The position numbers and the translations under genes are program-made. DNA of 57,832 nt, taken from positions 1 to 57,832 of the forward strand of contig JAAVXK010000078.1 of the NCBI GenBank assembly GCA_022790615.1, read 5' to 3'. This document shows, in pieces, positions 1-57,832 of this stretch (position 1 is its first letter; every line of letters begins with the position of its first letter). Under the pieces are notes generated by a model that saw only the letters and a program-made list of their open reading frames with translations, did no database searches and was not told the origin of the DNA. Source of the DNA: Lachnospiraceae bacterium. Its GTDB lineage: Bacteria; Bacillota; Clostridia; Lachnospirales; Lachnospiraceae.

Positions 1-279
1 CTTCCTTTTGTAAAAGGCGAGAGTAAGGCGACTACAATAGGAAACGTGGAGGCTGTGCAGATTGCAATACGAAATGATACGGGTATAGAGTTTGCACCGG
101 TTTCGGAATCTCCGTTTTTCAATTATATAAGTGCGGAGAGGGAACATGAAGTCTGGTTTGAGGATGTGCGCAGCCTGAGGCAGAAATATGCGCTCATAGA
201 CGAGTTCGGCCTGAAAGGTATCGGGGTCTGGCAGCTTATGAGATTGTACAGGGCTATGTGGTATGAATATTTTGGATAG
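1..279 (+). CDS. C-terminal part of a glycoside hydrolase family 18-like (YaaH/YdhD type) protein, truncated by window start
   Basis: Frame open from base 1; C-term VWFEDVRSLRQKYALIDEFGLKGIGVWQL resembles the end of spore-type GH18 proteins. Confidence 0.65.
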   Translation, partial: LPFVKGESKATTIGNVEAVQIAIRNDTGIEFAPVSESPFFNYISAEREHEVWFEDVRSLRQKYALIDEFGLKGIGVWQLMRLYRAMWYEYFG

Positions 280-308
280 ATTGCAATTGAGTATGGCTAT
301 TTATTTTT

Positions 309-358
309 GGTTTTGGTATACTATATTTATCATGGATAGGGTGTACCAAAACCCTATC
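309..358. promoter_or_regulatory. Overlapping inverted repeats upstream of toxin-antitoxin genes (putative operator)
   Basis: GGTTTTGGTA (309-318) / TACCAAAACC (344-353), overlapping GATAGGG (335-341) / CCCTATC (352-358). Confidence 0.5.
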
Positions 359-380
359 ACATATGAAAGGCGGACGTAAT

Positions 381-614
381 ATGAGTAATAAAGAGCGTGT
401 GATGCAACTAATTGATGAGATACCGGATTATAAACTAATATATGTCATTGATATGTTAAACAGTATAAAAAGTCTGCTTGTTGAAGAAGTCGAACCTGAT
501 AAATGGGATTTGCAAATGATAAAACAGGCAAAAGAGGAGAATGACGGCGAAACGGTCTCATTTGAAGAAATGCTTGCAAAGGATGGACTCACATATGAAG
601 ACTTACAAGATTAA
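381..614 (+). CDS. Antitoxin-like small protein of a RelE-type toxin-antitoxin pair
   Basis: Small acidic protein directly upstream of a RelE-like reading frame and overlapping it; start at ATG 381 after AGGCGG. Confidence 0.6.
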   Translation: MSNKERVMQLIDEIPDYKLIYVIDMLNSIKSLLVEEVEPDKWDLQMIKQAKEENDGETVSFEEMLAKDGLTYEDLQD

Positions 615-848
615 ATTTGAAAAAGCTGCTCAAAAATTCCTTGATAAACAAGATAAAACTCAACGCTTAAGGCTGTATAAAGCAATTTATAAATTGCCAA
701 GCGGGACGGATATAAAAAGTTAAGCGGACATAATTTGTATCGTTTACGCGTAGGCAATTATCGAATAATATATATGATTGATAATGAAATACGATTAATC
801 AATATTAAGAATATAGATAATCGAGGCGATGTTTATAAACAATATTAG
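595..848 (+). pseudogene. RelE/ParE-family toxin, split by a 1-nt frameshift in an A-run
   Basis: MKTYKIKFEKAAQKFLDKQDKTQRLRLYKAIYKLPSGTDIK then, in the -1 frame, KLSGHNLYRLRVGNYRIIYMIDNEIRLINIKNIDNRGDVYKQY; A5 run at about 715-719 where A6 would restore the frame. Confidence 0.75.
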
Positions 849-961
849 TAGATTTATACCGGTAGTCGAAAACACTGACCGTTCAGTATAAAAAATAATA
901 TGTAATATGCTATCATTGATAGTCAATATATTCAGCAAAATGCTTATGGGAGAATTATTTT

Positions 962-2062
962 ATGTACGATTATCTGATTGTAGGTGCGGGCCTGTTCGGA
1001 GCAGTGTTTGCACATGAGATGACGGAACAGGGAAAGACGTGCCTTGTGATTGATAAGAGGAATCATATAGGAGGAAATATATATACGGAGGAGATGGAGG
1101 GAATCCATGTCCACCGATACGGGGCGCATATTTTCCATACCAGCAACAAGAAAGTATGGGATTATGTCAACAGGTTTGCTGAGTTCAACAGGTACACAAA
1201 CTGCCCTGTCGCAAGATATAAGGATGAGCTTTACAACCTGCCGTTTAATATGAATACGTTTAACAAGCTGTGGGGCGTGGTGACGCCGGACGAGGCGAGG
1301 GCGAAGATTGCCGGACAGGTGAAGGAAGCCGGAATCACCGAGCCGTCAAATCTTGAGGAACAGGCAATTTCCCTGGTAGGGAAAGATATATACGAAAAGC
1401 TTGTCAAGGGATATACCGAAAAACAGTGGGGTAAGAGGGCGACGCAGCTGCCGTCATTTATTATTAAACGTCTTCCTGTCAGAATGATATATGACAACAA
1501 TTACTTTAACGACCTGTATCAGGGAATTCCCATCGGCGGGTATACGAAGATGGTTGAGAAGATGCTTGAGGGCGTCGAGGTAAGGCTTGCATGCGATTAT
1601 TTTGCCGGTAGGGATGAATATGACGCTGTTGCCCGAAAGACGGTTTTCACCGGAATGATTGACGAGTATTATGATTACTGTTATGGAGAGCTCGAATACA
1701 GGAGTTTAAGATTTGAGACCGAAACGCTTGACGTGGATAACTATCAGGGAAATGCAGTTGTCAATTATACGGAGTACGAGGTGCCGTACACAAGAATTAT
1801 AGAACATAAGCATTTTGAATATGCGGATACGGAAAAGACCGTGGTGACGCGCGAATATCCCGCTGACTGGAAACGCGGCGACGAGCCGTATTATCCTATG
1901 AATGATGAGAAAAATAATGCTCTGTATGCTAAATACAGGGAGCTTGCAGATAGGGAAGATAAAGTTATATTTGGCGGAAGGCTTGGGATGTATCGGTATT
2001 TTGATATGCACAATGTAATCGACGAGGCGCTTAAGACCGTAGACAGCGAGTTGGATATATAA
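962..2062 (+). CDS. glf: UDP-galactopyranose mutase
   Basis: N-term FAD motif MYDYLIVGAGLFGAVFAHE; HRYGAHIFHTSNKKVWDYV; GYTEKQWG. Confidence 0.95.
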   Translation: MYDYLIVGAGLFGAVFAHEMTEQGKTCLVIDKRNHIGGNIYTEEMEGIHVHRYGAHIFHTSNKKVWDYVNRFAEFNRYTNCPVARYKDELYNLPFNMNTFNKLWGVVTPDEARAKIAGQVKEAGITEPSNLEEQAISLVGKDIYEKLVKGYTEKQWGKRATQLPSFIIKRLPVRMIYDNNYFNDLYQGIPIGGYTKMVEKMLEGVEVRLACDYFAGRDEYDAVARKTVFTGMIDEYYDYCYGELEYRSLRFETETLDVDNYQGNAVVNYTEYEVPYTRIIEHKHFEYADTEKTVVTREYPADWKRGDEPYYPMNDEKNNALYAKYRELADREDKVIFGGRLGMYRYFDMHNVIDEALKTVDSELDI

Positions 2063-2095
2063 TTGCTTATAAACTGAAATAATAAAAAAATATAG

Positions 2096-2142
2096 GCCGG
2101 GAAATTCCAAAACATTTGGGGTTTCCCGGCTGCTTTTGTCTT
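2096..2142 (+). terminator. Rho-independent terminator after glf
   Basis: GCCGGGAAA...TTTCCCGGC stem followed by TGCTTTTGTCTT. Confidence 0.7.
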
Positions 2143-2223
2143 GTAAACCGGATTAGTAAAAAAAATTGATTCAACTGTAATATTTATTGATAAATTCGTA
2201 GAGTATTAATAAGGAGGTGAAAA

Positions 2224-2778
2224 ATGGAGGACCGAATAATAATAAAGCTATTTTTTGAACGTTCCGAGGAGGCGGTTAAGGCTTTGGAAGAAAAATATGG
2301 AGCGTTATGTAAATATGTTGCAAATAAAATAGTGAATAATGAGCAGGACGCTTTGGAATGTGTGAATGACACTATGCTTGCAGTATGGAACAGAATACCG
2401 CCTGAAAACCCAGAACCATTAGTTGCGTATGTTTGCCGGATTGCAAAAAATAATGCTTTAAAAAAATACGAGTATTCGAATGCGGCTAAGAGAAAATCAT
2501 CATATGATATTGCTTTGGAAGAATTGGAGCAAACGCTTTGCAGCGATAATACGGTGGAGGATGAAGTGCTTATTCATGAATTAACGGAAACAATCAATAC
2601 ATTTCTTGGAGAACAGAAGGAGTTGGACCGCATCTTTTTTGTTAAAAGATATTGGTTTTCGGAATCTGTATCAGATATTGCCTTACAAAGTGGAAAAAGC
2701 ACTAATTATGTGACGGTTCATTTACACAGAATGAGAACAAAATTAAAAAAATATTTAAGAATGAGAGGGTTGATGTAA
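2224..2778 (+). CDS. RNA polymerase sigma factor, sigma-70/ECF-like
   Basis: Region 2-like ALEEKYGALCKYVANKIVNNEQDALECVNDTMLAVWN and region 4-like HTH at C-term; RBS AAGGAGGTG. Confidence 0.85.
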   Translation: MEDRIIIKLFFERSEEAVKALEEKYGALCKYVANKIVNNEQDALECVNDTMLAVWNRIPPENPEPLVAYVCRIAKNNALKKYEYSNAAKRKSSYDIALEELEQTLCSDNTVEDEVLIHELTETINTFLGEQKELDRIFFVKRYWFSESVSDIALQSGKSTNYVTVHLHRMRTKLKKYLRMRGLM

Positions 2779-3536
2779 TGAAAAAAAGCGATATTAAAAA
2801 AATGATTGATGAAATTGACGACAGATATGTGGAGGAGGCGTCCGGAAATATTAAAAATGCTGATAAAATTTACATAAGGCATTATAGTAAGATTGCAGTA
2901 GCGGCGTCAATATGTCTTTTAGTTGTCGGCTCCGGGGTTTCCGTACTGGCTGCAACTAACCCTGCAGTAAAGAGTTGGATTCGTTCCTTTTATGTAGAGG
3001 ATGTGGAAGAAGATTTTGGGCATGGAATTAAAATTACAAATGAAAGCATAAATACGGAAAATGTTTCGGATGAGGGAACAGAAGCTATAGCAGAATCGGA
3101 AGAAGTGGAATAAAAACAATATTATCTTATTTTAGATTATTTGCCTGAAGCGTATAAGTGTAAAGATAATGACACCAGTTGTTATTATGGCTCCAAGGGA
3201 GACACAGATTTCTTTCAGATAGCTTTTTTTCATCTGCAGGCTGACTTTACGAATATTCTTTCGGGGTCGGAACAGACCGAAAAGTATGAAACGAATGCCG
3301 GAACCGCATATATTGCATCAAGCAAATATGAAAACAGAGTATGGATTATGTTCAGCGGTACTGATTATATGATGGAGCTCAGGGATAGAAATAAGGTACT
3401 GTCAAATAAAGAGATTTATAAAATAATTGACGGAGCGCGCCTGAGCGGGGAAACGCCTTCTGTACTATATGATTCCATTGAGTGGACAGAAGAATTACAG
3501 GAGTCATACGTAAAACAGATAGAAAGTTACAAATAA
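2778..3536 (+). pseudogene. DUF4367/anti-sigma-like membrane protein interrupted by one in-frame TAA
   Basis: ORFs 2778-3113 and 3141-3536 are in the same frame; read-through gives ESEEVE*KQYYLILDYLPEAYKCKDND, with TM segment and YLPE..Y motif present. Confidence 0.7.
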
Positions 3537-3578
3537 AACACAATATACATTTATCTGGTTTGCATTATAATATATGCC

Positions 3579-5030
3579 TCAGGCTTTCCGGCCCGGGGCA
3601 TATGTTATCATTAATTCCCCCAAACATACAAAGAAACAGAACGCTAACAGCGACTGCATAGGGAGCAGTATACATTCTGTGAGCGACGATATGATAAAAG
3701 AAATAACGATTAGCATTGGGAACGCGGCAGTTTTGCGTTTGTCATGATATCTTATATAGTAGTGCAGCGAATATATTAATGTAAATATACAGAGTAATAT
3801 ATATGCAATCGAGGCGCCAAGCCCATACGAGTATGCAATCTGCAGGGCGTTATTGTGCGCATTTACGACATATGTGCCGTTCACTTTCCTTCCATATTTT
3901 TCATGACCCTTAAAATCAATGTGTTTTAAATACTCCTTGTATATACTGATTCGTCCGTTGAGAATTATATCCAGTGTCGCGCCCTCACCAAATACCGAGA
4001 GAAGTCTTGAAATAGGCGAAGGTTCATCTGCGACGTCTTTTACCGCTTGTTCAACATCTTTTTCAATGTCCTTTATAACATCCCTGTCTGCAGTATCCTT
4101 ATCCGAAGCGGATGCATCCGGCGTGTTTGCGGTATCGTCCTGGGACGATGCATAACATACTCCCGGAGTGCTGTATTCTGCAGTGAACAGCCTGTCCCTC
4201 TCAAACACAATCGGTTTATTTATCAGATTCGGTACGGTTGCAAGCAGCAGGTATGATACGGCAAACGACGCGGCGACAGCCGCGGCCGTTGAGAGGATAT
4301 ATTTTAATAAGGGATTATTTTTACGTCTCGTATATACTGCCCTGAAAATAAACCATACAATGGATATGAATGCAATTGTAAGAAACGACGTACGCGCGGC
4401 GGTCAAATATAAGAACATAGTAGCCGTTCCAAGTTCAGCCCCTATAATAATACACTTTTTAATATCCTTAGAACGCCCTATGCAGTAATCAAGCTTCGTC
4501 AGAAGACATGCCCAGACCGTTATAAGGAATATGCCGTATACGTTCGGGTTTGCCGACAGTCCCGAATAGCGTATGCCGGACGTATAGGGACGGAACAAAA
4601 AACAAACAAGCGAAGCGCCGATAAACCCCGTCTCAATGGCGAGTAAAAATATTTCAAAGAGTTTTCCGCGTTCCTTTGAGCCGTACTGTTGAAGCACGGC
4701 AAACAGACCTGTAAACAGAATCAGTAATGTCAGGCTCAGGTAACAATATTTTTTGCTTACCACAATATCAGAATACAGCATTAACAGACACATGGCGCTC
4801 CATAAAGTTATTAATATATAATTAAATGATAAGCGTCTTCTGGCGCGGCATTTGTATGGGATGAAGTAGAACATAAAAATAAGGGCGAGCATAATAAGCG
4901 TAAACAGTATTGAATATTCAGCATAGTTCTCTTTTATCGCTTTTACCCTTACGACAAGCTGCAGAAGCATTACGCCCCATATGGGGAGTAAAAGAATCAA
5001 GTATAGTAAATTTATTTTAAAACGTCTCAT
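3579..5030 (-). CDS. O-antigen ligase-like polymerase/ligase membrane protein
   Basis: Multiple TM segments; Wzy_C-like GLSANPNVYGIFLITVWA and NAHNNALQIAYSYG motifs. Confidence 0.75.
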   Translation of the reverse strand: MRRFKINLLYLILLLPIWGVMLLQLVVRVKAIKENYAEYSILFTLIMLALIFMFYFIPYKCRARRRLSFNYILITLWSAMCLLMLYSDIVVSKKYCYLSLTLLILFTGLFAVLQQYGSKERGKLFEIFLLAIETGFIGASLVCFLFRPYTSGIRYSGLSANPNVYGIFLITVWACLLTKLDYCIGRSKDIKKCIIIGAELGTATMFLYLTAARTSFLTIAFISIVWFIFRAVYTRRKNNPLLKYILSTAAAVAASFAVSYLLLATVPNLINKPIVFERDRLFTAEYSTPGVCYASSQDDTANTPDASASDKDTADRDVIKDIEKDVEQAVKDVADEPSPISRLLSVFGEGATLDIILNGRISIYKEYLKHIDFKGHEKYGRKVNGTYVVNAHNNALQIAYSYGLGASIAYILLCIFTLIYSLHYYIRYHDKRKTAAFPMLIVISFIISSLTECILLPMQSLLAFCFFVCLGELMITYAPGRKA

Positions 5031-5320
5031 ATTACTCACGTCTCCAATATCAATAATATATATAAAAGCACACATTGTATTGCTTATTTATGGTAAAATG
5101 TATATACAGTATACAATGAATTAAATATATCTTCAAGGGCATATAAAAAATAAAGAATGAAATTTACACAGCCAAAATTCCAAGACGCAGACTTCACAAA
5201 AAAAAAAGTTCATGCTATAATGTCCTCTAAAGCATGTTTTAATATGCATGATTCAAAAAAATTTTGATATCACGATGCATTTATTCTATATTTAATAATT
5301 ATATATTACAGGAGGATATT

Positions 5321-7615
5321 ATGGTTAAATTAAGCAACGGGGGAGCATACCTCATCAACGGATGTGACATTATCGAGGACGGACCGCAGGCGGCGGCAGA
5401 AGCTGCGTCAAAGACGGGCTTTACGGGAACAAAGGAAGATGCGGCGAAGAATACGATAGCATATTCGATTCTTGAATCGCACAATACTTCAGGAAACATG
5501 AATGAGCTTACCATAAAATTTGATAAGCTTACCTCACATGATATAACATTTGTCGGAATCATTCAGACGGCGAGGGCGTCGGGGCTTGAGAAATTTCCGA
5601 TTCCATATGTGCTGACGAATTGTCATAACAGTCTTTGTGCAGTTGGCGGAACCATCAATGAAGACGACCATATGTTTGGATTGACATGTGCAAAAAAATA
5701 CGGCGGTATGTATGTTCCGCCGCATCAGGCGGTTATCCACCAGTTTGCGAGGGAGATGCTCGCAGAGTGCGGTAAGATGATACTTGGCTCTGACAGCCAT
5801 ACCCGTTATGGCGCGCTTGGAACAATGGCTGTCGGCGAGGGAGGGCCGGAGCTTGTGAAGCAGCTTCTCTCTAAGACATACGACATTAAAATGCCGGGAG
5901 TTGTGGCTGTATATATGACCGGGGAGCCGGCAAAAGGAGTAGGTCCGCAGGACGTGGCGCTCGCTATAATAAAAGCTGTTTTCGCAAACGGCTATGTCAA
6001 TAACAAGGTAATGGAGTTCGTGGGACCGGGCGTTGAAAACTTAAGTGCAGATTTCAGAATAGGCGTCGACGTAATGACGACCGAGACGACATGTCTTTCT
6101 TCAATATGGAAAACGGATGATAAAATTAAGGAGTTTTATGATATTCATGGACGAGGCGAAGCGTACAGGGAACTTAATCCGGGTGAGGTTTCCTATTATG
6201 ACGGAGTGGTGTATGTTGCGCTTGACAAGATTAAGCCGATGATTGCCATGCCGTTCCACCCGAGCAACGCGTATACGATAGAGGAAGTAAATAATAACCT
6301 TATGGACGTGCTTGAGGATTGTGAGAAGAAAGCGCTTGTAAGTCTTGACGGGCAGGTTGACTATTCCCTGAAAGATAAGGTAAGGGACGGAAGGCTTTAT
6401 GTTGAACAGGGTATTATCGCCGGATGTGCCGGAGGCGGATTTGAAAACATATGCGACGCGGCTGACATTCTTAAAGGAAAGAGCATAGGCGCGGATGAAT
6501 TTACGCTAAGCATATATCCTGCAAGTACGCCGATATATATGGAGCTTGCTAAGAATGGAAGGCTTGCAGACCTTATGTCGACGGGAGCAATCGTCAAGAC
6601 GGCTTTCTGCGGACCGTGTTTTGGCGCGGGTGATACGCCGGCAAACAATGCGTTCAGTATAAGGCACTCGACGAGGAACTTCCCTAACAGGGAGGGCTCT
6701 AAGCTCCAGAACGGACAGATATCTTCGGTTGCCCTTATGGATGCGCGCTCCATCGCGGCCACGGCTGCAAACAAGGGATATCTTACGGCGGCGACCGACA
6801 TTGACGTAGAATTTACTTCACCGAAATATTTCTTTGATAAGACGATATACGAGAACAGGGTATTTGACAGTAAGGGAATTGCGGACCCGTCGCAGGAAAT
6901 AAAATTCGGTCCTAACATTAAGGACTGGCCGAAGATGATAGAGCTGACGGACGACATTATGCTTAAGGTAGTATCGGAGATTCATGACCCTGTGACGACA
7001 ACGGATGAGCTTATTCCTTCGGGAGAGACCTCGTCGTACCGCTCAAACCCTCTGGGACTTGCAGAGTTTGCGCTTTCAAGAAAAGACCCGGCATATGTCG
7101 GCAGGGCAAAGCAGGTCAGGGATGCAGAGGAAGCAAGACAGGCGGGAACATGTCCGTGCGAGTCGGAATTTGCCGATGCATTCAAGGCGGTTAAGGCCGA
7201 TGCAAGGTTTGCAGACGTGAATCCGGCGGAAGTAGGCTTGGGAAGTACAATTTTTGCAGTTAAGCCGGGCGACGGCTCGGCAAGGGAGCAGGCTGCGTCA
7301 TGCCAGAGGGTGCTTGGAGGGCTTGCCAATATTGCAAATGAATACGCGACGAAGAGATACCGCTCCAACCTTATCAACTGGGGTATGCTGCCATTCCTGT
7401 ATGAAGGCGACGACAGCAGTCTTCCGTTTGCAAACGGGGATTATATATTCATTCCGGGAATCGCAGAAGCGGTTAAGACTGGAAAGGATGATATAGCCGC
7501 GTATGTAGTTAAGGACGGAGGGCTGGCTGAATGTAAGTTCAGTCTTGGAAGGCTTACCGATGATGAGAGGGCTATAATATTGAAAGGATGCCTTATCAAC
7601 TACAACAGAAATTAA
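5321..7615 (+). CDS. Aconitase-family hydratase
   Basis: [68 protein letters not shown] before ATG 5321. Confidence 0.85.
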
Positions 7616-7647
7616 TTTTAATAACTTATAATAGGGGAGATAATTGC

Positions 7648-8541
7648 ATGTTTGACAGGCTGAAAAATGAGATACGCAACCTGAGCGTAATAAATATACT
7701 GCTTTTGACTGTGGCCGGCGTGATAAATGCATTTGGCGTTATAATGTTTTTGTCGCCGGTGAAGCTGTATGACAGCGGTATTTCGGGTACGGCGATGCTG
7801 ATATCCAAACAGACGCCGGAATGGTGCAGTCTGTCGCTTACTCTCCTTGTTCTGAATATACCGATCTTTATATTCGGTCTCAGAAAACAGGGTTATACGT
7901 TTACGATATATTCCATATATACCGTAATGGTGTACGCTGTCACGGCGTGGCTTATAACGGATGTATTTCCGGTTGATGTGACAATCGCATCGCCGCTCGC
8001 ACAACAGGATTTGTTTCTGTGCGCTATATTCGGAGGCATAATATCAGGCTGCGGCAGCGGACTTACGGTAAGGTTTGGAGGGGCTATCGACGGCGTTGAC
8101 ATTCTCGGTGTGATGTTTGCGAAGAAGATTGGCATAAGCCTCGGAAGTTTTGTGATGATATACAACGTCATACTCTATGTCATATGCGGTATGACGCTTG
8201 ACAGCTGGATTCTCCCGCTGTATTCAATAGTTGCCTATGTGGCGGCCTCAAAGACGATTGATTACTGTGTGGAGGGATTTGACAGGTCGAAGGCGGCATT
8301 TATTATCACGACAAAGCCCGACGAGATATGCAGGGCGCTGACGGATGCATTTGAAAATGGGATAACTACGTTGGAGGCGAGGGGATATTATTCGGATTCC
8401 GAAAAAACGATGATATATTATGTTGTGAACCGTTTTCAGATTAGCCGCATGCGAAAGCTGATTCACGGTATTGACCCAAAGGCATATATAGCTATCAATG
8501 AGGTGTCCGACATATTCCATGCAAAAAATCCTGTCGATTAG
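7648..8541 (+). CDS. YitT family membrane protein
   Basis: N-term TM array; FGGAIDGVDILGVMFAKK; C-term DUF2179-like domain; RBS GGGGAG before ATG 7648. Confidence 0.85.
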   Translation: MFDRLKNEIRNLSVINILLLTVAGVINAFGVIMFLSPVKLYDSGISGTAMLISKQTPEWCSLSLTLLVLNIPIFIFGLRKQGYTFTIYSIYTVMVYAVTAWLITDVFPVDVTIASPLAQQDLFLCAIFGGIISGCGSGLTVRFGGAIDGVDILGVMFAKKIGISLGSFVMIYNVILYVICGMTLDSWILPLYSIVAYVAASKTIDYCVEGFDRSKAAFIITTKPDEICRALTDAFENGITTLEARGYYSDSEKTMIYYVVNRFQISRMRKLIHGIDPKAYIAINEVSDIFHAKNPVD

Positions 8542-8664
8542 CCGTGTAATGCGTTATAGATATTATATATATGCATATATCTTGCATTTGTAAAAATAGT
8601 ATGTTATTGTAAAAAAAATAATTTCATAATGTGTTCTTTGAACAATCGGAATGTGGTCAGCGTG

Positions 8665-8850
8665 TACTGCAAGGCTTGTCATAAGGAAAAGATTGCAATA
8701 TACGAGGATAATAGGGAATCCGGTGGGAATCCGGAGCAGTCACCTCTACTGTAACACTGACGGAAGGCTTATATACCACTGGCGCGCAAAGCTGCGCCGG
8801 GAAGGTGCCGGAAGGATGAAGTGGAGTCAGGAGACCTGCCATGTTCTGAA
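8665..8850 (+). ncRNA. Cobalamin (adenosylcobalamin-type) riboswitch
   Basis: GGGAATCCGGTGGGAATCCGGAGCAGTCACCTCTACTGTAAC and GGAGTCAGGAGACCTGCC conserved core elements; outer boundaries approximate. Confidence 0.9.
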
Positions 8851-8857
8851 TGAAGTT

Positions 8858-8889
8858 CTTTTTCCGGGTGAGGGAAAATATCTTTTTTT
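8858..8889 (+). terminator. Possible riboswitch-controlled intrinsic terminator
   Basis: CTTTTTCC-gggtga-GGGAAAA short stem followed by TATCTTTTTTTG. Confidence 0.45.
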
Positions 8890-9060
8890 GCTAAAGGAAT
8901 TATACTAGTGTTGCATAGTCATGGACTGTAGGGTTGAAACGCAGGGTATGACGGCAATGGCTTTTTTGCGTGCGCGGGAGGCAGAACAGTACGGCTGCCG
9001 CATTGCGGCGGCGCATGGATAGTGTATGGAGGCTGCGGGTAAAGAAAAGGCTTGGTGCAG

Positions 9061-11157
9061 ATGATGAAATCAGTTTTGTTTGGCAAAAATAAAATATTTG
9101 TCCTTATTCTGGCATTAGCGATAATGGCAGAATTTTTTTTGCCGCAAAAAACTGCCGTGTATGCCGGCAGAGTAACAGATACATCCGGGGATGGGATGGC
9201 GGTGAGCACATCCGGGATAAAGTCGGTAATTGAGAAGACATTTGCACGAATCTGTGTAACGGATGAGATTGTGGAAAATGCGGGTTCGTCTGACTGTGAC
9301 TGGCTTGCATTTTCAGTTGGACGGTATACCGAAGCATACGGCGGTAAGGACGCTTTTGGTAACCTGGAAGCATACAGGGAAGCCCTGTGCAGGTATGTGG
9401 GCCGCAAATATTCGGAAAGCGGCCGACTTCACCGCAATAAGGCTACGGAATGGCATAGGATATCGCTTACGCTGCTTGCCTGCGGAGGTAATCCGTACAA
9501 TCTTATAAGGGAAGATGACGACAGCGGCAGTGTGATTAATCTGATAGCTGACGGTACATATAACTGCGTGACCGGCGAGCCGTGGCGGCAGGGCGTGAAC
9601 GGAGCAATCTATGCCCTTATTACGCTTGATTCAATGGAATATGATATACCGGACGAGGCGGATTATACAAGGGATGATATTTTAAGTTATATTCTCTCAC
9701 AGGAACTGCAGACGGGAGGCTTTTCGCTCGCGGGCAATGCGGCCGCGGGATATGATACAGACGTAACCGCAATGGCGGTGCAGGCGCTTGCAGGGTATTA
9801 TGACTGCAGGGATGATGTAAGGAAGGTTGTTGACAGGTCGATAGCATGTTTTCAGGATGGGCTTGGAGCTGACGCGACTTATGGTAACGCTTCCAGTACC
9901 GCGCAGGTATTGCTTGCGCTTACAAGCGCCGGCATTGATGTGACAAAAGACGAACGGTTTATTACGGTGGATGGCCATAGCATAATAGACGGGATAATGA
10001 ATTTTTATGACGAGGATGCATCCATGTTCTGCCTGACAAAAAATTCGGGACCGGGTTTCATGGCAACGACGCAGTGCCTGTATGCGCTGACAGGCTGGTG
10101 CAGACAAGCTGATGGGTTCAGTCCTCTGTTTGCCTTTGGAAAGACAGCGGGTCAGCCGGAGAAAACGCCGGGCCCTGACGCGACACAGAAACCTGCCGCA
10201 ACGCCAACACCTGAACCGCCCGTCACAGAAGAAAACCCTGATACGAAACTAAATCCCATGCAGACGCAGATTCCGGCCGCAGATGATACGGATAGTCAGG
10301 TAAAAAATAATAATGTTTATTATGACGCGTTCCATAAGGATGAGGGAAGAACGACAGAGAAAACCAAGAGAAATGGTAAAAAGAAAAAAACAAAATATAC
10401 AAAAATAAAGCATACAAAAACAAAGCATACAAAAACAAAGCATATAAAAACAAAACATATAAAAACGTATAATACAATAACAGATAGAAAAAAAGCAGTT
10501 CAGTGGAAAGCAGCCAGTTCAAACACAGAAAAGAGTAAAACAGAAAAAAATAGAAACGATGTCATTATAGTCCGGGATGAAGCTTATATAACGGAGAATG
10601 AACTAAGCGGGATTATAGGCACCGACAGTAACATTTTAATTGACAGTTTGTTTGACGACACGCACAGATGCCTTGTCACAATAAACGGCGCGGATGTCGG
10701 CACATGCCGCCACATGAACCTCAAGGCCTCGGCAGGAAGCGGGAATGCTTCATACGACGAAGAAATTATGGCAATGGCATCCGGTGCATTTATATTCAAT
10801 GTGGAAGATGATAACGGAATTGAGTGCGATGCGCTGTATTCGATAGAGACGTCCCTTCCGTCCGGCGAATATCTGCTTATGCGGTATGCGGGCGGCAATG
10901 CTGACTGTGTGGACAAGGTGGGCGTTTCGGACGGATATTTAAGATTTGTAATTGACAGGCCGGGCATTTATTTTGTATGTAAGGAAGTGAAAGTAAAAAC
11001 CGGACCCGCACTTTCAGTTTTACCGGCCGCCGCAGACGCCAAAGACGGCGGGCAGATTGAACAATATATAGCCGCGGCGTTACTGGCTGCAGCGGCCGTA
11101 ACCGTATGCACGGTAATAATTATGAGGAGAAAGAAAAATGCGGATAATGCGGATTAA
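9061..11157 (+). CDS. Secreted, C-terminally membrane-anchored protein with terpenoid cyclase/prenyltransferase-type (intrinsic-factor alpha-domain-like) repeats
   Basis: Signal peptide; YILSQELQTGGFSLAGNAAAGYDTDVTAMAVQALAGYYD and STAQVLLALTSAGID repeats; C-term TM YIAAALLAAAAVTVCTVIIMRRKK; first gene after B12 riboswitch. Confidence 0.75.
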   Translation: MMKSVLFGKNKIFVLILALAIMAEFFLPQKTAVYAGRVTDTSGDGMAVSTSGIKSVIEKTFARICVTDEIVENAGSSDCDWLAFSVGRYTEAYGGKDAFGNLEAYREALCRYVGRKYSESGRLHRNKATEWHRISLTLLACGGNPYNLIREDDDSGSVINLIADGTYNCVTGEPWRQGVNGAIYALITLDSMEYDIPDEADYTRDDILSYILSQELQTGGFSLAGNAAAGYDTDVTAMAVQALAGYYDCRDDVRKVVDRSIACFQDGLGADATYGNASSTAQVLLALTSAGIDVTKDERFITVDGHSIIDGIMNFYDEDASMFCLTKNSGPGFMATTQCLYALTGWCRQADGFSPLFAFGKTAGQPEKTPGPDATQKPAATPTPEPPVTEENPDTKLNPMQTQIPAADDTDSQVKNNNVYYDAFHKDEGRTTEKTKRNGKKKKTKYTKIKHTKTKHTKTKHIKTKHIKTYNTITDRKKAVQWKAASSNTEKSKTEKNRNDVIIVRDEAYITENELSGIIGTDSNILIDSLFDDTHRCLVTINGADVGTCRHMNLKASAGSGNASYDEEIMAMASGAFIFNVEDDNGIECDALYSIETSLPSGEYLLMRYAGGNADCVDKVGVSDGYLRFVIDRPGIYFVCKEVKVKTGPALSVLPAAADAKDGGQIEQYIAAALLAAAAVTVCTVIIMRRKKNADNAD
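10390..10475 (+). repeat. 15-bp tandem repeats encoding KHTKTKHTKTKHIKTKHIKT linker
   Basis: Iterated catacaaaaacaaag-type units read directly in the sequence. Confidence 0.85.
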
Positions 11158-12205
11158 GAAAAAAAGAAACTATTACAAAATATTAATGATGGCCGCTATG
11201 TTGATTTTTGCGGCCGGAATGTGTGCGTGTGAAAATAAAGACGGCGGTGAAAGCGTTTTGTCCGACAACACATACGACGTACTGCGTGTGGATTCTGTTG
11301 AAGAGAGCGGAATTGACTATGATAAATATGCGATTACGAATGTTGACGGCGGTGGAAAGGATAACACGAAAGATAGTTATACCATAGACGATACTGGCGT
11401 TAGCGGCGCTGACAGTAAAAAAAACGACGGCAGTAACAGCGACGACGTTAATAATACTAATGGCAGCGGCAAAGACAACAGCGTTAGTAACAATAACGGC
11501 AGCGACAAAGATAACGGCGTTGGTAACAATAACGGTAGTGACAAAGGTAACGGAAGCGGTAACAATAACGCCGGTGATAAGGGTAACGGCGTTAATAACA
11601 ATCGTGTCAGCGATAAAGGCAGCGGCAGCAATAATGGCGGCGGCAAAAGTAACGGCAGCAATGAAAAAATTGGTGATGACAAAAGCAGCGTAGGCAGTAA
11701 GTCTGAAAATGACATAAAAAACAGCGGCGGGAATAATAACGGCGGTAATGGCAGCAGTGTGGCAGCAAACAGCGGTGTTCCTGAGCCGTCTGAACAAAAG
11801 GAGATGGTCGTCGATAAGTCAAAGGTCTATATATGCTCCCTTTTAATTGAATGTAAGGCGGTGTTATCTGATATTGACAAGCTTGACAGTAATAAGCTTG
11901 AGCTGATACCGGAGGATGGAATCATTCTTGAGAAACAGGATATAGAATTTTTTGACGGTGAGTCGGCATTTGACGTGCTGCTACGTGAAACGAGGAATGA
12001 GAAGATTCACATGGAATATTCATTTACCCCGATATACAACAGTTCCTATATTGAGGGAATCGCTAATCTGTATGAGTTTGACTGCGGCGAGCTGTCAGGA
12101 TGGGTATACAGTGTGAATGACAGGAGTCCGGGTTACGGGATAAGCAGATACAGTCTTAAGGACGGGGACGTCATTCATCTAGAATACACGCTTGAAAGGC
12201 AGTAA
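11138..12205 (+). CDS. Lipoprotein with long Asn/Gly/Ser linker and C-terminal DUF4430 (transcobalamin-like) domain
   Basis: Lipobox AAGMCAC; C-term CGELSGWVYSVNDRSPGYGISRYSLKDGDVIHLEYTL. Confidence 0.8.
   Translation: MRIMRIKKKRNYYKILMMAAMLIFAAGMCACENKDGGESVLSDNTYDVLRVDSVEESGIDYDKYAITNVDGGGKDNTKDSYTIDDTGVSGADSKKNDGSNSDDVNNTNGSGKDNSVSNNNGSDKDNGVGNNNGSDKGNGSGNNNAGDKGNGVNNNRVSDKGSGSNNGGGKSNGSNEKIGDDKSSVGSKSENDIKNSGGNNNGGNGSSVAANSGVPEPSEQKEMVVDKSKVYICSLLIECKAVLSDIDKLDSNKLELIPEDGIILEKQDIEFFDGESAFDVLLRETRNEKIHMEYSFTPIYNSSYIEGIANLYEFDCGELSGWVYSVNDRSPGYGISRYSLKDGDVIHLEYTLERQ
11410..11760 (+). repeat. Degenerate GSDKDNG/VGNNN-coding repeat tract
   Basis: Iterated NNNGSDKxNGxGNNN units. Confidence 0.75.
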
Positions 12206-12216
12206 GGAGGCGCGGT

Positions 12217-13092
12217 TTGAAGGAAAACAGCTTTGAGAGATGGCACCCGTTTACACAATTTTTATATTACTTATCCGTCGTTATTCTTGTAACAATCCGC
12301 ATGAATCCGGTAATCATTGCCGTGACTTTTGTTTCAACGATTGTACTTGGCGCGCTTGTGGGCAAGAGAGAATTTGCAAAGATGTTTTTCATGATATATA
12401 TACCGGCCTCATTGCTTGCGGTAATAATTAACCCGCTGTTTTCGCATGAGGGCGTTACAATACTTGCATATTTTCCGGACGGCAACCCTCTTACGCTTGA
12501 GTCGATTGTGTACGGCGCCGCGGGCGGCGTAATGGTCTGTTCCATATGCGCGCTCTTTTTCTCATTTAATACCGTAATGACTTCTGACAGAATTATGTAT
12601 CTGACAGGCAGGCTCATGCCGGCCATAGCGCTTACGTTATCAATGAGCCTGCGGTTTATACCGGAATTTAAGAGACATATGAGGCAGGTAAGCCGGTCGT
12701 GCATGTGTGTGACGGGGAATGGCGGAAAGATAAAAAAAGGAATTGCTGTCTTTGAGAGTATGGTAATGTGGTCGTTTGAGAAATCTATTGAGCGTTCCGA
12801 CTCCATGAGGGCGAGAGGTTATGGAGTCGGACGCAGGACGTCCTATTCAAAATATATATTTACAAAAAGAGACGCCGCATACGCCGTATTGATTCTCACT
12901 ATGTCCATATTTGTGTTGACGAATATGTTGTGCGGCAATATTTATTCGCAGTATTATCCATATTATAAAATTGACGGAAAAGACCCTTTGGCAGGCCTGA
13001 CATATGTGTCGTATGCGTTATTAACGATGCTGCCGGCAATGGATATTGTAAAGGAGAACATAAGATGGAAGTTATTAAAATCGAAAATCTGA
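12217..13092 (+). CDS. ECF transporter T component
   Basis: EcfT-like: ...FEKSIERSDSMRARGYG (SMRARGYG motif) plus TM segments; TTG start after AAGGAGG. Confidence 0.85.
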   Translation: MKENSFERWHPFTQFLYYLSVVILVTIRMNPVIIAVTFVSTIVLGALVGKREFAKMFFMIYIPASLLAVIINPLFSHEGVTILAYFPDGNPLTLESIVYGAAGGVMVCSICALFFSFNTVMTSDRIMYLTGRLMPAIALTLSMSLRFIPEFKRHMRQVSRSCMCVTGNGGKIKKGIAVFESMVMWSFEKSIERSDSMRARGYGVGRRTSYSKYIFTKRDAAYAVLILTMSIFVLTNMLCGNIYSQYYPYYKIDGKDPLAGLTYVSYALLTMLPAMDIVKENIRWKLLKSKI

Positions 13093-14798
13093 GTTTTTCG
13101 TATCCGGAGTCGGAACGTAAAGCGATTGATAATATCAGTATGTCGGTAAATGAGGGAGAGTTCGTTCTTATTTGCGGTAAAAGCGGATGTGGGAAGACTA
13201 CTCTCGCAAGGCAGTTAAAGCCCGTACTGAGGCCAAAAGGAGACGTTTTGGGACAGGTGTATTACAGAGGCAGGGCTTTGGACGAACTTTCAGACTATGA
13301 GAAAGCAGCCGCAATCGGTTATGTAATGCAGGACGCTGATACGCAGATTGTTACGGACAAGGTGTGGCATGAGCTTGCGTTCGGACTTGAAAACCTTGGT
13401 TTTGACAATAAGACGATAAGGCGCAGGGTAGCTGAGATTTCCAATTATTTTGGGATAAATGAATGGTTTGACAGGAAAACGTTTGAGCTGTCGGGCGGAC
13501 AGAAGCAGATACTTAACCTTGCGTCCGTTATGGTGATGAATCCTGACGTACTTATTCTTGACGAGCCGGTGTCGCAGCTATGTGAAGTGGCGGCGAATGA
13601 CTTTCTTCATTTGGTAAAGAGAATTAATGAGGAACTTTTGACGACAATCATTATGATAGAACACAGACTTGAGAATATATACCATATGGCCGACCGTGTT
13701 GCCGTACTGGAGGAAGGAAGACTCGCGGCTTACGGCGGAAACAGGGATGTGGCGGGTCTTATTATGGAAAATGAGTATTATGAGGCCCTTCCGTCCGCCG
13801 CAAAGATATACAGGGGGCTTGGTATGGGGGGAGACAGTATACCTCTTAATGTAAAAGAAGGCAGAAGATATATTGGCAATATTATAAAATGTGCTTCCGG
13901 GACAATTGCAGACAATATGAATGCGGGTGAAGAAAAAAGAGTTAAGTCGAAAAAAAAATTACAGGGGATAAGAGCCTGCGTCGATACTTCAAATAAATCC
14001 GCCGCGCTCGAGTTATCGGAAGTGTATTTCAGATATGAGAAAAACGGCAGAGATATAATATATAACCTTACTATGGTAATAAAAAAGGGATCGTTTAACG
14101 TCATACTCGGCGGCAACGGTTCCGGAAAGACGACGCTCCTGTCGGTTATTGCGGGAATACATAAGCCATACAGGGGCAGGGTTAAGCTGTTCAAAAACAC
14201 CGTCAGCATGCTGGCGCAGAATCCCGAGACAATGTTTATAAAAGATACGGTATACGAGGATTTGAAGATGGCCGTTCCGCGCGGTAGTTTTGACGATACG
14301 GCGGGTCACGGCGATGCGCAATGTAACAGCGTAGGTTTTGATGCAAAGATATATGACGAACAGATTCGCGATACGGCGCGGATGCTTGATATAGAAGGCT
14401 GCCTTACCATGCATCCGTATGACCTTAGCGGCGGTGAGAAACAGCGTGCGGCGCTTGCAAAGGCGCTTCTTACCAAACCAGACATACTGGTTCTGGACGA
14501 GCCGACGAAGGGATTCGATTTTTTTCACAAAAAGGAGCTTGGATTGCTTCTTAAAAAATTGTCGGACGGAGGCATGACAGTGATTATGGTATCGCACGAC
14601 ATTGAGTTTGCGGCGGAATATGCGGATGCGTGCATGATGTATTTTGGAGGCGCAATTGTGTGTTCGGGTACGCCGTACGAGGTGTTTTCCGGGAACAGGT
14701 TTTATACTACGGCGGCGGACAGGATTGCCGGAGATTATTTTGACGGTGTGTTGACGCAGGAGGATGTGGTCAGGGAATGCAGAAAAATTATTATCTGA
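13065..14798 (+). CDS. ECF transporter ATPase, two ABC domains fused (EcfA-EcfA')
   Basis: Two Walker A (CGKSGCGKTT, GGNGSGKTT), two signatures (LSGGQKQI, LSGGEKQR), two Walker B motifs in one 577-aa ORF. Confidence 0.9.
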   Translation: MEVIKIENLSFSYPESERKAIDNISMSVNEGEFVLICGKSGCGKTTLARQLKPVLRPKGDVLGQVYYRGRALDELSDYEKAAAIGYVMQDADTQIVTDKVWHELAFGLENLGFDNKTIRRRVAEISNYFGINEWFDRKTFELSGGQKQILNLASVMVMNPDVLILDEPVSQLCEVAANDFLHLVKRINEELLTTIIMIEHRLENIYHMADRVAVLEEGRLAAYGGNRDVAGLIMENEYYEALPSAAKIYRGLGMGGDSIPLNVKEGRRYIGNIIKCASGTIADNMNAGEEKRVKSKKKLQGIRACVDTSNKSAALELSEVYFRYEKNGRDIIYNLTMVIKKGSFNVILGGNGSGKTTLLSVIAGIHKPYRGRVKLFKNTVSMLAQNPETMFIKDTVYEDLKMAVPRGSFDDTAGHGDAQCNSVGFDAKIYDEQIRDTARMLDIEGCLTMHPYDLSGGEKQRAALAKALLTKPDILVLDEPTKGFDFFHKKELGLLLKKLSDGGMTVIMVSHDIEFAAEYADACMMYFGGAIVCSGTPYEVFSGNRFYTTAADRIAGDYFDGVLTQEDVVRECRKIII

Positions 14799-15391
14799 TA
14801 GCAGTATTAATTGTAATAATGTCAATGGTACCTTTCTTCTTCATGTTTGAGAGAAAGAAGCCCCGTGCGAGAGAGGTAATGATGCTCGCTGTCCTGGTTA
14901 CGATATCGGTTCTGTCAAGGGCGGTATTTTTCATGATACCGTTTTTTAAGCCTATGCTGGCGGTAGTAATAATGAGCGCCATAGGGCTTGGAGGAAGGTG
15001 CGGGATGTTAGTCGGAACGCTTTCGGTATTCGTATCTAACTTCATGTTCGGGCAGGGACCATGGACGGTATGGCAAATGATTGCTACGGGTCTGTGCGGT
15101 TTTGCGGCCGGTATATTATTTTCCGGCAGATATGTGGAAAAGCCGTTTTATACAGTCTGCGTCTGCATATATGGTTTTTTTGCCGCCGTATTTATGTACG
15201 GCCCTATAATGGATACATACTCGGCACTGCTTTATACAGGTCATATGACCGGAAAACAGTTTCTGGCTATATATCTGTCCGGCCTTCCGGTGAATATAAT
15301 ACATGGTTTTTCTACGTGTCTGTTTCTTGCCCTGTTTTGCAGAAACATGGAAAGAAAGCTGAGGCGTATTAAAATAAAATATAGTTTTTAG
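14777..15391 (+). CDS. ECF transporter S component, predicted corrinoid-specific
   Basis: Hydrophobic, MFGQGPWTVWQMIATGLCGF motif; overlaps the ECF ATPase gene; downstream of a B12 riboswitch. Confidence 0.75.
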   Translation: MQKNYYLIAVLIVIMSMVPFFFMFERKKPRAREVMMLAVLVTISVLSRAVFFMIPFFKPMLAVVIMSAIGLGGRCGMLVGTLSVFVSNFMFGQGPWTVWQMIATGLCGFAAGILFSGRYVEKPFYTVCVCIYGFFAAVFMYGPIMDTYSALLYTGHMTGKQFLAIYLSGLPVNIIHGFSTCLFLALFCRNMERKLRRIKIKYSF

Positions 15392-15400
15392 GAGGAGAAA

Positions 15401-16804
15401 ATGAACACAGTATTTAAAAAAGCAACTGCATGTCTTGTTTCGGCGGCAATGCTTATAGCGGCGGCGCCGGCTGTTCTGTCTGACATGTATGTTTGCGCAA
15501 AGACAAGAATTGTTTCTCAGAATGATGATGCGACCGCCACGCAGGTAAAGGTCTTGGTTAAGGCGGAAGATTACACGGCCGTGGCTTCAGAGATAGACGG
15601 CGCTTCAAAAACGGGACTTATAGCGGAAACCGAGGTGCCGGCTGCATCTGCGGCGGACGCAATTGAAAAAGCGCTCACAGCGGCCGGTGTTGATTATGAT
15701 ATGAGTATGGGTTACGTATCGGAGGTGAACGGACTTTCCCAGGCGGACGGATACGCCATGTCCGGCTGGATGCTTGCATATAATAACGACGATTGCGACA
15801 ATTGGGGGCTTGACTATATTCATGTTAAAGACGGCGACACGCTCAGTCTTATATATACGCTTGACGGAGGAGCGGATATAGCTTCGGCGTCGAGCGGCCT
15901 GCCTACTCTGAAAACTCTTGAAATAGCGGGTTTGGAATATGAATTCCAGACAATTACTGCGTATGATGCGGACTGGAATCCATCATACACCTACAAGGTT
16001 AACGGGAAAGAGATGGAAGGCGCCGGAACGAAGGACAACCCGTTCGTTATCGAGTGCGATATTGCACCGGAATATAAGGACGGCAAGGTTACATATTCCT
16101 ATACGACATATGCAAATCAAAACTATGTAAGCGTTGACGCGGCGCCTTATATCAGCGCTGGCAAAGACAATGAAATAACGGTAACTTCGAGGGGTGGAAG
16201 AAAGGCTTATTATAATATAAACGTATCTTTCGCGGAACAGCCGACAGGAACACCAAAGCCGACAGACACGCCGAAGCCGACAAACACACCGAAACCGACG
16301 GAGACGCCGAAAGCGACAGATACACCGGAACCGACGGAGACGCCGAAAGCAACAGACACACCGGAACCGACGGAGACGCCGAAAGCGACAGATACACCGG
16401 AACCAACGAAAACACCACAGTCAACAGTTACGCCGTTACCGGCCGCAACAGAACCCGCATATACGAACCAGCCTGTTCACACAGCGAAGCCTTTGCCGTC
16501 CCAGACGGCGGTTCAGCCAAAAGCGCCGGGAAAAGCTAAAGTGAAGTCGTTAAAATTGTCAGGAAATAAACTTAAAGTGTTCGTAAAAAAGGTTAAGGGT
16601 GCGAAAGGTTATAAAATTACTGCAGCGTCAGACAAAGCCTTTAAAAAGAATAGGAAGATAAAATATACTTCAAAGGCGGGAATTACATTTTCCAAATGTA
16701 CTAAAAACAGATACTATGTGAAAGTACGGGCATATGTTATCGGAGCGGATGGAAGAAAAATATACGGGCGAGAAAGCAGGACGGTCAGGATTGTGTTAAA
16801 GTAA
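15401..16804 (+). CDS. Secreted protein with DUF4430-like domain, beta-sandwich region, Pro/Thr linker and FN3-like C-terminus
   Basis: Signal peptide; AMSGWMLAYNNDDCDNWGLDYIHVKDGDTLSLIYTL; TPKPTETPKATDTPEPT repeats. Confidence 0.75.
   Translation: MNTVFKKATACLVSAAMLIAAAPAVLSDMYVCAKTRIVSQNDDATATQVKVLVKAEDYTAVASEIDGASKTGLIAETEVPAASAADAIEKALTAAGVDYDMSMGYVSEVNGLSQADGYAMSGWMLAYNNDDCDNWGLDYIHVKDGDTLSLIYTLDGGADIASASSGLPTLKTLEIAGLEYEFQTITAYDADWNPSYTYKVNGKEMEGAGTKDNPFVIECDIAPEYKDGKVTYSYTTYANQNYVSVDAAPYISAGKDNEITVTSRGGRKAYYNINVSFAEQPTGTPKPTDTPKPTNTPKPTETPKATDTPEPTETPKATDTPEPTETPKATDTPEPTKTPQSTVTPLPAATEPAYTNQPVHTAKPLPSQTAVQPKAPGKAKVKSLKLSGNKLKVFVKKVKGAKGYKITAASDKAFKKNRKIKYTSKAGITFSKCTKNRYYVKVRAYVIGADGRKIYGRESRTVRIVLK
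16243..16430 (+). repeat. Pro/Thr-rich coding tandem repeats
   Basis: Repeated ccgacggagacgccgaaagcgacagatacaccggaa units. Confidence 0.85.
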
Positions 16805-16855
16805 GATGCGTTCATCAAATGGAAAGAGAACCGGAAAGAAGAGGTTGATTAATAA

Positions 16856-18145
16856 ATGATAATCCTTCGTGACATGTCTATATTTTGGGCGATGTTTCAT
16901 GTTATATTTTTGTTTGTGATGCTGTTTCGATCAAGATTTACGAAGAAAAAGACAATAATTGCTTCGGCTATTGGAATGGGTATATTGATGATACTGAACG
17001 GGGCGGGCTTGGTTATTTTTGGGATTGACGTCTTGTCAAAGATGTTTTTGTTTACCTGTTCCATACCAAGCTTTCTGTTTTTTTATCTTATGAGCGCGGA
17101 TAAAAGATTTCGGTTTCTGTTAACATTCTGTCTCGCCGATACGATTTGCCTTTGGATTATGGCCGTGACGAGCCTGTTAGACTATTATCTCGGCGGCGGA
17201 CAATTTATACTGATGTTTGTAAGCAGACTCGTAGCATATCCTCTCATAGAATACCTTATGTGGCGTTATCTCAGGAAACCGTATATGGAGTTACAGGAAG
17301 CGGTTGAAAAGGGATGGGGTATTTTCGCAGGTATGACAATATTGTATTACATACTGCTGGTGGTGACGGTACAGTATCCTGTCAATATTGTTGAACGGCC
17401 GGAAGATACGTTTCTATGCGTACTTGTGCTGGTGTTAATGCTGTTTAATTATGCAACGATATTTGCAGCGCTTTACAGGCAGCTTTTGCTTTATCGTAAA
17501 CAACAGGGCGAGCGTATACTGATGGAACAGAAAAACACGCTTGAGGCGCAGCTTGACAATCAGCAGCGAATACGTAGAATGAAGCACGATATGAAAGCCC
17601 ATACGGTAATGCTCTCGGGGCTGCTTACCAAAGGAAAAACGAAAGAGGCGCAGGAATATCTTAAGGGCGTCGAGGAGGAGATGGACAGCATGTTGGGACA
17701 GTTCTGTTCAAACCCATATATAGACGCGGTATTGACGCAGTATTACCAAAAACTTCAGGAATTAGGGGCGGATTGCAGGTTCGACATTCAGATTGGCGAT
17801 ATCGAGATTCATTATATGGAGCTGTGCCAGATTATATCAAACAGTCTGGAAAATGTCTGTAACGCCCTTCAAGGACTTGCTATAGATAAACGCAAAATGT
17901 CCGTGAAGATGAAGTATAGTAGGAATTATCTTATGATACGAATCAGGAACCGATGCCGTGACGGATATTATGTGGATAAGGGAACGATACCTGCTACAGA
18001 CAAGGAGGGGCTTGACCACGGTTATGGTCTTTTGACTGTGAGGGACGCGGCACGGCGCCTTGGCGGCGATATGGTCTGTTATACGGAAAACGGAAATTTT
18101 GTACTCGATGTTATGGTATCGTGCCGTTCATTTCCCGGCAGATGA
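16856..18145 (+). CDS. GHKL-domain sensor histidine kinase (AgrC-like), no adjacent response regulator
   Basis: Multi-TM N-term; QQRIRRMKHDMKAHTVMLSGLL H-box; C-term GHKL ATPase with GLDHGYGLLTVRDAARRLGGDM. Confidence 0.8.
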   Translation: MIILRDMSIFWAMFHVIFLFVMLFRSRFTKKKTIIASAIGMGILMILNGAGLVIFGIDVLSKMFLFTCSIPSFLFFYLMSADKRFRFLLTFCLADTICLWIMAVTSLLDYYLGGGQFILMFVSRLVAYPLIEYLMWRYLRKPYMELQEAVEKGWGIFAGMTILYYILLVVTVQYPVNIVERPEDTFLCVLVLVLMLFNYATIFAALYRQLLLYRKQQGERILMEQKNTLEAQLDNQQRIRRMKHDMKAHTVMLSGLLTKGKTKEAQEYLKGVEEEMDSMLGQFCSNPYIDAVLTQYYQKLQELGADCRFDIQIGDIEIHYMELCQIISNSLENVCNALQGLAIDKRKMSVKMKYSRNYLMIRIRNRCRDGYYVDKGTIPATDKEGLDHGYGLLTVRDAARRLGGDMVCYTENGNFVLDVMVSCRSFPGR

Positions 18146-18195
18146 CAGTGAGCGCTGAAAAATAGTTTTTTGTTCTTCGGAGCAGAGGTATCTGC

Positions 18196-18224
18196 TTGCA
18201 ATAATTATGGTAATGGTGTATATT
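18196..18224 (+). promoter_or_regulatory. Putative sigma-A promoter of argG
   Basis: TTGCAA-N17-TATATT; overlaps TGTATA-N10-TATACA dyad. Confidence 0.5.
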
Positions 18225-18265
18225 TTAGTCATTATACAAGATAATATTTCGGGAGGTTCTTTATT

Positions 18266-19489
18266 ATGAAAGAAAAGGTTATACTCGCTTATTCGGGCGG
18301 ACTTGATACGACTGCTATCATTCCGTGGCTCAAGGAAAATTATGACTATGACGTTGTGTGCTGCTGTATAGACTGCGGACAGGGAAACGAGCTTGACGGT
18401 CTGCAGGAGAGAGCGAAGGCGAGCGGCGCGTCAAAGCTTTATATTGAGGATGTAACGGATGAATTCTGTGATGAATATATAGTACCGTGTGTTATGGCTA
18501 ATGCAATATATGAAAACAAATACCTGCTTGGTACATCGATGGCAAGACCCGTAATCGCAAAACGTCTTGTAGAGATTGCCCGCAAGGAGGGAGCTGTAGC
18601 CATCTGCCACGGCGCAACGGGAAAAGGAAACGACCAGATTCGGTTTGAGCTTGGAATTAAGGCTCTTGCGCCCGATATTAAGATTATCGCGCCTTGGAGG
18701 AGCGACAAGTGGAATATGGATTCGAGGGAAGCGGAGATTGAATACTGCAGGCAGCATGGCATAGACCTGCCGTTTTCCGATGATTCGAGCTACAGCCGCG
18801 ACCGTAATCTGTGGCACATAAGCCATGAAGGACTGGAATTGGAAGACCCGGGCAATGAGCCCAATTATGAACATTTACTCGTTCTTGGCGTTACGCCTGA
18901 AAAGGCTCCCGAGGAGGGAGAGTATGTCACTATGACATTTGAAGCCGGAGTGCCAAAGAGCATTAACGGCAAAGAAATGAAAGTTTCTGAGATTATCGAA
19001 ACTCTTAACAGGCTTGGCGGAAAGCATGGAATTGGAATCATCGACATTGTTGAGAACCGCGTAGTCGGTATGAAGTCTCGCGGCGTATACGAAACCCCGG
19101 GAGGAACCATCCTTATGGAAGCGCACCAGCAGTTGGAGGAGCTTATCCTTGACAGGGATACGTATGCCCTTAAGAAGCAGATGGGCAGCAAGCTTGCGGA
19201 TATTGTATACGAAGGAAAATGGTTCACCCCGCTTCGAGAGGCGGTACAGGCATTCATCGAGTCTACACAAAAATATGTGACAGGAGAAGTGAAATTTAAG
19301 TTATATAAAGGAAACATAATTAAAGCCGGAACAACGTCGCCGTATTCGCTTTACAATGAGAGCCTCGCATCCTTTACTACGGGTGATTTGTACGACCATC
19401 ACGATGCCGACGGATTTATTAATCTGTTTGGTCTTTCTCTTAAAGTCCGTGCGATGAAGATGTCGGAGGTTGCGAATAAGAATAACTGA
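18266..19489 (+). CDS. argG: Argininosuccinate synthase
   Basis: KVILAYSGGLDTTAIIPWLKE; CHGATGKGNDQIRFE. Confidence 0.97.
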   Translation: MKEKVILAYSGGLDTTAIIPWLKENYDYDVVCCCIDCGQGNELDGLQERAKASGASKLYIEDVTDEFCDEYIVPCVMANAIYENKYLLGTSMARPVIAKRLVEIARKEGAVAICHGATGKGNDQIRFELGIKALAPDIKIIAPWRSDKWNMDSREAEIEYCRQHGIDLPFSDDSSYSRDRNLWHISHEGLELEDPGNEPNYEHLLVLGVTPEKAPEEGEYVTMTFEAGVPKSINGKEMKVSEIIETLNRLGGKHGIGIIDIVENRVVGMKSRGVYETPGGTILMEAHQQLEELILDRDTYALKKQMGSKLADIVYEGKWFTPLREAVQAFIESTQKYVTGEVKFKLYKGNIIKAGTTSPYSLYNESLASFTTGDLYDHHDADGFINLFGLSLKVRAMKMSEVANKNN

Positions 19490-19520
19490 GACTGATAAGT
19501 TTCATACAGCGATACTAGTT

Positions 19521-19570
19521 ACTTTCCCTTGTAATTGCCATTATTGGCAGTTTACAAGGGAAAGTTTTGT
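19521..19570 (+). terminator. Stem-loop/terminator after argG
   Basis: ACTTTCCCTTGTAA ... TTACAAGGGAAAGT inverted repeat followed by TTTT. Confidence 0.65.
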
Positions 19571-19655
19571 ATACTACGGGAAAGTTCTTTTTATAGAAAA
19601 TGAGTATATGCTACTGTGTATATTCTCTTGATTATGCGGATTTATAATGATAAAA

Positions 19656-20589
19656 TACGATTGACCGCAGATTAAACTCAATGATTTTTTCAAGGTTATC
19701 CTTGTGACCGGTGCGAGACAGGTCGGAAAAACTACCATGTTAAAGCATTTAGCTGACAGCGACAGAACCTATGTCACGATGGACAACGCTATGGCAAGAG
19801 AATTGGCTCAAAGCGACCCGGTGCTATTCTTTCAGACCTACAAGCCGCCGATTCTCATTGACGAAGTGCAGAAAGCACCTGAGCTTTTTGAGCAGATCAA
19901 GGTGATTTGCGATGAAAGCGATGAGAAAGGTCTTATTTGGCTGACAGGCTCCCAACAGTACAAAATGATGGAGCGAGTGCGTGAAACACTTGCCGGAAGA
20001 ATCGGGATACTGGAACTGTATAGCCTTTCCGCAAGAGAAAAAGCCGGAATGATCTTTGATACCGATTTGGATTTTTCACTTGCCACCTTGCAGGCAAGAC
20101 AGCGTAAATTCCCCAAAAATGATGTACTTCAAGTATTCAATCACATTTGGGAGGGAGGTATGCCGCAGGTGCAGGGCGTGGATAACGAGCTGCGACAGGA
20201 ATATTTTAACTCGTATATTGACACTTATTTGATGCGAGATGTGGCTGACGCCGGATACGCTGCGTAATGGTGCTGCAAGCGGTCATTACTATGAGAACTA
20301 TGTTGTGATGGAGCTTGTTAAGAACTATGCCTATGCAAAGTCTAAAGTAAACATCACCTATTTTCGGGACTCCAATGCCAAAGAGATAGATGTATTTGTG
20401 GAAGAAAACCATGTCATTCATCCGTTGGATATTAAAAAGAGTGCCGCACCCGACCGCTGTGAAGTCAAAAAATACAGCGTAATTGACAAGGCGTCTTTGA
20501 ACCGTGGGAACGGCGGGATTATCTGTATGTGTGAGGAACCTATCCCGATTGATGCGGATAACTGCTTTATTCCCAGCAATCTCATCTAG
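19656..20589 (+). pseudogene. DUF4143-type AAA ATPase, degraded: N-terminal stop, internal deletion and frameshift
   Basis: LNDFFKVILVTGARQVGKTTML preceded in frame by TGA; YIDTYLMRDVAD then frame change to TPDTLRNGAASGHYYENYVVMELVKN... Confidence 0.8.
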
Positions 20590-20750
20590 AGCGTGTTTGA
20601 AAATTCATTCCCGCCATCTGCGTCCCCCACTTTGCGGTATATTTACGCCAAATGCAGTCAACGCAGCCCGCTACGCTTCCCTCATTTGGCACAAATCTCC
20701 TACAAAGTGTGAAACGCATCTGGCAGAAAGCAATTTTCAGACACGCTCTA
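20587..20750. mobile_element. MITE-like 164-bp palindromic element
   Basis: Terminal inverted repeats TAGAGCGTGTTTGAAAATT / AATTTTCAGACACGCTCTA; arms imperfectly complementary along most of their length; flanked by ATC on both sides. Confidence 0.75.
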
Positions 20751-21470
20751 ATCGTTTTCATAGAGACAATTCTTTTTCAGCGCCCGCAGGATTCCTGCGG
20801 GCGTGTGTTCATCTTCCTGTCCCAGCGGATTGTCCCGCAGAGCCTGTACGATCATCTTTCTGTTCATTTTTTTTGACGATACGCCCAGCACTTTGCCGCC
20901 CAGGTCGTTGATGTCTACGATCGCCACCTGACAGCCAAGCGTCGATGAAAGCCTGCGGCATTCCTCATTTGGATGCAGGGGAGCGGGCACAACATATCTG
21001 TTGTACGGCGGGATCGTGTACGGACAGGGACCGTCGACGGCGGCCGCTTTTTTTCCCGCGGCAAGATAGAACCAGCCATTCCTCCCGAACAGCCTGCCCA
21101 CCGCGGATACCGCCGCTGCCAGCAGAATGCGCGTCCGGCCGCATTCCCGCAGAGTAACCTCCATTGTTTCCGGCATGGAAAGGCCGATTCCGTGAGGGCT
21201 CTTGTGTACAAAGTGGGACAGCGTGACCGCCAGTTTGCCGGGATGAATGTCTTCCAACGGAATTGCCCTGCCCTGTGCGCAGGCGACGCTTTTCTCCGAT
21301 AGGAAGATGATATCTTCCTTTTCTACCCTGCCGCGCAGGTTCTTGCGCAAAATCTCCGCCATGTCGTCCCCTTTGACAATGACGGGAGTCGTGACGGGAT
21401 AACGGGCAAACCGTCCGTATGAAGTATTGATTTCCCTGTTTTTTCCTTTGTTTGGCTCTGTAATATACAT
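20748..21470 (-). CDS. CofE-like (coenzyme F420-0:L-glutamate ligase family) protein
   Basis: ITEPNKGKN..., LRGRVEKEDIIFLSEKSVACAQGRAI, AIVDINDLGGKVLG motifs; RBS GAAAGGAGC. Confidence 0.6.
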   Translation of the reverse strand: MYITEPNKGKNREINTSYGRFARYPVTTPVIVKGDDMAEILRKNLRGRVEKEDIIFLSEKSVACAQGRAIPLEDIHPGKLAVTLSHFVHKSPHGIGLSMPETMEVTLRECGRTRILLAAAVSAVGRLFGRNGWFYLAAGKKAAAVDGPCPYTIPPYNRYVVPAPLHPNEECRRLSSTLGCQVAIVDINDLGGKVLGVSSKKMNRKMIVQALRDNPLGQEDEHTPAGILRALKKNCLYEND

Positions 21471-21498
21471 ATCAGTATAAGCTCCTTTCTGCAGATTC

Positions 21499-21630
21499 TT
21501 ATTTTCGCGTAAGCAACGCTCCTAAGTATCCGGCGGCCGCCTGTTCGGGACGGACCGCAACGAAGGGAAGACCGAAGCGGAGCGCAGACGTGAGACGGTT
21601 GTGGTGCGAACCATCCGTGTAATTTATAAT
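21499..21630 (-). pseudogene. 3' remnant of an unidentified gene upstream of the CofE-like gene
   Basis: Minus-strand frame ...DGSHHNRLTSALRFGLPFVAVRPEQAAAGYLGALLTRK* is coding-like but lacks a 5' end; upstream in-frame stop at about 21631. Confidence 0.45.
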
Positions 21631-21841
21631 TTATTGCCGTATTGCATCATACATTTATCTCATTTGTATCCCGTATGTGTTAATTATGTATCTTTTCTGT
21701 ATTATTAGGTTTTGCCGTTTTAATTCGCTGATTTATCGCTGTTTCATCAAAATCTTTCATTGACATTAAAATTTCTTATGATAAAATGAATAACATGACA
21801 AATTTGACAAATAATAACTTTGAATTAGTGAGGACAATACG

Positions 21842-23245
21842 ATGAGCAACGAAAAAGCACAATTTACAGAGAATAAGATGGGCGTCATGCCGGTAAATAA
21901 ACTTGTATTCAATATGTCTCTGCCAATGATGATATCCATGCTCGTACAGGCGTTGTATAACATAGTGGACAGTATATTTGTGGCGAAGCTGTCGGAGGAT
22001 GCGCTTACGGCGGTGTCGCTTGCGTTTCCGCTCCAGACGCTTCTGATTGCCGTCGGAGCCGGAACAGGCGTTGGAATTAACGCGCTGCTTTCAAAATCCC
22101 TCGGTGAGAAGAACTATAAAAGGGCCAATGATACTGCAAGGAACGGCGCGTTTTTGTATGTCATAAGTTATATTGTGTTTTTAATAATGGGATTTACCGC
22201 TGTTGTGCCGTTTTATGCGGGACAGGTTAAGGGAGAGGGTGCGGCCGAAAATGCCGCTCTCATAATGGATTACGGTGTTGACTATCTGAGTATAGTAATG
22301 ATATTTTCGTTTGGGCTGTTCTGCCAGTTTTTCTTTGAGAGACTTCTTACGTCTACGGGAAAGACGCTTTACAGCATGATATCGCAGTTGAGCGGCGCGG
22401 TTACGAACATTATATTGGACCCGCTTCTCATATTCGGTCTTTTGGGTCTGCCCAAAATGGGCGTTGCCGGAGCCGCGATAGCAACCGTTATCGGACAGTG
22501 TGTTGCGGGAATTGTAGCGCTTATCTGTAACTTGAAGTTTAACAGGGAGATTAAGCTTGATTTTAGAAAATTTCGTCCGAATGGGAGAATTATCTCTACG
22601 ATATACAAGGTTGGTGTTCCGTCGATTATTATGCAGTCGATAGGTTCGCTCATGGTATATTGTATGAATAAGATACTCATTGATTTTTCATCTACGGCGA
22701 CCGCCGTGTTCGGAGTATATTTTAAGCTGCAGAGCTTCTTTTTCATGCCGATATTCGGGCTTAACAACGGTATAACGCCGATAATCGCATACAGCTACGG
22801 AGCACAGTCAAGAAAACGTATGGTTAAAACAATAAAGCTTAGTATGGTTGTCGCCTGCGGCCTGCTTATGGTAGGATTCGCCGCATTTGAACTGCTGCCT
22901 GAGTTTATGCTCGTAAAAATGTTCGAAGCTTCTGCAGAGATGGTAAAAATAGGCGTTCCGGCGCTCAGAATAATCGGCCTGCATTTTCTTGTGGCATGGT
23001 TCTGTATTATTGCGGGAACGATATTCCAGTCGCTCGGCAAGGCGGTGTTCAGCCTTATTGTCTCGGTAATGCGACAGCTTGTCGTGCTTGTTCCTGCAGC
23101 GTATATCCTTTCAAGGATCGGAGGACTTGAAGCGGTATGGTGGTCGTTCCCTATCGCGGAACTGATGTCGTTTACCGTGTCCACAATATGTCTTGTGCGA
23201 ATATACCGCAAAATAATAAAACCTCTTCCTGAGGGAAATGAGTAG
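21842..23245 (+). CDS. MATE family efflux transporter
   Basis: NKLVFNMSLPMMISMLVQALYNIVDSIFVAKLSEDALTAVSLAFP. Confidence 0.92.
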   Translation: MSNEKAQFTENKMGVMPVNKLVFNMSLPMMISMLVQALYNIVDSIFVAKLSEDALTAVSLAFPLQTLLIAVGAGTGVGINALLSKSLGEKNYKRANDTARNGAFLYVISYIVFLIMGFTAVVPFYAGQVKGEGAAENAALIMDYGVDYLSIVMIFSFGLFCQFFFERLLTSTGKTLYSMISQLSGAVTNIILDPLLIFGLLGLPKMGVAGAAIATVIGQCVAGIVALICNLKFNREIKLDFRKFRPNGRIISTIYKVGVPSIIMQSIGSLMVYCMNKILIDFSSTATAVFGVYFKLQSFFFMPIFGLNNGITPIIAYSYGAQSRKRMVKTIKLSMVVACGLLMVGFAAFELLPEFMLVKMFEASAEMVKIGVPALRIIGLHFLVAWFCIIAGTIFQSLGKAVFSLIVSVMRQLVVLVPAAYILSRIGGLEAVWWSFPIAELMSFTVSTICLVRIYRKIIKPLPEGNE

Positions 23246-23269
23246 AAAACAGACTGCGAGATTACATAT

Positions 23270-24640
23270 ATGAGAGGAATATTACGTCGAAAAAAAGAGC
23301 TTACAACTACACAGATAATTGCGTTTGGTTTTCTTGGGGCCATTCTTCTTGGAACGGCGGTACTTATGCTGCCGGTCTCATCTGCGGACGGAACGTGGAC
23401 AAATCCTGTAGACGCGCTGTTTACCGCCACAACGTCGGTATGCGTAACGGGTCTTACAACTGTGTCCACTGCGGGTCACTGGAGCCTGTTCGGACAGATT
23501 GCCATAATTCTATTAGTGCAGTTCGGAGGACTCGGTATCGTTACGTTCACGACCGTAATACTGCTTGCGGCTTCAAAGCGGATAACGCTTAAGGAAAGGC
23601 TTCTGATAAGGGACGCATATAATCTGAACAGTTTAAACGGCCTTGTCAAGCTGACTAAGAAAATTGTCAAGGGTACGCTTATTGTGGAGGCTGTCGGCGC
23701 GCTTTTGTATATGCCCGTGTTCGTTAAGGACAAGGGCTTTTTCGGCATATTTGCGGCAATATTTAATTCCATTTCCGCATTCTGCAATGCCGGTATGGAC
23801 GTGCTCGGTGATACGAGCCTGTATGAATACAGGGGTAATATAATCGTGAATTTCACAACTATGTTTCTTATAATCATGGGTGGAATCGGATTTTACGTCT
23901 GGTGGGATATAATAAAAGCCGGAAAAAAGAAAATGTCGGCAAAAAATTTCAGGTTTTTCAGAGGCCTTGAGCTGCATACAAAGCTTGTGCTATCGGTTAC
24001 GTTGATTCTTATTGCAGGCGGAGCCGTTCTGTATTTTATTTTGGAATATAATAACAGTCAGACGTTTGGAGAAATGTCATTTTTTAATAAGGTGCAGGCG
24101 TCGGTGTTCCAGTCCGTGACTACAAGAACGGCCGGATTTTTTACCGTGCCGCAGCAAAACTTTACCGACGCGTCTTCCTTTGTATCGCTGATTTTAATGT
24201 TCATAGGAGGTTCGCCGTCCGGTACGGCCGGAGGCGTGAAGACCGTTACCGTCGCGATGCTGTTTCTTACGGTTGTAGCCATTATTAAGAACAGGGAGGA
24301 GACGGAGGTTTTCGGAAGAAGTATATCGTCCTCTGATGTAAGAAAAGGGATTGCCGTCATATTCGTCAGCTTTGGAGCTATGATTGTATCTATGGCCGCG
24401 CTCAGCTTTACGCAGGGGACTGATTTTCTTGATACTCTGTATGAAACAATGTCGGCTATTGCGACTGTTGGGCTTACGAGAGGGCTTACGGGACAGCTTG
24501 ACGACGTTGGAAAAATAATTGTTGCGCTCACGATGTACATCGGCAGAATCGGGCCGATATCGCTGGCATTGTTTTTTAATGCCGGAGCAGGAAAAGAGAC
24601 GGGCGGCCGGTATCCGAAAGGAAAGATTATGGTCGGCTGA
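23270..24640 (+). CDS. TrkH/KtrB family potassium uptake protein
   Basis: TATTSVCVTGLTTV selectivity filter; GGSPSGTAGGVKTVT. Confidence 0.92.
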   Translation: MRGILRRKKELTTTQIIAFGFLGAILLGTAVLMLPVSSADGTWTNPVDALFTATTSVCVTGLTTVSTAGHWSLFGQIAIILLVQFGGLGIVTFTTVILLAASKRITLKERLLIRDAYNLNSLNGLVKLTKKIVKGTLIVEAVGALLYMPVFVKDKGFFGIFAAIFNSISAFCNAGMDVLGDTSLYEYRGNIIVNFTTMFLIIMGGIGFYVWWDIIKAGKKKMSAKNFRFFRGLELHTKLVLSVTLILIAGGAVLYFILEYNNSQTFGEMSFFNKVQASVFQSVTTRTAGFFTVPQQNFTDASSFVSLILMFIGGSPSGTAGGVKTVTVAMLFLTVVAIIKNREETEVFGRSISSSDVRKGIAVIFVSFGAMIVSMAALSFTQGTDFLDTLYETMSAIATVGLTRGLTGQLDDVGKIIVALTMYIGRIGPISLALFFNAGAGKETGGRYPKGKIMVG

Positions 24641-24654
24641 CAGGAGGGGATATT

Positions 24655-25329
24655 ATGCAGAGAAAAGAATTTGCCATACTCGGACTCGGACGCTTCGGCG
24701 CGAGCCTTGCCAAAAGTCTTGCGGAAGAAGGATGCGAGGTTATGGCGGTTGACAAAAGTGAGGAAGTTGTAAATGAAGTAGTAGAGTATGTTATGCATGC
24801 GGAAATCGGCGATATTACGAATAAGGATTTTGTCGCTTCATTGGGATTGTCCAATTATGACGGCGTAATTATCGGTGTCGGCGACAATCTGTCGGCTGGC
24901 GTTATGGCGACGATACTTGCAAAAGAGGAGAGAGCCAGACTTGTTATTGCGAAAGCCGGAAGCGAGCTTCAGGCGCGCGTTTTAAGAAAGGTCGGCGCCG
25001 ACAAGGTTATTTTTCCTGAGCTTGAGATTGGGCGAAGAATTGCAAGACAGCTCGTGCATGGAAACTACTTTGACGCTATAGGCTTGTCGTCGACGCACAG
25101 TATACTGGAAATACAGTGTCCGTCCGAATGGGTCGGGCATACCCTCAAATCCCTGAACTTAAGGGCTAAGTACGGGGTAAGCGTTATAGGAATCAAGCGC
25201 GACGAGGAGGTCATTGTAAATCCGTCGCCAGACCTTCCTATAATGGGCGATGATTTGCTTATAATGCTCGGAGAGAACAGCATTCTTGAGAAGCTCAATG
25301 CAATGACGCTGCATAAAGGTGACGATTGA
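24655..25329 (+). CDS. TrkA/KtrA family potassium uptake regulatory protein
   Basis: FAILGLGRFGASLAKSLAEEGCEVMAVD RCK-N; C-terminal RCK-C. Confidence 0.92.
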   Translation: MQRKEFAILGLGRFGASLAKSLAEEGCEVMAVDKSEEVVNEVVEYVMHAEIGDITNKDFVASLGLSNYDGVIIGVGDNLSAGVMATILAKEERARLVIAKAGSELQARVLRKVGADKVIFPELEIGRRIARQLVHGNYFDAIGLSSTHSILEIQCPSEWVGHTLKSLNLRAKYGVSVIGIKRDEEVIVNPSPDLPIMGDDLLIMLGENSILEKLNAMTLHKGDD

Positions 25330-26153
25330 TGGGACATACAGGCATAAGCATAAAATATAAGGATATAGGCAGATTATTAAAAAGCGGAAAGGACAGGAAA
25401 AAACAGGGCAGGTACATTGTCGAGGGAATCAAGATGGTTCTTGAGGCCATTGTTAATGCGTCCGCGTTAAAAATATTCGTGTCTGAAGAATGGTGGAGTG
25501 AATATGTAATTTCCGGCAGGGGTATCCCGGGTAAAAGCAGCGCGTATATAAAAGAACAGTTTGAGAGATGCGGATATGAAATTGTCGGGAACCGCACATT
25601 TAAGGAGCTTACCGATACCGTCAATCCGCAGGGAGTCCTTGCGGTCGCAGAATTTGGCAATATAGAAGCTTCCGATATAATAAAAGAGGCTGCAAAAGGG
25701 GAGTACAGCAGACTCCTTATACTTGAAAACCTTCAGGACCCCGGAAACCTTGGCACGATAATACGGACTGCGGAGGCAGCAGGCTTTAGAGGAATTATAA
25801 TGAACAAGGGGACGGCAGATATGTACAGCCCAAAAGTGGTGCGCGCAACTATGGGTGCAATATTCAGGGTGCCATGCGCATATAATGATACGACCGGCAA
25901 TATAGTAAGTATGTGTAAAGATGCGGGAATAACCGTATACGGCGCGGCCCTTGAGGGAAACGACATCCGACAGGAAAATTTTGATAAAAAACTTGCGTTT
26001 ATTATTGGAAATGAATCCGCGGGTATTGCGCCTGAAACAAAAAAACTATGCGGAAAGCTTGTGAAAATACCAATGTGCGGCAGTGCGGAATCGCTCAATG
26101 CATCGGTTGCGGCGGCGGTTTTAATGTATATGAGCAACTTGACTTTTTTATAA
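25329..26153 (+). CDS. TrmH (SpoU) family RNA 2'-O-methyltransferase
   Basis: LENLQDPGNLGTIIRTAEAAGFRGII; IIGNESAGIAPE; ATGA-type overlap with the K+ gene. Confidence 0.9.
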   Translation: MGHTGISIKYKDIGRLLKSGKDRKKQGRYIVEGIKMVLEAIVNASALKIFVSEEWWSEYVISGRGIPGKSSAYIKEQFERCGYEIVGNRTFKELTDTVNPQGVLAVAEFGNIEASDIIKEAAKGEYSRLLILENLQDPGNLGTIIRTAEAAGFRGIIMNKGTADMYSPKVVRATMGAIFRVPCAYNDTTGNIVSMCKDAGITVYGAALEGNDIRQENFDKKLAFIIGNESAGIAPETKKLCGKLVKIPMCGSAESLNASVAAAVLMYMSNLTFL

Positions 26154-26193
26154 ATGTATATGATAATTGAAGTAAGTTAAGGGAGGGGATTGT

Positions 26194-26628
26194 ATGGAGA
26201 GTTTTTATTGGCTTATTCTTATGGCCGTAATGATAGCCATTGAGATTATAACGCTTGGACTTTCGACGATATGGTTTGCAATCGGCGCGCTTGCTGCCTA
26301 TATTACAGCTTTGTTTGGCGCGGACGTTGTCGTACAGGTTATTGTGTTTCTTGCTGTCTCGCTTGTGTCGCTGTTCTCAACGAGACCGGTTGCGGTAAGA
26401 TATTTTAATAACAAAGACAGGGAAAAGACAAATGTGGACAGTATGCCCGGCAGTACTGCGAAGGTTATTGAACAGATAGATAATTTTAATGCAAAGGGAA
26501 GAGTTATGCTCAACGGTATGGAGTGGATGGCCCGCTCGACGGACGGAAGTGTGATTGACGCCGGAGAAACCGTCACGGTGAAAGAAGTTTCGGGCGTCAA
26601 GCTCATTTGTGAAAAAAAGGCGGAGTAG
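26194..26628 (+). CDS. NfeD family protein
   Basis: TM region plus C-term OB-fold-like GRVMLNGMEWMARSTDG; adjacent to SPFH gene. Confidence 0.88.
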   Translation: MESFYWLILMAVMIAIEIITLGLSTIWFAIGALAAYITALFGADVVVQVIVFLAVSLVSLFSTRPVAVRYFNNKDREKTNVDSMPGSTAKVIEQIDNFNAKGRVMLNGMEWMARSTDGSVIDAGETVTVKEVSGVKLICEKKAE

Positions 26629-26673
26629 TCCATGTCCGCCTGATATAATATATTAATTTAAAGGAGGAGCGGT

Positions 26674-27711
26674 ATGAATATATTCAGTGTGTTGTCATCA
26701 GACACTTTAGAGTTGGAGGAACTCTTTAGCGGCGGCGGGGTAATTATAGGGCTTGTAATTGTGCTTGCAGTCTTAATCTGGCTTGTGTCTTCCTGTATTA
26801 AGATTGTGCCGCAGGCAAAGGCGTTTGTAGTAGAGAGGCTTGGCGGTTATCAGGCGACCTGGGGAGTCGGAATTCATTTTAAAATGCCTATCATTGACAA
26901 GATTGCCAAGAGGGTTATCCTGAAGGAGCAGGTGGTTGATTTCCCGCCGCAGCCTGTTATTACAAAGGATAATGTAACAATGAGGATTGATACGGTCGTG
27001 TTCTTTCAGATCACGGACCCGAAACTGTATGCGTACGGAGTTGAAAGCCCTATAATGGCTATAGAAAACCTTACGGCGACAACGCTCCGTAATATAATCG
27101 GTGACCTGGAGCTCGACGAGACGCTTACTTCCAGAGAGATTATTAATACTAAGATGAGGGATTCGCTCGATGTTGCGACAGACCCCTGGGGTATAAAAGT
27201 AAACCGCGTGGAGCTTAAAAATATTATTCCGCCGGCTGCAATACAGGATGCGATGGAGAAGCAGATGAAGGCGGAGCGTGAGAGGCGTGAATCGATTCTT
27301 ATCGCGGAGGGAGAGAAGAAGTCAACGATTCTTGTTGCCGAAGGTAAAAAGGAATCCGCAATCCTTGACGCGCAGGCTGAAAAGGAGGCTGCAATCCTTA
27401 GGGCGGAGGCCAAGAAAGAAGCGACAATCCGTGAGGCGGAAGGTAAGGCCGAGGCTATACAGATTGTACAGAAGGCTAACGCGGACGGAATCCGATTCCT
27501 TAATGAAGCAAAACCTACCGGCAACGTAATTACGTTAAAGAGCCTTGAGGCGTTTGCAAAGGCTGCGGACGGCAGGGCGACCAAGATAATAATACCGTCG
27601 GAGATACAGGGAGTGGCAGGACTTGCGACGTCACTGGCCGAATTTTTAAAAACAAACGATATAAAAACAGAAGTTTCCGGAACGGAAATGGATAAGACTG
27701 AGTTTGAGTAA
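26674..27711 (+). CDS. SPFH/Band 7 (stomatin/QmcA-like) protein
   Basis: VPQAKAFVVERLGGYQATWGVGIHFKMPIIDKIAKRV; coiled-coil AEGKKESAILDAQAEKEA. Confidence 0.92.
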   Translation: MNIFSVLSSDTLELEELFSGGGVIIGLVIVLAVLIWLVSSCIKIVPQAKAFVVERLGGYQATWGVGIHFKMPIIDKIAKRVILKEQVVDFPPQPVITKDNVTMRIDTVVFFQITDPKLYAYGVESPIMAIENLTATTLRNIIGDLELDETLTSREIINTKMRDSLDVATDPWGIKVNRVELKNIIPPAAIQDAMEKQMKAERERRESILIAEGEKKSTILVAEGKKESAILDAQAEKEAAILRAEAKKEATIREAEGKAEAIQIVQKANADGIRFLNEAKPTGNVITLKSLEAFAKAADGRATKIIIPSEIQGVAGLATSLAEFLKTNDIKTEVSGTEMDKTEFE

Positions 27712-27803
27712 GGTGCAGCCCCCGCAGATGGCGTTAACACGCTGTTTGCGGGTTGTTTGACTGGAAGCGGGGGTTGGCGGCGAATACGTATAGTGGGGAA
27801 AAG

Positions 27804-28853
27804 ATGGACAAATGCACGAAATTAGTTGAATATTTGGTGAACTGGTATCCGGACCACGCCAGAGACCTGCCATGGCGGAAGGATACGGAGCCATATCATG
27901 TCTGGATATCGGAAATTATGCTGCAGCAGACCCGTGTAGAGGCGGTAAAGGAATATTACAAACGTTTTTTGAAGGCTCTGCCAACTATTGACGCGCTGGC
28001 GTCTGTGGAAGATGATTATCTGCTCAAGTTGTGGGAAGGGCTCGGCTACTATAATCGGGCGCGGAATCTGAAAAAGGCGGCTGTTGCCATTGTCGGGGAC
28101 AGAAACGGCGCGTTCCCGGACACGTATGAAGAGATTTTGTCTCTGGCAGGTATCGGTGAATATACGGCGGGCGCGATTGGTTCTATTTGCTTTGACCTGC
28201 CGACGCCGGCGGTGGATGGGAATGTGCTGCGAGTATATACCCGGGTGATGGAAGAAGCATCTAACATTGATAAACAGGCGACAAAAAAGAAAATTCGGGA
28301 GCAATTGGCGAAGTTATATTCCAAGGGACAATGCGGCATATTGACGCAGAGCCTGATGGAGCTCGGGGCAACCGTATGCCTGGCTAATGGTACGCCAAAG
28401 TGCGGAGAATGTCCGTTGCGTACACTGTGCGGTGCGAAAGAACATGACACATGGCGGCAGTATCCTGTTCGGGACGGGAAGAAAAGCAGAAAACGGGAGG
28501 ATAAGACCGTGTTTGTCCTGCGGTGCAGGGATAGGATTGCAGTGCGAAAACGTGCAGGTAAGGGCTTGTTGGCCGGTATGTGGGAATTTCCTAACGTGGA
28601 AGGAATTCTGATAGAACAGCAGGCGGCAGACGCGGCAAGTCAATGGAATACCGCTCCGGAACGGATGCATAGGAAGCTTACTTATACCCATGTCTTTTCT
28701 CATGTAGAATGGCGAATGACTGCATATTATCTGGTCTGCGGACAGATGTGTGAACGGTTTCGCTGGGTGACGATGGAAGAACTAGAGCATGAAGTGGCGA
28801 TGCCGTCGGCATTTCGGCCGTTTTTAGATACACTGTCACATAACGCAGAATAA
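27804..28853 (+). CDS. mutY: A/G-specific adenine glycosylase
   Basis: DLPWRKDTEPYHVWISEIMLQQTRVEAVKEYY; CxxCPL [4Fe-4S] region; C-term NUDIX-like domain. Confidence 0.93.
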   Translation: MDKCTKLVEYLVNWYPDHARDLPWRKDTEPYHVWISEIMLQQTRVEAVKEYYKRFLKALPTIDALASVEDDYLLKLWEGLGYYNRARNLKKAAVAIVGDRNGAFPDTYEEILSLAGIGEYTAGAIGSICFDLPTPAVDGNVLRVYTRVMEEASNIDKQATKKKIREQLAKLYSKGQCGILTQSLMELGATVCLANGTPKCGECPLRTLCGAKEHDTWRQYPVRDGKKSRKREDKTVFVLRCRDRIAVRKRAGKGLLAGMWEFPNVEGILIEQQAADAASQWNTAPERMHRKLTYTHVFSHVEWRMTAYYLVCGQMCERFRWVTMEELEHEVAMPSAFRPFLDTLSHNAE

Positions 28854-29037
28854 CGCACAATATATGGGAAAATTCAATAACTCGTATATTGTAAAACCCA
28901 TGGAAACGAAAGAAAATTATGCTATTGCTTTTCGAATCATAGTCGCTTATAATCTGATACGGAACAGATTGTTGTTATCCGCACCTGCAGAATCGGCTTT
29001 GCGGTATGGCGGACGCTGTGATGGGGGATTATCGCTA

Positions 29038-30882
29038 ATGGATAATGAAGGAAATAAAATACGAAAATTTTTTGATATAACAGCCGTCATGGTCGTATTC
29101 ATGGCGGTAAAGTTCATTGTGTACTATTATCTGATTGAATGGTCCGTTTATTCTTTTGTGTATACTGTAATAAGCATTGGGATTACTCTTGGCTTATATT
29201 ACTCGCTTGGAAACAGCAGAATGAAACATAAAAAGCTTATTTTTGGACTGGTTTATATTGGTTTCAGCATATTTATGTTTGCGGACGTAATGTACTTTAA
29301 TTACTACAACCAGACTGTTTCCATCGAACAGTTCTGGCAGCTTAGCAATGTTGCGAAAGTTCCGGAAAGCTTTGTCGCAACGCTTATTCCGTTAAGCGTA
29401 TTCATACTGATGGATATTCCGCTCGTGCTTTATAAGTTTGGAAAAATGGCAAAGAACCGTACGCATATGGATGAGATTAAGCCGCATGCAGGGACAGTCA
29501 GGGTTGTCGCTGTCATTGTGCTTTTGCTGATAGCGGCCGTGAATCCGCTTAACAGCCCCGGAATTGCTAAGATTACGAGGGATGAGTTTTTTATTAACCA
29601 TGTAAACGATATTATGACCAACACGGTAGGAAGGCTTGCAAAGGAAGACCTTGCAAAGGACGAAGTGCTGCGGATAGTACAGGCGAATACGACAAGCGGC
29701 GTCGCCCATGATTTGAACGGTATAGCAAAAGGCAGGAATGTAATAATAATCCAGATAGAGGCGCTGCAGAACTTTGTGATAGGCAGATCCTACAACGGGA
29801 TGGAGCTTACGCCAAACCTTAACCGGTTAATAAGCTCGGAATCGCTTTATTTTGACAACTTTTATACGAATGTTGGAAAGGGCAATACTGCAGACGCAGA
29901 ATTTTCTGCGCTCAACAGTCTGTACCCGGGAACAGACAGGGAGTGTTATACGCTGTATGAGACGAATACATTCAGGGGACTTCCGTGGCTGCTGAAAAAG
30001 GAAGGCTACAGTACAACCGCATTTCACGGTTATGAGGGTAGTTTCTGGAACAGGGAGAACGCCTATCCGTATCAGGGAATTGATGAATTTTATTCGATTG
30101 AAGATTTGAATGACGATGACATCATAGGGCTTGGCATATCCGACAAGTCAGTTTTTAGACAGGCCGCGGACATTTTGTCGGCGAAAGACGGAAAGTTTTT
30201 CTCATTTTTAGTTACGCTTACAAACCATCATCCGTACAATATGGACGAGGCGCTCTGGGAAGTTCCTGTAAAGGAAGAGGATGAGGGAAGCAAGTTTGCT
30301 TCTTATATACAGACTGTACGCTATACGGACGAGGCGATTGGACAGTTCATTGAGGAGCTGAAAGAGAAGGGACTGTACGACAACAGTATAATTGTGATGT
30401 ACGGGGACCATCATGGACTGAACAAGGATATGGACGACAACGACATATATATGGGAAGGTTTCTTGGAAAGGAATATAATTATGAGGATATGTTTAACAT
30501 TCCGCTTATAATTCATATTCCGCAGTCTGGAATTAACCGCACGGTATCGACTGTGGGAGGGCAGATAGATATACTGCCGACGCTGGCAAATCTTTTGGGA
30601 ATCGAGCTTGATAAGCAGTATATATGCGGGCAGGACATTGTCAATGCCGACGAGGGGTTTGTAGCGTTTTCGGCGTATATAGAGGACGGCTCCTTTATAA
30701 CGGACGGCGCAATATACGAGATGTCCAGAGAACAGATATATGAGAACGGACGCGCGTGGGAGCCGGGCAGCGGACGTGAACTTGACATTCATGATTATGG
30801 GCGGTATTACAAAAAAGCAGTGGCCCTCAAAGAGGCGTCGAGGCAGCTTTTAAAACAGAATCTGATACCTGCTCTCAAGTGA
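29038..30882 (+). CDS. LTA synthase family sulfatase-like protein
   Basis: TM N-term; NVIIIQIEALQNFVIG; IVMYGDHHG; the upstream 58-aa extension of the ORF looks non-coding. Confidence 0.88.
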   Translation: MDNEGNKIRKFFDITAVMVVFMAVKFIVYYYLIEWSVYSFVYTVISIGITLGLYYSLGNSRMKHKKLIFGLVYIGFSIFMFADVMYFNYYNQTVSIEQFWQLSNVAKVPESFVATLIPLSVFILMDIPLVLYKFGKMAKNRTHMDEIKPHAGTVRVVAVIVLLLIAAVNPLNSPGIAKITRDEFFINHVNDIMTNTVGRLAKEDLAKDEVLRIVQANTTSGVAHDLNGIAKGRNVIIIQIEALQNFVIGRSYNGMELTPNLNRLISSESLYFDNFYTNVGKGNTADAEFSALNSLYPGTDRECYTLYETNTFRGLPWLLKKEGYSTTAFHGYEGSFWNRENAYPYQGIDEFYSIEDLNDDDIIGLGISDKSVFRQAADILSAKDGKFFSFLVTLTNHHPYNMDEALWEVPVKEEDEGSKFASYIQTVRYTDEAIGQFIEELKEKGLYDNSIIVMYGDHHGLNKDMDDNDIYMGRFLGKEYNYEDMFNIPLIIHIPQSGINRTVSTVGGQIDILPTLANLLGIELDKQYICGQDIVNADEGFVAFSAYIEDGSFITDGAIYEMSREQIYENGRAWEPGSGRELDIHDYGRYYKKAVALKEASRQLLKQNLIPALK

Positions 30883-30883
30883 T

Positions 30884-30912
30884 TTGACATAATTGAAATT
30901 ATAATGTATAAT
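30884..30912 (+). promoter_or_regulatory. sigma-A promoter of argF
   Basis: Perfect TTGACA-N17-TATAAT directly after the upstream stop codon. Confidence 0.85.
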
Positions 30913-30949
30913 ACATTTTTTAATATTTTTGAGTAGAGGGGTGCATACC

Positions 30950-31933
30950 ATGAATTTAAAGGGACGTAATTTTTTGACATTACTCGATTACTCAAAGGAA
31001 GAGATAGAGTATTTGTTGGAGCTTTCAGCCAAACTTAAGGAAAAGAAAAAAAAGGGTGAACCGACCCTTGTACATAGCGGTAAAAATATAGCGCTGATAT
31101 TTGAGAAGACGAGTACGAGGACGAGATGCTCGTTTGAGGTGGCGGCCAACGATTTGGGAATGGGTTCCACATATCTTGACCCGAAAGCGTCGCAGATAGG
31201 AAAGAAGGAAAGTATTGCGGATACGGCGCGCGTGCTGGGACGCATGTATGATGCGATAGAATACAGGGGATACGGACAGGAGATAGTTGAAGCGCTTGCG
31301 GACAACGCGGGTGTTCCGGTACTGAACGGACTTACGAATGAGTTCCATCCGACGCAGCTTCTTGCCGATATGCTTACGATAAAAGAAAAATTCGGAAGAA
31401 TTGAAGGAATAAAATTTGTGTATATGGGCGACGCCCGCTATAACATGGGCAACTCGATTATGATTGCATGCGCTAAGATGGGAATGCATTTTACGGCGTG
31501 TACTTCAAAGAAATATTTTCCGAATGAGATGCTTGTCAGGGAATGTGAGAGGCTTGCAAAAGAGTCCGGCGGTTCCATCACTCTTACTGAGGACGTCGCG
31601 GCCGGGGTTGCGGGCGCGAACGTTGTGTATACAGACGTTTGGGTGTCGATGGGCGAGCCTGACGAGATATGGGAGGAGAGGATAAACGACCTCACTCCCT
31701 ACAGGGTAACAATGGATGTAATGAATATGGCCGGGGAAAACGCGGTATTTATGCACTGCCTGCCTGCATTTCACGATTTGAATACGGAGACAGGCCGGGT
31801 AATAAAAGAGAAGTTCGGACTCGACGAGATGGAAGTTACGGACGAGGTGTTTGAATCCGGGAGATCCGTCGTATTTGACGAGGCGGAAAACCGCATGCAC
31901 ACGATCAAAGCTGTGATGTATGCTCTTATCTGA
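30950..31933 (+). CDS. argF: Ornithine carbamoyltransferase
   Basis: [31 protein letters not shown]. Confidence 0.96.
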
Positions 31934-31968
31934 TTTTAGAAATCAGGCAAGGTTTGGGGGGAATTTAC

Positions 31969-32304
31969 ATGAGCGCTGAAGAAAATGAAGTGCTGTGCGC
32001 CAGCAGCGCGTATGAGCAGAAATACTATTTTAATGAAATGTTTGGCAATCTCCCGCAGGAAGTAAAGGACGAGCTAAAGATTATGTGCGTTATGTTTACC
32101 GAAGACGTTGGGGGAGAATTTATTCTCGCTTTCGACGGAGCGGGCACGCTTCTTATGGAGTCCTCGGCCGACGAGGGAGATTTGCTGTATGACGAGATAG
32201 GAAGCGCTCTGAAGATAAAACAGCTGCAGATAAAAAAGGCTGGGCTGTTCGGCCAGTTGGAGCAGTACTATAAAGCATGGACTGAGGTGAAAGGATGCTG
32301 TTAG
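31969..32304 (+). CDS. Hypothetical protein (about 111 aa), overlapping coaX
   Basis: Complete ORF, good RBS, operon context. Confidence 0.7.
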
Positions 32305-33065
32305 CGCTTGATGTTGGCAATACCAACATAACAATGGGTGTGTTTGAAGGAGAGGACTTCAAAGGGATCTACCGTATGACAACAAAACTTCCGAGGACTT
32401 CCGACGAGTTCGGACTGCTGATTGTCGATTTGATTAAGCAGGCGGGCGCCGGGCCTGCGGACATAGACGACGTAATTATTGCCTCGGTGGTGCCTAATAT
32501 TATGTACTCGCTCACGAGCGGAATTATTAAGTATTTTAACTGCGTGCCGATTGAGGTTAAGAGCGGGATAAAGACGGGCTTAAAGATTGCCACTGCCAAT
32601 CCGAAGGAGCTTGGCGCCGACAGAATTGTAGACGCCGTCGCGGCGATAAAGATGTACGGGGGCCCTGTCATTGTCGTTGATTTTGGAACCGCTACTACAT
32701 TTGACCTCGTATCCGAGGATGGAACATTTGTATCAGCGGTTACAAGCCCGGGAATAAGGACGTCCGCGGAGGCCATGTTCAAAGGGGCTGCGAAACTTCC
32801 GGAGGTTGAGATAAAAAAGCCGGATACTATACTTGCAAAGGACACGATAACGAGTATGCAGGCAGGTCTGTTCTACGGGTGGCTTGGGCAGACGGAATAT
32901 ATTATCCGCAAAATAAAGCAGGAGTCGGGATACCTGGACGCCAAAGTGATTGCAACGGGCGGCCTTGGCAAGTTATTTGCCAAGGAATCAACGGAGATTG
33001 ATATATATAACCCGACGCTTACGCTGTACGGTCTGAAGTTTGTATATGAAAGATGCAGGGGATGA
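32295..33065 (+). CDS. coaX: Type III pantothenate kinase
   Basis: [43 protein letters not shown]. Confidence 0.95.
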
Positions 33066-33066
33066 C

Positions 33067-34053
33067 ATGCTGGGAGAGTTGGTTATAGGAGGCGTAAGGC
33101 TGGAAGGCAATTTAATACTGGCTCCGATGGCAGGCGTGACAGACCTGCCATTTCGCATAATATGCAAAGAACACGGCGCGGCGCTTGTATGCACGGAAAT
33201 GATTAGCGCGAAAGGCATATACTATAATAACAGGAATACCGGAAAGCTCTGGGAGATTGACGAATCCGAGAGACCTGTTTCGCTGCAGCTGTTTGGGAGC
33301 GAGCCAGCGCTTATGGCCGATATGGCCGCTAAGATTGAGGACAGGAATTTTGATATTCTGGATATTAATATGGGTTGTCCCGTACCCAAAATAGTTGGTA
33401 ACGGCGAAGGGTCGGCGCTGATGAAAAACCCGCGTCTTGCGTCTGAGATCATATCGTCGGTCGTAAGAGCCGTTAAAAAGCCCGTGACCGTAAAATTTAG
33501 AAAAGGGTTTGCGGCCGCCGACAATACGGCCGTAGAATTTGCAAAGATGGCCGAACAGGCCGGGGCTTCGGCTGTGGCCGTTCATGGCAGGACAAGGGAA
33601 CAGTACTACTCCGGCAGCGCCGACTGGGACGTCATACGCGACGTAAAAAAGGCGGTGTCGATTCCGGTTATTGGAAACGGCGATTTGTTTGAGCCGCAGG
33701 ATGTGAAACGGATGTATGAGGCGACCGGGGCGGACGGATTCATGCTTGCGAGGGGGGCAAGAGGGAATCCATGGCTGTTTTCAAGGACGAAGGCGTATTT
33801 TGAAACCGGGAAGATTCCGCCCAGACCCGATGTAGAGGAAGTGTTTGCGATGATACGCAGGCACGCGCGCATGAACGTCCAATTCAAGGGCGAATATACG
33901 GGAATACGCGAGATGAGAAAGCATGCGGCGTGGTATACGCACGGCATGAAAAATTCGGCCGTTTTCAGAGATGCGTGCAGCCACATAGAGAAAATAGAGG
34001 ACCTAGATAAAATTCTGTTTCAAATAAATTGGAAAAGCACTTACAAAGAATAG
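33067..34053 (+). CDS. dusB: tRNA-dihydrouridine synthase
   Basis: LAPMAGVTDLPFRIICKEHGA; DINMGCPVPKIVGNGEGSALMKNP. Confidence 0.94.
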   Translation: MLGELVIGGVRLEGNLILAPMAGVTDLPFRIICKEHGAALVCTEMISAKGIYYNNRNTGKLWEIDESERPVSLQLFGSEPALMADMAAKIEDRNFDILDINMGCPVPKIVGNGEGSALMKNPRLASEIISSVVRAVKKPVTVKFRKGFAAADNTAVEFAKMAEQAGASAVAVHGRTREQYYSGSADWDVIRDVKKAVSIPVIGNGDLFEPQDVKRMYEATGADGFMLARGARGNPWLFSRTKAYFETGKIPPRPDVEEVFAMIRRHARMNVQFKGEYTGIREMRKHAAWYTHGMKNSAVFRDACSHIEKIEDLDKILFQINWKSTYKE

Positions 34054-34123
34054 GAAATAATGTTATAATAGGAATAGAAGTGTTGTTATAGTTGTTTTTA
34101 CCGGTTTGAAACGGGGTGACTGA

Positions 34124-34624
34124 ATGTTCGAAATAGGAGACTATGTAATCTACAGGAACAACGGAGTGTGTGAGGTCGGAGATACTATTTATATGGGCAG
34201 CGGTAAGGAGGCAAGGCGTTATTATGTTCTTCTGCCGGTGAAAGATAAGGATGGAAAGATATATACGCCTGTTGATAATAACAATTCGACAATGCGAAAG
34301 ATAATTACAAAAAATAATGCAATTTCCCTGATCCGAAAGATTCCGGAAATTGAGCCTATGCAAATTGAGGATGAGAAGCAGCGGGAGACAATATATAAGG
34401 AGGCAATCCGTACATGTGACTGCAGGAAGCTTGTCAGCCTTATCAAGACGATATACATTAGGAATAATGAGAGGCACGCCAAGGGCATGAAAAGTACGGT
34501 CATAGACGAGAGATACTTTAAGAAAGCAGAGAACAATCTTTACAGCGAACTGTCTATTGCAATAGGAATAGAGCAGTCGGATATGCCTTCCTATATTACG
34601 GAGGTTATAGATAATTTACAGTAG
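34124..34624 (+). CDS. CarD/CdnL-type transcriptional regulator
   Basis: MFEIGDYVIYRNNGVCEVGDI...YYVLLPVKD RNAP-interacting domain. Confidence 0.9.
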   Translation: MFEIGDYVIYRNNGVCEVGDTIYMGSGKEARRYYVLLPVKDKDGKIYTPVDNNNSTMRKIITKNNAISLIRKIPEIEPMQIEDEKQRETIYKEAIRTCDCRKLVSLIKTIYIRNNERHAKGMKSTVIDERYFKKAENNLYSELSIAIGIEQSDMPSYITEVIDNLQ

Positions 34625-34634
34625 GGGCAGCAAT

Positions 34635-35459
34635 ATGATTATTCAAAATACGGATTTTGATGTGGGAAAAATAGCGGAGAGCGGACAGTGTTTCCGAATG
34701 ATGCTCAATGAACATGGCAGCTATGACGTTATACACAAGAGCAGATATCTTACTATAAAGCCTGTTAGTTATGATGAAACTACAGGTTTTTTTTCACTGG
34801 AGCTTGACTGTAGTCTTAAGGAGTATGAGGAGATATGGAAGTCTTATTTTGATATGGAGACCGACTATGCGAAGATGGCTTCCATTGCAGACAAAGAAGA
34901 CATTTTTTTGAACGAGGCCGTCAAATATGGAAAAGGAATACGAATATTACGGCAGGACCCGTGGGAAATGCTCATAAGCTTCCTTATATCCCAGAGAAAG
35001 TCGATACCGGCGATAAGGACTTCGGTTGAGCGGCTGTGCAGGCTGTGCGGGGATGCAATCGATACAAAATACGGCGTAAAATATGCATTTCCTGACGCGA
35101 ATGCCATTGCAGCGCTTTCAATGGAGGAACTTGCAGGCTGCGGACTCGGATATAGGGCGCAGTACGTATCCGATGCGGCGAGGAGGGCCGCGTGCGGGGA
35201 ATTTGACGTGTATGGCATGGAAGCGCTTGGCGACGAGGAACTTAGGAGCGCGCTTATGTCGCTGCGCGGCGTCGGCGTGAAGGTTGCAAACTGCGTTATG
35301 CTTTTCGGCTATGGGAGACTGGATTCGTTTCCGGAGGATGTATGGATTAAAAGGGCTATGGAGTCTGAATATCCAAACGGGTTTCCGTATGGTAAATACG
35401 AGGGTTACGGGGGGATAATGCAGCAGTATATATTTTTTTATATACGTAACGCGAAGTAG
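34635..35459 (+). CDS. 8-oxoguanine DNA glycosylase / DNA-3-methyladenine glycosylase family
   Basis: QDPWEMLISFLISQRKSIPAI; LRGVGVKVANCVMLFGYGRLDSFPEDVWIKRAM. Confidence 0.88.
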   Translation: MIIQNTDFDVGKIAESGQCFRMMLNEHGSYDVIHKSRYLTIKPVSYDETTGFFSLELDCSLKEYEEIWKSYFDMETDYAKMASIADKEDIFLNEAVKYGKGIRILRQDPWEMLISFLISQRKSIPAIRTSVERLCRLCGDAIDTKYGVKYAFPDANAIAALSMEELAGCGLGYRAQYVSDAARRAACGEFDVYGMEALGDEELRSALMSLRGVGVKVANCVMLFGYGRLDSFPEDVWIKRAMESEYPNGFPYGKYEGYGGIMQQYIFFYIRNAK

Positions 35460-35477
35460 TGTCTGAGGGGTGATTAT

Positions 35478-36134
35478 ATGGGAAAAAGCAGATTTTTAAT
35501 TGTATTATTAGCGGCGCTCTCGGTTATGGGTTTTACGTCCTGCGGAAAGAGGGAGATTGCTGACAATCTGGACGAAACGGTATTTACTATAGGCGATGAG
35601 AAAATAGATTTGCGGGAGGCCATGTACTATGTCATGGAGCGCGAGAGCTTTTATAATTCTGCCGCGCTGCAGAATTATCCGGATAATCCTGAGAAGTACT
35701 GGGAAGACTACCTGTTTGCTGCGGGCACATTGTTCAGGACATGGGTGAAGAGTCAGGCTTTTGACATATGTGTGTGCGACAATATATACTATCAGGAAGC
35801 GGAGGCGGACGGATATGAGCTTGAATTGTCGGACCAAATTACGGCGTATGACGAGGCGGAGAGCCTGTACGGCAATATGACCGACAAACAGAAAGAGAAT
35901 ACGGGTCTTACCGTTGACAGCCTTTACAATGTTATGCTCAAGATAAAATACCGTTCAAAGTATGTTGAGGAGCTCCTAAAGGGCGAGAAAATAAAGGCAT
36001 ACGGCGATAATCCGCAGCAGGCTTTAGAGATGGGCGGGGCCTATTATAACGAGCTGCTTATGAAATATGACGTCAGTATAGACGAGGACAGCATGTGGAG
36101 CGAACTCGAATTCGGAAAGCTGACGATTAACTGA
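35478..36134 (+). CDS. Hypothetical lipoprotein
   Basis: Lipobox LSVMGFTSCG. Confidence 0.7.
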   Translation: MGKSRFLIVLLAALSVMGFTSCGKREIADNLDETVFTIGDEKIDLREAMYYVMERESFYNSAALQNYPDNPEKYWEDYLFAAGTLFRTWVKSQAFDICVCDNIYYQEAEADGYELELSDQITAYDEAESLYGNMTDKQKENTGLTVDSLYNVMLKIKYRSKYVEELLKGEKIKAYGDNPQQALEMGGAYYNELLMKYDVSIDEDSMWSELEFGKLTIN

Positions 36135-36148
36135 CTGGAGGATATGTT

Positions 36149-38632
36149 TTGAAGAACAAAAGATTGTACGGTGCGTTGAAATATAGTATGGCTGCGGCAA
36201 TATGCGTAAGCTTCTTAATTGCCGCAGACGCCGCATATGCGAAACCTAAGCTTTCAAGAAAGCTTGTTATCGTTGAGAAAGGGGCAAAATACAAACTAGA
36301 CAGAGTTGTCAAAGGCTCGGGAAAGCTTTCTTATAAAAGTAAGAAAAAGAAAGTGGCCTCAGTTGATAAAAAGGGAATATTACGTGCAAAAAAAGCCGGA
36401 AAAACGTCGATAGTAATAAAAGATTCCGGCGGCAAATCAAAAGCAAAGCTGAATGTGAAAGTAGTTGGAAACTGCACGAATTATACCGTAAAAAAAGGAA
36501 AGACTATAAGCATTAATAAGGTTCTTTCAAGTAACCCGAAGACTTCATCAAAAAAAGCTTCTTCTTATAAATGGACGTCGTCAAACAGTAAGATTATAAA
36601 GACTGTGAAAGGTGGAAAATCTTTTAAGGCGAAAAGAAAAGGAACTGCATATCTTGAAGGGTACCGGGCTTCTTCCAAGGAAACGAAAGTGCTTTTAAAG
36701 ATAACGGTCGGAACACCGGTGACAAAAATTAAGCTTGCACAGTCCCAGTATGTAATCGGCGTCGGTTCAAAGGCGAAGCTTCATTATGATGTGAAACCGG
36801 CGAAAGCTTCCAATAAGGGAATGTACTATGAGGTTTCGAATCCGTCTGTTCTGAGCATGAATTCGAATGGAAGGATGACCGCCAAAAAATCGGGAGAGGC
36901 AACGGTGACAATGCGTTCGAAAGACGGACATGAGAAGACGGTTTTTTCTGTTCTTGTCGTTGCGGACCTTGTAAGAAATACGAATTACGGCAAAGTCGAA
37001 GGTACGATTGTGAATTCCTCGTGTATAGCATGGTTTGGCGTTCCGTATGCAAAGCCTCCTGTCGGTGAACGCAGATGGAGGGCGCCGCAGGAACAGGATT
37101 CATGGCAGGGGATTCTACAGACGAAGACGAAGAAAAATAAAGCTGCGCAAGCGGTTACGGTCACGAAATCGGAAGGTTCGGAGGACTGTCTTTATTTGAA
37201 TATATACAGGCAGAATACCGTGGATCACAATCTTCCGGTGCTTGTCTATCTGCATGGCGGAAGTAATATAAGCGGTTCCGCATCGAAGAGCTTTAAAAAC
37301 CTTGCAGTGAATGCGAACGCGATTGTAGTATCTGTGGAATACAGGCTTGGAGCGTTGGGGTGGCTGAATCTGGACGCTTTGAAAACCGGTAATCCGGAGG
37401 AGGATTCGGGAAATTACGGCCTTTTGGATATCAAAAAGGCGCTTCAGTGGGTTCAGGCGAATATAGCGAATTTTGGGGGAAATGCCGGTAACGTGACGCT
37501 TTCCGGATTCTCGGCCGGAGGAAGGAATGCGCTTGCCGCAATGATATCGCCGGTTATGAAGGGACTTTTTCATAAAGCTATTATATTCAGCGGCGGAATG
37601 ACAACATGTAATGTAGGGGACGCACAAAAGTCAGCGAAGGAAAAGCTTGCGAAGATTCTTGTAAGGCGGGGGACATATTCTGCGAAAAAGGATGCGCTTG
37701 GCTGGATAGAGAATGCGTCAAATGACGAATTAAGGCAATTACTGTATGGTCTTACAACGGATGAGGCCGCATGTATGTACACATACATGGGATTGAAGCT
37801 TAGCAATGCGCCGCAGCTTTTTGCCGACGGTTATGTGATTCCGTCGGAAGGTTTCGACGTAATAGCAAAGGGAAGTTACAATGCCGTTCCGGTCATATTC
37901 GGTAGTGCGACGCAGGAATTCTCTACGTATGCGCTCAATGCCAATTATTACGATGCCGCGCTCAATGCGGAAGTCATTAAGAAGGGCTGGGGTATGATAT
38001 CTCTCATACAGAGCGCTAAGAAGTTTGGAAGCATGTATCAGAGTTACTATTATATAGAACACAATACGGAAAGGTTTGCCGCCAGCGGTATTCAGCCTCC
38101 GATGTACGCATACCGGTTTGACTGGGGGAATGACGCCGATGTCTCAAGTGATTTCCACGCGCAGTTTTTAGGCTCCTACCATGGGCTTGACATTGATTTT
38201 CTGTGTGGAGTATATAAAAATGATTTTGAGAATTATGTGACTGATTTGTATACGAATGATAATTTGGCCGGAAGAAATGAACTGACGTCAAAAATGCAGC
38301 GCTATGTAGGAAATTTCCTTAGAACGGGCAATCCGAATGGAAACGGGCTAAAATCGTGGAATCCGTGGTATGGAAACCAGAATATGAAGGTTATGGTTTT
38401 TGACGCTTCGGAAGATAGTGATATGTCCTATATGTCTTCGATGCATTACAACAGGGAGTATATTGACGGCCTTATGAAAGGATCGCTCACCGACGCACAG
38501 TGCAGGCTGCTTAAGGACAGGGTTTTTGCGGGAAGATACTTTATGCCCGCTGATAATACGACGCAGGTTCCGGACGATGAGTCGAATAACATCGTTGAGA
38601 CGCCGGAGGAGAGAAATAATTCCGAGTTATAA
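36149..38632 (+). CDS. Secreted type-B carboxylesterase with N-terminal Ig-like (Big_2-type) domains
   Basis: Signal peptide; KKVASVDKKGILRAKKAGKTSIVIK-type Ig repeats; PVLVYLHGG; TLSGFSAGGRNALA nucleophile elbow. Confidence 0.85.
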   Translation: MKNKRLYGALKYSMAAAICVSFLIAADAAYAKPKLSRKLVIVEKGAKYKLDRVVKGSGKLSYKSKKKKVASVDKKGILRAKKAGKTSIVIKDSGGKSKAKLNVKVVGNCTNYTVKKGKTISINKVLSSNPKTSSKKASSYKWTSSNSKIIKTVKGGKSFKAKRKGTAYLEGYRASSKETKVLLKITVGTPVTKIKLAQSQYVIGVGSKAKLHYDVKPAKASNKGMYYEVSNPSVLSMNSNGRMTAKKSGEATVTMRSKDGHEKTVFSVLVVADLVRNTNYGKVEGTIVNSSCIAWFGVPYAKPPVGERRWRAPQEQDSWQGILQTKTKKNKAAQAVTVTKSEGSEDCLYLNIYRQNTVDHNLPVLVYLHGGSNISGSASKSFKNLAVNANAIVVSVEYRLGALGWLNLDALKTGNPEEDSGNYGLLDIKKALQWVQANIANFGGNAGNVTLSGFSAGGRNALAAMISPVMKGLFHKAIIFSGGMTTCNVGDAQKSAKEKLAKILVRRGTYSAKKDALGWIENASNDELRQLLYGLTTDEAACMYTYMGLKLSNAPQLFADGYVIPSEGFDVIAKGSYNAVPVIFGSATQEFSTYALNANYYDAALNAEVIKKGWGMISLIQSAKKFGSMYQSYYYIEHNTERFAASGIQPPMYAYRFDWGNDADVSSDFHAQFLGSYHGLDIDFLCGVYKNDFENYVTDLYTNDNLAGRNELTSKMQRYVGNFLRTGNPNGNGLKSWNPWYGNQNMKVMVFDASEDSDMSYMSSMHYNREYIDGLMKGSLTDAQCRLLKDRVFAGRYFMPADNTTQVPDDESNNIVETPEERNNSEL

Positions 38633-38839
38633 ATATAACATATAAGATAAGCGTGCAATATACCTTGATGATACAAAGGGGTTGTGTTATATTGGGTATA
38701 TAATTCAAACTTCGCGATTGTGGATACAGAAATGATAAATGGTTATTCCATTTCACGAAACCAATAAAATAATCAATTACATTGTATGGAAATTGTATGC
38801 ATGAAGTTTGGCAATATAACGCAATATGGAGGTGCGAGG

Positions 38840-40018
38840 ATGAAAAATTTTTCAAACTACAATGATTACAGCAAAAAAGAAAATTTGCATTTTTCTTCGA
38901 AAGCTGTGCACGGAGCGCTCGGCTGCGAGCCGATTACCGGCGCAGTAAGCTTTCCAATATATCAGTCGTCAACGTTCAGACATCCCGAGCTGGGAAAATC
39001 AACGGGATTTGATTACTCGAGGCTTCTGAACCCAACGAGGCAGGAGCTTGAGAGAACCGTGGCCATACTTGAGGAGGGGGAACACGGCTTTGCATTTTCA
39101 AGCGGACAGGCTGCTAACATGGCGCTGTTTACGTGGCTGAACCCGGGAGACCATATGATATTGATGGATGATATATATGGTGGAACATACCGTATAGCGA
39201 CGACTATTTTTGGCAAATATGGTATTGAATACGATTTTGTAGATATGTCGGACATGGATGCGGTAAAGGCGGCAATAAGGCCAGAAACGAAAATGTTTTT
39301 TATCGAGACGCCGTCCAATCCGCTTATGAAGGTTGCGGATATTGCGGAGCTTTCGGCGCTTGCACACTCCATCGGGGCAATATCGGTTGTTGACAATACG
39401 TTCCTTACGCCGTACTTCCAGAGACCGCTTACACTTGGCGCGGACGTTGTTATACACAGCGGTACGAAATATATGGGCGGACATAATGATATTATTGCAG
39501 GACTTGCAGTTGTGAAAGACGACGACCTTGCGGCGCATTTTAAGCTGCAGCTAAAGTCCCACGGAAACGGACTATCACCGATGGATTCGTGGCTTATGTT
39601 AAGGGGTATTAAGACGCTTCACCTTAGGATGGAGAAGCACAACGAGAATGCGATGAAGGTTGCAGAATGGATGAGAAAGCACCCTAAAATTGAAAAGGTA
39701 TACTATGTAGGATTTGAAGACCACAAAGGATATGAAATTACGAAGAAGCAGACGTCAGGATTCGGCGGTATGATATCATTTGCCGTTGACAGCGAGGAGA
39801 CGGTCCATAAGATACTCCGCGACACACAGATGATTATGTTTGCCGAAAGCCTTGGAGGAACGGAAACGCTCATCACCTATCCTACGACACAGACCCATGA
39901 GGACACGCCTTTGGACGTTAAGGAAAAGCTTGGAATTACGAAGAAGTTCCTGAGAATGTCGGTCGGCATAGAGGATGTGGATGATATAATAAATGACCTT
40001 GCAGGCGCAATGGATTAG
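38840..40018 (+). CDS. Cys/Met metabolism PLP-dependent enzyme (cystathionine gamma-synthase/lyase-like)
   Basis: YSRLLNPTRQELERTVAILE; SGTKYMGGHNDIIAG PLP lysine. Confidence 0.93.
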   Translation: MKNFSNYNDYSKKENLHFSSKAVHGALGCEPITGAVSFPIYQSSTFRHPELGKSTGFDYSRLLNPTRQELERTVAILEEGEHGFAFSSGQAANMALFTWLNPGDHMILMDDIYGGTYRIATTIFGKYGIEYDFVDMSDMDAVKAAIRPETKMFFIETPSNPLMKVADIAELSALAHSIGAISVVDNTFLTPYFQRPLTLGADVVIHSGTKYMGGHNDIIAGLAVVKDDDLAAHFKLQLKSHGNGLSPMDSWLMLRGIKTLHLRMEKHNENAMKVAEWMRKHPKIEKVYYVGFEDHKGYEITKKQTSGFGGMISFAVDSEETVHKILRDTQMIMFAESLGGTETLITYPTTQTHEDTPLDVKEKLGITKKFLRMSVGIEDVDDIINDLAGAMD

Positions 40019-40033
40019 AAGGAGACTGTAAGT

Positions 40034-40888
40034 ATGCGTTTTACGAAGATGCAGGCGTACGGAAATGATTACGTCTATATAGATGCAATACATCAAAAGC
40101 TTCCGTCTCTGCCCGAGCTTGCCCGTTTTGTCTCGGACAGGCATTTTGCGGTGGGGTCTGACGGAATGGTTCTCATATGCCCGTCCGACAAAGCGGATTT
40201 CAGGATGCGGATGTTCAACCCTGACGGTACGGAGGGCGAAATGTGCGGCAATGCGCTAAGAAGCGTTGCAAAGTATGTATACGACCACAGACTTACGGAC
40301 AAGACGGAATTAAAGATAGAGACGCTCGGCGGTATTAAAAGCCTTGAACTGTATGTTGAGGACGGACTGGCGGTCAATATTAAAGCGAATATAGGCAATC
40401 CGGTTCTTGATACGTCAAAAATACCGGTCAGCACGAATCTTGACGAGTTTATAGAACAGCCCGTACAGGTTAGGGACATCGTGCTGAATATCACCGCTGT
40501 TTCGTGGGGCAATCCGCACTGTGTGGCATTTATAGAAAATGTCTCCGACTTTGATGTATGCGGTTACGGACGCGATATTGAGTACCGGACAGATATATTT
40601 CCGAATAAAACCAATGTCACGTTTGCGCAAATCGTCGACAGAGGCTATATAAAAATGCGCGAATGGGAGCGCGGTACGGGTGAAACTATCGGGTGCGGAA
40701 CCGGCTGTGCGACAGCGGTTGTTGCGGGAGTTATAACCGGAAGATGCGACAGGCACGTAAAGGTTGAACAGATAGGCGGAATACTTGATATATACTGGTG
40801 TGAGGATGACGGCAATCTTTATATGACCGGTGTTTCCAATACGGTGTTCGAGGCTGATATTGACGTATCCGGCGTTCCGGGCATTTAG
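40034..40888 (+). CDS. dapF: Diaminopimelate epimerase
   Basis: FTKMQAYGNDYVYID; FNPDGTEGEMCGNALR; GTGETIGCGTGCA. Confidence 0.96.
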   Translation: MRFTKMQAYGNDYVYIDAIHQKLPSLPELARFVSDRHFAVGSDGMVLICPSDKADFRMRMFNPDGTEGEMCGNALRSVAKYVYDHRLTDKTELKIETLGGIKSLELYVEDGLAVNIKANIGNPVLDTSKIPVSTNLDEFIEQPVQVRDIVLNITAVSWGNPHCVAFIENVSDFDVCGYGRDIEYRTDIFPNKTNVTFAQIVDRGYIKMREWERGTGETIGCGTGCATAVVAGVITGRCDRHVKVEQIGGILDIYWCEDDGNLYMTGVSNTVFEADIDVSGVPGI

Positions 40889-40912
40889 CGCGTGTTTGCC
40901 GGTGGACTGGCG

Positions 40913-40996
40913 AAACGCTCCGCTTGGGATGCGCACTCGCGCGATATGTAGTTAGCTGCATCCGCAGCACGCGCCCGGCGCGGAGAATGTCGCAGA
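40913..40996 (+). repeat. Dispersed structured repeat, copy A (upstream of murE)
   Basis: cgctccgcttgggatgcgcactcgcgcgatatgtagttagctgcatccgcagcacgcgcccggcgcggagaatgtcgca; near-identical copy at about 49550. Confidence 0.85.
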
Positions 40997-41043
40997 CGGT
41001 ATTCTTTGCTAGGTTAACAATTGAGTGGATAAGGAGAACAGAC

Positions 41044-42510
41044 ATGCAGTTAGAGACATTGTTAAAGGGTCTTGACTATAAATGTATTGCAGGTGATATA
41101 AGGACAGAAATTAAGGGACTTTCCTACGACTCGAGAAAAGTCGGTGAGGGAGAGGTTTTTTTCTGTATAGACGGAGTTGTCCACGACGGACATTCATATG
41201 CGGGCGAGGTTGTCAGAAAGGGAGCTGCCGCGCTTGTTGTCGAGCATGAGGTCGAGGTAGGCAAAGACTGCGGCGCTGCCGTTATCATGGTTGAATCGGT
41301 CCGATACGCTATGGCTGTTATGTCGGCTGAATATTTTGGCAATCCTGCTAAAGAGGCTGTGATTATCGGAATTACGGGAACGAAAGGAAAAACGTCAATC
41401 TCTTACATGATTCGGGACATGCTTGAGCGTACCGGACATAAGTGCGGTATTATAGGTACGATAGGCGCATTTTGGGGCGAAACAAAGGTAAACACCGGAC
41501 TTACAACTCCTGAATCGTATGTAATACACTCGCTTTTCAGGAGAATGGTTGACGACGGATGCGGATACATTGTGATGGAAGTGTCCTCGCAGGCGCTTAA
41601 GCTTAGCAGAACTGCGGGTATACAGTTTGATTATGCTGTGTTCACTAACTTTTCGCCCGACCATATATGCGAAGGCGAGCATGCAAGCCTTGAGGAGTAT
41701 AGAGAGTGTAAAGAGATTTTGTTTACCCAGTGTAATACGGGAATATTTAATCTGGATGACGATGTGGCCGATATTTTTATAAGACACGCCGCCTGCGATA
41801 CTATAATTACATTTGGGACAGGCGCGGCGGCTGATGTGCGCGCGGATAACATACGGCAGTGGAATCACGGAGGAAAGCTTGGAATATCGTATGAAATGTC
41901 GGGTATGTATGAGGGAGAAGTCATGCTTGAGATTCCGGGTATATTTAACGCGTACAATTCGATGGCGGCGATTATTGTGTGCAGACTTTTGGGCGTCGGT
42001 ATGAGAGAACTTACCGAAGTTCTGCGGCATGTGAGGGTTCACGGCAGAGTTGAATTAATCAATGTCTCTGATGAATATTCGGTAATTATAGACTATGCGC
42101 ATAACGAGGTCAGTACTCGCAGCGTTCTTGACACGCTTAGTCAGTACGAACACAACAGGATAATCTGTGTGTACGGCGGCGGGGGAAACCGCTCAAAGCT
42201 GAGAAGGTACGATATGGGCGAAGTTGCGGGCGAACTTGCAGATTTGTCGATACTTACATGCGACAACCCGAGGGACGAGGAAATATGCGACATCAATAAT
42301 GATATTAAGACGGGGCTTGCAAAGCATAACGGCAAATATGTCGAGATAGAGGATAGGACGGACGCGATTGCGTACGCTCTTCGAAACGCAGTCAAGGGCG
42401 ATATTATCGTGCTGCTCGGCAAGGGCCATGAGGACTATCAGGAGATAAAGGGCGTGAAGTACCATTATGACGAGCGGGAGGCCGTGCGAGAGGCGGCTGC
42501 GAGGCTGTAG
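41044..42510 (+). CDS. murE: UDP-N-acetylmuramoyl-tripeptide synthetase (MurE-type Mur ligase)
   Basis: ITGTKGKTSISYMI; TPESYVIHSLFRRMVDDGCGYIVMEVSSQAL; CDNPRDE. Confidence 0.9.
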   Translation: MQLETLLKGLDYKCIAGDIRTEIKGLSYDSRKVGEGEVFFCIDGVVHDGHSYAGEVVRKGAAALVVEHEVEVGKDCGAAVIMVESVRYAMAVMSAEYFGNPAKEAVIIGITGTKGKTSISYMIRDMLERTGHKCGIIGTIGAFWGETKVNTGLTTPESYVIHSLFRRMVDDGCGYIVMEVSSQALKLSRTAGIQFDYAVFTNFSPDHICEGEHASLEEYRECKEILFTQCNTGIFNLDDDVADIFIRHAACDTIITFGTGAAADVRADNIRQWNHGGKLGISYEMSGMYEGEVMLEIPGIFNAYNSMAAIIVCRLLGVGMRELTEVLRHVRVHGRVELINVSDEYSVIIDYAHNEVSTRSVLDTLSQYEHNRIICVYGGGGNRSKLRRYDMGEVAGELADLSILTCDNPRDEEICDINNDIKTGLAKHNGKYVEIEDRTDAIAYALRNAVKGDIIVLLGKGHEDYQEIKGVKYHYDEREAVREAAARL

Positions 42511-42774
42511 GATTATCAAAAAAATAATTATAAATTTTTATTGCCTGGTATCATATTTTCTGCTACAATGACGATATATATTATAAGAAGTCTGGTAAAA
42601 TATAGTATGCTAAGTCTAAAACAGTACTCTGGAACTTAACTTTTATACCGTTTTATCGGATTATACAGTTTACTTGCAGTACAGAAATGGTTGATATTAT
42701 TATTGCATTTATGCTGCGCCGGTAAATGTTTTACAGGATGTGTTAATGTTTTATTTCATGGAAGGAGTGGTAAT

Positions 42775-43548
42775 ATGTCATTTTTTGGTATAGGTGGCAA
42801 TTCCGATTTTTTTAATCAGGGCTATGGTTCATCAGGTATTTTTGGCTCTAGTTCAACGTCAAACAGTTCATTTTCGTTAGGCGACTGGTCAATGATAAAG
42901 GGCGGTTCTTACAAGAAGCTGCTCAAAGCATATTATAAGACTGAAAAAGATAATTCTGAAACGGACGAGACGTCAGAAACAACGGACAAGAAAGGCGTTT
43001 CAAGCGCTTCCAAACAGAATATGACTGTTGCCGGAGATGCAGGTAATCTTACATCGAAGGCTGATAAGCTTTCTGAGCTTGTTAAGAAATATTCAGCAGA
43101 GTTCGAGGATGCTTCGGACGAGAGAAAGACTGCGATGAAAGACGATCTTTACAAAGCGGCTTCCGAGTATGTCAAGGCGTATAATTCAGTGATTGATTCC
43201 GCTTCCGAGTCGGATAATAACAGTGTATTGAGGAATGCGTTAAGCATAACCAAGAACACTAAGGCGAACAAAAAGATGCTTGACAAGATGGGCATCTCTA
43301 TTGACAGCAATAATAAGTTAAGTATTGATGAGAAAAAGTTCAAAGAGAGTGACATGACCATGAGCAATTTGAAGACGATGTTTACCGGACAGAGTTCTTA
43401 CGTATCGCATATTAAGAGGTCGACAAGTATCATCAATAATGCTGCGGCTGCGGCTGTTGTCAATGAGAAGAGGGCGTCTTCTTATACCCATACAGGAGCA
43501 TATTCTTCAATGATAGGTTCCATATCTTATTACAACAATAAGATATAA
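42775..43548 (+). CDS. Hypothetical Ser/Gly-rich protein with FliD-like helical C-terminal region
   Basis: LDKMGISIDSNNKLSIDEKKFKESDMTMSNLKTMFTGQSSYVSHIKR resembles flagellar cap C-terminal segments. Confidence 0.55.
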   Translation: MSFFGIGGNSDFFNQGYGSSGIFGSSSTSNSSFSLGDWSMIKGGSYKKLLKAYYKTEKDNSETDETSETTDKKGVSSASKQNMTVAGDAGNLTSKADKLSELVKKYSAEFEDASDERKTAMKDDLYKAASEYVKAYNSVIDSASESDNNSVLRNALSITKNTKANKKMLDKMGISIDSNNKLSIDEKKFKESDMTMSNLKTMFTGQSSYVSHIKRSTSIINNAAAAAVVNEKRASSYTHTGAYSSMIGSISYYNNKI

Positions 43549-43584
43549 TTGGCAGGTCAGGATAGTCTGATTCGAATGATACTA

Positions 43585-43643
43585 TTAAGGGCACATACAG
43601 CTTGGTACATATAACAGGGTATCGGCATGTCTGTGCCCTTTAA
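43585..43643 (+). other. Intergenic stem-loop (possible terminator or structured leader)
   Basis: TTAAGGGCACA (43585-43595) / TGTGCCCTTTAA (43632-43643). Confidence 0.5.
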
Positions 43644-43661
43644 GGTGCAGAGGGTAAATAT

Positions 43662-44402
43662 ATGTATAGATTTTATGTCAGTGAAGACGATATTGCAGAC
43701 AGTAATATTACTATTACCGGCAGAGATGTTAATCATATAAAAAACGTATTGAGAATGACTCCGGGGGACAGGATAATAGCCAACGACTGTATGGGGACGG
43801 ATTATTATTGCGTCATAGAAAGGATTTTACAGGACGAGGTCTGTCTTGTCATAGAGTCATCAAAAAAATCAGAGGCAGAATTAAAGACGAAACTGTATCT
43901 TTTTCAATCGCTGCCAAAGAAAGATAAGATGGAACTTATTATACAAAAGGCCGTTGAGCTCGGCGTTCACGAGGTCGTTCCCATTATTACAAAAAGATGT
44001 GTTGTAAAGCTTGATGATGTAAATAAGCAGCAGAAGAAGACGGCAAGGTGGCAGGCTATCGCCGAGGCCGCCGCAAAACAGTCCGCAAGAGGAATAATCC
44101 CTGACGTGAAGATGCCGATGAAGTTTGCCGACGCCCTGCATTATGCCAATAATCTTGAGTATACCATCATACCTTTTGAGCATGCCGAGGGGATGGACTA
44201 TTCAAGAGAGATAATGGACAAGGCGGCGGACTGCCGGTCTGTGGGGATATTTATCGGTCCTGAAGGCGGTTTCGAGCGTGAAGAGATAGAACTCGCAAAG
44301 CAGGCCGGAATGAAAGTAGTGTCGCTTGGGAACCGTATTCTGCGTACAGAGACGGCGGGAATGACGGTTCTGTCAATACTAATGTTTAAAATATCTGATT
44401 AG
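43662..44402 (+). CDS. rsmE: 16S rRNA (uracil1498-N3)-methyltransferase
   Basis: MYRFYVSEDDI; HIKNVLRMTPGD; IGPEGGFEREEIE. Confidence 0.94.
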   Translation: MYRFYVSEDDIADSNITITGRDVNHIKNVLRMTPGDRIIANDCMGTDYYCVIERILQDEVCLVIESSKKSEAELKTKLYLFQSLPKKDKMELIIQKAVELGVHEVVPIITKRCVVKLDDVNKQQKKTARWQAIAEAAAKQSARGIIPDVKMPMKFADALHYANNLEYTIIPFEHAEGMDYSREIMDKAADCRSVGIFIGPEGGFEREEIELAKQAGMKVVSLGNRILRTETAGMTVLSILMFKISD

Positions 44403-44412
44403 GAGAATATAG

Positions 44413-45576
44413 ATGGAGGCGTATTTTGACAATGCCGCTACTACGAAGGCGGCGCCTGAGGTTGTCGGCATAATGATGAAAGTTTTGTCGGAGGACTACG
44501 GCAACCCGTCCTCAAAGCATACGAAAGGCATGGATGCCGAGGGGTATATCGATAACTCGAGAAAGATGATTGCTGATACGTTAAAATGTGACGCTAAAAA
44601 TATTATATTTACGTCTGGCGGGACGGAGGCAAACAACCATGCCCTTATTGGAACGGCGCTGGCGTATGAGAGAGCGGGAAAGCATATTATAACAACGGCT
44701 TTTGAACATGCGTCGGTAAATGAGCCGCTGTTGTTCCTTGAAAAGAGAGGCTATGAGATTTCATTTGTCGAGGTAGATAACAACGGACATGTTAATGCGG
44801 ACAAGCTTCAAAAGCTGGTTCGTGACGATACGATACTCGTATCCGTAATGCATGTTAACAATGAGGTCGGCGCCGTACAGGATATAAAGAAGCTTGCGGA
44901 AGCTGCAAAAAGCGTGAACAGCAGGCTTCTTTTCCATGTCGATGCAATACAGGGGTACGGTAAATACAGAATCTACCCTAAAAAACAGGGAATTGACCTG
45001 ATGTCTGTGAGCGGACACAAGATAAACGGCCCCAAGGGCAGCGGCTTCCTATATAAAGGCGATAAGGTAAAGACATTTCCGTATATGTACGGCGGAGGAC
45101 AGGAAAAGGGTATGCGTTCCGGCACAGAAAATGTTCCGGCTATTGCCGGACTCGGAATAGCGGCGAAGCAGACGTATGAAAATTTTGACGACAGGCGGCG
45201 TCATATACTTGAGGTCAAGCAGGCGCTTATTGACGGAATCAGGGAAATAGACGGGGCTGTGTTTAATATTAACAGAAATCTTGACGCCAATGTCGGCGCG
45301 CCGCACATACTAAGCGTTTCATTTGAGGGCGTAAGGAGCCAGGTACTCTTAAATGCGCTGCAGGATAATAAGATCTACGTGTCGTCGGGCTCGGCGTGTT
45401 CATCAAACCACCCGCAGATTAGCGGAACACTTAAGGCTGTAGGGGTTGGTGAGAAGCTCCTTGATTGTACGATAAGGTTTTCGATGTCCTTTGAAAATAC
45501 AGTAAGGCAGGCAGAGTATGTAGTGAACGTGCTTAAGGAGCAGGTGCCGGTACTTAGAAAGTTTAAAAGATATTAA
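44413..45576 (+). CDS. Cysteine desulfurase family protein (NifS/IscS-like)
   Basis: MEAYFDNAATTKAAPEV; SVSGHKINGPKGSGFLY; SSGSACSS. Confidence 0.94.
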   Translation: MEAYFDNAATTKAAPEVVGIMMKVLSEDYGNPSSKHTKGMDAEGYIDNSRKMIADTLKCDAKNIIFTSGGTEANNHALIGTALAYERAGKHIITTAFEHASVNEPLLFLEKRGYEISFVEVDNNGHVNADKLQKLVRDDTILVSVMHVNNEVGAVQDIKKLAEAAKSVNSRLLFHVDAIQGYGKYRIYPKKQGIDLMSVSGHKINGPKGSGFLYKGDKVKTFPYMYGGGQEKGMRSGTENVPAIAGLGIAAKQTYENFDDRRRHILEVKQALIDGIREIDGAVFNINRNLDANVGAPHILSVSFEGVRSQVLLNALQDNKIYVSSGSACSSNHPQISGTLKAVGVGEKLLDCTIRFSMSFENTVRQAEYVVNVLKEQVPVLRKFKRY

Positions 45577-45586
45577 CGCAGACCAA

Positions 45587-45652
45587 TTGAAACTTCGCAT
45601 GCGGTGCGGCTATGGGTTTGCCGGCGCCGGCGTATCCAGATAGCGTTTCATA
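45587..45652. other. Long imperfect palindrome upstream of thiI
   Basis: Outer TGAAAC/GTTTCA, middle GCTAT/ATAGC, central perfect GCCGGCGCCGGC. Confidence 0.45.
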
Positions 45653-45744
45653 TGAAGAAAATAATCGCTTGCTCCGGTATAAATTATAGGTATGATGTTT
45701 GAGCATTTAAGATAAAATAAGTCCAGGCTGAAAGGAAAGATAGG

Positions 45745-46923
45745 ATGTATAAGGCATTTTTAATTAAATATTCAGAAATAGGCATTAAAGGGAAGAACAG
45801 GTACGTGTTTGAGGACGCGCTTGTAAGAAATATTGCCAAGGCCCTTGCGGGGGTTGAAGGCGAGTTCGAGGTATCGAAAGAGCAGGGAAGGATATATATA
45901 GAAGCTAAGTCGGACTATGACTATGACGGAGCCTGTGAGGTTTTGCAGAAGGTGTTCGGTATAGCGGCTATATGTCCGGCCGAGCTTGTCGACGATAAAT
46001 CTTGGGAAAATGTCTGCAAAAAGGTGTGTGAGTTTGTGGACGAACAGTATGGGGACAAAAACTTTACATTTAAGGTGTTTGCAAAAAGAAGCGATAAGAC
46101 ATATCCGTTTACATCGCCCGAAATAGGAAAGGAACTTGGCGCCGTACTCATTGACAGATTTCCTGATATGAAAGTCGACGTACATGAACCCGCGGTCAGG
46201 ATAACCGTTGAGATACGGGAGTGCGCCTATATATATTCAAAAACGATACCGGGACCGGGCGGTATGCCTGTCGGAAGCGGCGGGAAGGCAATGCTTTTGT
46301 TGTCAGGCGGAATTGATAGTCCGGTTGCCGGTTATATGATTGCAAAACGCGGCGTGAATATGGACGCCGTATATTTTCATGCCCCGCCATATACGAGCGA
46401 GCGCGCAAAGAAGAAAGTAGTTGACCTTGCGCGGATAATTTCAGTATATACCGGAAAAATAAGGCTTCATGTAATCAATTTTACAGAGATACAGATGGCG
46501 ATATATGAAAAATGCCCGCACGACGAGCTCACTATAATAATGAGACGGTATATGATGCGGATAGCGGAGAAACTTGCCATTGACTCGGGATGTCTTTCAC
46601 TGATAACGGGTGAGAGCATAGGCCAGGTTGCAAGCCAGACGATGCAGAGTCTTGCGGCAACTAACGAGGTGTGTACACTGCCGGTATTCAGACCGCTGAT
46701 AGCGTTTGATAAGCAGGATATTATAACGGTTTCAGAGAAAATAGACACATTTGAGACTTCGATTCTTCCGTATGAGGACTGCTGCACGACGTTCGTTGCA
46801 AAACATCCCGTGACAAAGCCGGATGTAAAAGTCATTCGAAAGTCCGAGACAAAGCTTGCGGACATTATTGACGAGATGCTTGAGAGAGCATATGCCTCGG
46901 ATGAGATTATAGAGGTGGGATGA
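45745..46923 (+). CDS. thiI: tRNA 4-thiouridine synthase
   Basis: MYKAFLIKYSEIGIKGKNRYVFED; LLSGGIDSPVAGYMIAKRG. Confidence 0.96.
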   Translation: MYKAFLIKYSEIGIKGKNRYVFEDALVRNIAKALAGVEGEFEVSKEQGRIYIEAKSDYDYDGACEVLQKVFGIAAICPAELVDDKSWENVCKKVCEFVDEQYGDKNFTFKVFAKRSDKTYPFTSPEIGKELGAVLIDRFPDMKVDVHEPAVRITVEIRECAYIYSKTIPGPGGMPVGSGGKAMLLLSGGIDSPVAGYMIAKRGVNMDAVYFHAPPYTSERAKKKVVDLARIISVYTGKIRLHVINFTEIQMAIYEKCPHDELTIIMRRYMMRIAEKLAIDSGCLSLITGESIGQVASQTMQSLAATNEVCTLPVFRPLIAFDKQDIITVSEKIDTFETSILPYEDCCTTFVAKHPVTKPDVKVIRKSETKLADIIDEMLERAYASDEIIEVG

Positions 46924-47385
46924 TAGATTTTTTAGATGAAAATTTCGAATCCATCAGATTTTTGAAGAACTGTGGTTTTCGAGTATTAGAGATTTTGTGG
47001 GTGTCTTACATGCAGGTGAGGATTTTGGAAAGGAAGTAAATGCTGCCTATAATAGGATGCACGTTGATTACATTAAAAATGCAAGGGTATAATATATTGG
47101 TCTGTATAAGAAGGCGGTATGGATATACGAAAGGGAAAAACTGTGGAAGTGTTTGATTATAATGCAGAAAGGGTCTGCAAAAAGATGATGATTGTTATGA
47201 CAATGACAAAGGTAGAAATACCTGATTATGTTATTTGGTAAAACGTGAAAAGTTATATCAGAGTTCGAATAACGGAAGAGGCATGGAATATAAAGGTATA
47301 ATAATATATCAGACTGCACGATATGTGCAGCCTGAAGCATTGTCTTTATTCAGTCCGTGGATATTTACGCAACAATGTAAGGTTT
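46924..47385 (+). pseudogene. Degraded coding remnant(s) between thiI and the HPr-like gene
   Basis: Frame-shifting coding-like fragments: DFLDENFESIRFLKNCGF, EDFGKEVNAAYNRMHVDYIKNARV*, GRGMEYKGIIIYQTARYVQPEALSLF. Confidence 0.4.
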
Positions 47386-47598
47386 GAGTTTATCCAAAAT
47401 CTCATCAACATTTTCATCTGTATGTATATTTAATTCAATATCTTTTGAAAGGTCAAGGCTAAAAATGCCCATTATTGACTTTGCATCGATGATATAACGG
47501 CCTGAAATCAAATCAAGATCACAGTCAAACCTAGCTGCTGTTTCGCAGAATGACTTTACTTTGTCAATTGAGTTTAAAGAAATTTTTACTGTTTTCAT
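47365..47598 (-). CDS. HPr family phosphocarrier-like protein
   Basis: 77 aa; SINSID..., DLISGRYIIDAKSIMGIFSLDLSKDIELNI typical HPr fold segment; RBS AGGAGG. Confidence 0.82.
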   Translation of the reverse strand: MKTVKISLNSIDKVKSFCETAARFDCDLDLISGRYIIDAKSIMGIFSLDLSKDIELNIHTDENVDEILDKLKPYIVA

Positions 47599-47731
47599 AA
47601 CTGTTACCTCCTGTTCATATTCTTTTTTCTGTACACGATTATAGTAACATAAGAAAATGAAATGTCAATGTTTTTTTTGAAAAAATAAATATGCCGTGTT
47701 TGGATTAGTCATAAATAAGGCGTATTATGTC

Positions 47732-49087
47732 ATGCGAAAATGGGGGAAGAAGAGATTGTCTGGATTGAGTATTGCGTTTATGACGCTTGGGTGTAAAGTG
47801 AATTACTATGAGACGAATAAGCTCTCGTCGGAGTTTGAGAAGGCCGGGGCCAATGTAGTCTCATTTGAAAGCGTTGCCGACATATATGTAGTAAATACGT
47901 GCACGGTTACGAATATAGCTGACAGAAAATCAAGAAAGATGCTCCACCGGGCGAAGAGGCTTAATGAAAATGCTTTAGTCGTTGCGATTGGATGCTTTGC
48001 GGAGGCAAATAAGGAGTCGCTTGCGGGTACCGAAGGTATAGATATAGTGATTGGCAACGATAGAAAAAGCGATGCGTACAATATAATAATGGAAAGATAT
48101 AAGCTATATCTGAAAGACAGCAGAAGTGTTCGGGGAGAGTCCGGTGAGAATGCGCATAAGGAAGAAAAGGAGCGAACGCGCGCGTATGTCAAAATACAGG
48201 ATGGGTGCAATCAATTCTGCAGTTATTGTAAAATTCCGTATGTTCGCGGAAGACTAAAAAGCAGATTAGACAAAGAAGTTATAGACGAGGTAAAATGTCT
48301 TGCGGACTCCGGCTACAAAGAAATTGTACTTACGGGAATACATTTGTCATCGTACGGCGTGGACAGGAGCGCGTGCAGCTCGTTCGTGGAGCTTGCCGGA
48401 AAGCCCATAGCCGGCCTTGCGGCAGCGCTTGCAAAAATTGACGGAGTCGGGCGTATAAGGTTTGGCTCGCTTGAGCCGAGGATTATAACGGAAGATTTTA
48501 TTAAGGAGATATCGGGCAATCGGAAAGTATGTCCGCATTTTCATCTGTCGCTGCAGAGCGGGTGCGACAAAACGCTCGCCGCAATGAACAGAAAATATAC
48601 CTTAGACGATTACAGAAAAGCGTGCGGTATACTGAGAAAGTATTATGACAGGCCCGCGATTACCACAGATATAATCGTGGGCTTCCCAGGCGAGACCGAA
48701 GAAGATTTTGAACAAAGTATGCGGTTTGTCAGGGAGATCGGATTTTCGGATATCCATGTATTCAAGTATTCTAAGAGAGACGGAACGAGGGCTGCCCGTA
48801 TGGAGGGCGCCGTACCTGAAAGTGTAAAACATGAAAGAAGCCGGCGGCTTATTGAGACGGGCCGTGAACTGACAGAACATTATAACCGTACATTTATCGG
48901 CGAAAGGCAGCTCTGTCTTGTTGAGGAAAAAATAATGATCGGGGAGCGCGAGTATTACACGGGACATAACGAAAGGTATGTGAAGATGATAATTGGCGCA
49001 GACAAAATATCGAGGGATATACGGAATGAGTTCGTGGATGTTGTTCCGGCGGATGTTGTGACTGATAACTTGTTAATGTGTGAATAA
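47732..49087 (+). CDS. mtaB: tRNA (N(6)-L-threonylcarbamoyladenosine(37)-C(2))-methylthiotransferase
   Basis: TLGCKVNYYETN; radical SAM QDGCNQFCSYCKIPYVRG; start codon uncertain. Confidence 0.92.
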   Translation: MRKWGKKRLSGLSIAFMTLGCKVNYYETNKLSSEFEKAGANVVSFESVADIYVVNTCTVTNIADRKSRKMLHRAKRLNENALVVAIGCFAEANKESLAGTEGIDIVIGNDRKSDAYNIIMERYKLYLKDSRSVRGESGENAHKEEKERTRAYVKIQDGCNQFCSYCKIPYVRGRLKSRLDKEVIDEVKCLADSGYKEIVLTGIHLSSYGVDRSACSSFVELAGKPIAGLAAALAKIDGVGRIRFGSLEPRIITEDFIKEISGNRKVCPHFHLSLQSGCDKTLAAMNRKYTLDDYRKACGILRKYYDRPAITTDIIVGFPGETEEDFEQSMRFVREIGFSDIHVFKYSKRDGTRAARMEGAVPESVKHERSRRLIETGRELTEHYNRTFIGERQLCLVEEKIMIGEREYYTGHNERYVKMIIGADKISRDIRNEFVDVVPADVVTDNLLMCE

Positions 49088-49260
49088 AGCCGTGACAGCG
49101 TCAGCGTAAAACTTGTATGCGCTTGGCGGTTAAGCGTCCGGAAAAAATCAAAGGGACGCTGAATTATATTATTTTTTAAGATATTGCCCTGTCGTGTAAG
49201 AAAAAATACTTGATTTTTTTTCAGTTTGGCACTAAAATAATTAGCGTAATAGAGAATATA

Positions 49261-49369
49261 ATCTTCGGGGGCAGGGTGCAAATCCCTACCGGCGGTACAG
49301 CCCGCGAGCCGTATGGCATGAACCGGTGTGATTCCGGTGCCGACAGTATAGTCTGGATGAGAGAAGAAT
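49261..49369 (+). ncRNA. FMN riboswitch (RFN element)
   Basis: ATCTTCGGGGGCAGGGTGCAAATCCCTACCGGCGGTACAGCCCGCGAGCC...AACCGGTGTGATTCCGGTGCCGACAGTATAGTCTGGATGAGAGAAG. Confidence 0.97.
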
Positions 49370-49442
49370 ATTGATGATGAATTCTGTTTTTTACTTGTTT
49401 TTATTATAGAAATATTGTCTAAAGTAGATTTTTTTGTATCAT

Positions 49443-49477
49443 AAAAAGCCCCTGTAAGATTGCAGGGGCTTTTTTTG
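49443..49477 (+). terminator. Intrinsic terminator of the FMN riboswitch
   Basis: AAAAAGCCCCTGTAAGATTGCAGGGGCTTTTTTT. Confidence 0.9.
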
Positions 49478-49497
49478 CAACAGTGATTTAAAAAACT

Positions 49498-49550
49498 TCT
49501 TTTTCATATAATAGGAAACTGCTTTGCAATTTTCTATTATATGAAAAGCG
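49498..49550 (+). repeat. Inverted repeat next to structured repeat copy B
   Basis: CTTTTTCATATAATAGGAAA...TTTTCTATTATATGAAAAG. Confidence 0.7.
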
Positions 49551-49630
49551 CTCCGCTAAGGATGCGCACTCGCGCGATATGTAGTTAGTTGCATTCGCAA
49601 TACGCGCTCGGCGCGGAGAATGTCGCAAAT
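49548..49630 (+). repeat. Dispersed structured repeat, copy B (between FMN riboswitch and ribD)
   Basis: cgctccgctaaggatgcgcactcgcgcgatatgtagttagttgcattcgcaatacgcgctcggcgcggagaatgtcgca. Confidence 0.85.
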
Positions 49631-49663
49631 GTATTACAATATGATTGTACGGGAGGGGTATGG

Positions 49664-50836
49664 ATGGACACAGACAGGGAATATATGAAAAGGGCTATCT
49701 GCCTTGCGCTTGGGGGCAGAGGATTCACGAACCCCAACCCGCTTGTGGGCGCGGTTATCGTAAAGGATGGCAGGGTAATCGGCGAGGGTTACCACGAGAA
49801 GTACGGAGGGCTTCATGCGGAGCGGAATGCTATAAAATCTCTTACAGAGCCGGCCGAGGGAGCCACAATCTATGTTACGCTTGAGCCGTGCTGTCATTAC
49901 GGTAAAACGCCGCCCTGTACGGAGGCTATAATAGAAAATAAAATAGCCCATGTGGTCATAGGCTCAAGAGACCCAAACCCAAAGGTTGCGGGCAAAGGCG
50001 TCAAGGCGCTAAGAGATGCCGGAATCAAGGTTACGCAAGACTATATGAGACAGGAGTGCGACAGGCTGAACCCGGTATTTTTTCATTACATCAGTACGAA
50101 TACTCCATATGTTGTAATGAAGTACGCGATGACTGCGGACGGTAAGATAGCTACAAAGACCGGAAAATCAAAATGGATAACCTGTGAGGAATCCAGGGAG
50201 TATGTGCAGCAGTTAAGAAGCAGGTATATGGGAATCATGGCGGGTATCGGCACTGTCCTTGCGGACGACCCGATGTTGAATGTGCGAGTGCAGGGAAAGA
50301 GAAATCCGGTCAGGATAATATGCGATACGAATGTAAGAATTCCGCTTGACAGCAGGCTGTGTAAGAGCGCGGGCGAATTTCCGCTCATAATTGCATGCGC
50401 CGGGAACGACGCGTCTGAAGAACCCGTGTCTTTCATACAAAAAAAGAGGGAAAAGATAGAAGCGTTAAAAAACATTGGCGTCCAGGTGCTTGAGATTCCG
50501 CGGTGTATTGAGCCGTCTGTTGGAGGAAGACAGGGGATAGACTTAAACATACTTATGGACAGACTTGGCGGTATGGGGATAGACAGTATTCTTCTCGAGG
50601 GGGGAGGAACGCTCAATGAGGGGGCATTTCGCGCGGGAATTGTAAATGAGGTAAACGCTTTTATCGCGCCTAAAGTATTCGGAGGTTCTGCCAGGACGCC
50701 CGTTGACGGCGCGGGAGTCGAGTCCCCGGATGAATGTTATGAACTGGAATTCGTTGAATCATCAGTTGTCGGGAGCGACATATTGATAACATATAGGGTA
50801 AAAAATAATCTGAATGAAAGGATATGGGAGTCATGA
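49664..50836 (+). CDS. ribD: Bifunctional diaminohydroxyphosphoribosylaminopyrimidine deaminase/reductase
   Basis: HAERNAIKS; YVTLEPCCHYGKTPPCTEAII; downstream of FMN riboswitch. Confidence 0.95.
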   Translation: MDTDREYMKRAICLALGGRGFTNPNPLVGAVIVKDGRVIGEGYHEKYGGLHAERNAIKSLTEPAEGATIYVTLEPCCHYGKTPPCTEAIIENKIAHVVIGSRDPNPKVAGKGVKALRDAGIKVTQDYMRQECDRLNPVFFHYISTNTPYVVMKYAMTADGKIATKTGKSKWITCEESREYVQQLRSRYMGIMAGIGTVLADDPMLNVRVQGKRNPVRIICDTNVRIPLDSRLCKSAGEFPLIIACAGNDASEEPVSFIQKKREKIEALKNIGVQVLEIPRCIEPSVGGRQGIDLNILMDRLGGMGIDSILLEGGGTLNEGAFRAGIVNEVNAFIAPKVFGGSARTPVDGAGVESPDECYELEFVESSVVGSDILITYRVKNNLNERIWES

Positions 50837-50915
50837 CTTTTGCGTGCAGGCATGAAACGCATGGCCCTTTGACTTCGGTATCATCAATCAAAAAATATAG
50901 ATGAGAGGTATAAAA

Positions 50916-51557
50916 TTGTTTACGGGTATTGTAGAGGAAATAGGAACAGTCAAATCAATTCATATGACCGGTAAATCCGGCACGGTAAATATTAAGGCAA
51001 AAAAGATTCTGGAAGGTACGAAAATCGGCGACAGCATTGCGGTAAACGGCGTGTGCCTTACCGTGACGACAATTACTGAAAACGGATTTGAAGCCGACGT
51101 CATGGCGGAAACTGTGAGAAGGAGCAGCCTGTCTGTGTGCCGCGGTAACGACGAGGTCAATCTTGAGCGCGCGATGGCGGCGGACGGAAGATTCGGCGGG
51201 CATATTGTGTCGGGCCATATTGACGGAACAGGAACGATAACATCGCTTGCGAGGGAAGAAAATGCGGTGTGGGTAACAATAAGCGCAGATACCGGTATAA
51301 TAAGATACATTGTTGAGAAAGGTTCTATCTGTATTGACGGTATCAGTCTTACTGTTGCAAAAGTAAATACTGATCATTTTAGCGTTTCGGTTATTCCGCA
51401 TACGGCGTGCCAGACGACGCTTTTAAAAAAGCGTGCAGGCGATATTGTTAATCTTGAAAATGATATTGTCGGGAAATATGTGGAAAGGTTTGTGGGCGCG
51501 GGGCAAAGCGCATCCGGCGCAATTACGATGGAAATGCTGAGCGAATATGGGTTTTAG
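50916..51557 (+). CDS. ribE: Riboflavin synthase alpha subunit
   Basis: LFTGIVEEIGTV; GDSIAVNGVCLTV; GGHIVSGHIDGTG; probable TTG start at 50916. Confidence 0.94.
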   Translation: MFTGIVEEIGTVKSIHMTGKSGTVNIKAKKILEGTKIGDSIAVNGVCLTVTTITENGFEADVMAETVRRSSLSVCRGNDEVNLERAMAADGRFGGHIVSGHIDGTGTITSLAREENAVWVTISADTGIIRYIVEKGSICIDGISLTVAKVNTDHFSVSVIPHTACQTTLLKKRAGDIVNLENDIVGKYVERFVGAGQSASGAITMEMLSEYGF

Positions 51558-51705
51558 GCAATACGGCTTTTAGGCAACACGGCTTACATTTCGCAGTTAC
51601 TTGTGCAGCCGGAGTAAAAATCGATTGTGGAGTTATTGATAATAATATATAAATTTGAGCATGTAATAACGTTAAAAGATTATGTTTCGGGAGGGTTTTA
51701 GATAA

Positions 51706-52923
51706 ATGGCTGATAGAAAATATAACACCATTGAGGAAGCAGTTAGCGAACTGAAGGCCGGTAACATCATTCTTGTATCGGACGATTCCGACAGAGAAAA
51801 TGAAGGAGACATGATATGCGCCGCCGAGTATGCGACGCAGCAAAATATAAATAGGATGGCGACATATGCAAAAGGACTTATATGCACGCCGATGAGCGCT
51901 GCATATGCCGGAAAGCTCGGACTTCCGCAGATGGTTGATAACAACACGGATAATCATGGAACCGCATTTACCGTATCGGTAGACCATGTCGATACGACTA
52001 CGGGAATATCTGCGGCGGAGCGGGCGTTTACAATGAGGATGTGCGCGGACGATAACGCCAGGCCTGAGGATTTCAGAAGGCCGGGGCACGTGTTTCCGCT
52101 TGTTGCGAGAAAAGGCGGGGTTCTTGTGAGAAACGGCCATACGGAGGCCACGGTTGACCTTATGAGGCTTGCCGGCATGAAAGAGTGCGGCGTGTGCTGT
52201 GAGATTATGGAGGACGACGGCACGATGATGCGCTCCGGGCGTCTTTGGGAGCTTGCCGATAAGCTTGGACTGAAATATATAACAATCCATGACTTGCAGA
52301 ATTATCTCAGGATACATGAAAGGCATGTCGTGCGCGAGGCGTCGGCAAAGATGCCTACAAAATACGGAGAATTCCTTATATACGGTTATGTCAATGATAT
52401 TACGGGCGAGCACCATGTCGCGCTTGTTAAGGGCGATATCGGGGATGGGCAGAACGTACTCTGCAGGGTACATTCCGAATGTCTTACCGGAGACGTGTTC
52501 GGTTCTATGAGATGCGACTGCGGCAACCAGCTTCAGAGCGCGATGCAGCAGATTGAAAGGGAGGGCCGCGGTATTCTTCTCTATATGAGACAGGAGGGCC
52601 GCGGAATAGGACTTATTAATAAGCTGAAGGCGTACGAACTTCAGGAACAGGGATTTGACACTGTGGAGGCGAACATAAAGCTTGGATTTGCGCCTGATTT
52701 GAGGGAATACTGGGTCGGAGCCCAGATACTCAGGGACCTTGGGGTTAAGTCGTTAAGGCTTCTTACGAATAATCCGGAAAAAATATATGGTTTAAGCGGT
52801 TTCGGCATAACGATAAACGACAGGCTGCCAATTGAAATAGAACCGCAGCAGTACGATGAATTTTATATGAAGACGAAGCAGGAAAAGATGGGACATATAT
52901 TTCAGCAGATTACGTTTAAATAA
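51706..52923 (+). CDS. ribBA: Bifunctional DHBP synthase / GTP cyclohydrolase II
   Basis: [37 protein letters not shown]. Confidence 0.96.
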
Positions 52924-52957
52924 AAATAAAAAATCATAGAGGATAATGGAGGATATT

Positions 52958-53434
52958 ATGATGAAGGAAATCAAAGTTTTAGAAGGAAAAGTGGTAGCCC
53001 CGGAGGGCATGAAGGTGGGAATCATTGCGTCGCGTTTCAATGAAATTATTGTAAATAAGCTTCTTGGCGGGGCTGTTGACGGACTTGTCCGTCACGGCGT
53101 CGACGAAGATAATATTACCGCGGCCTGGGTTCCGGGAGCATTCGAAATTCCGGTAGCGGCGTCGCGCATGGCAAAGTCCGGAAAGTATGACGCGGTTATA
53201 TGCGTGGGCGCGGTTATACGAGGCGATACGACGCATTACGATTATGTGTGCAACGAGGTTTCAAAAGGAATCGCGCAGGTGGGATTAGCCGCCGGCATAC
53301 CCGTTCTGTTTGGAATACTTACGACTGAAAATATCGAGCAGGCGATTGCAAGGGCCGGAAGCAAGGCGGGCAACAAAGGATACGACTGCGCGCTTTCCGC
53401 GATTGAGATGGTCAATCTGCTGACGCAGATGTAG
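52958..53434 (+). CDS. ribH: 6,7-dimethyl-8-ribityllumazine synthase
   Basis: [50 protein letters not shown]. Confidence 0.96.
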
Positions 53435-53588
53435 CGAATACCTGTGCGTTGTGCCTGTGCGTCCCCGTACCCGTGTGTTTGAGCCGTATGGGTGTACCCG
53501 CGATGCGTCTGCCGTTCGTACCGTATATGTACCGTTCGCGCAGAAGCGGGGGCGGGGCTTCGGGTAAATGATATAATAGTCCTTACAT

Positions 53589-55046
53589 TTGTTCATTTTA
53601 TTTTGCACCTACTTTTATTCATTTGAAAAGGAGACGGGAGTTCTGAATGTCAGCGGCGCCGGAGACATGGACGATTATTCACTGGCAAACTATTCACCGT
53701 TTATGAATCATACTGAAATAAAGTCGGTTGTCATCGGCAGCGGTATCACGCGCATCGGGGAGGATGCGTTTTATGAGTGTACCAATCTGTCGGACCTGAC
53801 GATTTCCGATACCGTGACTAATATCGGCACAGAGGCATTTTATAAATGCGGTTCGCTTACAAGTATCACAATTCCCGGCAGCGTAATCAGAATTGGAGAG
53901 AGTGCATTTGATGGTACGGGATATTATAACACGGATGGCAACTGGGAAAACAACGCTCTGTATATTGGAAATGTATTGATAGCCGGAGGACGTAACGGCA
54001 AATACATTATAGATAATTACGTGTATTCAGGCGAGGTGGAAGGCGTCTATGCGGTAAAACCGGGTACAAGGTTAATTGCTGACTGGGCATTTTACCAATG
54101 TAAGAAGCTTACGGGCATTACGCTTCCTGCGGGACTGAAAGGAATGGGAAGCGGTGTATTCTGGGGTTGTTCGTCCCTGACAGAGGCGGTGATACCGGAG
54201 GGTGTGACGTCGATTCCGGATAATTGTTTTCTTAATTGTACGTCACTCCAATCCGTTACAATACCAAACGGCGTGACATTTATCGGGTACGGTGCATTTA
54301 AAAAATGTTCAGCGCTTACAGGCGTTTTACTTCCGGACAGCTTAACAGCTTTGGATGGATTTGTGTTTGAAGGCTGTATCGGGATTAGCAGCATGAAAAT
54401 TCCGCAGGGAGTAACCGTTATTCCGCGGGGGTTATTTTCAGGATGTACCGGTCTTGAAACGGTTGATATTGGCAGCGCCGTTACAGGCATTGAAGATAAA
54501 GCTTTTGAAGGATGTGTACAGTTTCGGGACATAACAATGCCAAAGAGCCTGACGAAGATTGGAACGGATGCGTTCAAGGACTGCGGTACGAAGATTGTGA
54601 TTGCCAGAGTTTTTACGATAAAAGGGTATAAAGGCTCCTATGCCGCATCGTATGCGTCAAAGAATAAGATTAGGTTTGTTGCGTTGGACCAGCCGACACC
54701 GACGGAAAAGCCCACACCGACGGCCAAACCGAAAAGTAATTCAAATAGTTCCGGCAAGAACCGGAAAGAAGTGATAAAAGGAAAGGCTCCGAAAGTAAAG
54801 ATTAAGGGGAAGTCAGGCAAAATTTCCGTCACGTACACGGCTTTGAAAAAGGCTGCCGGTTTTCAGGTTCGTTATAAGAATGGTGCAGGTAAATGGATTA
54901 CAAAGACATTTAAGGCAAAGACATCGGCGACAAAGACGATTAAGAAACTTAAAAAGGGCAGGTACAAAGTTCAGGTACGTTCGTTCACAAAAGGTAAAAA
55001 GACTTACAGCAAATGGAGCAAGGCAAAGACTGTGAATGTGAGATAA
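53589..55046 (+). CDS. BspA-type leucine-rich repeat protein with FN3-like C-terminus, probably 5'-truncated
   Basis: ITRIGEDAFYECTNLSDLTISDTVTNIGTEAFYKC LRR_5 repeats; no signal peptide, starts inside an ETGVLNVSGAGDM-type motif. Confidence 0.8.
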   Translation: MFILFCTYFYSFEKETGVLNVSGAGDMDDYSLANYSPFMNHTEIKSVVIGSGITRIGEDAFYECTNLSDLTISDTVTNIGTEAFYKCGSLTSITIPGSVIRIGESAFDGTGYYNTDGNWENNALYIGNVLIAGGRNGKYIIDNYVYSGEVEGVYAVKPGTRLIADWAFYQCKKLTGITLPAGLKGMGSGVFWGCSSLTEAVIPEGVTSIPDNCFLNCTSLQSVTIPNGVTFIGYGAFKKCSALTGVLLPDSLTALDGFVFEGCIGISSMKIPQGVTVIPRGLFSGCTGLETVDIGSAVTGIEDKAFEGCVQFRDITMPKSLTKIGTDAFKDCGTKIVIARVFTIKGYKGSYAASYASKNKIRFVALDQPTPTEKPTPTAKPKSNSNSSGKNRKEVIKGKAPKVKIKGKSGKISVTYTALKKAAGFQVRYKNGAGKWITKTFKAKTSATKTIKKLKKGRYKVQVRSFTKGKKTYSKWSKAKTVNVR

Positions 55047-55099
55047 TCATCTGCAAATATGAAATAAGTATTTGTTAAGATAATAGGAGATAAATATAA

Positions 55100-55236
55100 A
55101 GCGGTTTTGGACATTATTTCGTGATTTGCATGAAGCCTCGAAAAAGAAAGCAGGCGTTTTTCTTCAAGGTGCAGACACAAAGGGGAAAAGATATTTCTTT
55201 CGCCCTTATACATATGAAATAATGGCCGGAACCGCT
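55100..55236. repeat. 137-bp inverted-repeat-bounded multi-hairpin element (MITE or structured RNA)
   Basis: AGCGGTTTTGGACATTATTTC / GAAATAATGGCCGGAACCGCT outer arms; internal CCTCGAAAAA...TTTTTCTTCAAGG and AAGGGGAAAAG...CTTTCGCCCTT hairpins. Confidence 0.55.
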
Positions 55237-55271
55237 GTTTTGATACTATATAATGCAAACCCCGCAATCCG

Positions 55272-57098
55272 TCAATTTTTCTTCGAGCGGTAGCGCAGCG
55301 TGGAGTCGAGAATCTTTTTGCGTATTCGTAAGGATTCCGGCGTTACCTCGAGGAGTTCGTCCGTGTCAATATATTCGAGCGCCTGCTCAAGGCTCAGCAC
55401 TGTAGGAGGCGTGAGTCTTAGCGCATCGTCGGAACCCGATGCCCGGGTGTTCGTAAGCTGTTTTTTCTTGCACACATTGACCTCAATGTCGTCAGTTTTC
55501 CCATTCTGTCCTACAATCATTCCGCTATATACTTTCTCGCCGGGGCTTATGAACAGCGTTCCGCGCTCCTGGGCGTTGAACAATCCGTACGTTACGGCCT
55601 CGCCCGTTTCAAATGCGATTAGAGAGCCCTGTTTGCGGTATGCTATGTCGCCCTTGTATGGAGCGTAATCTTCAAATATGGTATTTATCACGCCGTTACC
55701 TTTCGTGTCGGTCATGAATTCACCGCGGTAGCCTATGAGACCACGCGACGGTATAAGGAACTCAAGTCTTGTGTATCCTGCGCCAAGCGGCGACATTCCC
55801 TGAAGTTCGCCCTTTCTGTTGCTGAGCTTTTCGATAACGGAGCCCTGAAACTCGTCCGGCACATCAATGTACGCCCGTTCTATAGGTTCAAGCCTGTGTC
55901 CCTTTTCATCTGTCTTATACAAAACTTCCGCTTTGCTGACTGCAAACTCATATCCCTCGCGCCGCATATTTTCAATAAGCACCGACAGATGCAGTTCACC
56001 GCGCCCTGATACTTTGAAGATTTCGGTTGAATCTGTCTCCTCGACGCGAAGGCTAACGTCCGTATTCAGCATCTTGAACAGGCGCTCGCGCAGATGGCGC
56101 GATGTGACAAACTTTCCCTCGCGTCCTGCGAACGGGCTGTCGTTTACTAAAAAGTCCATGGAGATTGTAGGTTCGGATATTTTCTGGAACGGGATGGCGA
56201 CCGGATTATTAGGGGAGCACAGAGTATCTCCTATATGCAGGTCTGTTATACCCGAGATTGCGACTATGGAGCCTGCCCCCGCCTCGTCTACTTCAATACG
56301 CTTAAGCCCGTCGAATTCATACAGCTTGCTTATCTTTACACGCGTATTTTTATTTTCATCGTGCGCGTTCACAATTACGACGTCCTGATTGACGGAAACG
56401 GTTCCGTTGTCAACCTTACCTATACCTATCCGTCCGACATATTCGTTGTAGTCTATCGTGCTGATAAGAACTTGAGTGTCCGCGTCGCTGTCACCGTTAG
56501 GAGCGGGTATATAATCAATGATTGTTTCAAACAAATCCACCATATTGTCAGTTTCCGTATCGAGTGATTTTGTTGCATAGCCTCCCTTTGCAGACGCGAA
56601 GATAAACGGGCAGTCGAGCTGTTCGTCGTCGGCGTCAAGGTCGATGAAGAGTTCAAGAACTTCGTCTACGACTTCGTTGGGTCTTGCGTCGGGGCGGTCA
56701 ATCTTGTTGACGCATACGATAACGGGAAGTGAGAGCTCAAGCGCTTTTTTCAGGACAAATTTTGTCTGCGGCATCGCGCCTTCGTACGCGTCGACTACGA
56801 GAATAACGCCGTCGACCATTTTGAGCACCCGCTCAACCTCGCCGCCAAAATCGGCATGTCCCGGCGTGTCGATTATATTTATTTTTACATCGTTATAAAA
56901 TACGGCCGTATTTTTTGAAAGAATGGTTATGCCGCGTTCACGCTCTAAGTCGTTCGAGTCCATAACGCGTTTTTGTACGACCTGGTTTGAGCGGAACACG
57001 CCGCTCTGCTTTAAAAGCTCGTCCACGAGCGTTGTCTTTCCGTGGTCTACGTGTGCTATGATTGCAATGTTTCGTATATTTTCTCTTTCCCGTATCAT
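55272..57098 (-). CDS. typA: Translational GTPase TypA/BipA
   Basis: [57 protein letters not shown]. Confidence 0.97.
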
Positions 57099-57391
57099 GA
57101 TATACTCCCGTCCTATAATTCTTTTCTTTATTTATATAATATGTTATTTATATAATATGTTATAGTATATATATGCTTTATTCCCGCGTACGCAGCGATG
57201 CTTCGGTGTATTTGACTATACGCGCCGTGCATTATTATAGACTTGTATTTTACAAAATTCAACCCCCTGCAAAAATTTACTCTTATTATGAAACTTCCCC
57301 CTTTATTGTTTGACATTTTGATGAATTTATTGTACAATTTAGAAAATATTAATGGAATTTAGACAATGTCAAGAAAAGGTAAGGTAACTGT

Positions 57392-57832
57392 ATGAACGTA
57401 ATATTTATGGTTTATTTTATATTTCTAATCAGTATACTGGCCGGCTGTATAGTTATAACAAGAAAAACAAAAACCGAGTTTTCTTTTGCAATATCAGTAC
57501 TGCTTGCGTTGACGATATGTATGGTATCATTTTATTCTACGTCTCTCAGGGCGCCGAGACTGCATACGGGCCTTTTGATGCTTGGTCTGTATTTCACATG
57601 TTTTTACTGGCTTGTTATAATAATGTTTTATTATGCGGTTCTTCTTACGGGATACAAGACGCCTGTCAGGTATGTCTGGGTCATTGCGGCCGTATTCGGT
57701 GTAATTGACACAATGGCTATGGTTCTTAATACCGCCGGGGAATTTATGTTTACCCTTGAACCGTCTTATAACGGGGAGGGAGCTTTCTACTGCTGGCTTG
57801 TACGTTATAAGACGCCGAATTACCTTCACGAC
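57392..57832 (+). CDS. Multi-TM sensor-like protein (7TM N-terminus), truncated by window end
   Basis: Open frame MNVIFMVYFIFLISILAGCIVITRKTKTEFSFAISVLLALTICMVSFYSTSLRAPRLHTGLLMLG... to the window end. Confidence 0.6.
   Translation, partial: MNVIFMVYFIFLISILAGCIVITRKTKTEFSFAISVLLALTICMVSFYSTSLRAPRLHTGLLMLGLYFTCFYWLVIIMFYYAVLLTGYKTPVRYVWVIAAVFGVIDTMAMVLNTAGEFMFTLEPSYNGEGAFYCWLVRYKTPNYLHD

Follow-up and report, generated by a model that had tools for sequence, protein, structure and literature searches.

Window copies A and B

The window (the whole 57,832-nucleotide stretch analysed) contains two direct copies of a repeat, A and B, which have 82 nt in common by window BLAST (copy A 40913-40994 vs copy B 49546-49627; 90% identity, E-value: 1e-23). 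Comparison of 140 instances gives a full unit of about 130-150 nt (roughly 135) that consists of H1, H2, a core enclosing H3, and H4. Copy A lies between dapF (stop at 40888) and murE (41044..42510, + strand). A mechanical 5' extension of the murE ORF begins at TTG 40924 and contains copy A. The original prediction took this extension to be leader, and the sequence bears this out: the true start of murE is ATG 41044, with AAGGAG just upstream, and this start is conserved in a sister species without the element.

Copy A (40913..41005, + strand) comprises H2, the core with H3, and H4, and is matched by the covariance model R1 (98 positions) at 40911-41010 with 80.9 bits. Its 3' end had at first been placed too early, as the H4 stem extends to 41005. 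The following features are all on the + strand. The H1 position is occupied by a hairpin (40890..40918; GCGTGTTTGCC...GGCGAAACGC) that, from its fold and from comparison with canonical H1, is unrelated to H1 in sequence. The H2 mini-hairpin (CGCTCCGC, 40916..40923) is predicted from H2 covariation among relatives. The conserved 5' core GGATGCGCACTCGCGCG (40927..40943) carries the 5' strands of P2 (40931-40934) and P3 (40939-40943), and the 3' core CGCGCCCGGCGC (40970..40981) carries the 3' strands of P3 (40970-40974) and P2 (40978-40981). Between them is the H3 stem-loop GCTGC-ATCC-GCAGC (40955..40968), in which five of five pairs show two-sided changes among 60 relatives. The H4 hairpin (40984..41005) is weakened relative to the family, with 8 bp of which two are G-U.

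Copy B (49546..49627, + strand; R1 match 49544-49643, 66.3 bits) lies between an FMN riboswitch and ribD, about 22 nt beyond the intrinsic terminator of the riboswitch (49444..49476, + strand, identified from the sequence). Its H1 is an AT-rich hairpin (CTTTTTCATATAATAGGAAA...TTTTCTATTATATGAAAAG; 49499..49548, + strand) and the 3' arm of its H4 has been lost. Both copies look like decayed members of the family, copy A having an unrelated GC hairpin in place of H1 and a weak H4, and copy B lacking the H4 3' arm. Two riboswitches score above the Rfam gathering score in the window, FMN (49257-49372) and cobalamin (8639-8857). The window also contains tandem 18-nt repeats (16224-16439) within an ORF at 15401-16804 (+), which probably encode a threonine/proline-rich linker, and tandem 15-nt A-rich repeats (10386-10470) within an ORF at 9052-11157, which are probably lysine-rich in translation.

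Architecture and covariation

The loop stem reads GCTGC ATCC GCAGC in copy A and GTTGC ATTC GCAAT in copy B. The change of C-G to T-A (two-sided) and of G-C to G-U is exactly the compensatory change that had been described from the two copies. The folding energy of copy A alone is unremarkable (MFE z = -0.34), so the case for a structure rests on covariation, for which two copies are insufficient and the family is required.

H1 is an AT-rich palindrome with a conserved apex (TAGGAAA...TTTCCTA) and a base that is variable yet complementary. H2 is a mini-hairpin with the variants CGC TCC GCG, CCC TCC GGG, GCC TCC GGC and GACAC TTC GTGTC. The GC-rich core (GGATGCGCACTCGCGCG...CGCGCTCGGCGC; signature GGATGCGCAC...GGCGC) contains P2, P3 and the enclosed H3. 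H4 (GAGAATGTCGC AA GCGACATTC) is a terminator-like hairpin and is followed by a T-rich tail that ends in TTTGTTC or similar. In 60 sequences, two-sided changes occur in 16 of the 26 pairs (shuffled mean: 9), and none of 500 shuffles was as high on any of five measures. The collection was picked by core sequence and the invariance of the core is therefore biased; later variants (TGCGGCG/CGCCGCA, GGCGC/GCGCC and T-A for C-G in P2) indicate that P2 and P3 covary too. Taken with the 90% identity of the two window copies, this covariation supports the original prediction of a dispersed structured repeat.

Three other structures were rejected. An outer CTCCGC/GCGGAG stem, also part of the original prediction, is complementary in both copies, but two-sided changes are absent from it and 51 of the 60 relatives have lost one of its six pairs; CTCCGC belongs to the local mini-hairpin H2 and GAG to H4. 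A local GCGC-ACTC-GCGC hairpin in the core likewise has no two-sided change. H1 is not an independent repeat, as its apex was found without the core in 0 of 39 cases.

Copy number and distribution

Sequence searches of the window's genome (a draft of 2.63 Mb in 141 contigs, 85% complete) detected no fewer than 24 copies, full or partial, with E-values below 1e-10, plus shorter remnants. The core pattern matched at least 119 stretches; among the matches listed, nearly all are labelled Lachnospiraceae, Eubacteriales or genera of Lachnospiraceae, and they include Butyrivibrio proteoclasticus, [Eubacterium] cellulosolvens and MAGs of Roseburia, Mediterraneibacter and Eisenbergiella. In a family survey with R1, which scored at most 13 matches per genome, 131 of the 299 Lachnospiraceae genera sampled contained relatives, although the weakest single matches may be due to chance. 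In a class-wide sample, 6 of 391 genomes match R1, all of them Lachnospiraceae. The element is restricted to Lachnospiraceae in the samples examined.

Viral contigs gave 14 exact 17-mer matches, none of which is a convincing element by R1, and no element was found in the plasmids searched. Phage records gave 21 matches. The two that were examined, MT835478.1 and MT835487.1 (L336 and L337; 'Bacteriophage sp.', UNVERIFIED), carry genes for RecG, FtsW, PBP, BipA and asparagine synthase and appear to be chromosomal sequence of bacteria deposited under a phage label. Rfam gave no match at gathering score at the element, either in the window or at L031, and a known structured RNA family was rejected on this basis. 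No relevant description of the sequence or of a Lachnospiraceae repeat was found in the literature searched, which is not proof of novelty.

Placement at terminators

Of the 123 copies with a recognisable H1, 74 have an intrinsic-terminator hairpin immediately 5' of it. The same hairpin test 3' of H4 is positive in 13 of 123 (Fisher p: 1e-16), and at random positions in 11.6%. Where the terminator is present, its T-tract forms the 5' arm of H1. About 40% of copies, copy A included, have no obvious terminator hairpin. Tandem copies (L111, L157) begin in the T-tract of the preceding copy's own H4. The orientation bias, 61 vs 3 at first sight, is smaller against a neighbourhood control: the upstream gene is co-directional with the element in 89 of 108 cases vs 297 of 420 gene pairs in the control (p = 0.015). 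Gaps between convergent genes are also over-represented (27/108 vs 46/420 in the control; p = 0.0005). This bias arises because the element sits at terminators. The element occupies the end of the T-tract in intrinsic terminators, with the same orientation as the gene that is terminated.

Mobility and empty sites

Small dispersed palindromic repeats are common, yet they are seldom caught moving; here, near-identical copies and empty sites are available. Genome G136 has five copies after five different terminators, with 95% identity over the core and H4. At three of these five sites, the orthologous terminator is present in the sister species G708 but is empty. The junction is clean at L296: G708 reads ...CCAAACTTTTTT^TGTGGGAATAATT and L296 reads ...CCAAACTTTTTT[element]TGGAAATTATT, with no target duplication longer than about 2 nt. 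Elsewhere in its genome, G708 has a copy of 96-99% identity. At L297, AAAAACGCTCCCC in the 3' flank resembles an A-tract plus H2 and is perhaps the remnant of a second copy.

In G009, the genome most closely related to that of the window (MurE 92%), neither copy A nor copy B is represented at the corresponding positions. This comparison is blurred by intergenic divergence and gives no clean junctions, so that strong evidence comes from the G708 sites only. A different copy, L012 downstream of ilvC, is present in both genomes. Compared with its counterpart (G009 C2:114336), it has the same rare H2 change but a different H3 and linker, which suggests conversion between copies.

These observations show that the element is mobile and disperses to new places. 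The original prediction had held that mobile-element-like divergence only would speak against selection for a folded element; the mobility is real, while the 'only' fails in view of the strong covariation.

Search for a mobilising enzyme

Clustering of neighbouring proteins around 140 copies revealed no recurrent protein or adjacent transposase. In the original prediction, a REP-associated transposase had been put forward for checking, and the outcome was negative. Y1 transposases occur at the background rate in element-rich genomes (those with at least five R1 matches), being present in 31 of 56 vs 164 of 299 overall. The group II intron maturase domain likewise shows no association (18 of 56 vs 93 of 299). 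Both sets of counts were tallied by eye. Neither Y1_Tnp nor the group II maturase was detected in this draft genome (85% complete).

Pairing at the DNA or RNA level

Comparison of the sequences shows that the stems are kept by Watson-Crick compensation. Selection for RNA on the + strand predicts an excess of G-U over A-C mispairs such as that in neighbouring gene terminators (G-U:A-C = 100:20). H1 (29:70) and H4 (5:7) have no such G-U preference, although the counts come from related copies and are hence not independent events. This pattern leans toward pairing of H1 and H4 at the DNA level. In H3, where there are seven G-U and no A-C mispairs, RNA-level selection may operate.

Among copies with 86-95% identical cores in one genome, the base of H1 varies by locus and yet matches its own partner arm. 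In G012, the arms agree at 98 of 99 varying positions vs 69.2 for arms exchanged at random between loci (p = 0.0005). The same holds for G255 (63 vs 47.2 shuffled; p = 0.0005), G143 (p = 0.004) and G000, the window's genome (p = 0.02). In recent G136 copies (L295, L299), the H1 arms are not yet matched.

This agreement may arise because the target is recognised by pairing, because template switching corrects the arms, or for both reasons. We give an even chance to the view that the H1 arms owe their identity to template switching, which would correct the quasi-palindrome once it has inserted, and not to recognition or selection. The near-perfect arms of G012 and the uncorrected L295 and L299 are as this process would produce. 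It would not account for the precise placement at terminators or for the cross-genus compensatory changes in H3 and H4; it applies to H1 only, and is compatible with the mobile-element explanation given below.

Proposed model and alternatives

The best explanation, to which we assign a probability of roughly 0.8, is that a non-autonomous mobile DNA element of about 130-150 bp, restricted to Lachnospiraceae in the samples examined, gave rise to copy A, which has since decayed. Insertion could proceed as follows. A mobilising enzyme would recognise the hairpins as DNA, in single-stranded or cruciform form. The internal A-tract would pair with the T-tract of the host terminator, which would extend H1 and help to choose the site. 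H4 would give the host gene a second terminator, making the insertion nearly harmless. It is possible, if rather doubtful, that the element represents a new class of mobile element, in which an internal A-rich guide pairs with the terminator T-tract, an unrecognised enzyme moves the unit, and each host terminator receives the element's own terminator in addition.

A specific version of this explanation is that the element is a non-autonomous relative of IS200/IS605 (Y1 HUH), with single-stranded end hairpins, no target duplication and an internal guide that pairs with the target. The hairpins near both ends, the lack of a visible terminal inverted repeat, the L296 junction and the complementarity of the internal A-tract to the target T-tract are all consistent with such a relative. 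The background rate of Y1 transposases, the failure to detect Y1_Tnp in this genome and the finding that no copy adjoins a transposase make this version unlikely.

Alternatively, the repeat could be a functional RNA at transcript 3' ends (a second terminator, a stabiliser or a regulatory RNA) that is selected by the host, its dispersal being secondary. Strong covariation and the H3 mispairs would be expected of such an RNA, as would the co-directional upstream genes and the resemblance of H4 and its T-tract, intact in 70-85% of copies, to an intrinsic terminator. However, H1 and H4 do not show the tolerance of G-U, the element is patchy among genera (131/299), the orthologous terminators of the sister species are empty, H4 is damaged in both window copies, and the orientation bias is explained by terminator placement. 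We regard this proposal as quite improbable.

Least probable is a SINE-like retroelement, in which a reverse transcriptase working in trans, such as that of a group IIC intron, copies an RNA with the H4 U-tract at its end into terminator T-tracts: bacterial-C introns do use the same site, immediately after intrinsic terminators (PMC8919778), a T-rich tail follows H4 at the end of the element, and 5'-truncated copies exist, but 3'-truncated copies are about as common, the maturase domain is not associated with the element and the pairing looks DNA-level.

The mobile DNA element is significant in several respects. The end of intrinsic terminators would be a safe-harbour target, and the family concerned is dominant in gut and rumen and includes cultured genera such as Butyrivibrio. 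The element affects gene-start calls, as at murE, and the annotation of terminators and riboswitch leaders. It also provides a system in which insertion directed to terminators, with no known enzyme, can be tested.

Comparison with known systems

On the features tested, the element is not a TIR-type MITE, as its ends (GTTTAATAGG.../...CTTTGTTC) do not form inverted repeats and there is no duplication over about 2 nt. REP/BIME sequences with RAYT (Y1) and non-autonomous derivatives of IS200/IS605 are extragenic palindromic DNA with end hairpins and no known target duplication. Unlike REP, which is a single hairpin of 20-40 nt, the present element is a unit of 130-150 nt with four hairpins; a REP/RAYT system was rejected on this multi-hairpin structure and the lack of Y1 association. 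The end hairpins (H1 and H4) and the absence of target-site duplication at the clean empty site (L296 vs G708) are reminiscent of IS200/IS605, but no autonomous tnpA copy with the same ends was found, given that no recurrent protein was seen near 140 copies and H1 never occurs apart from the core. Rickettsia palindromic elements are lineage-restricted palindromic repeats of about 100-150 nt that have no known mobiliser and enter coding regions. The present element is similar in size and lineage restriction, but is mostly intergenic and located at terminators.

Two systems are nearer. The pneumococcal BOX, RUP and SPRITE repeats are small interspersed intergenic Firmicute repeats with hairpins and are apparently parasitic; SPRITE is Rho-independent terminator-like and is found near gene 3' ends (PMC3049150). 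The present element, from a different host family, is set apart by description, with its four-hairpin architecture and GGATGCGCAC core, and it inserts at the T-tract of pre-existing terminators, with which H1 pairs. The insertion site of bacterial-C (group IIC) group II introns, immediately after intrinsic terminators (PMC8919778), is also that of this element (74/123 copies; three empty sites). Identity with a group II intron was rejected, as there is no Rfam match at the element in the window or at L031 and no maturase association, and the element is only about 135 nt long, without a ribozyme or reverse transcriptase. The nearest known systems are BOX, RUP and SPRITE by kind and the group IIC introns by site.
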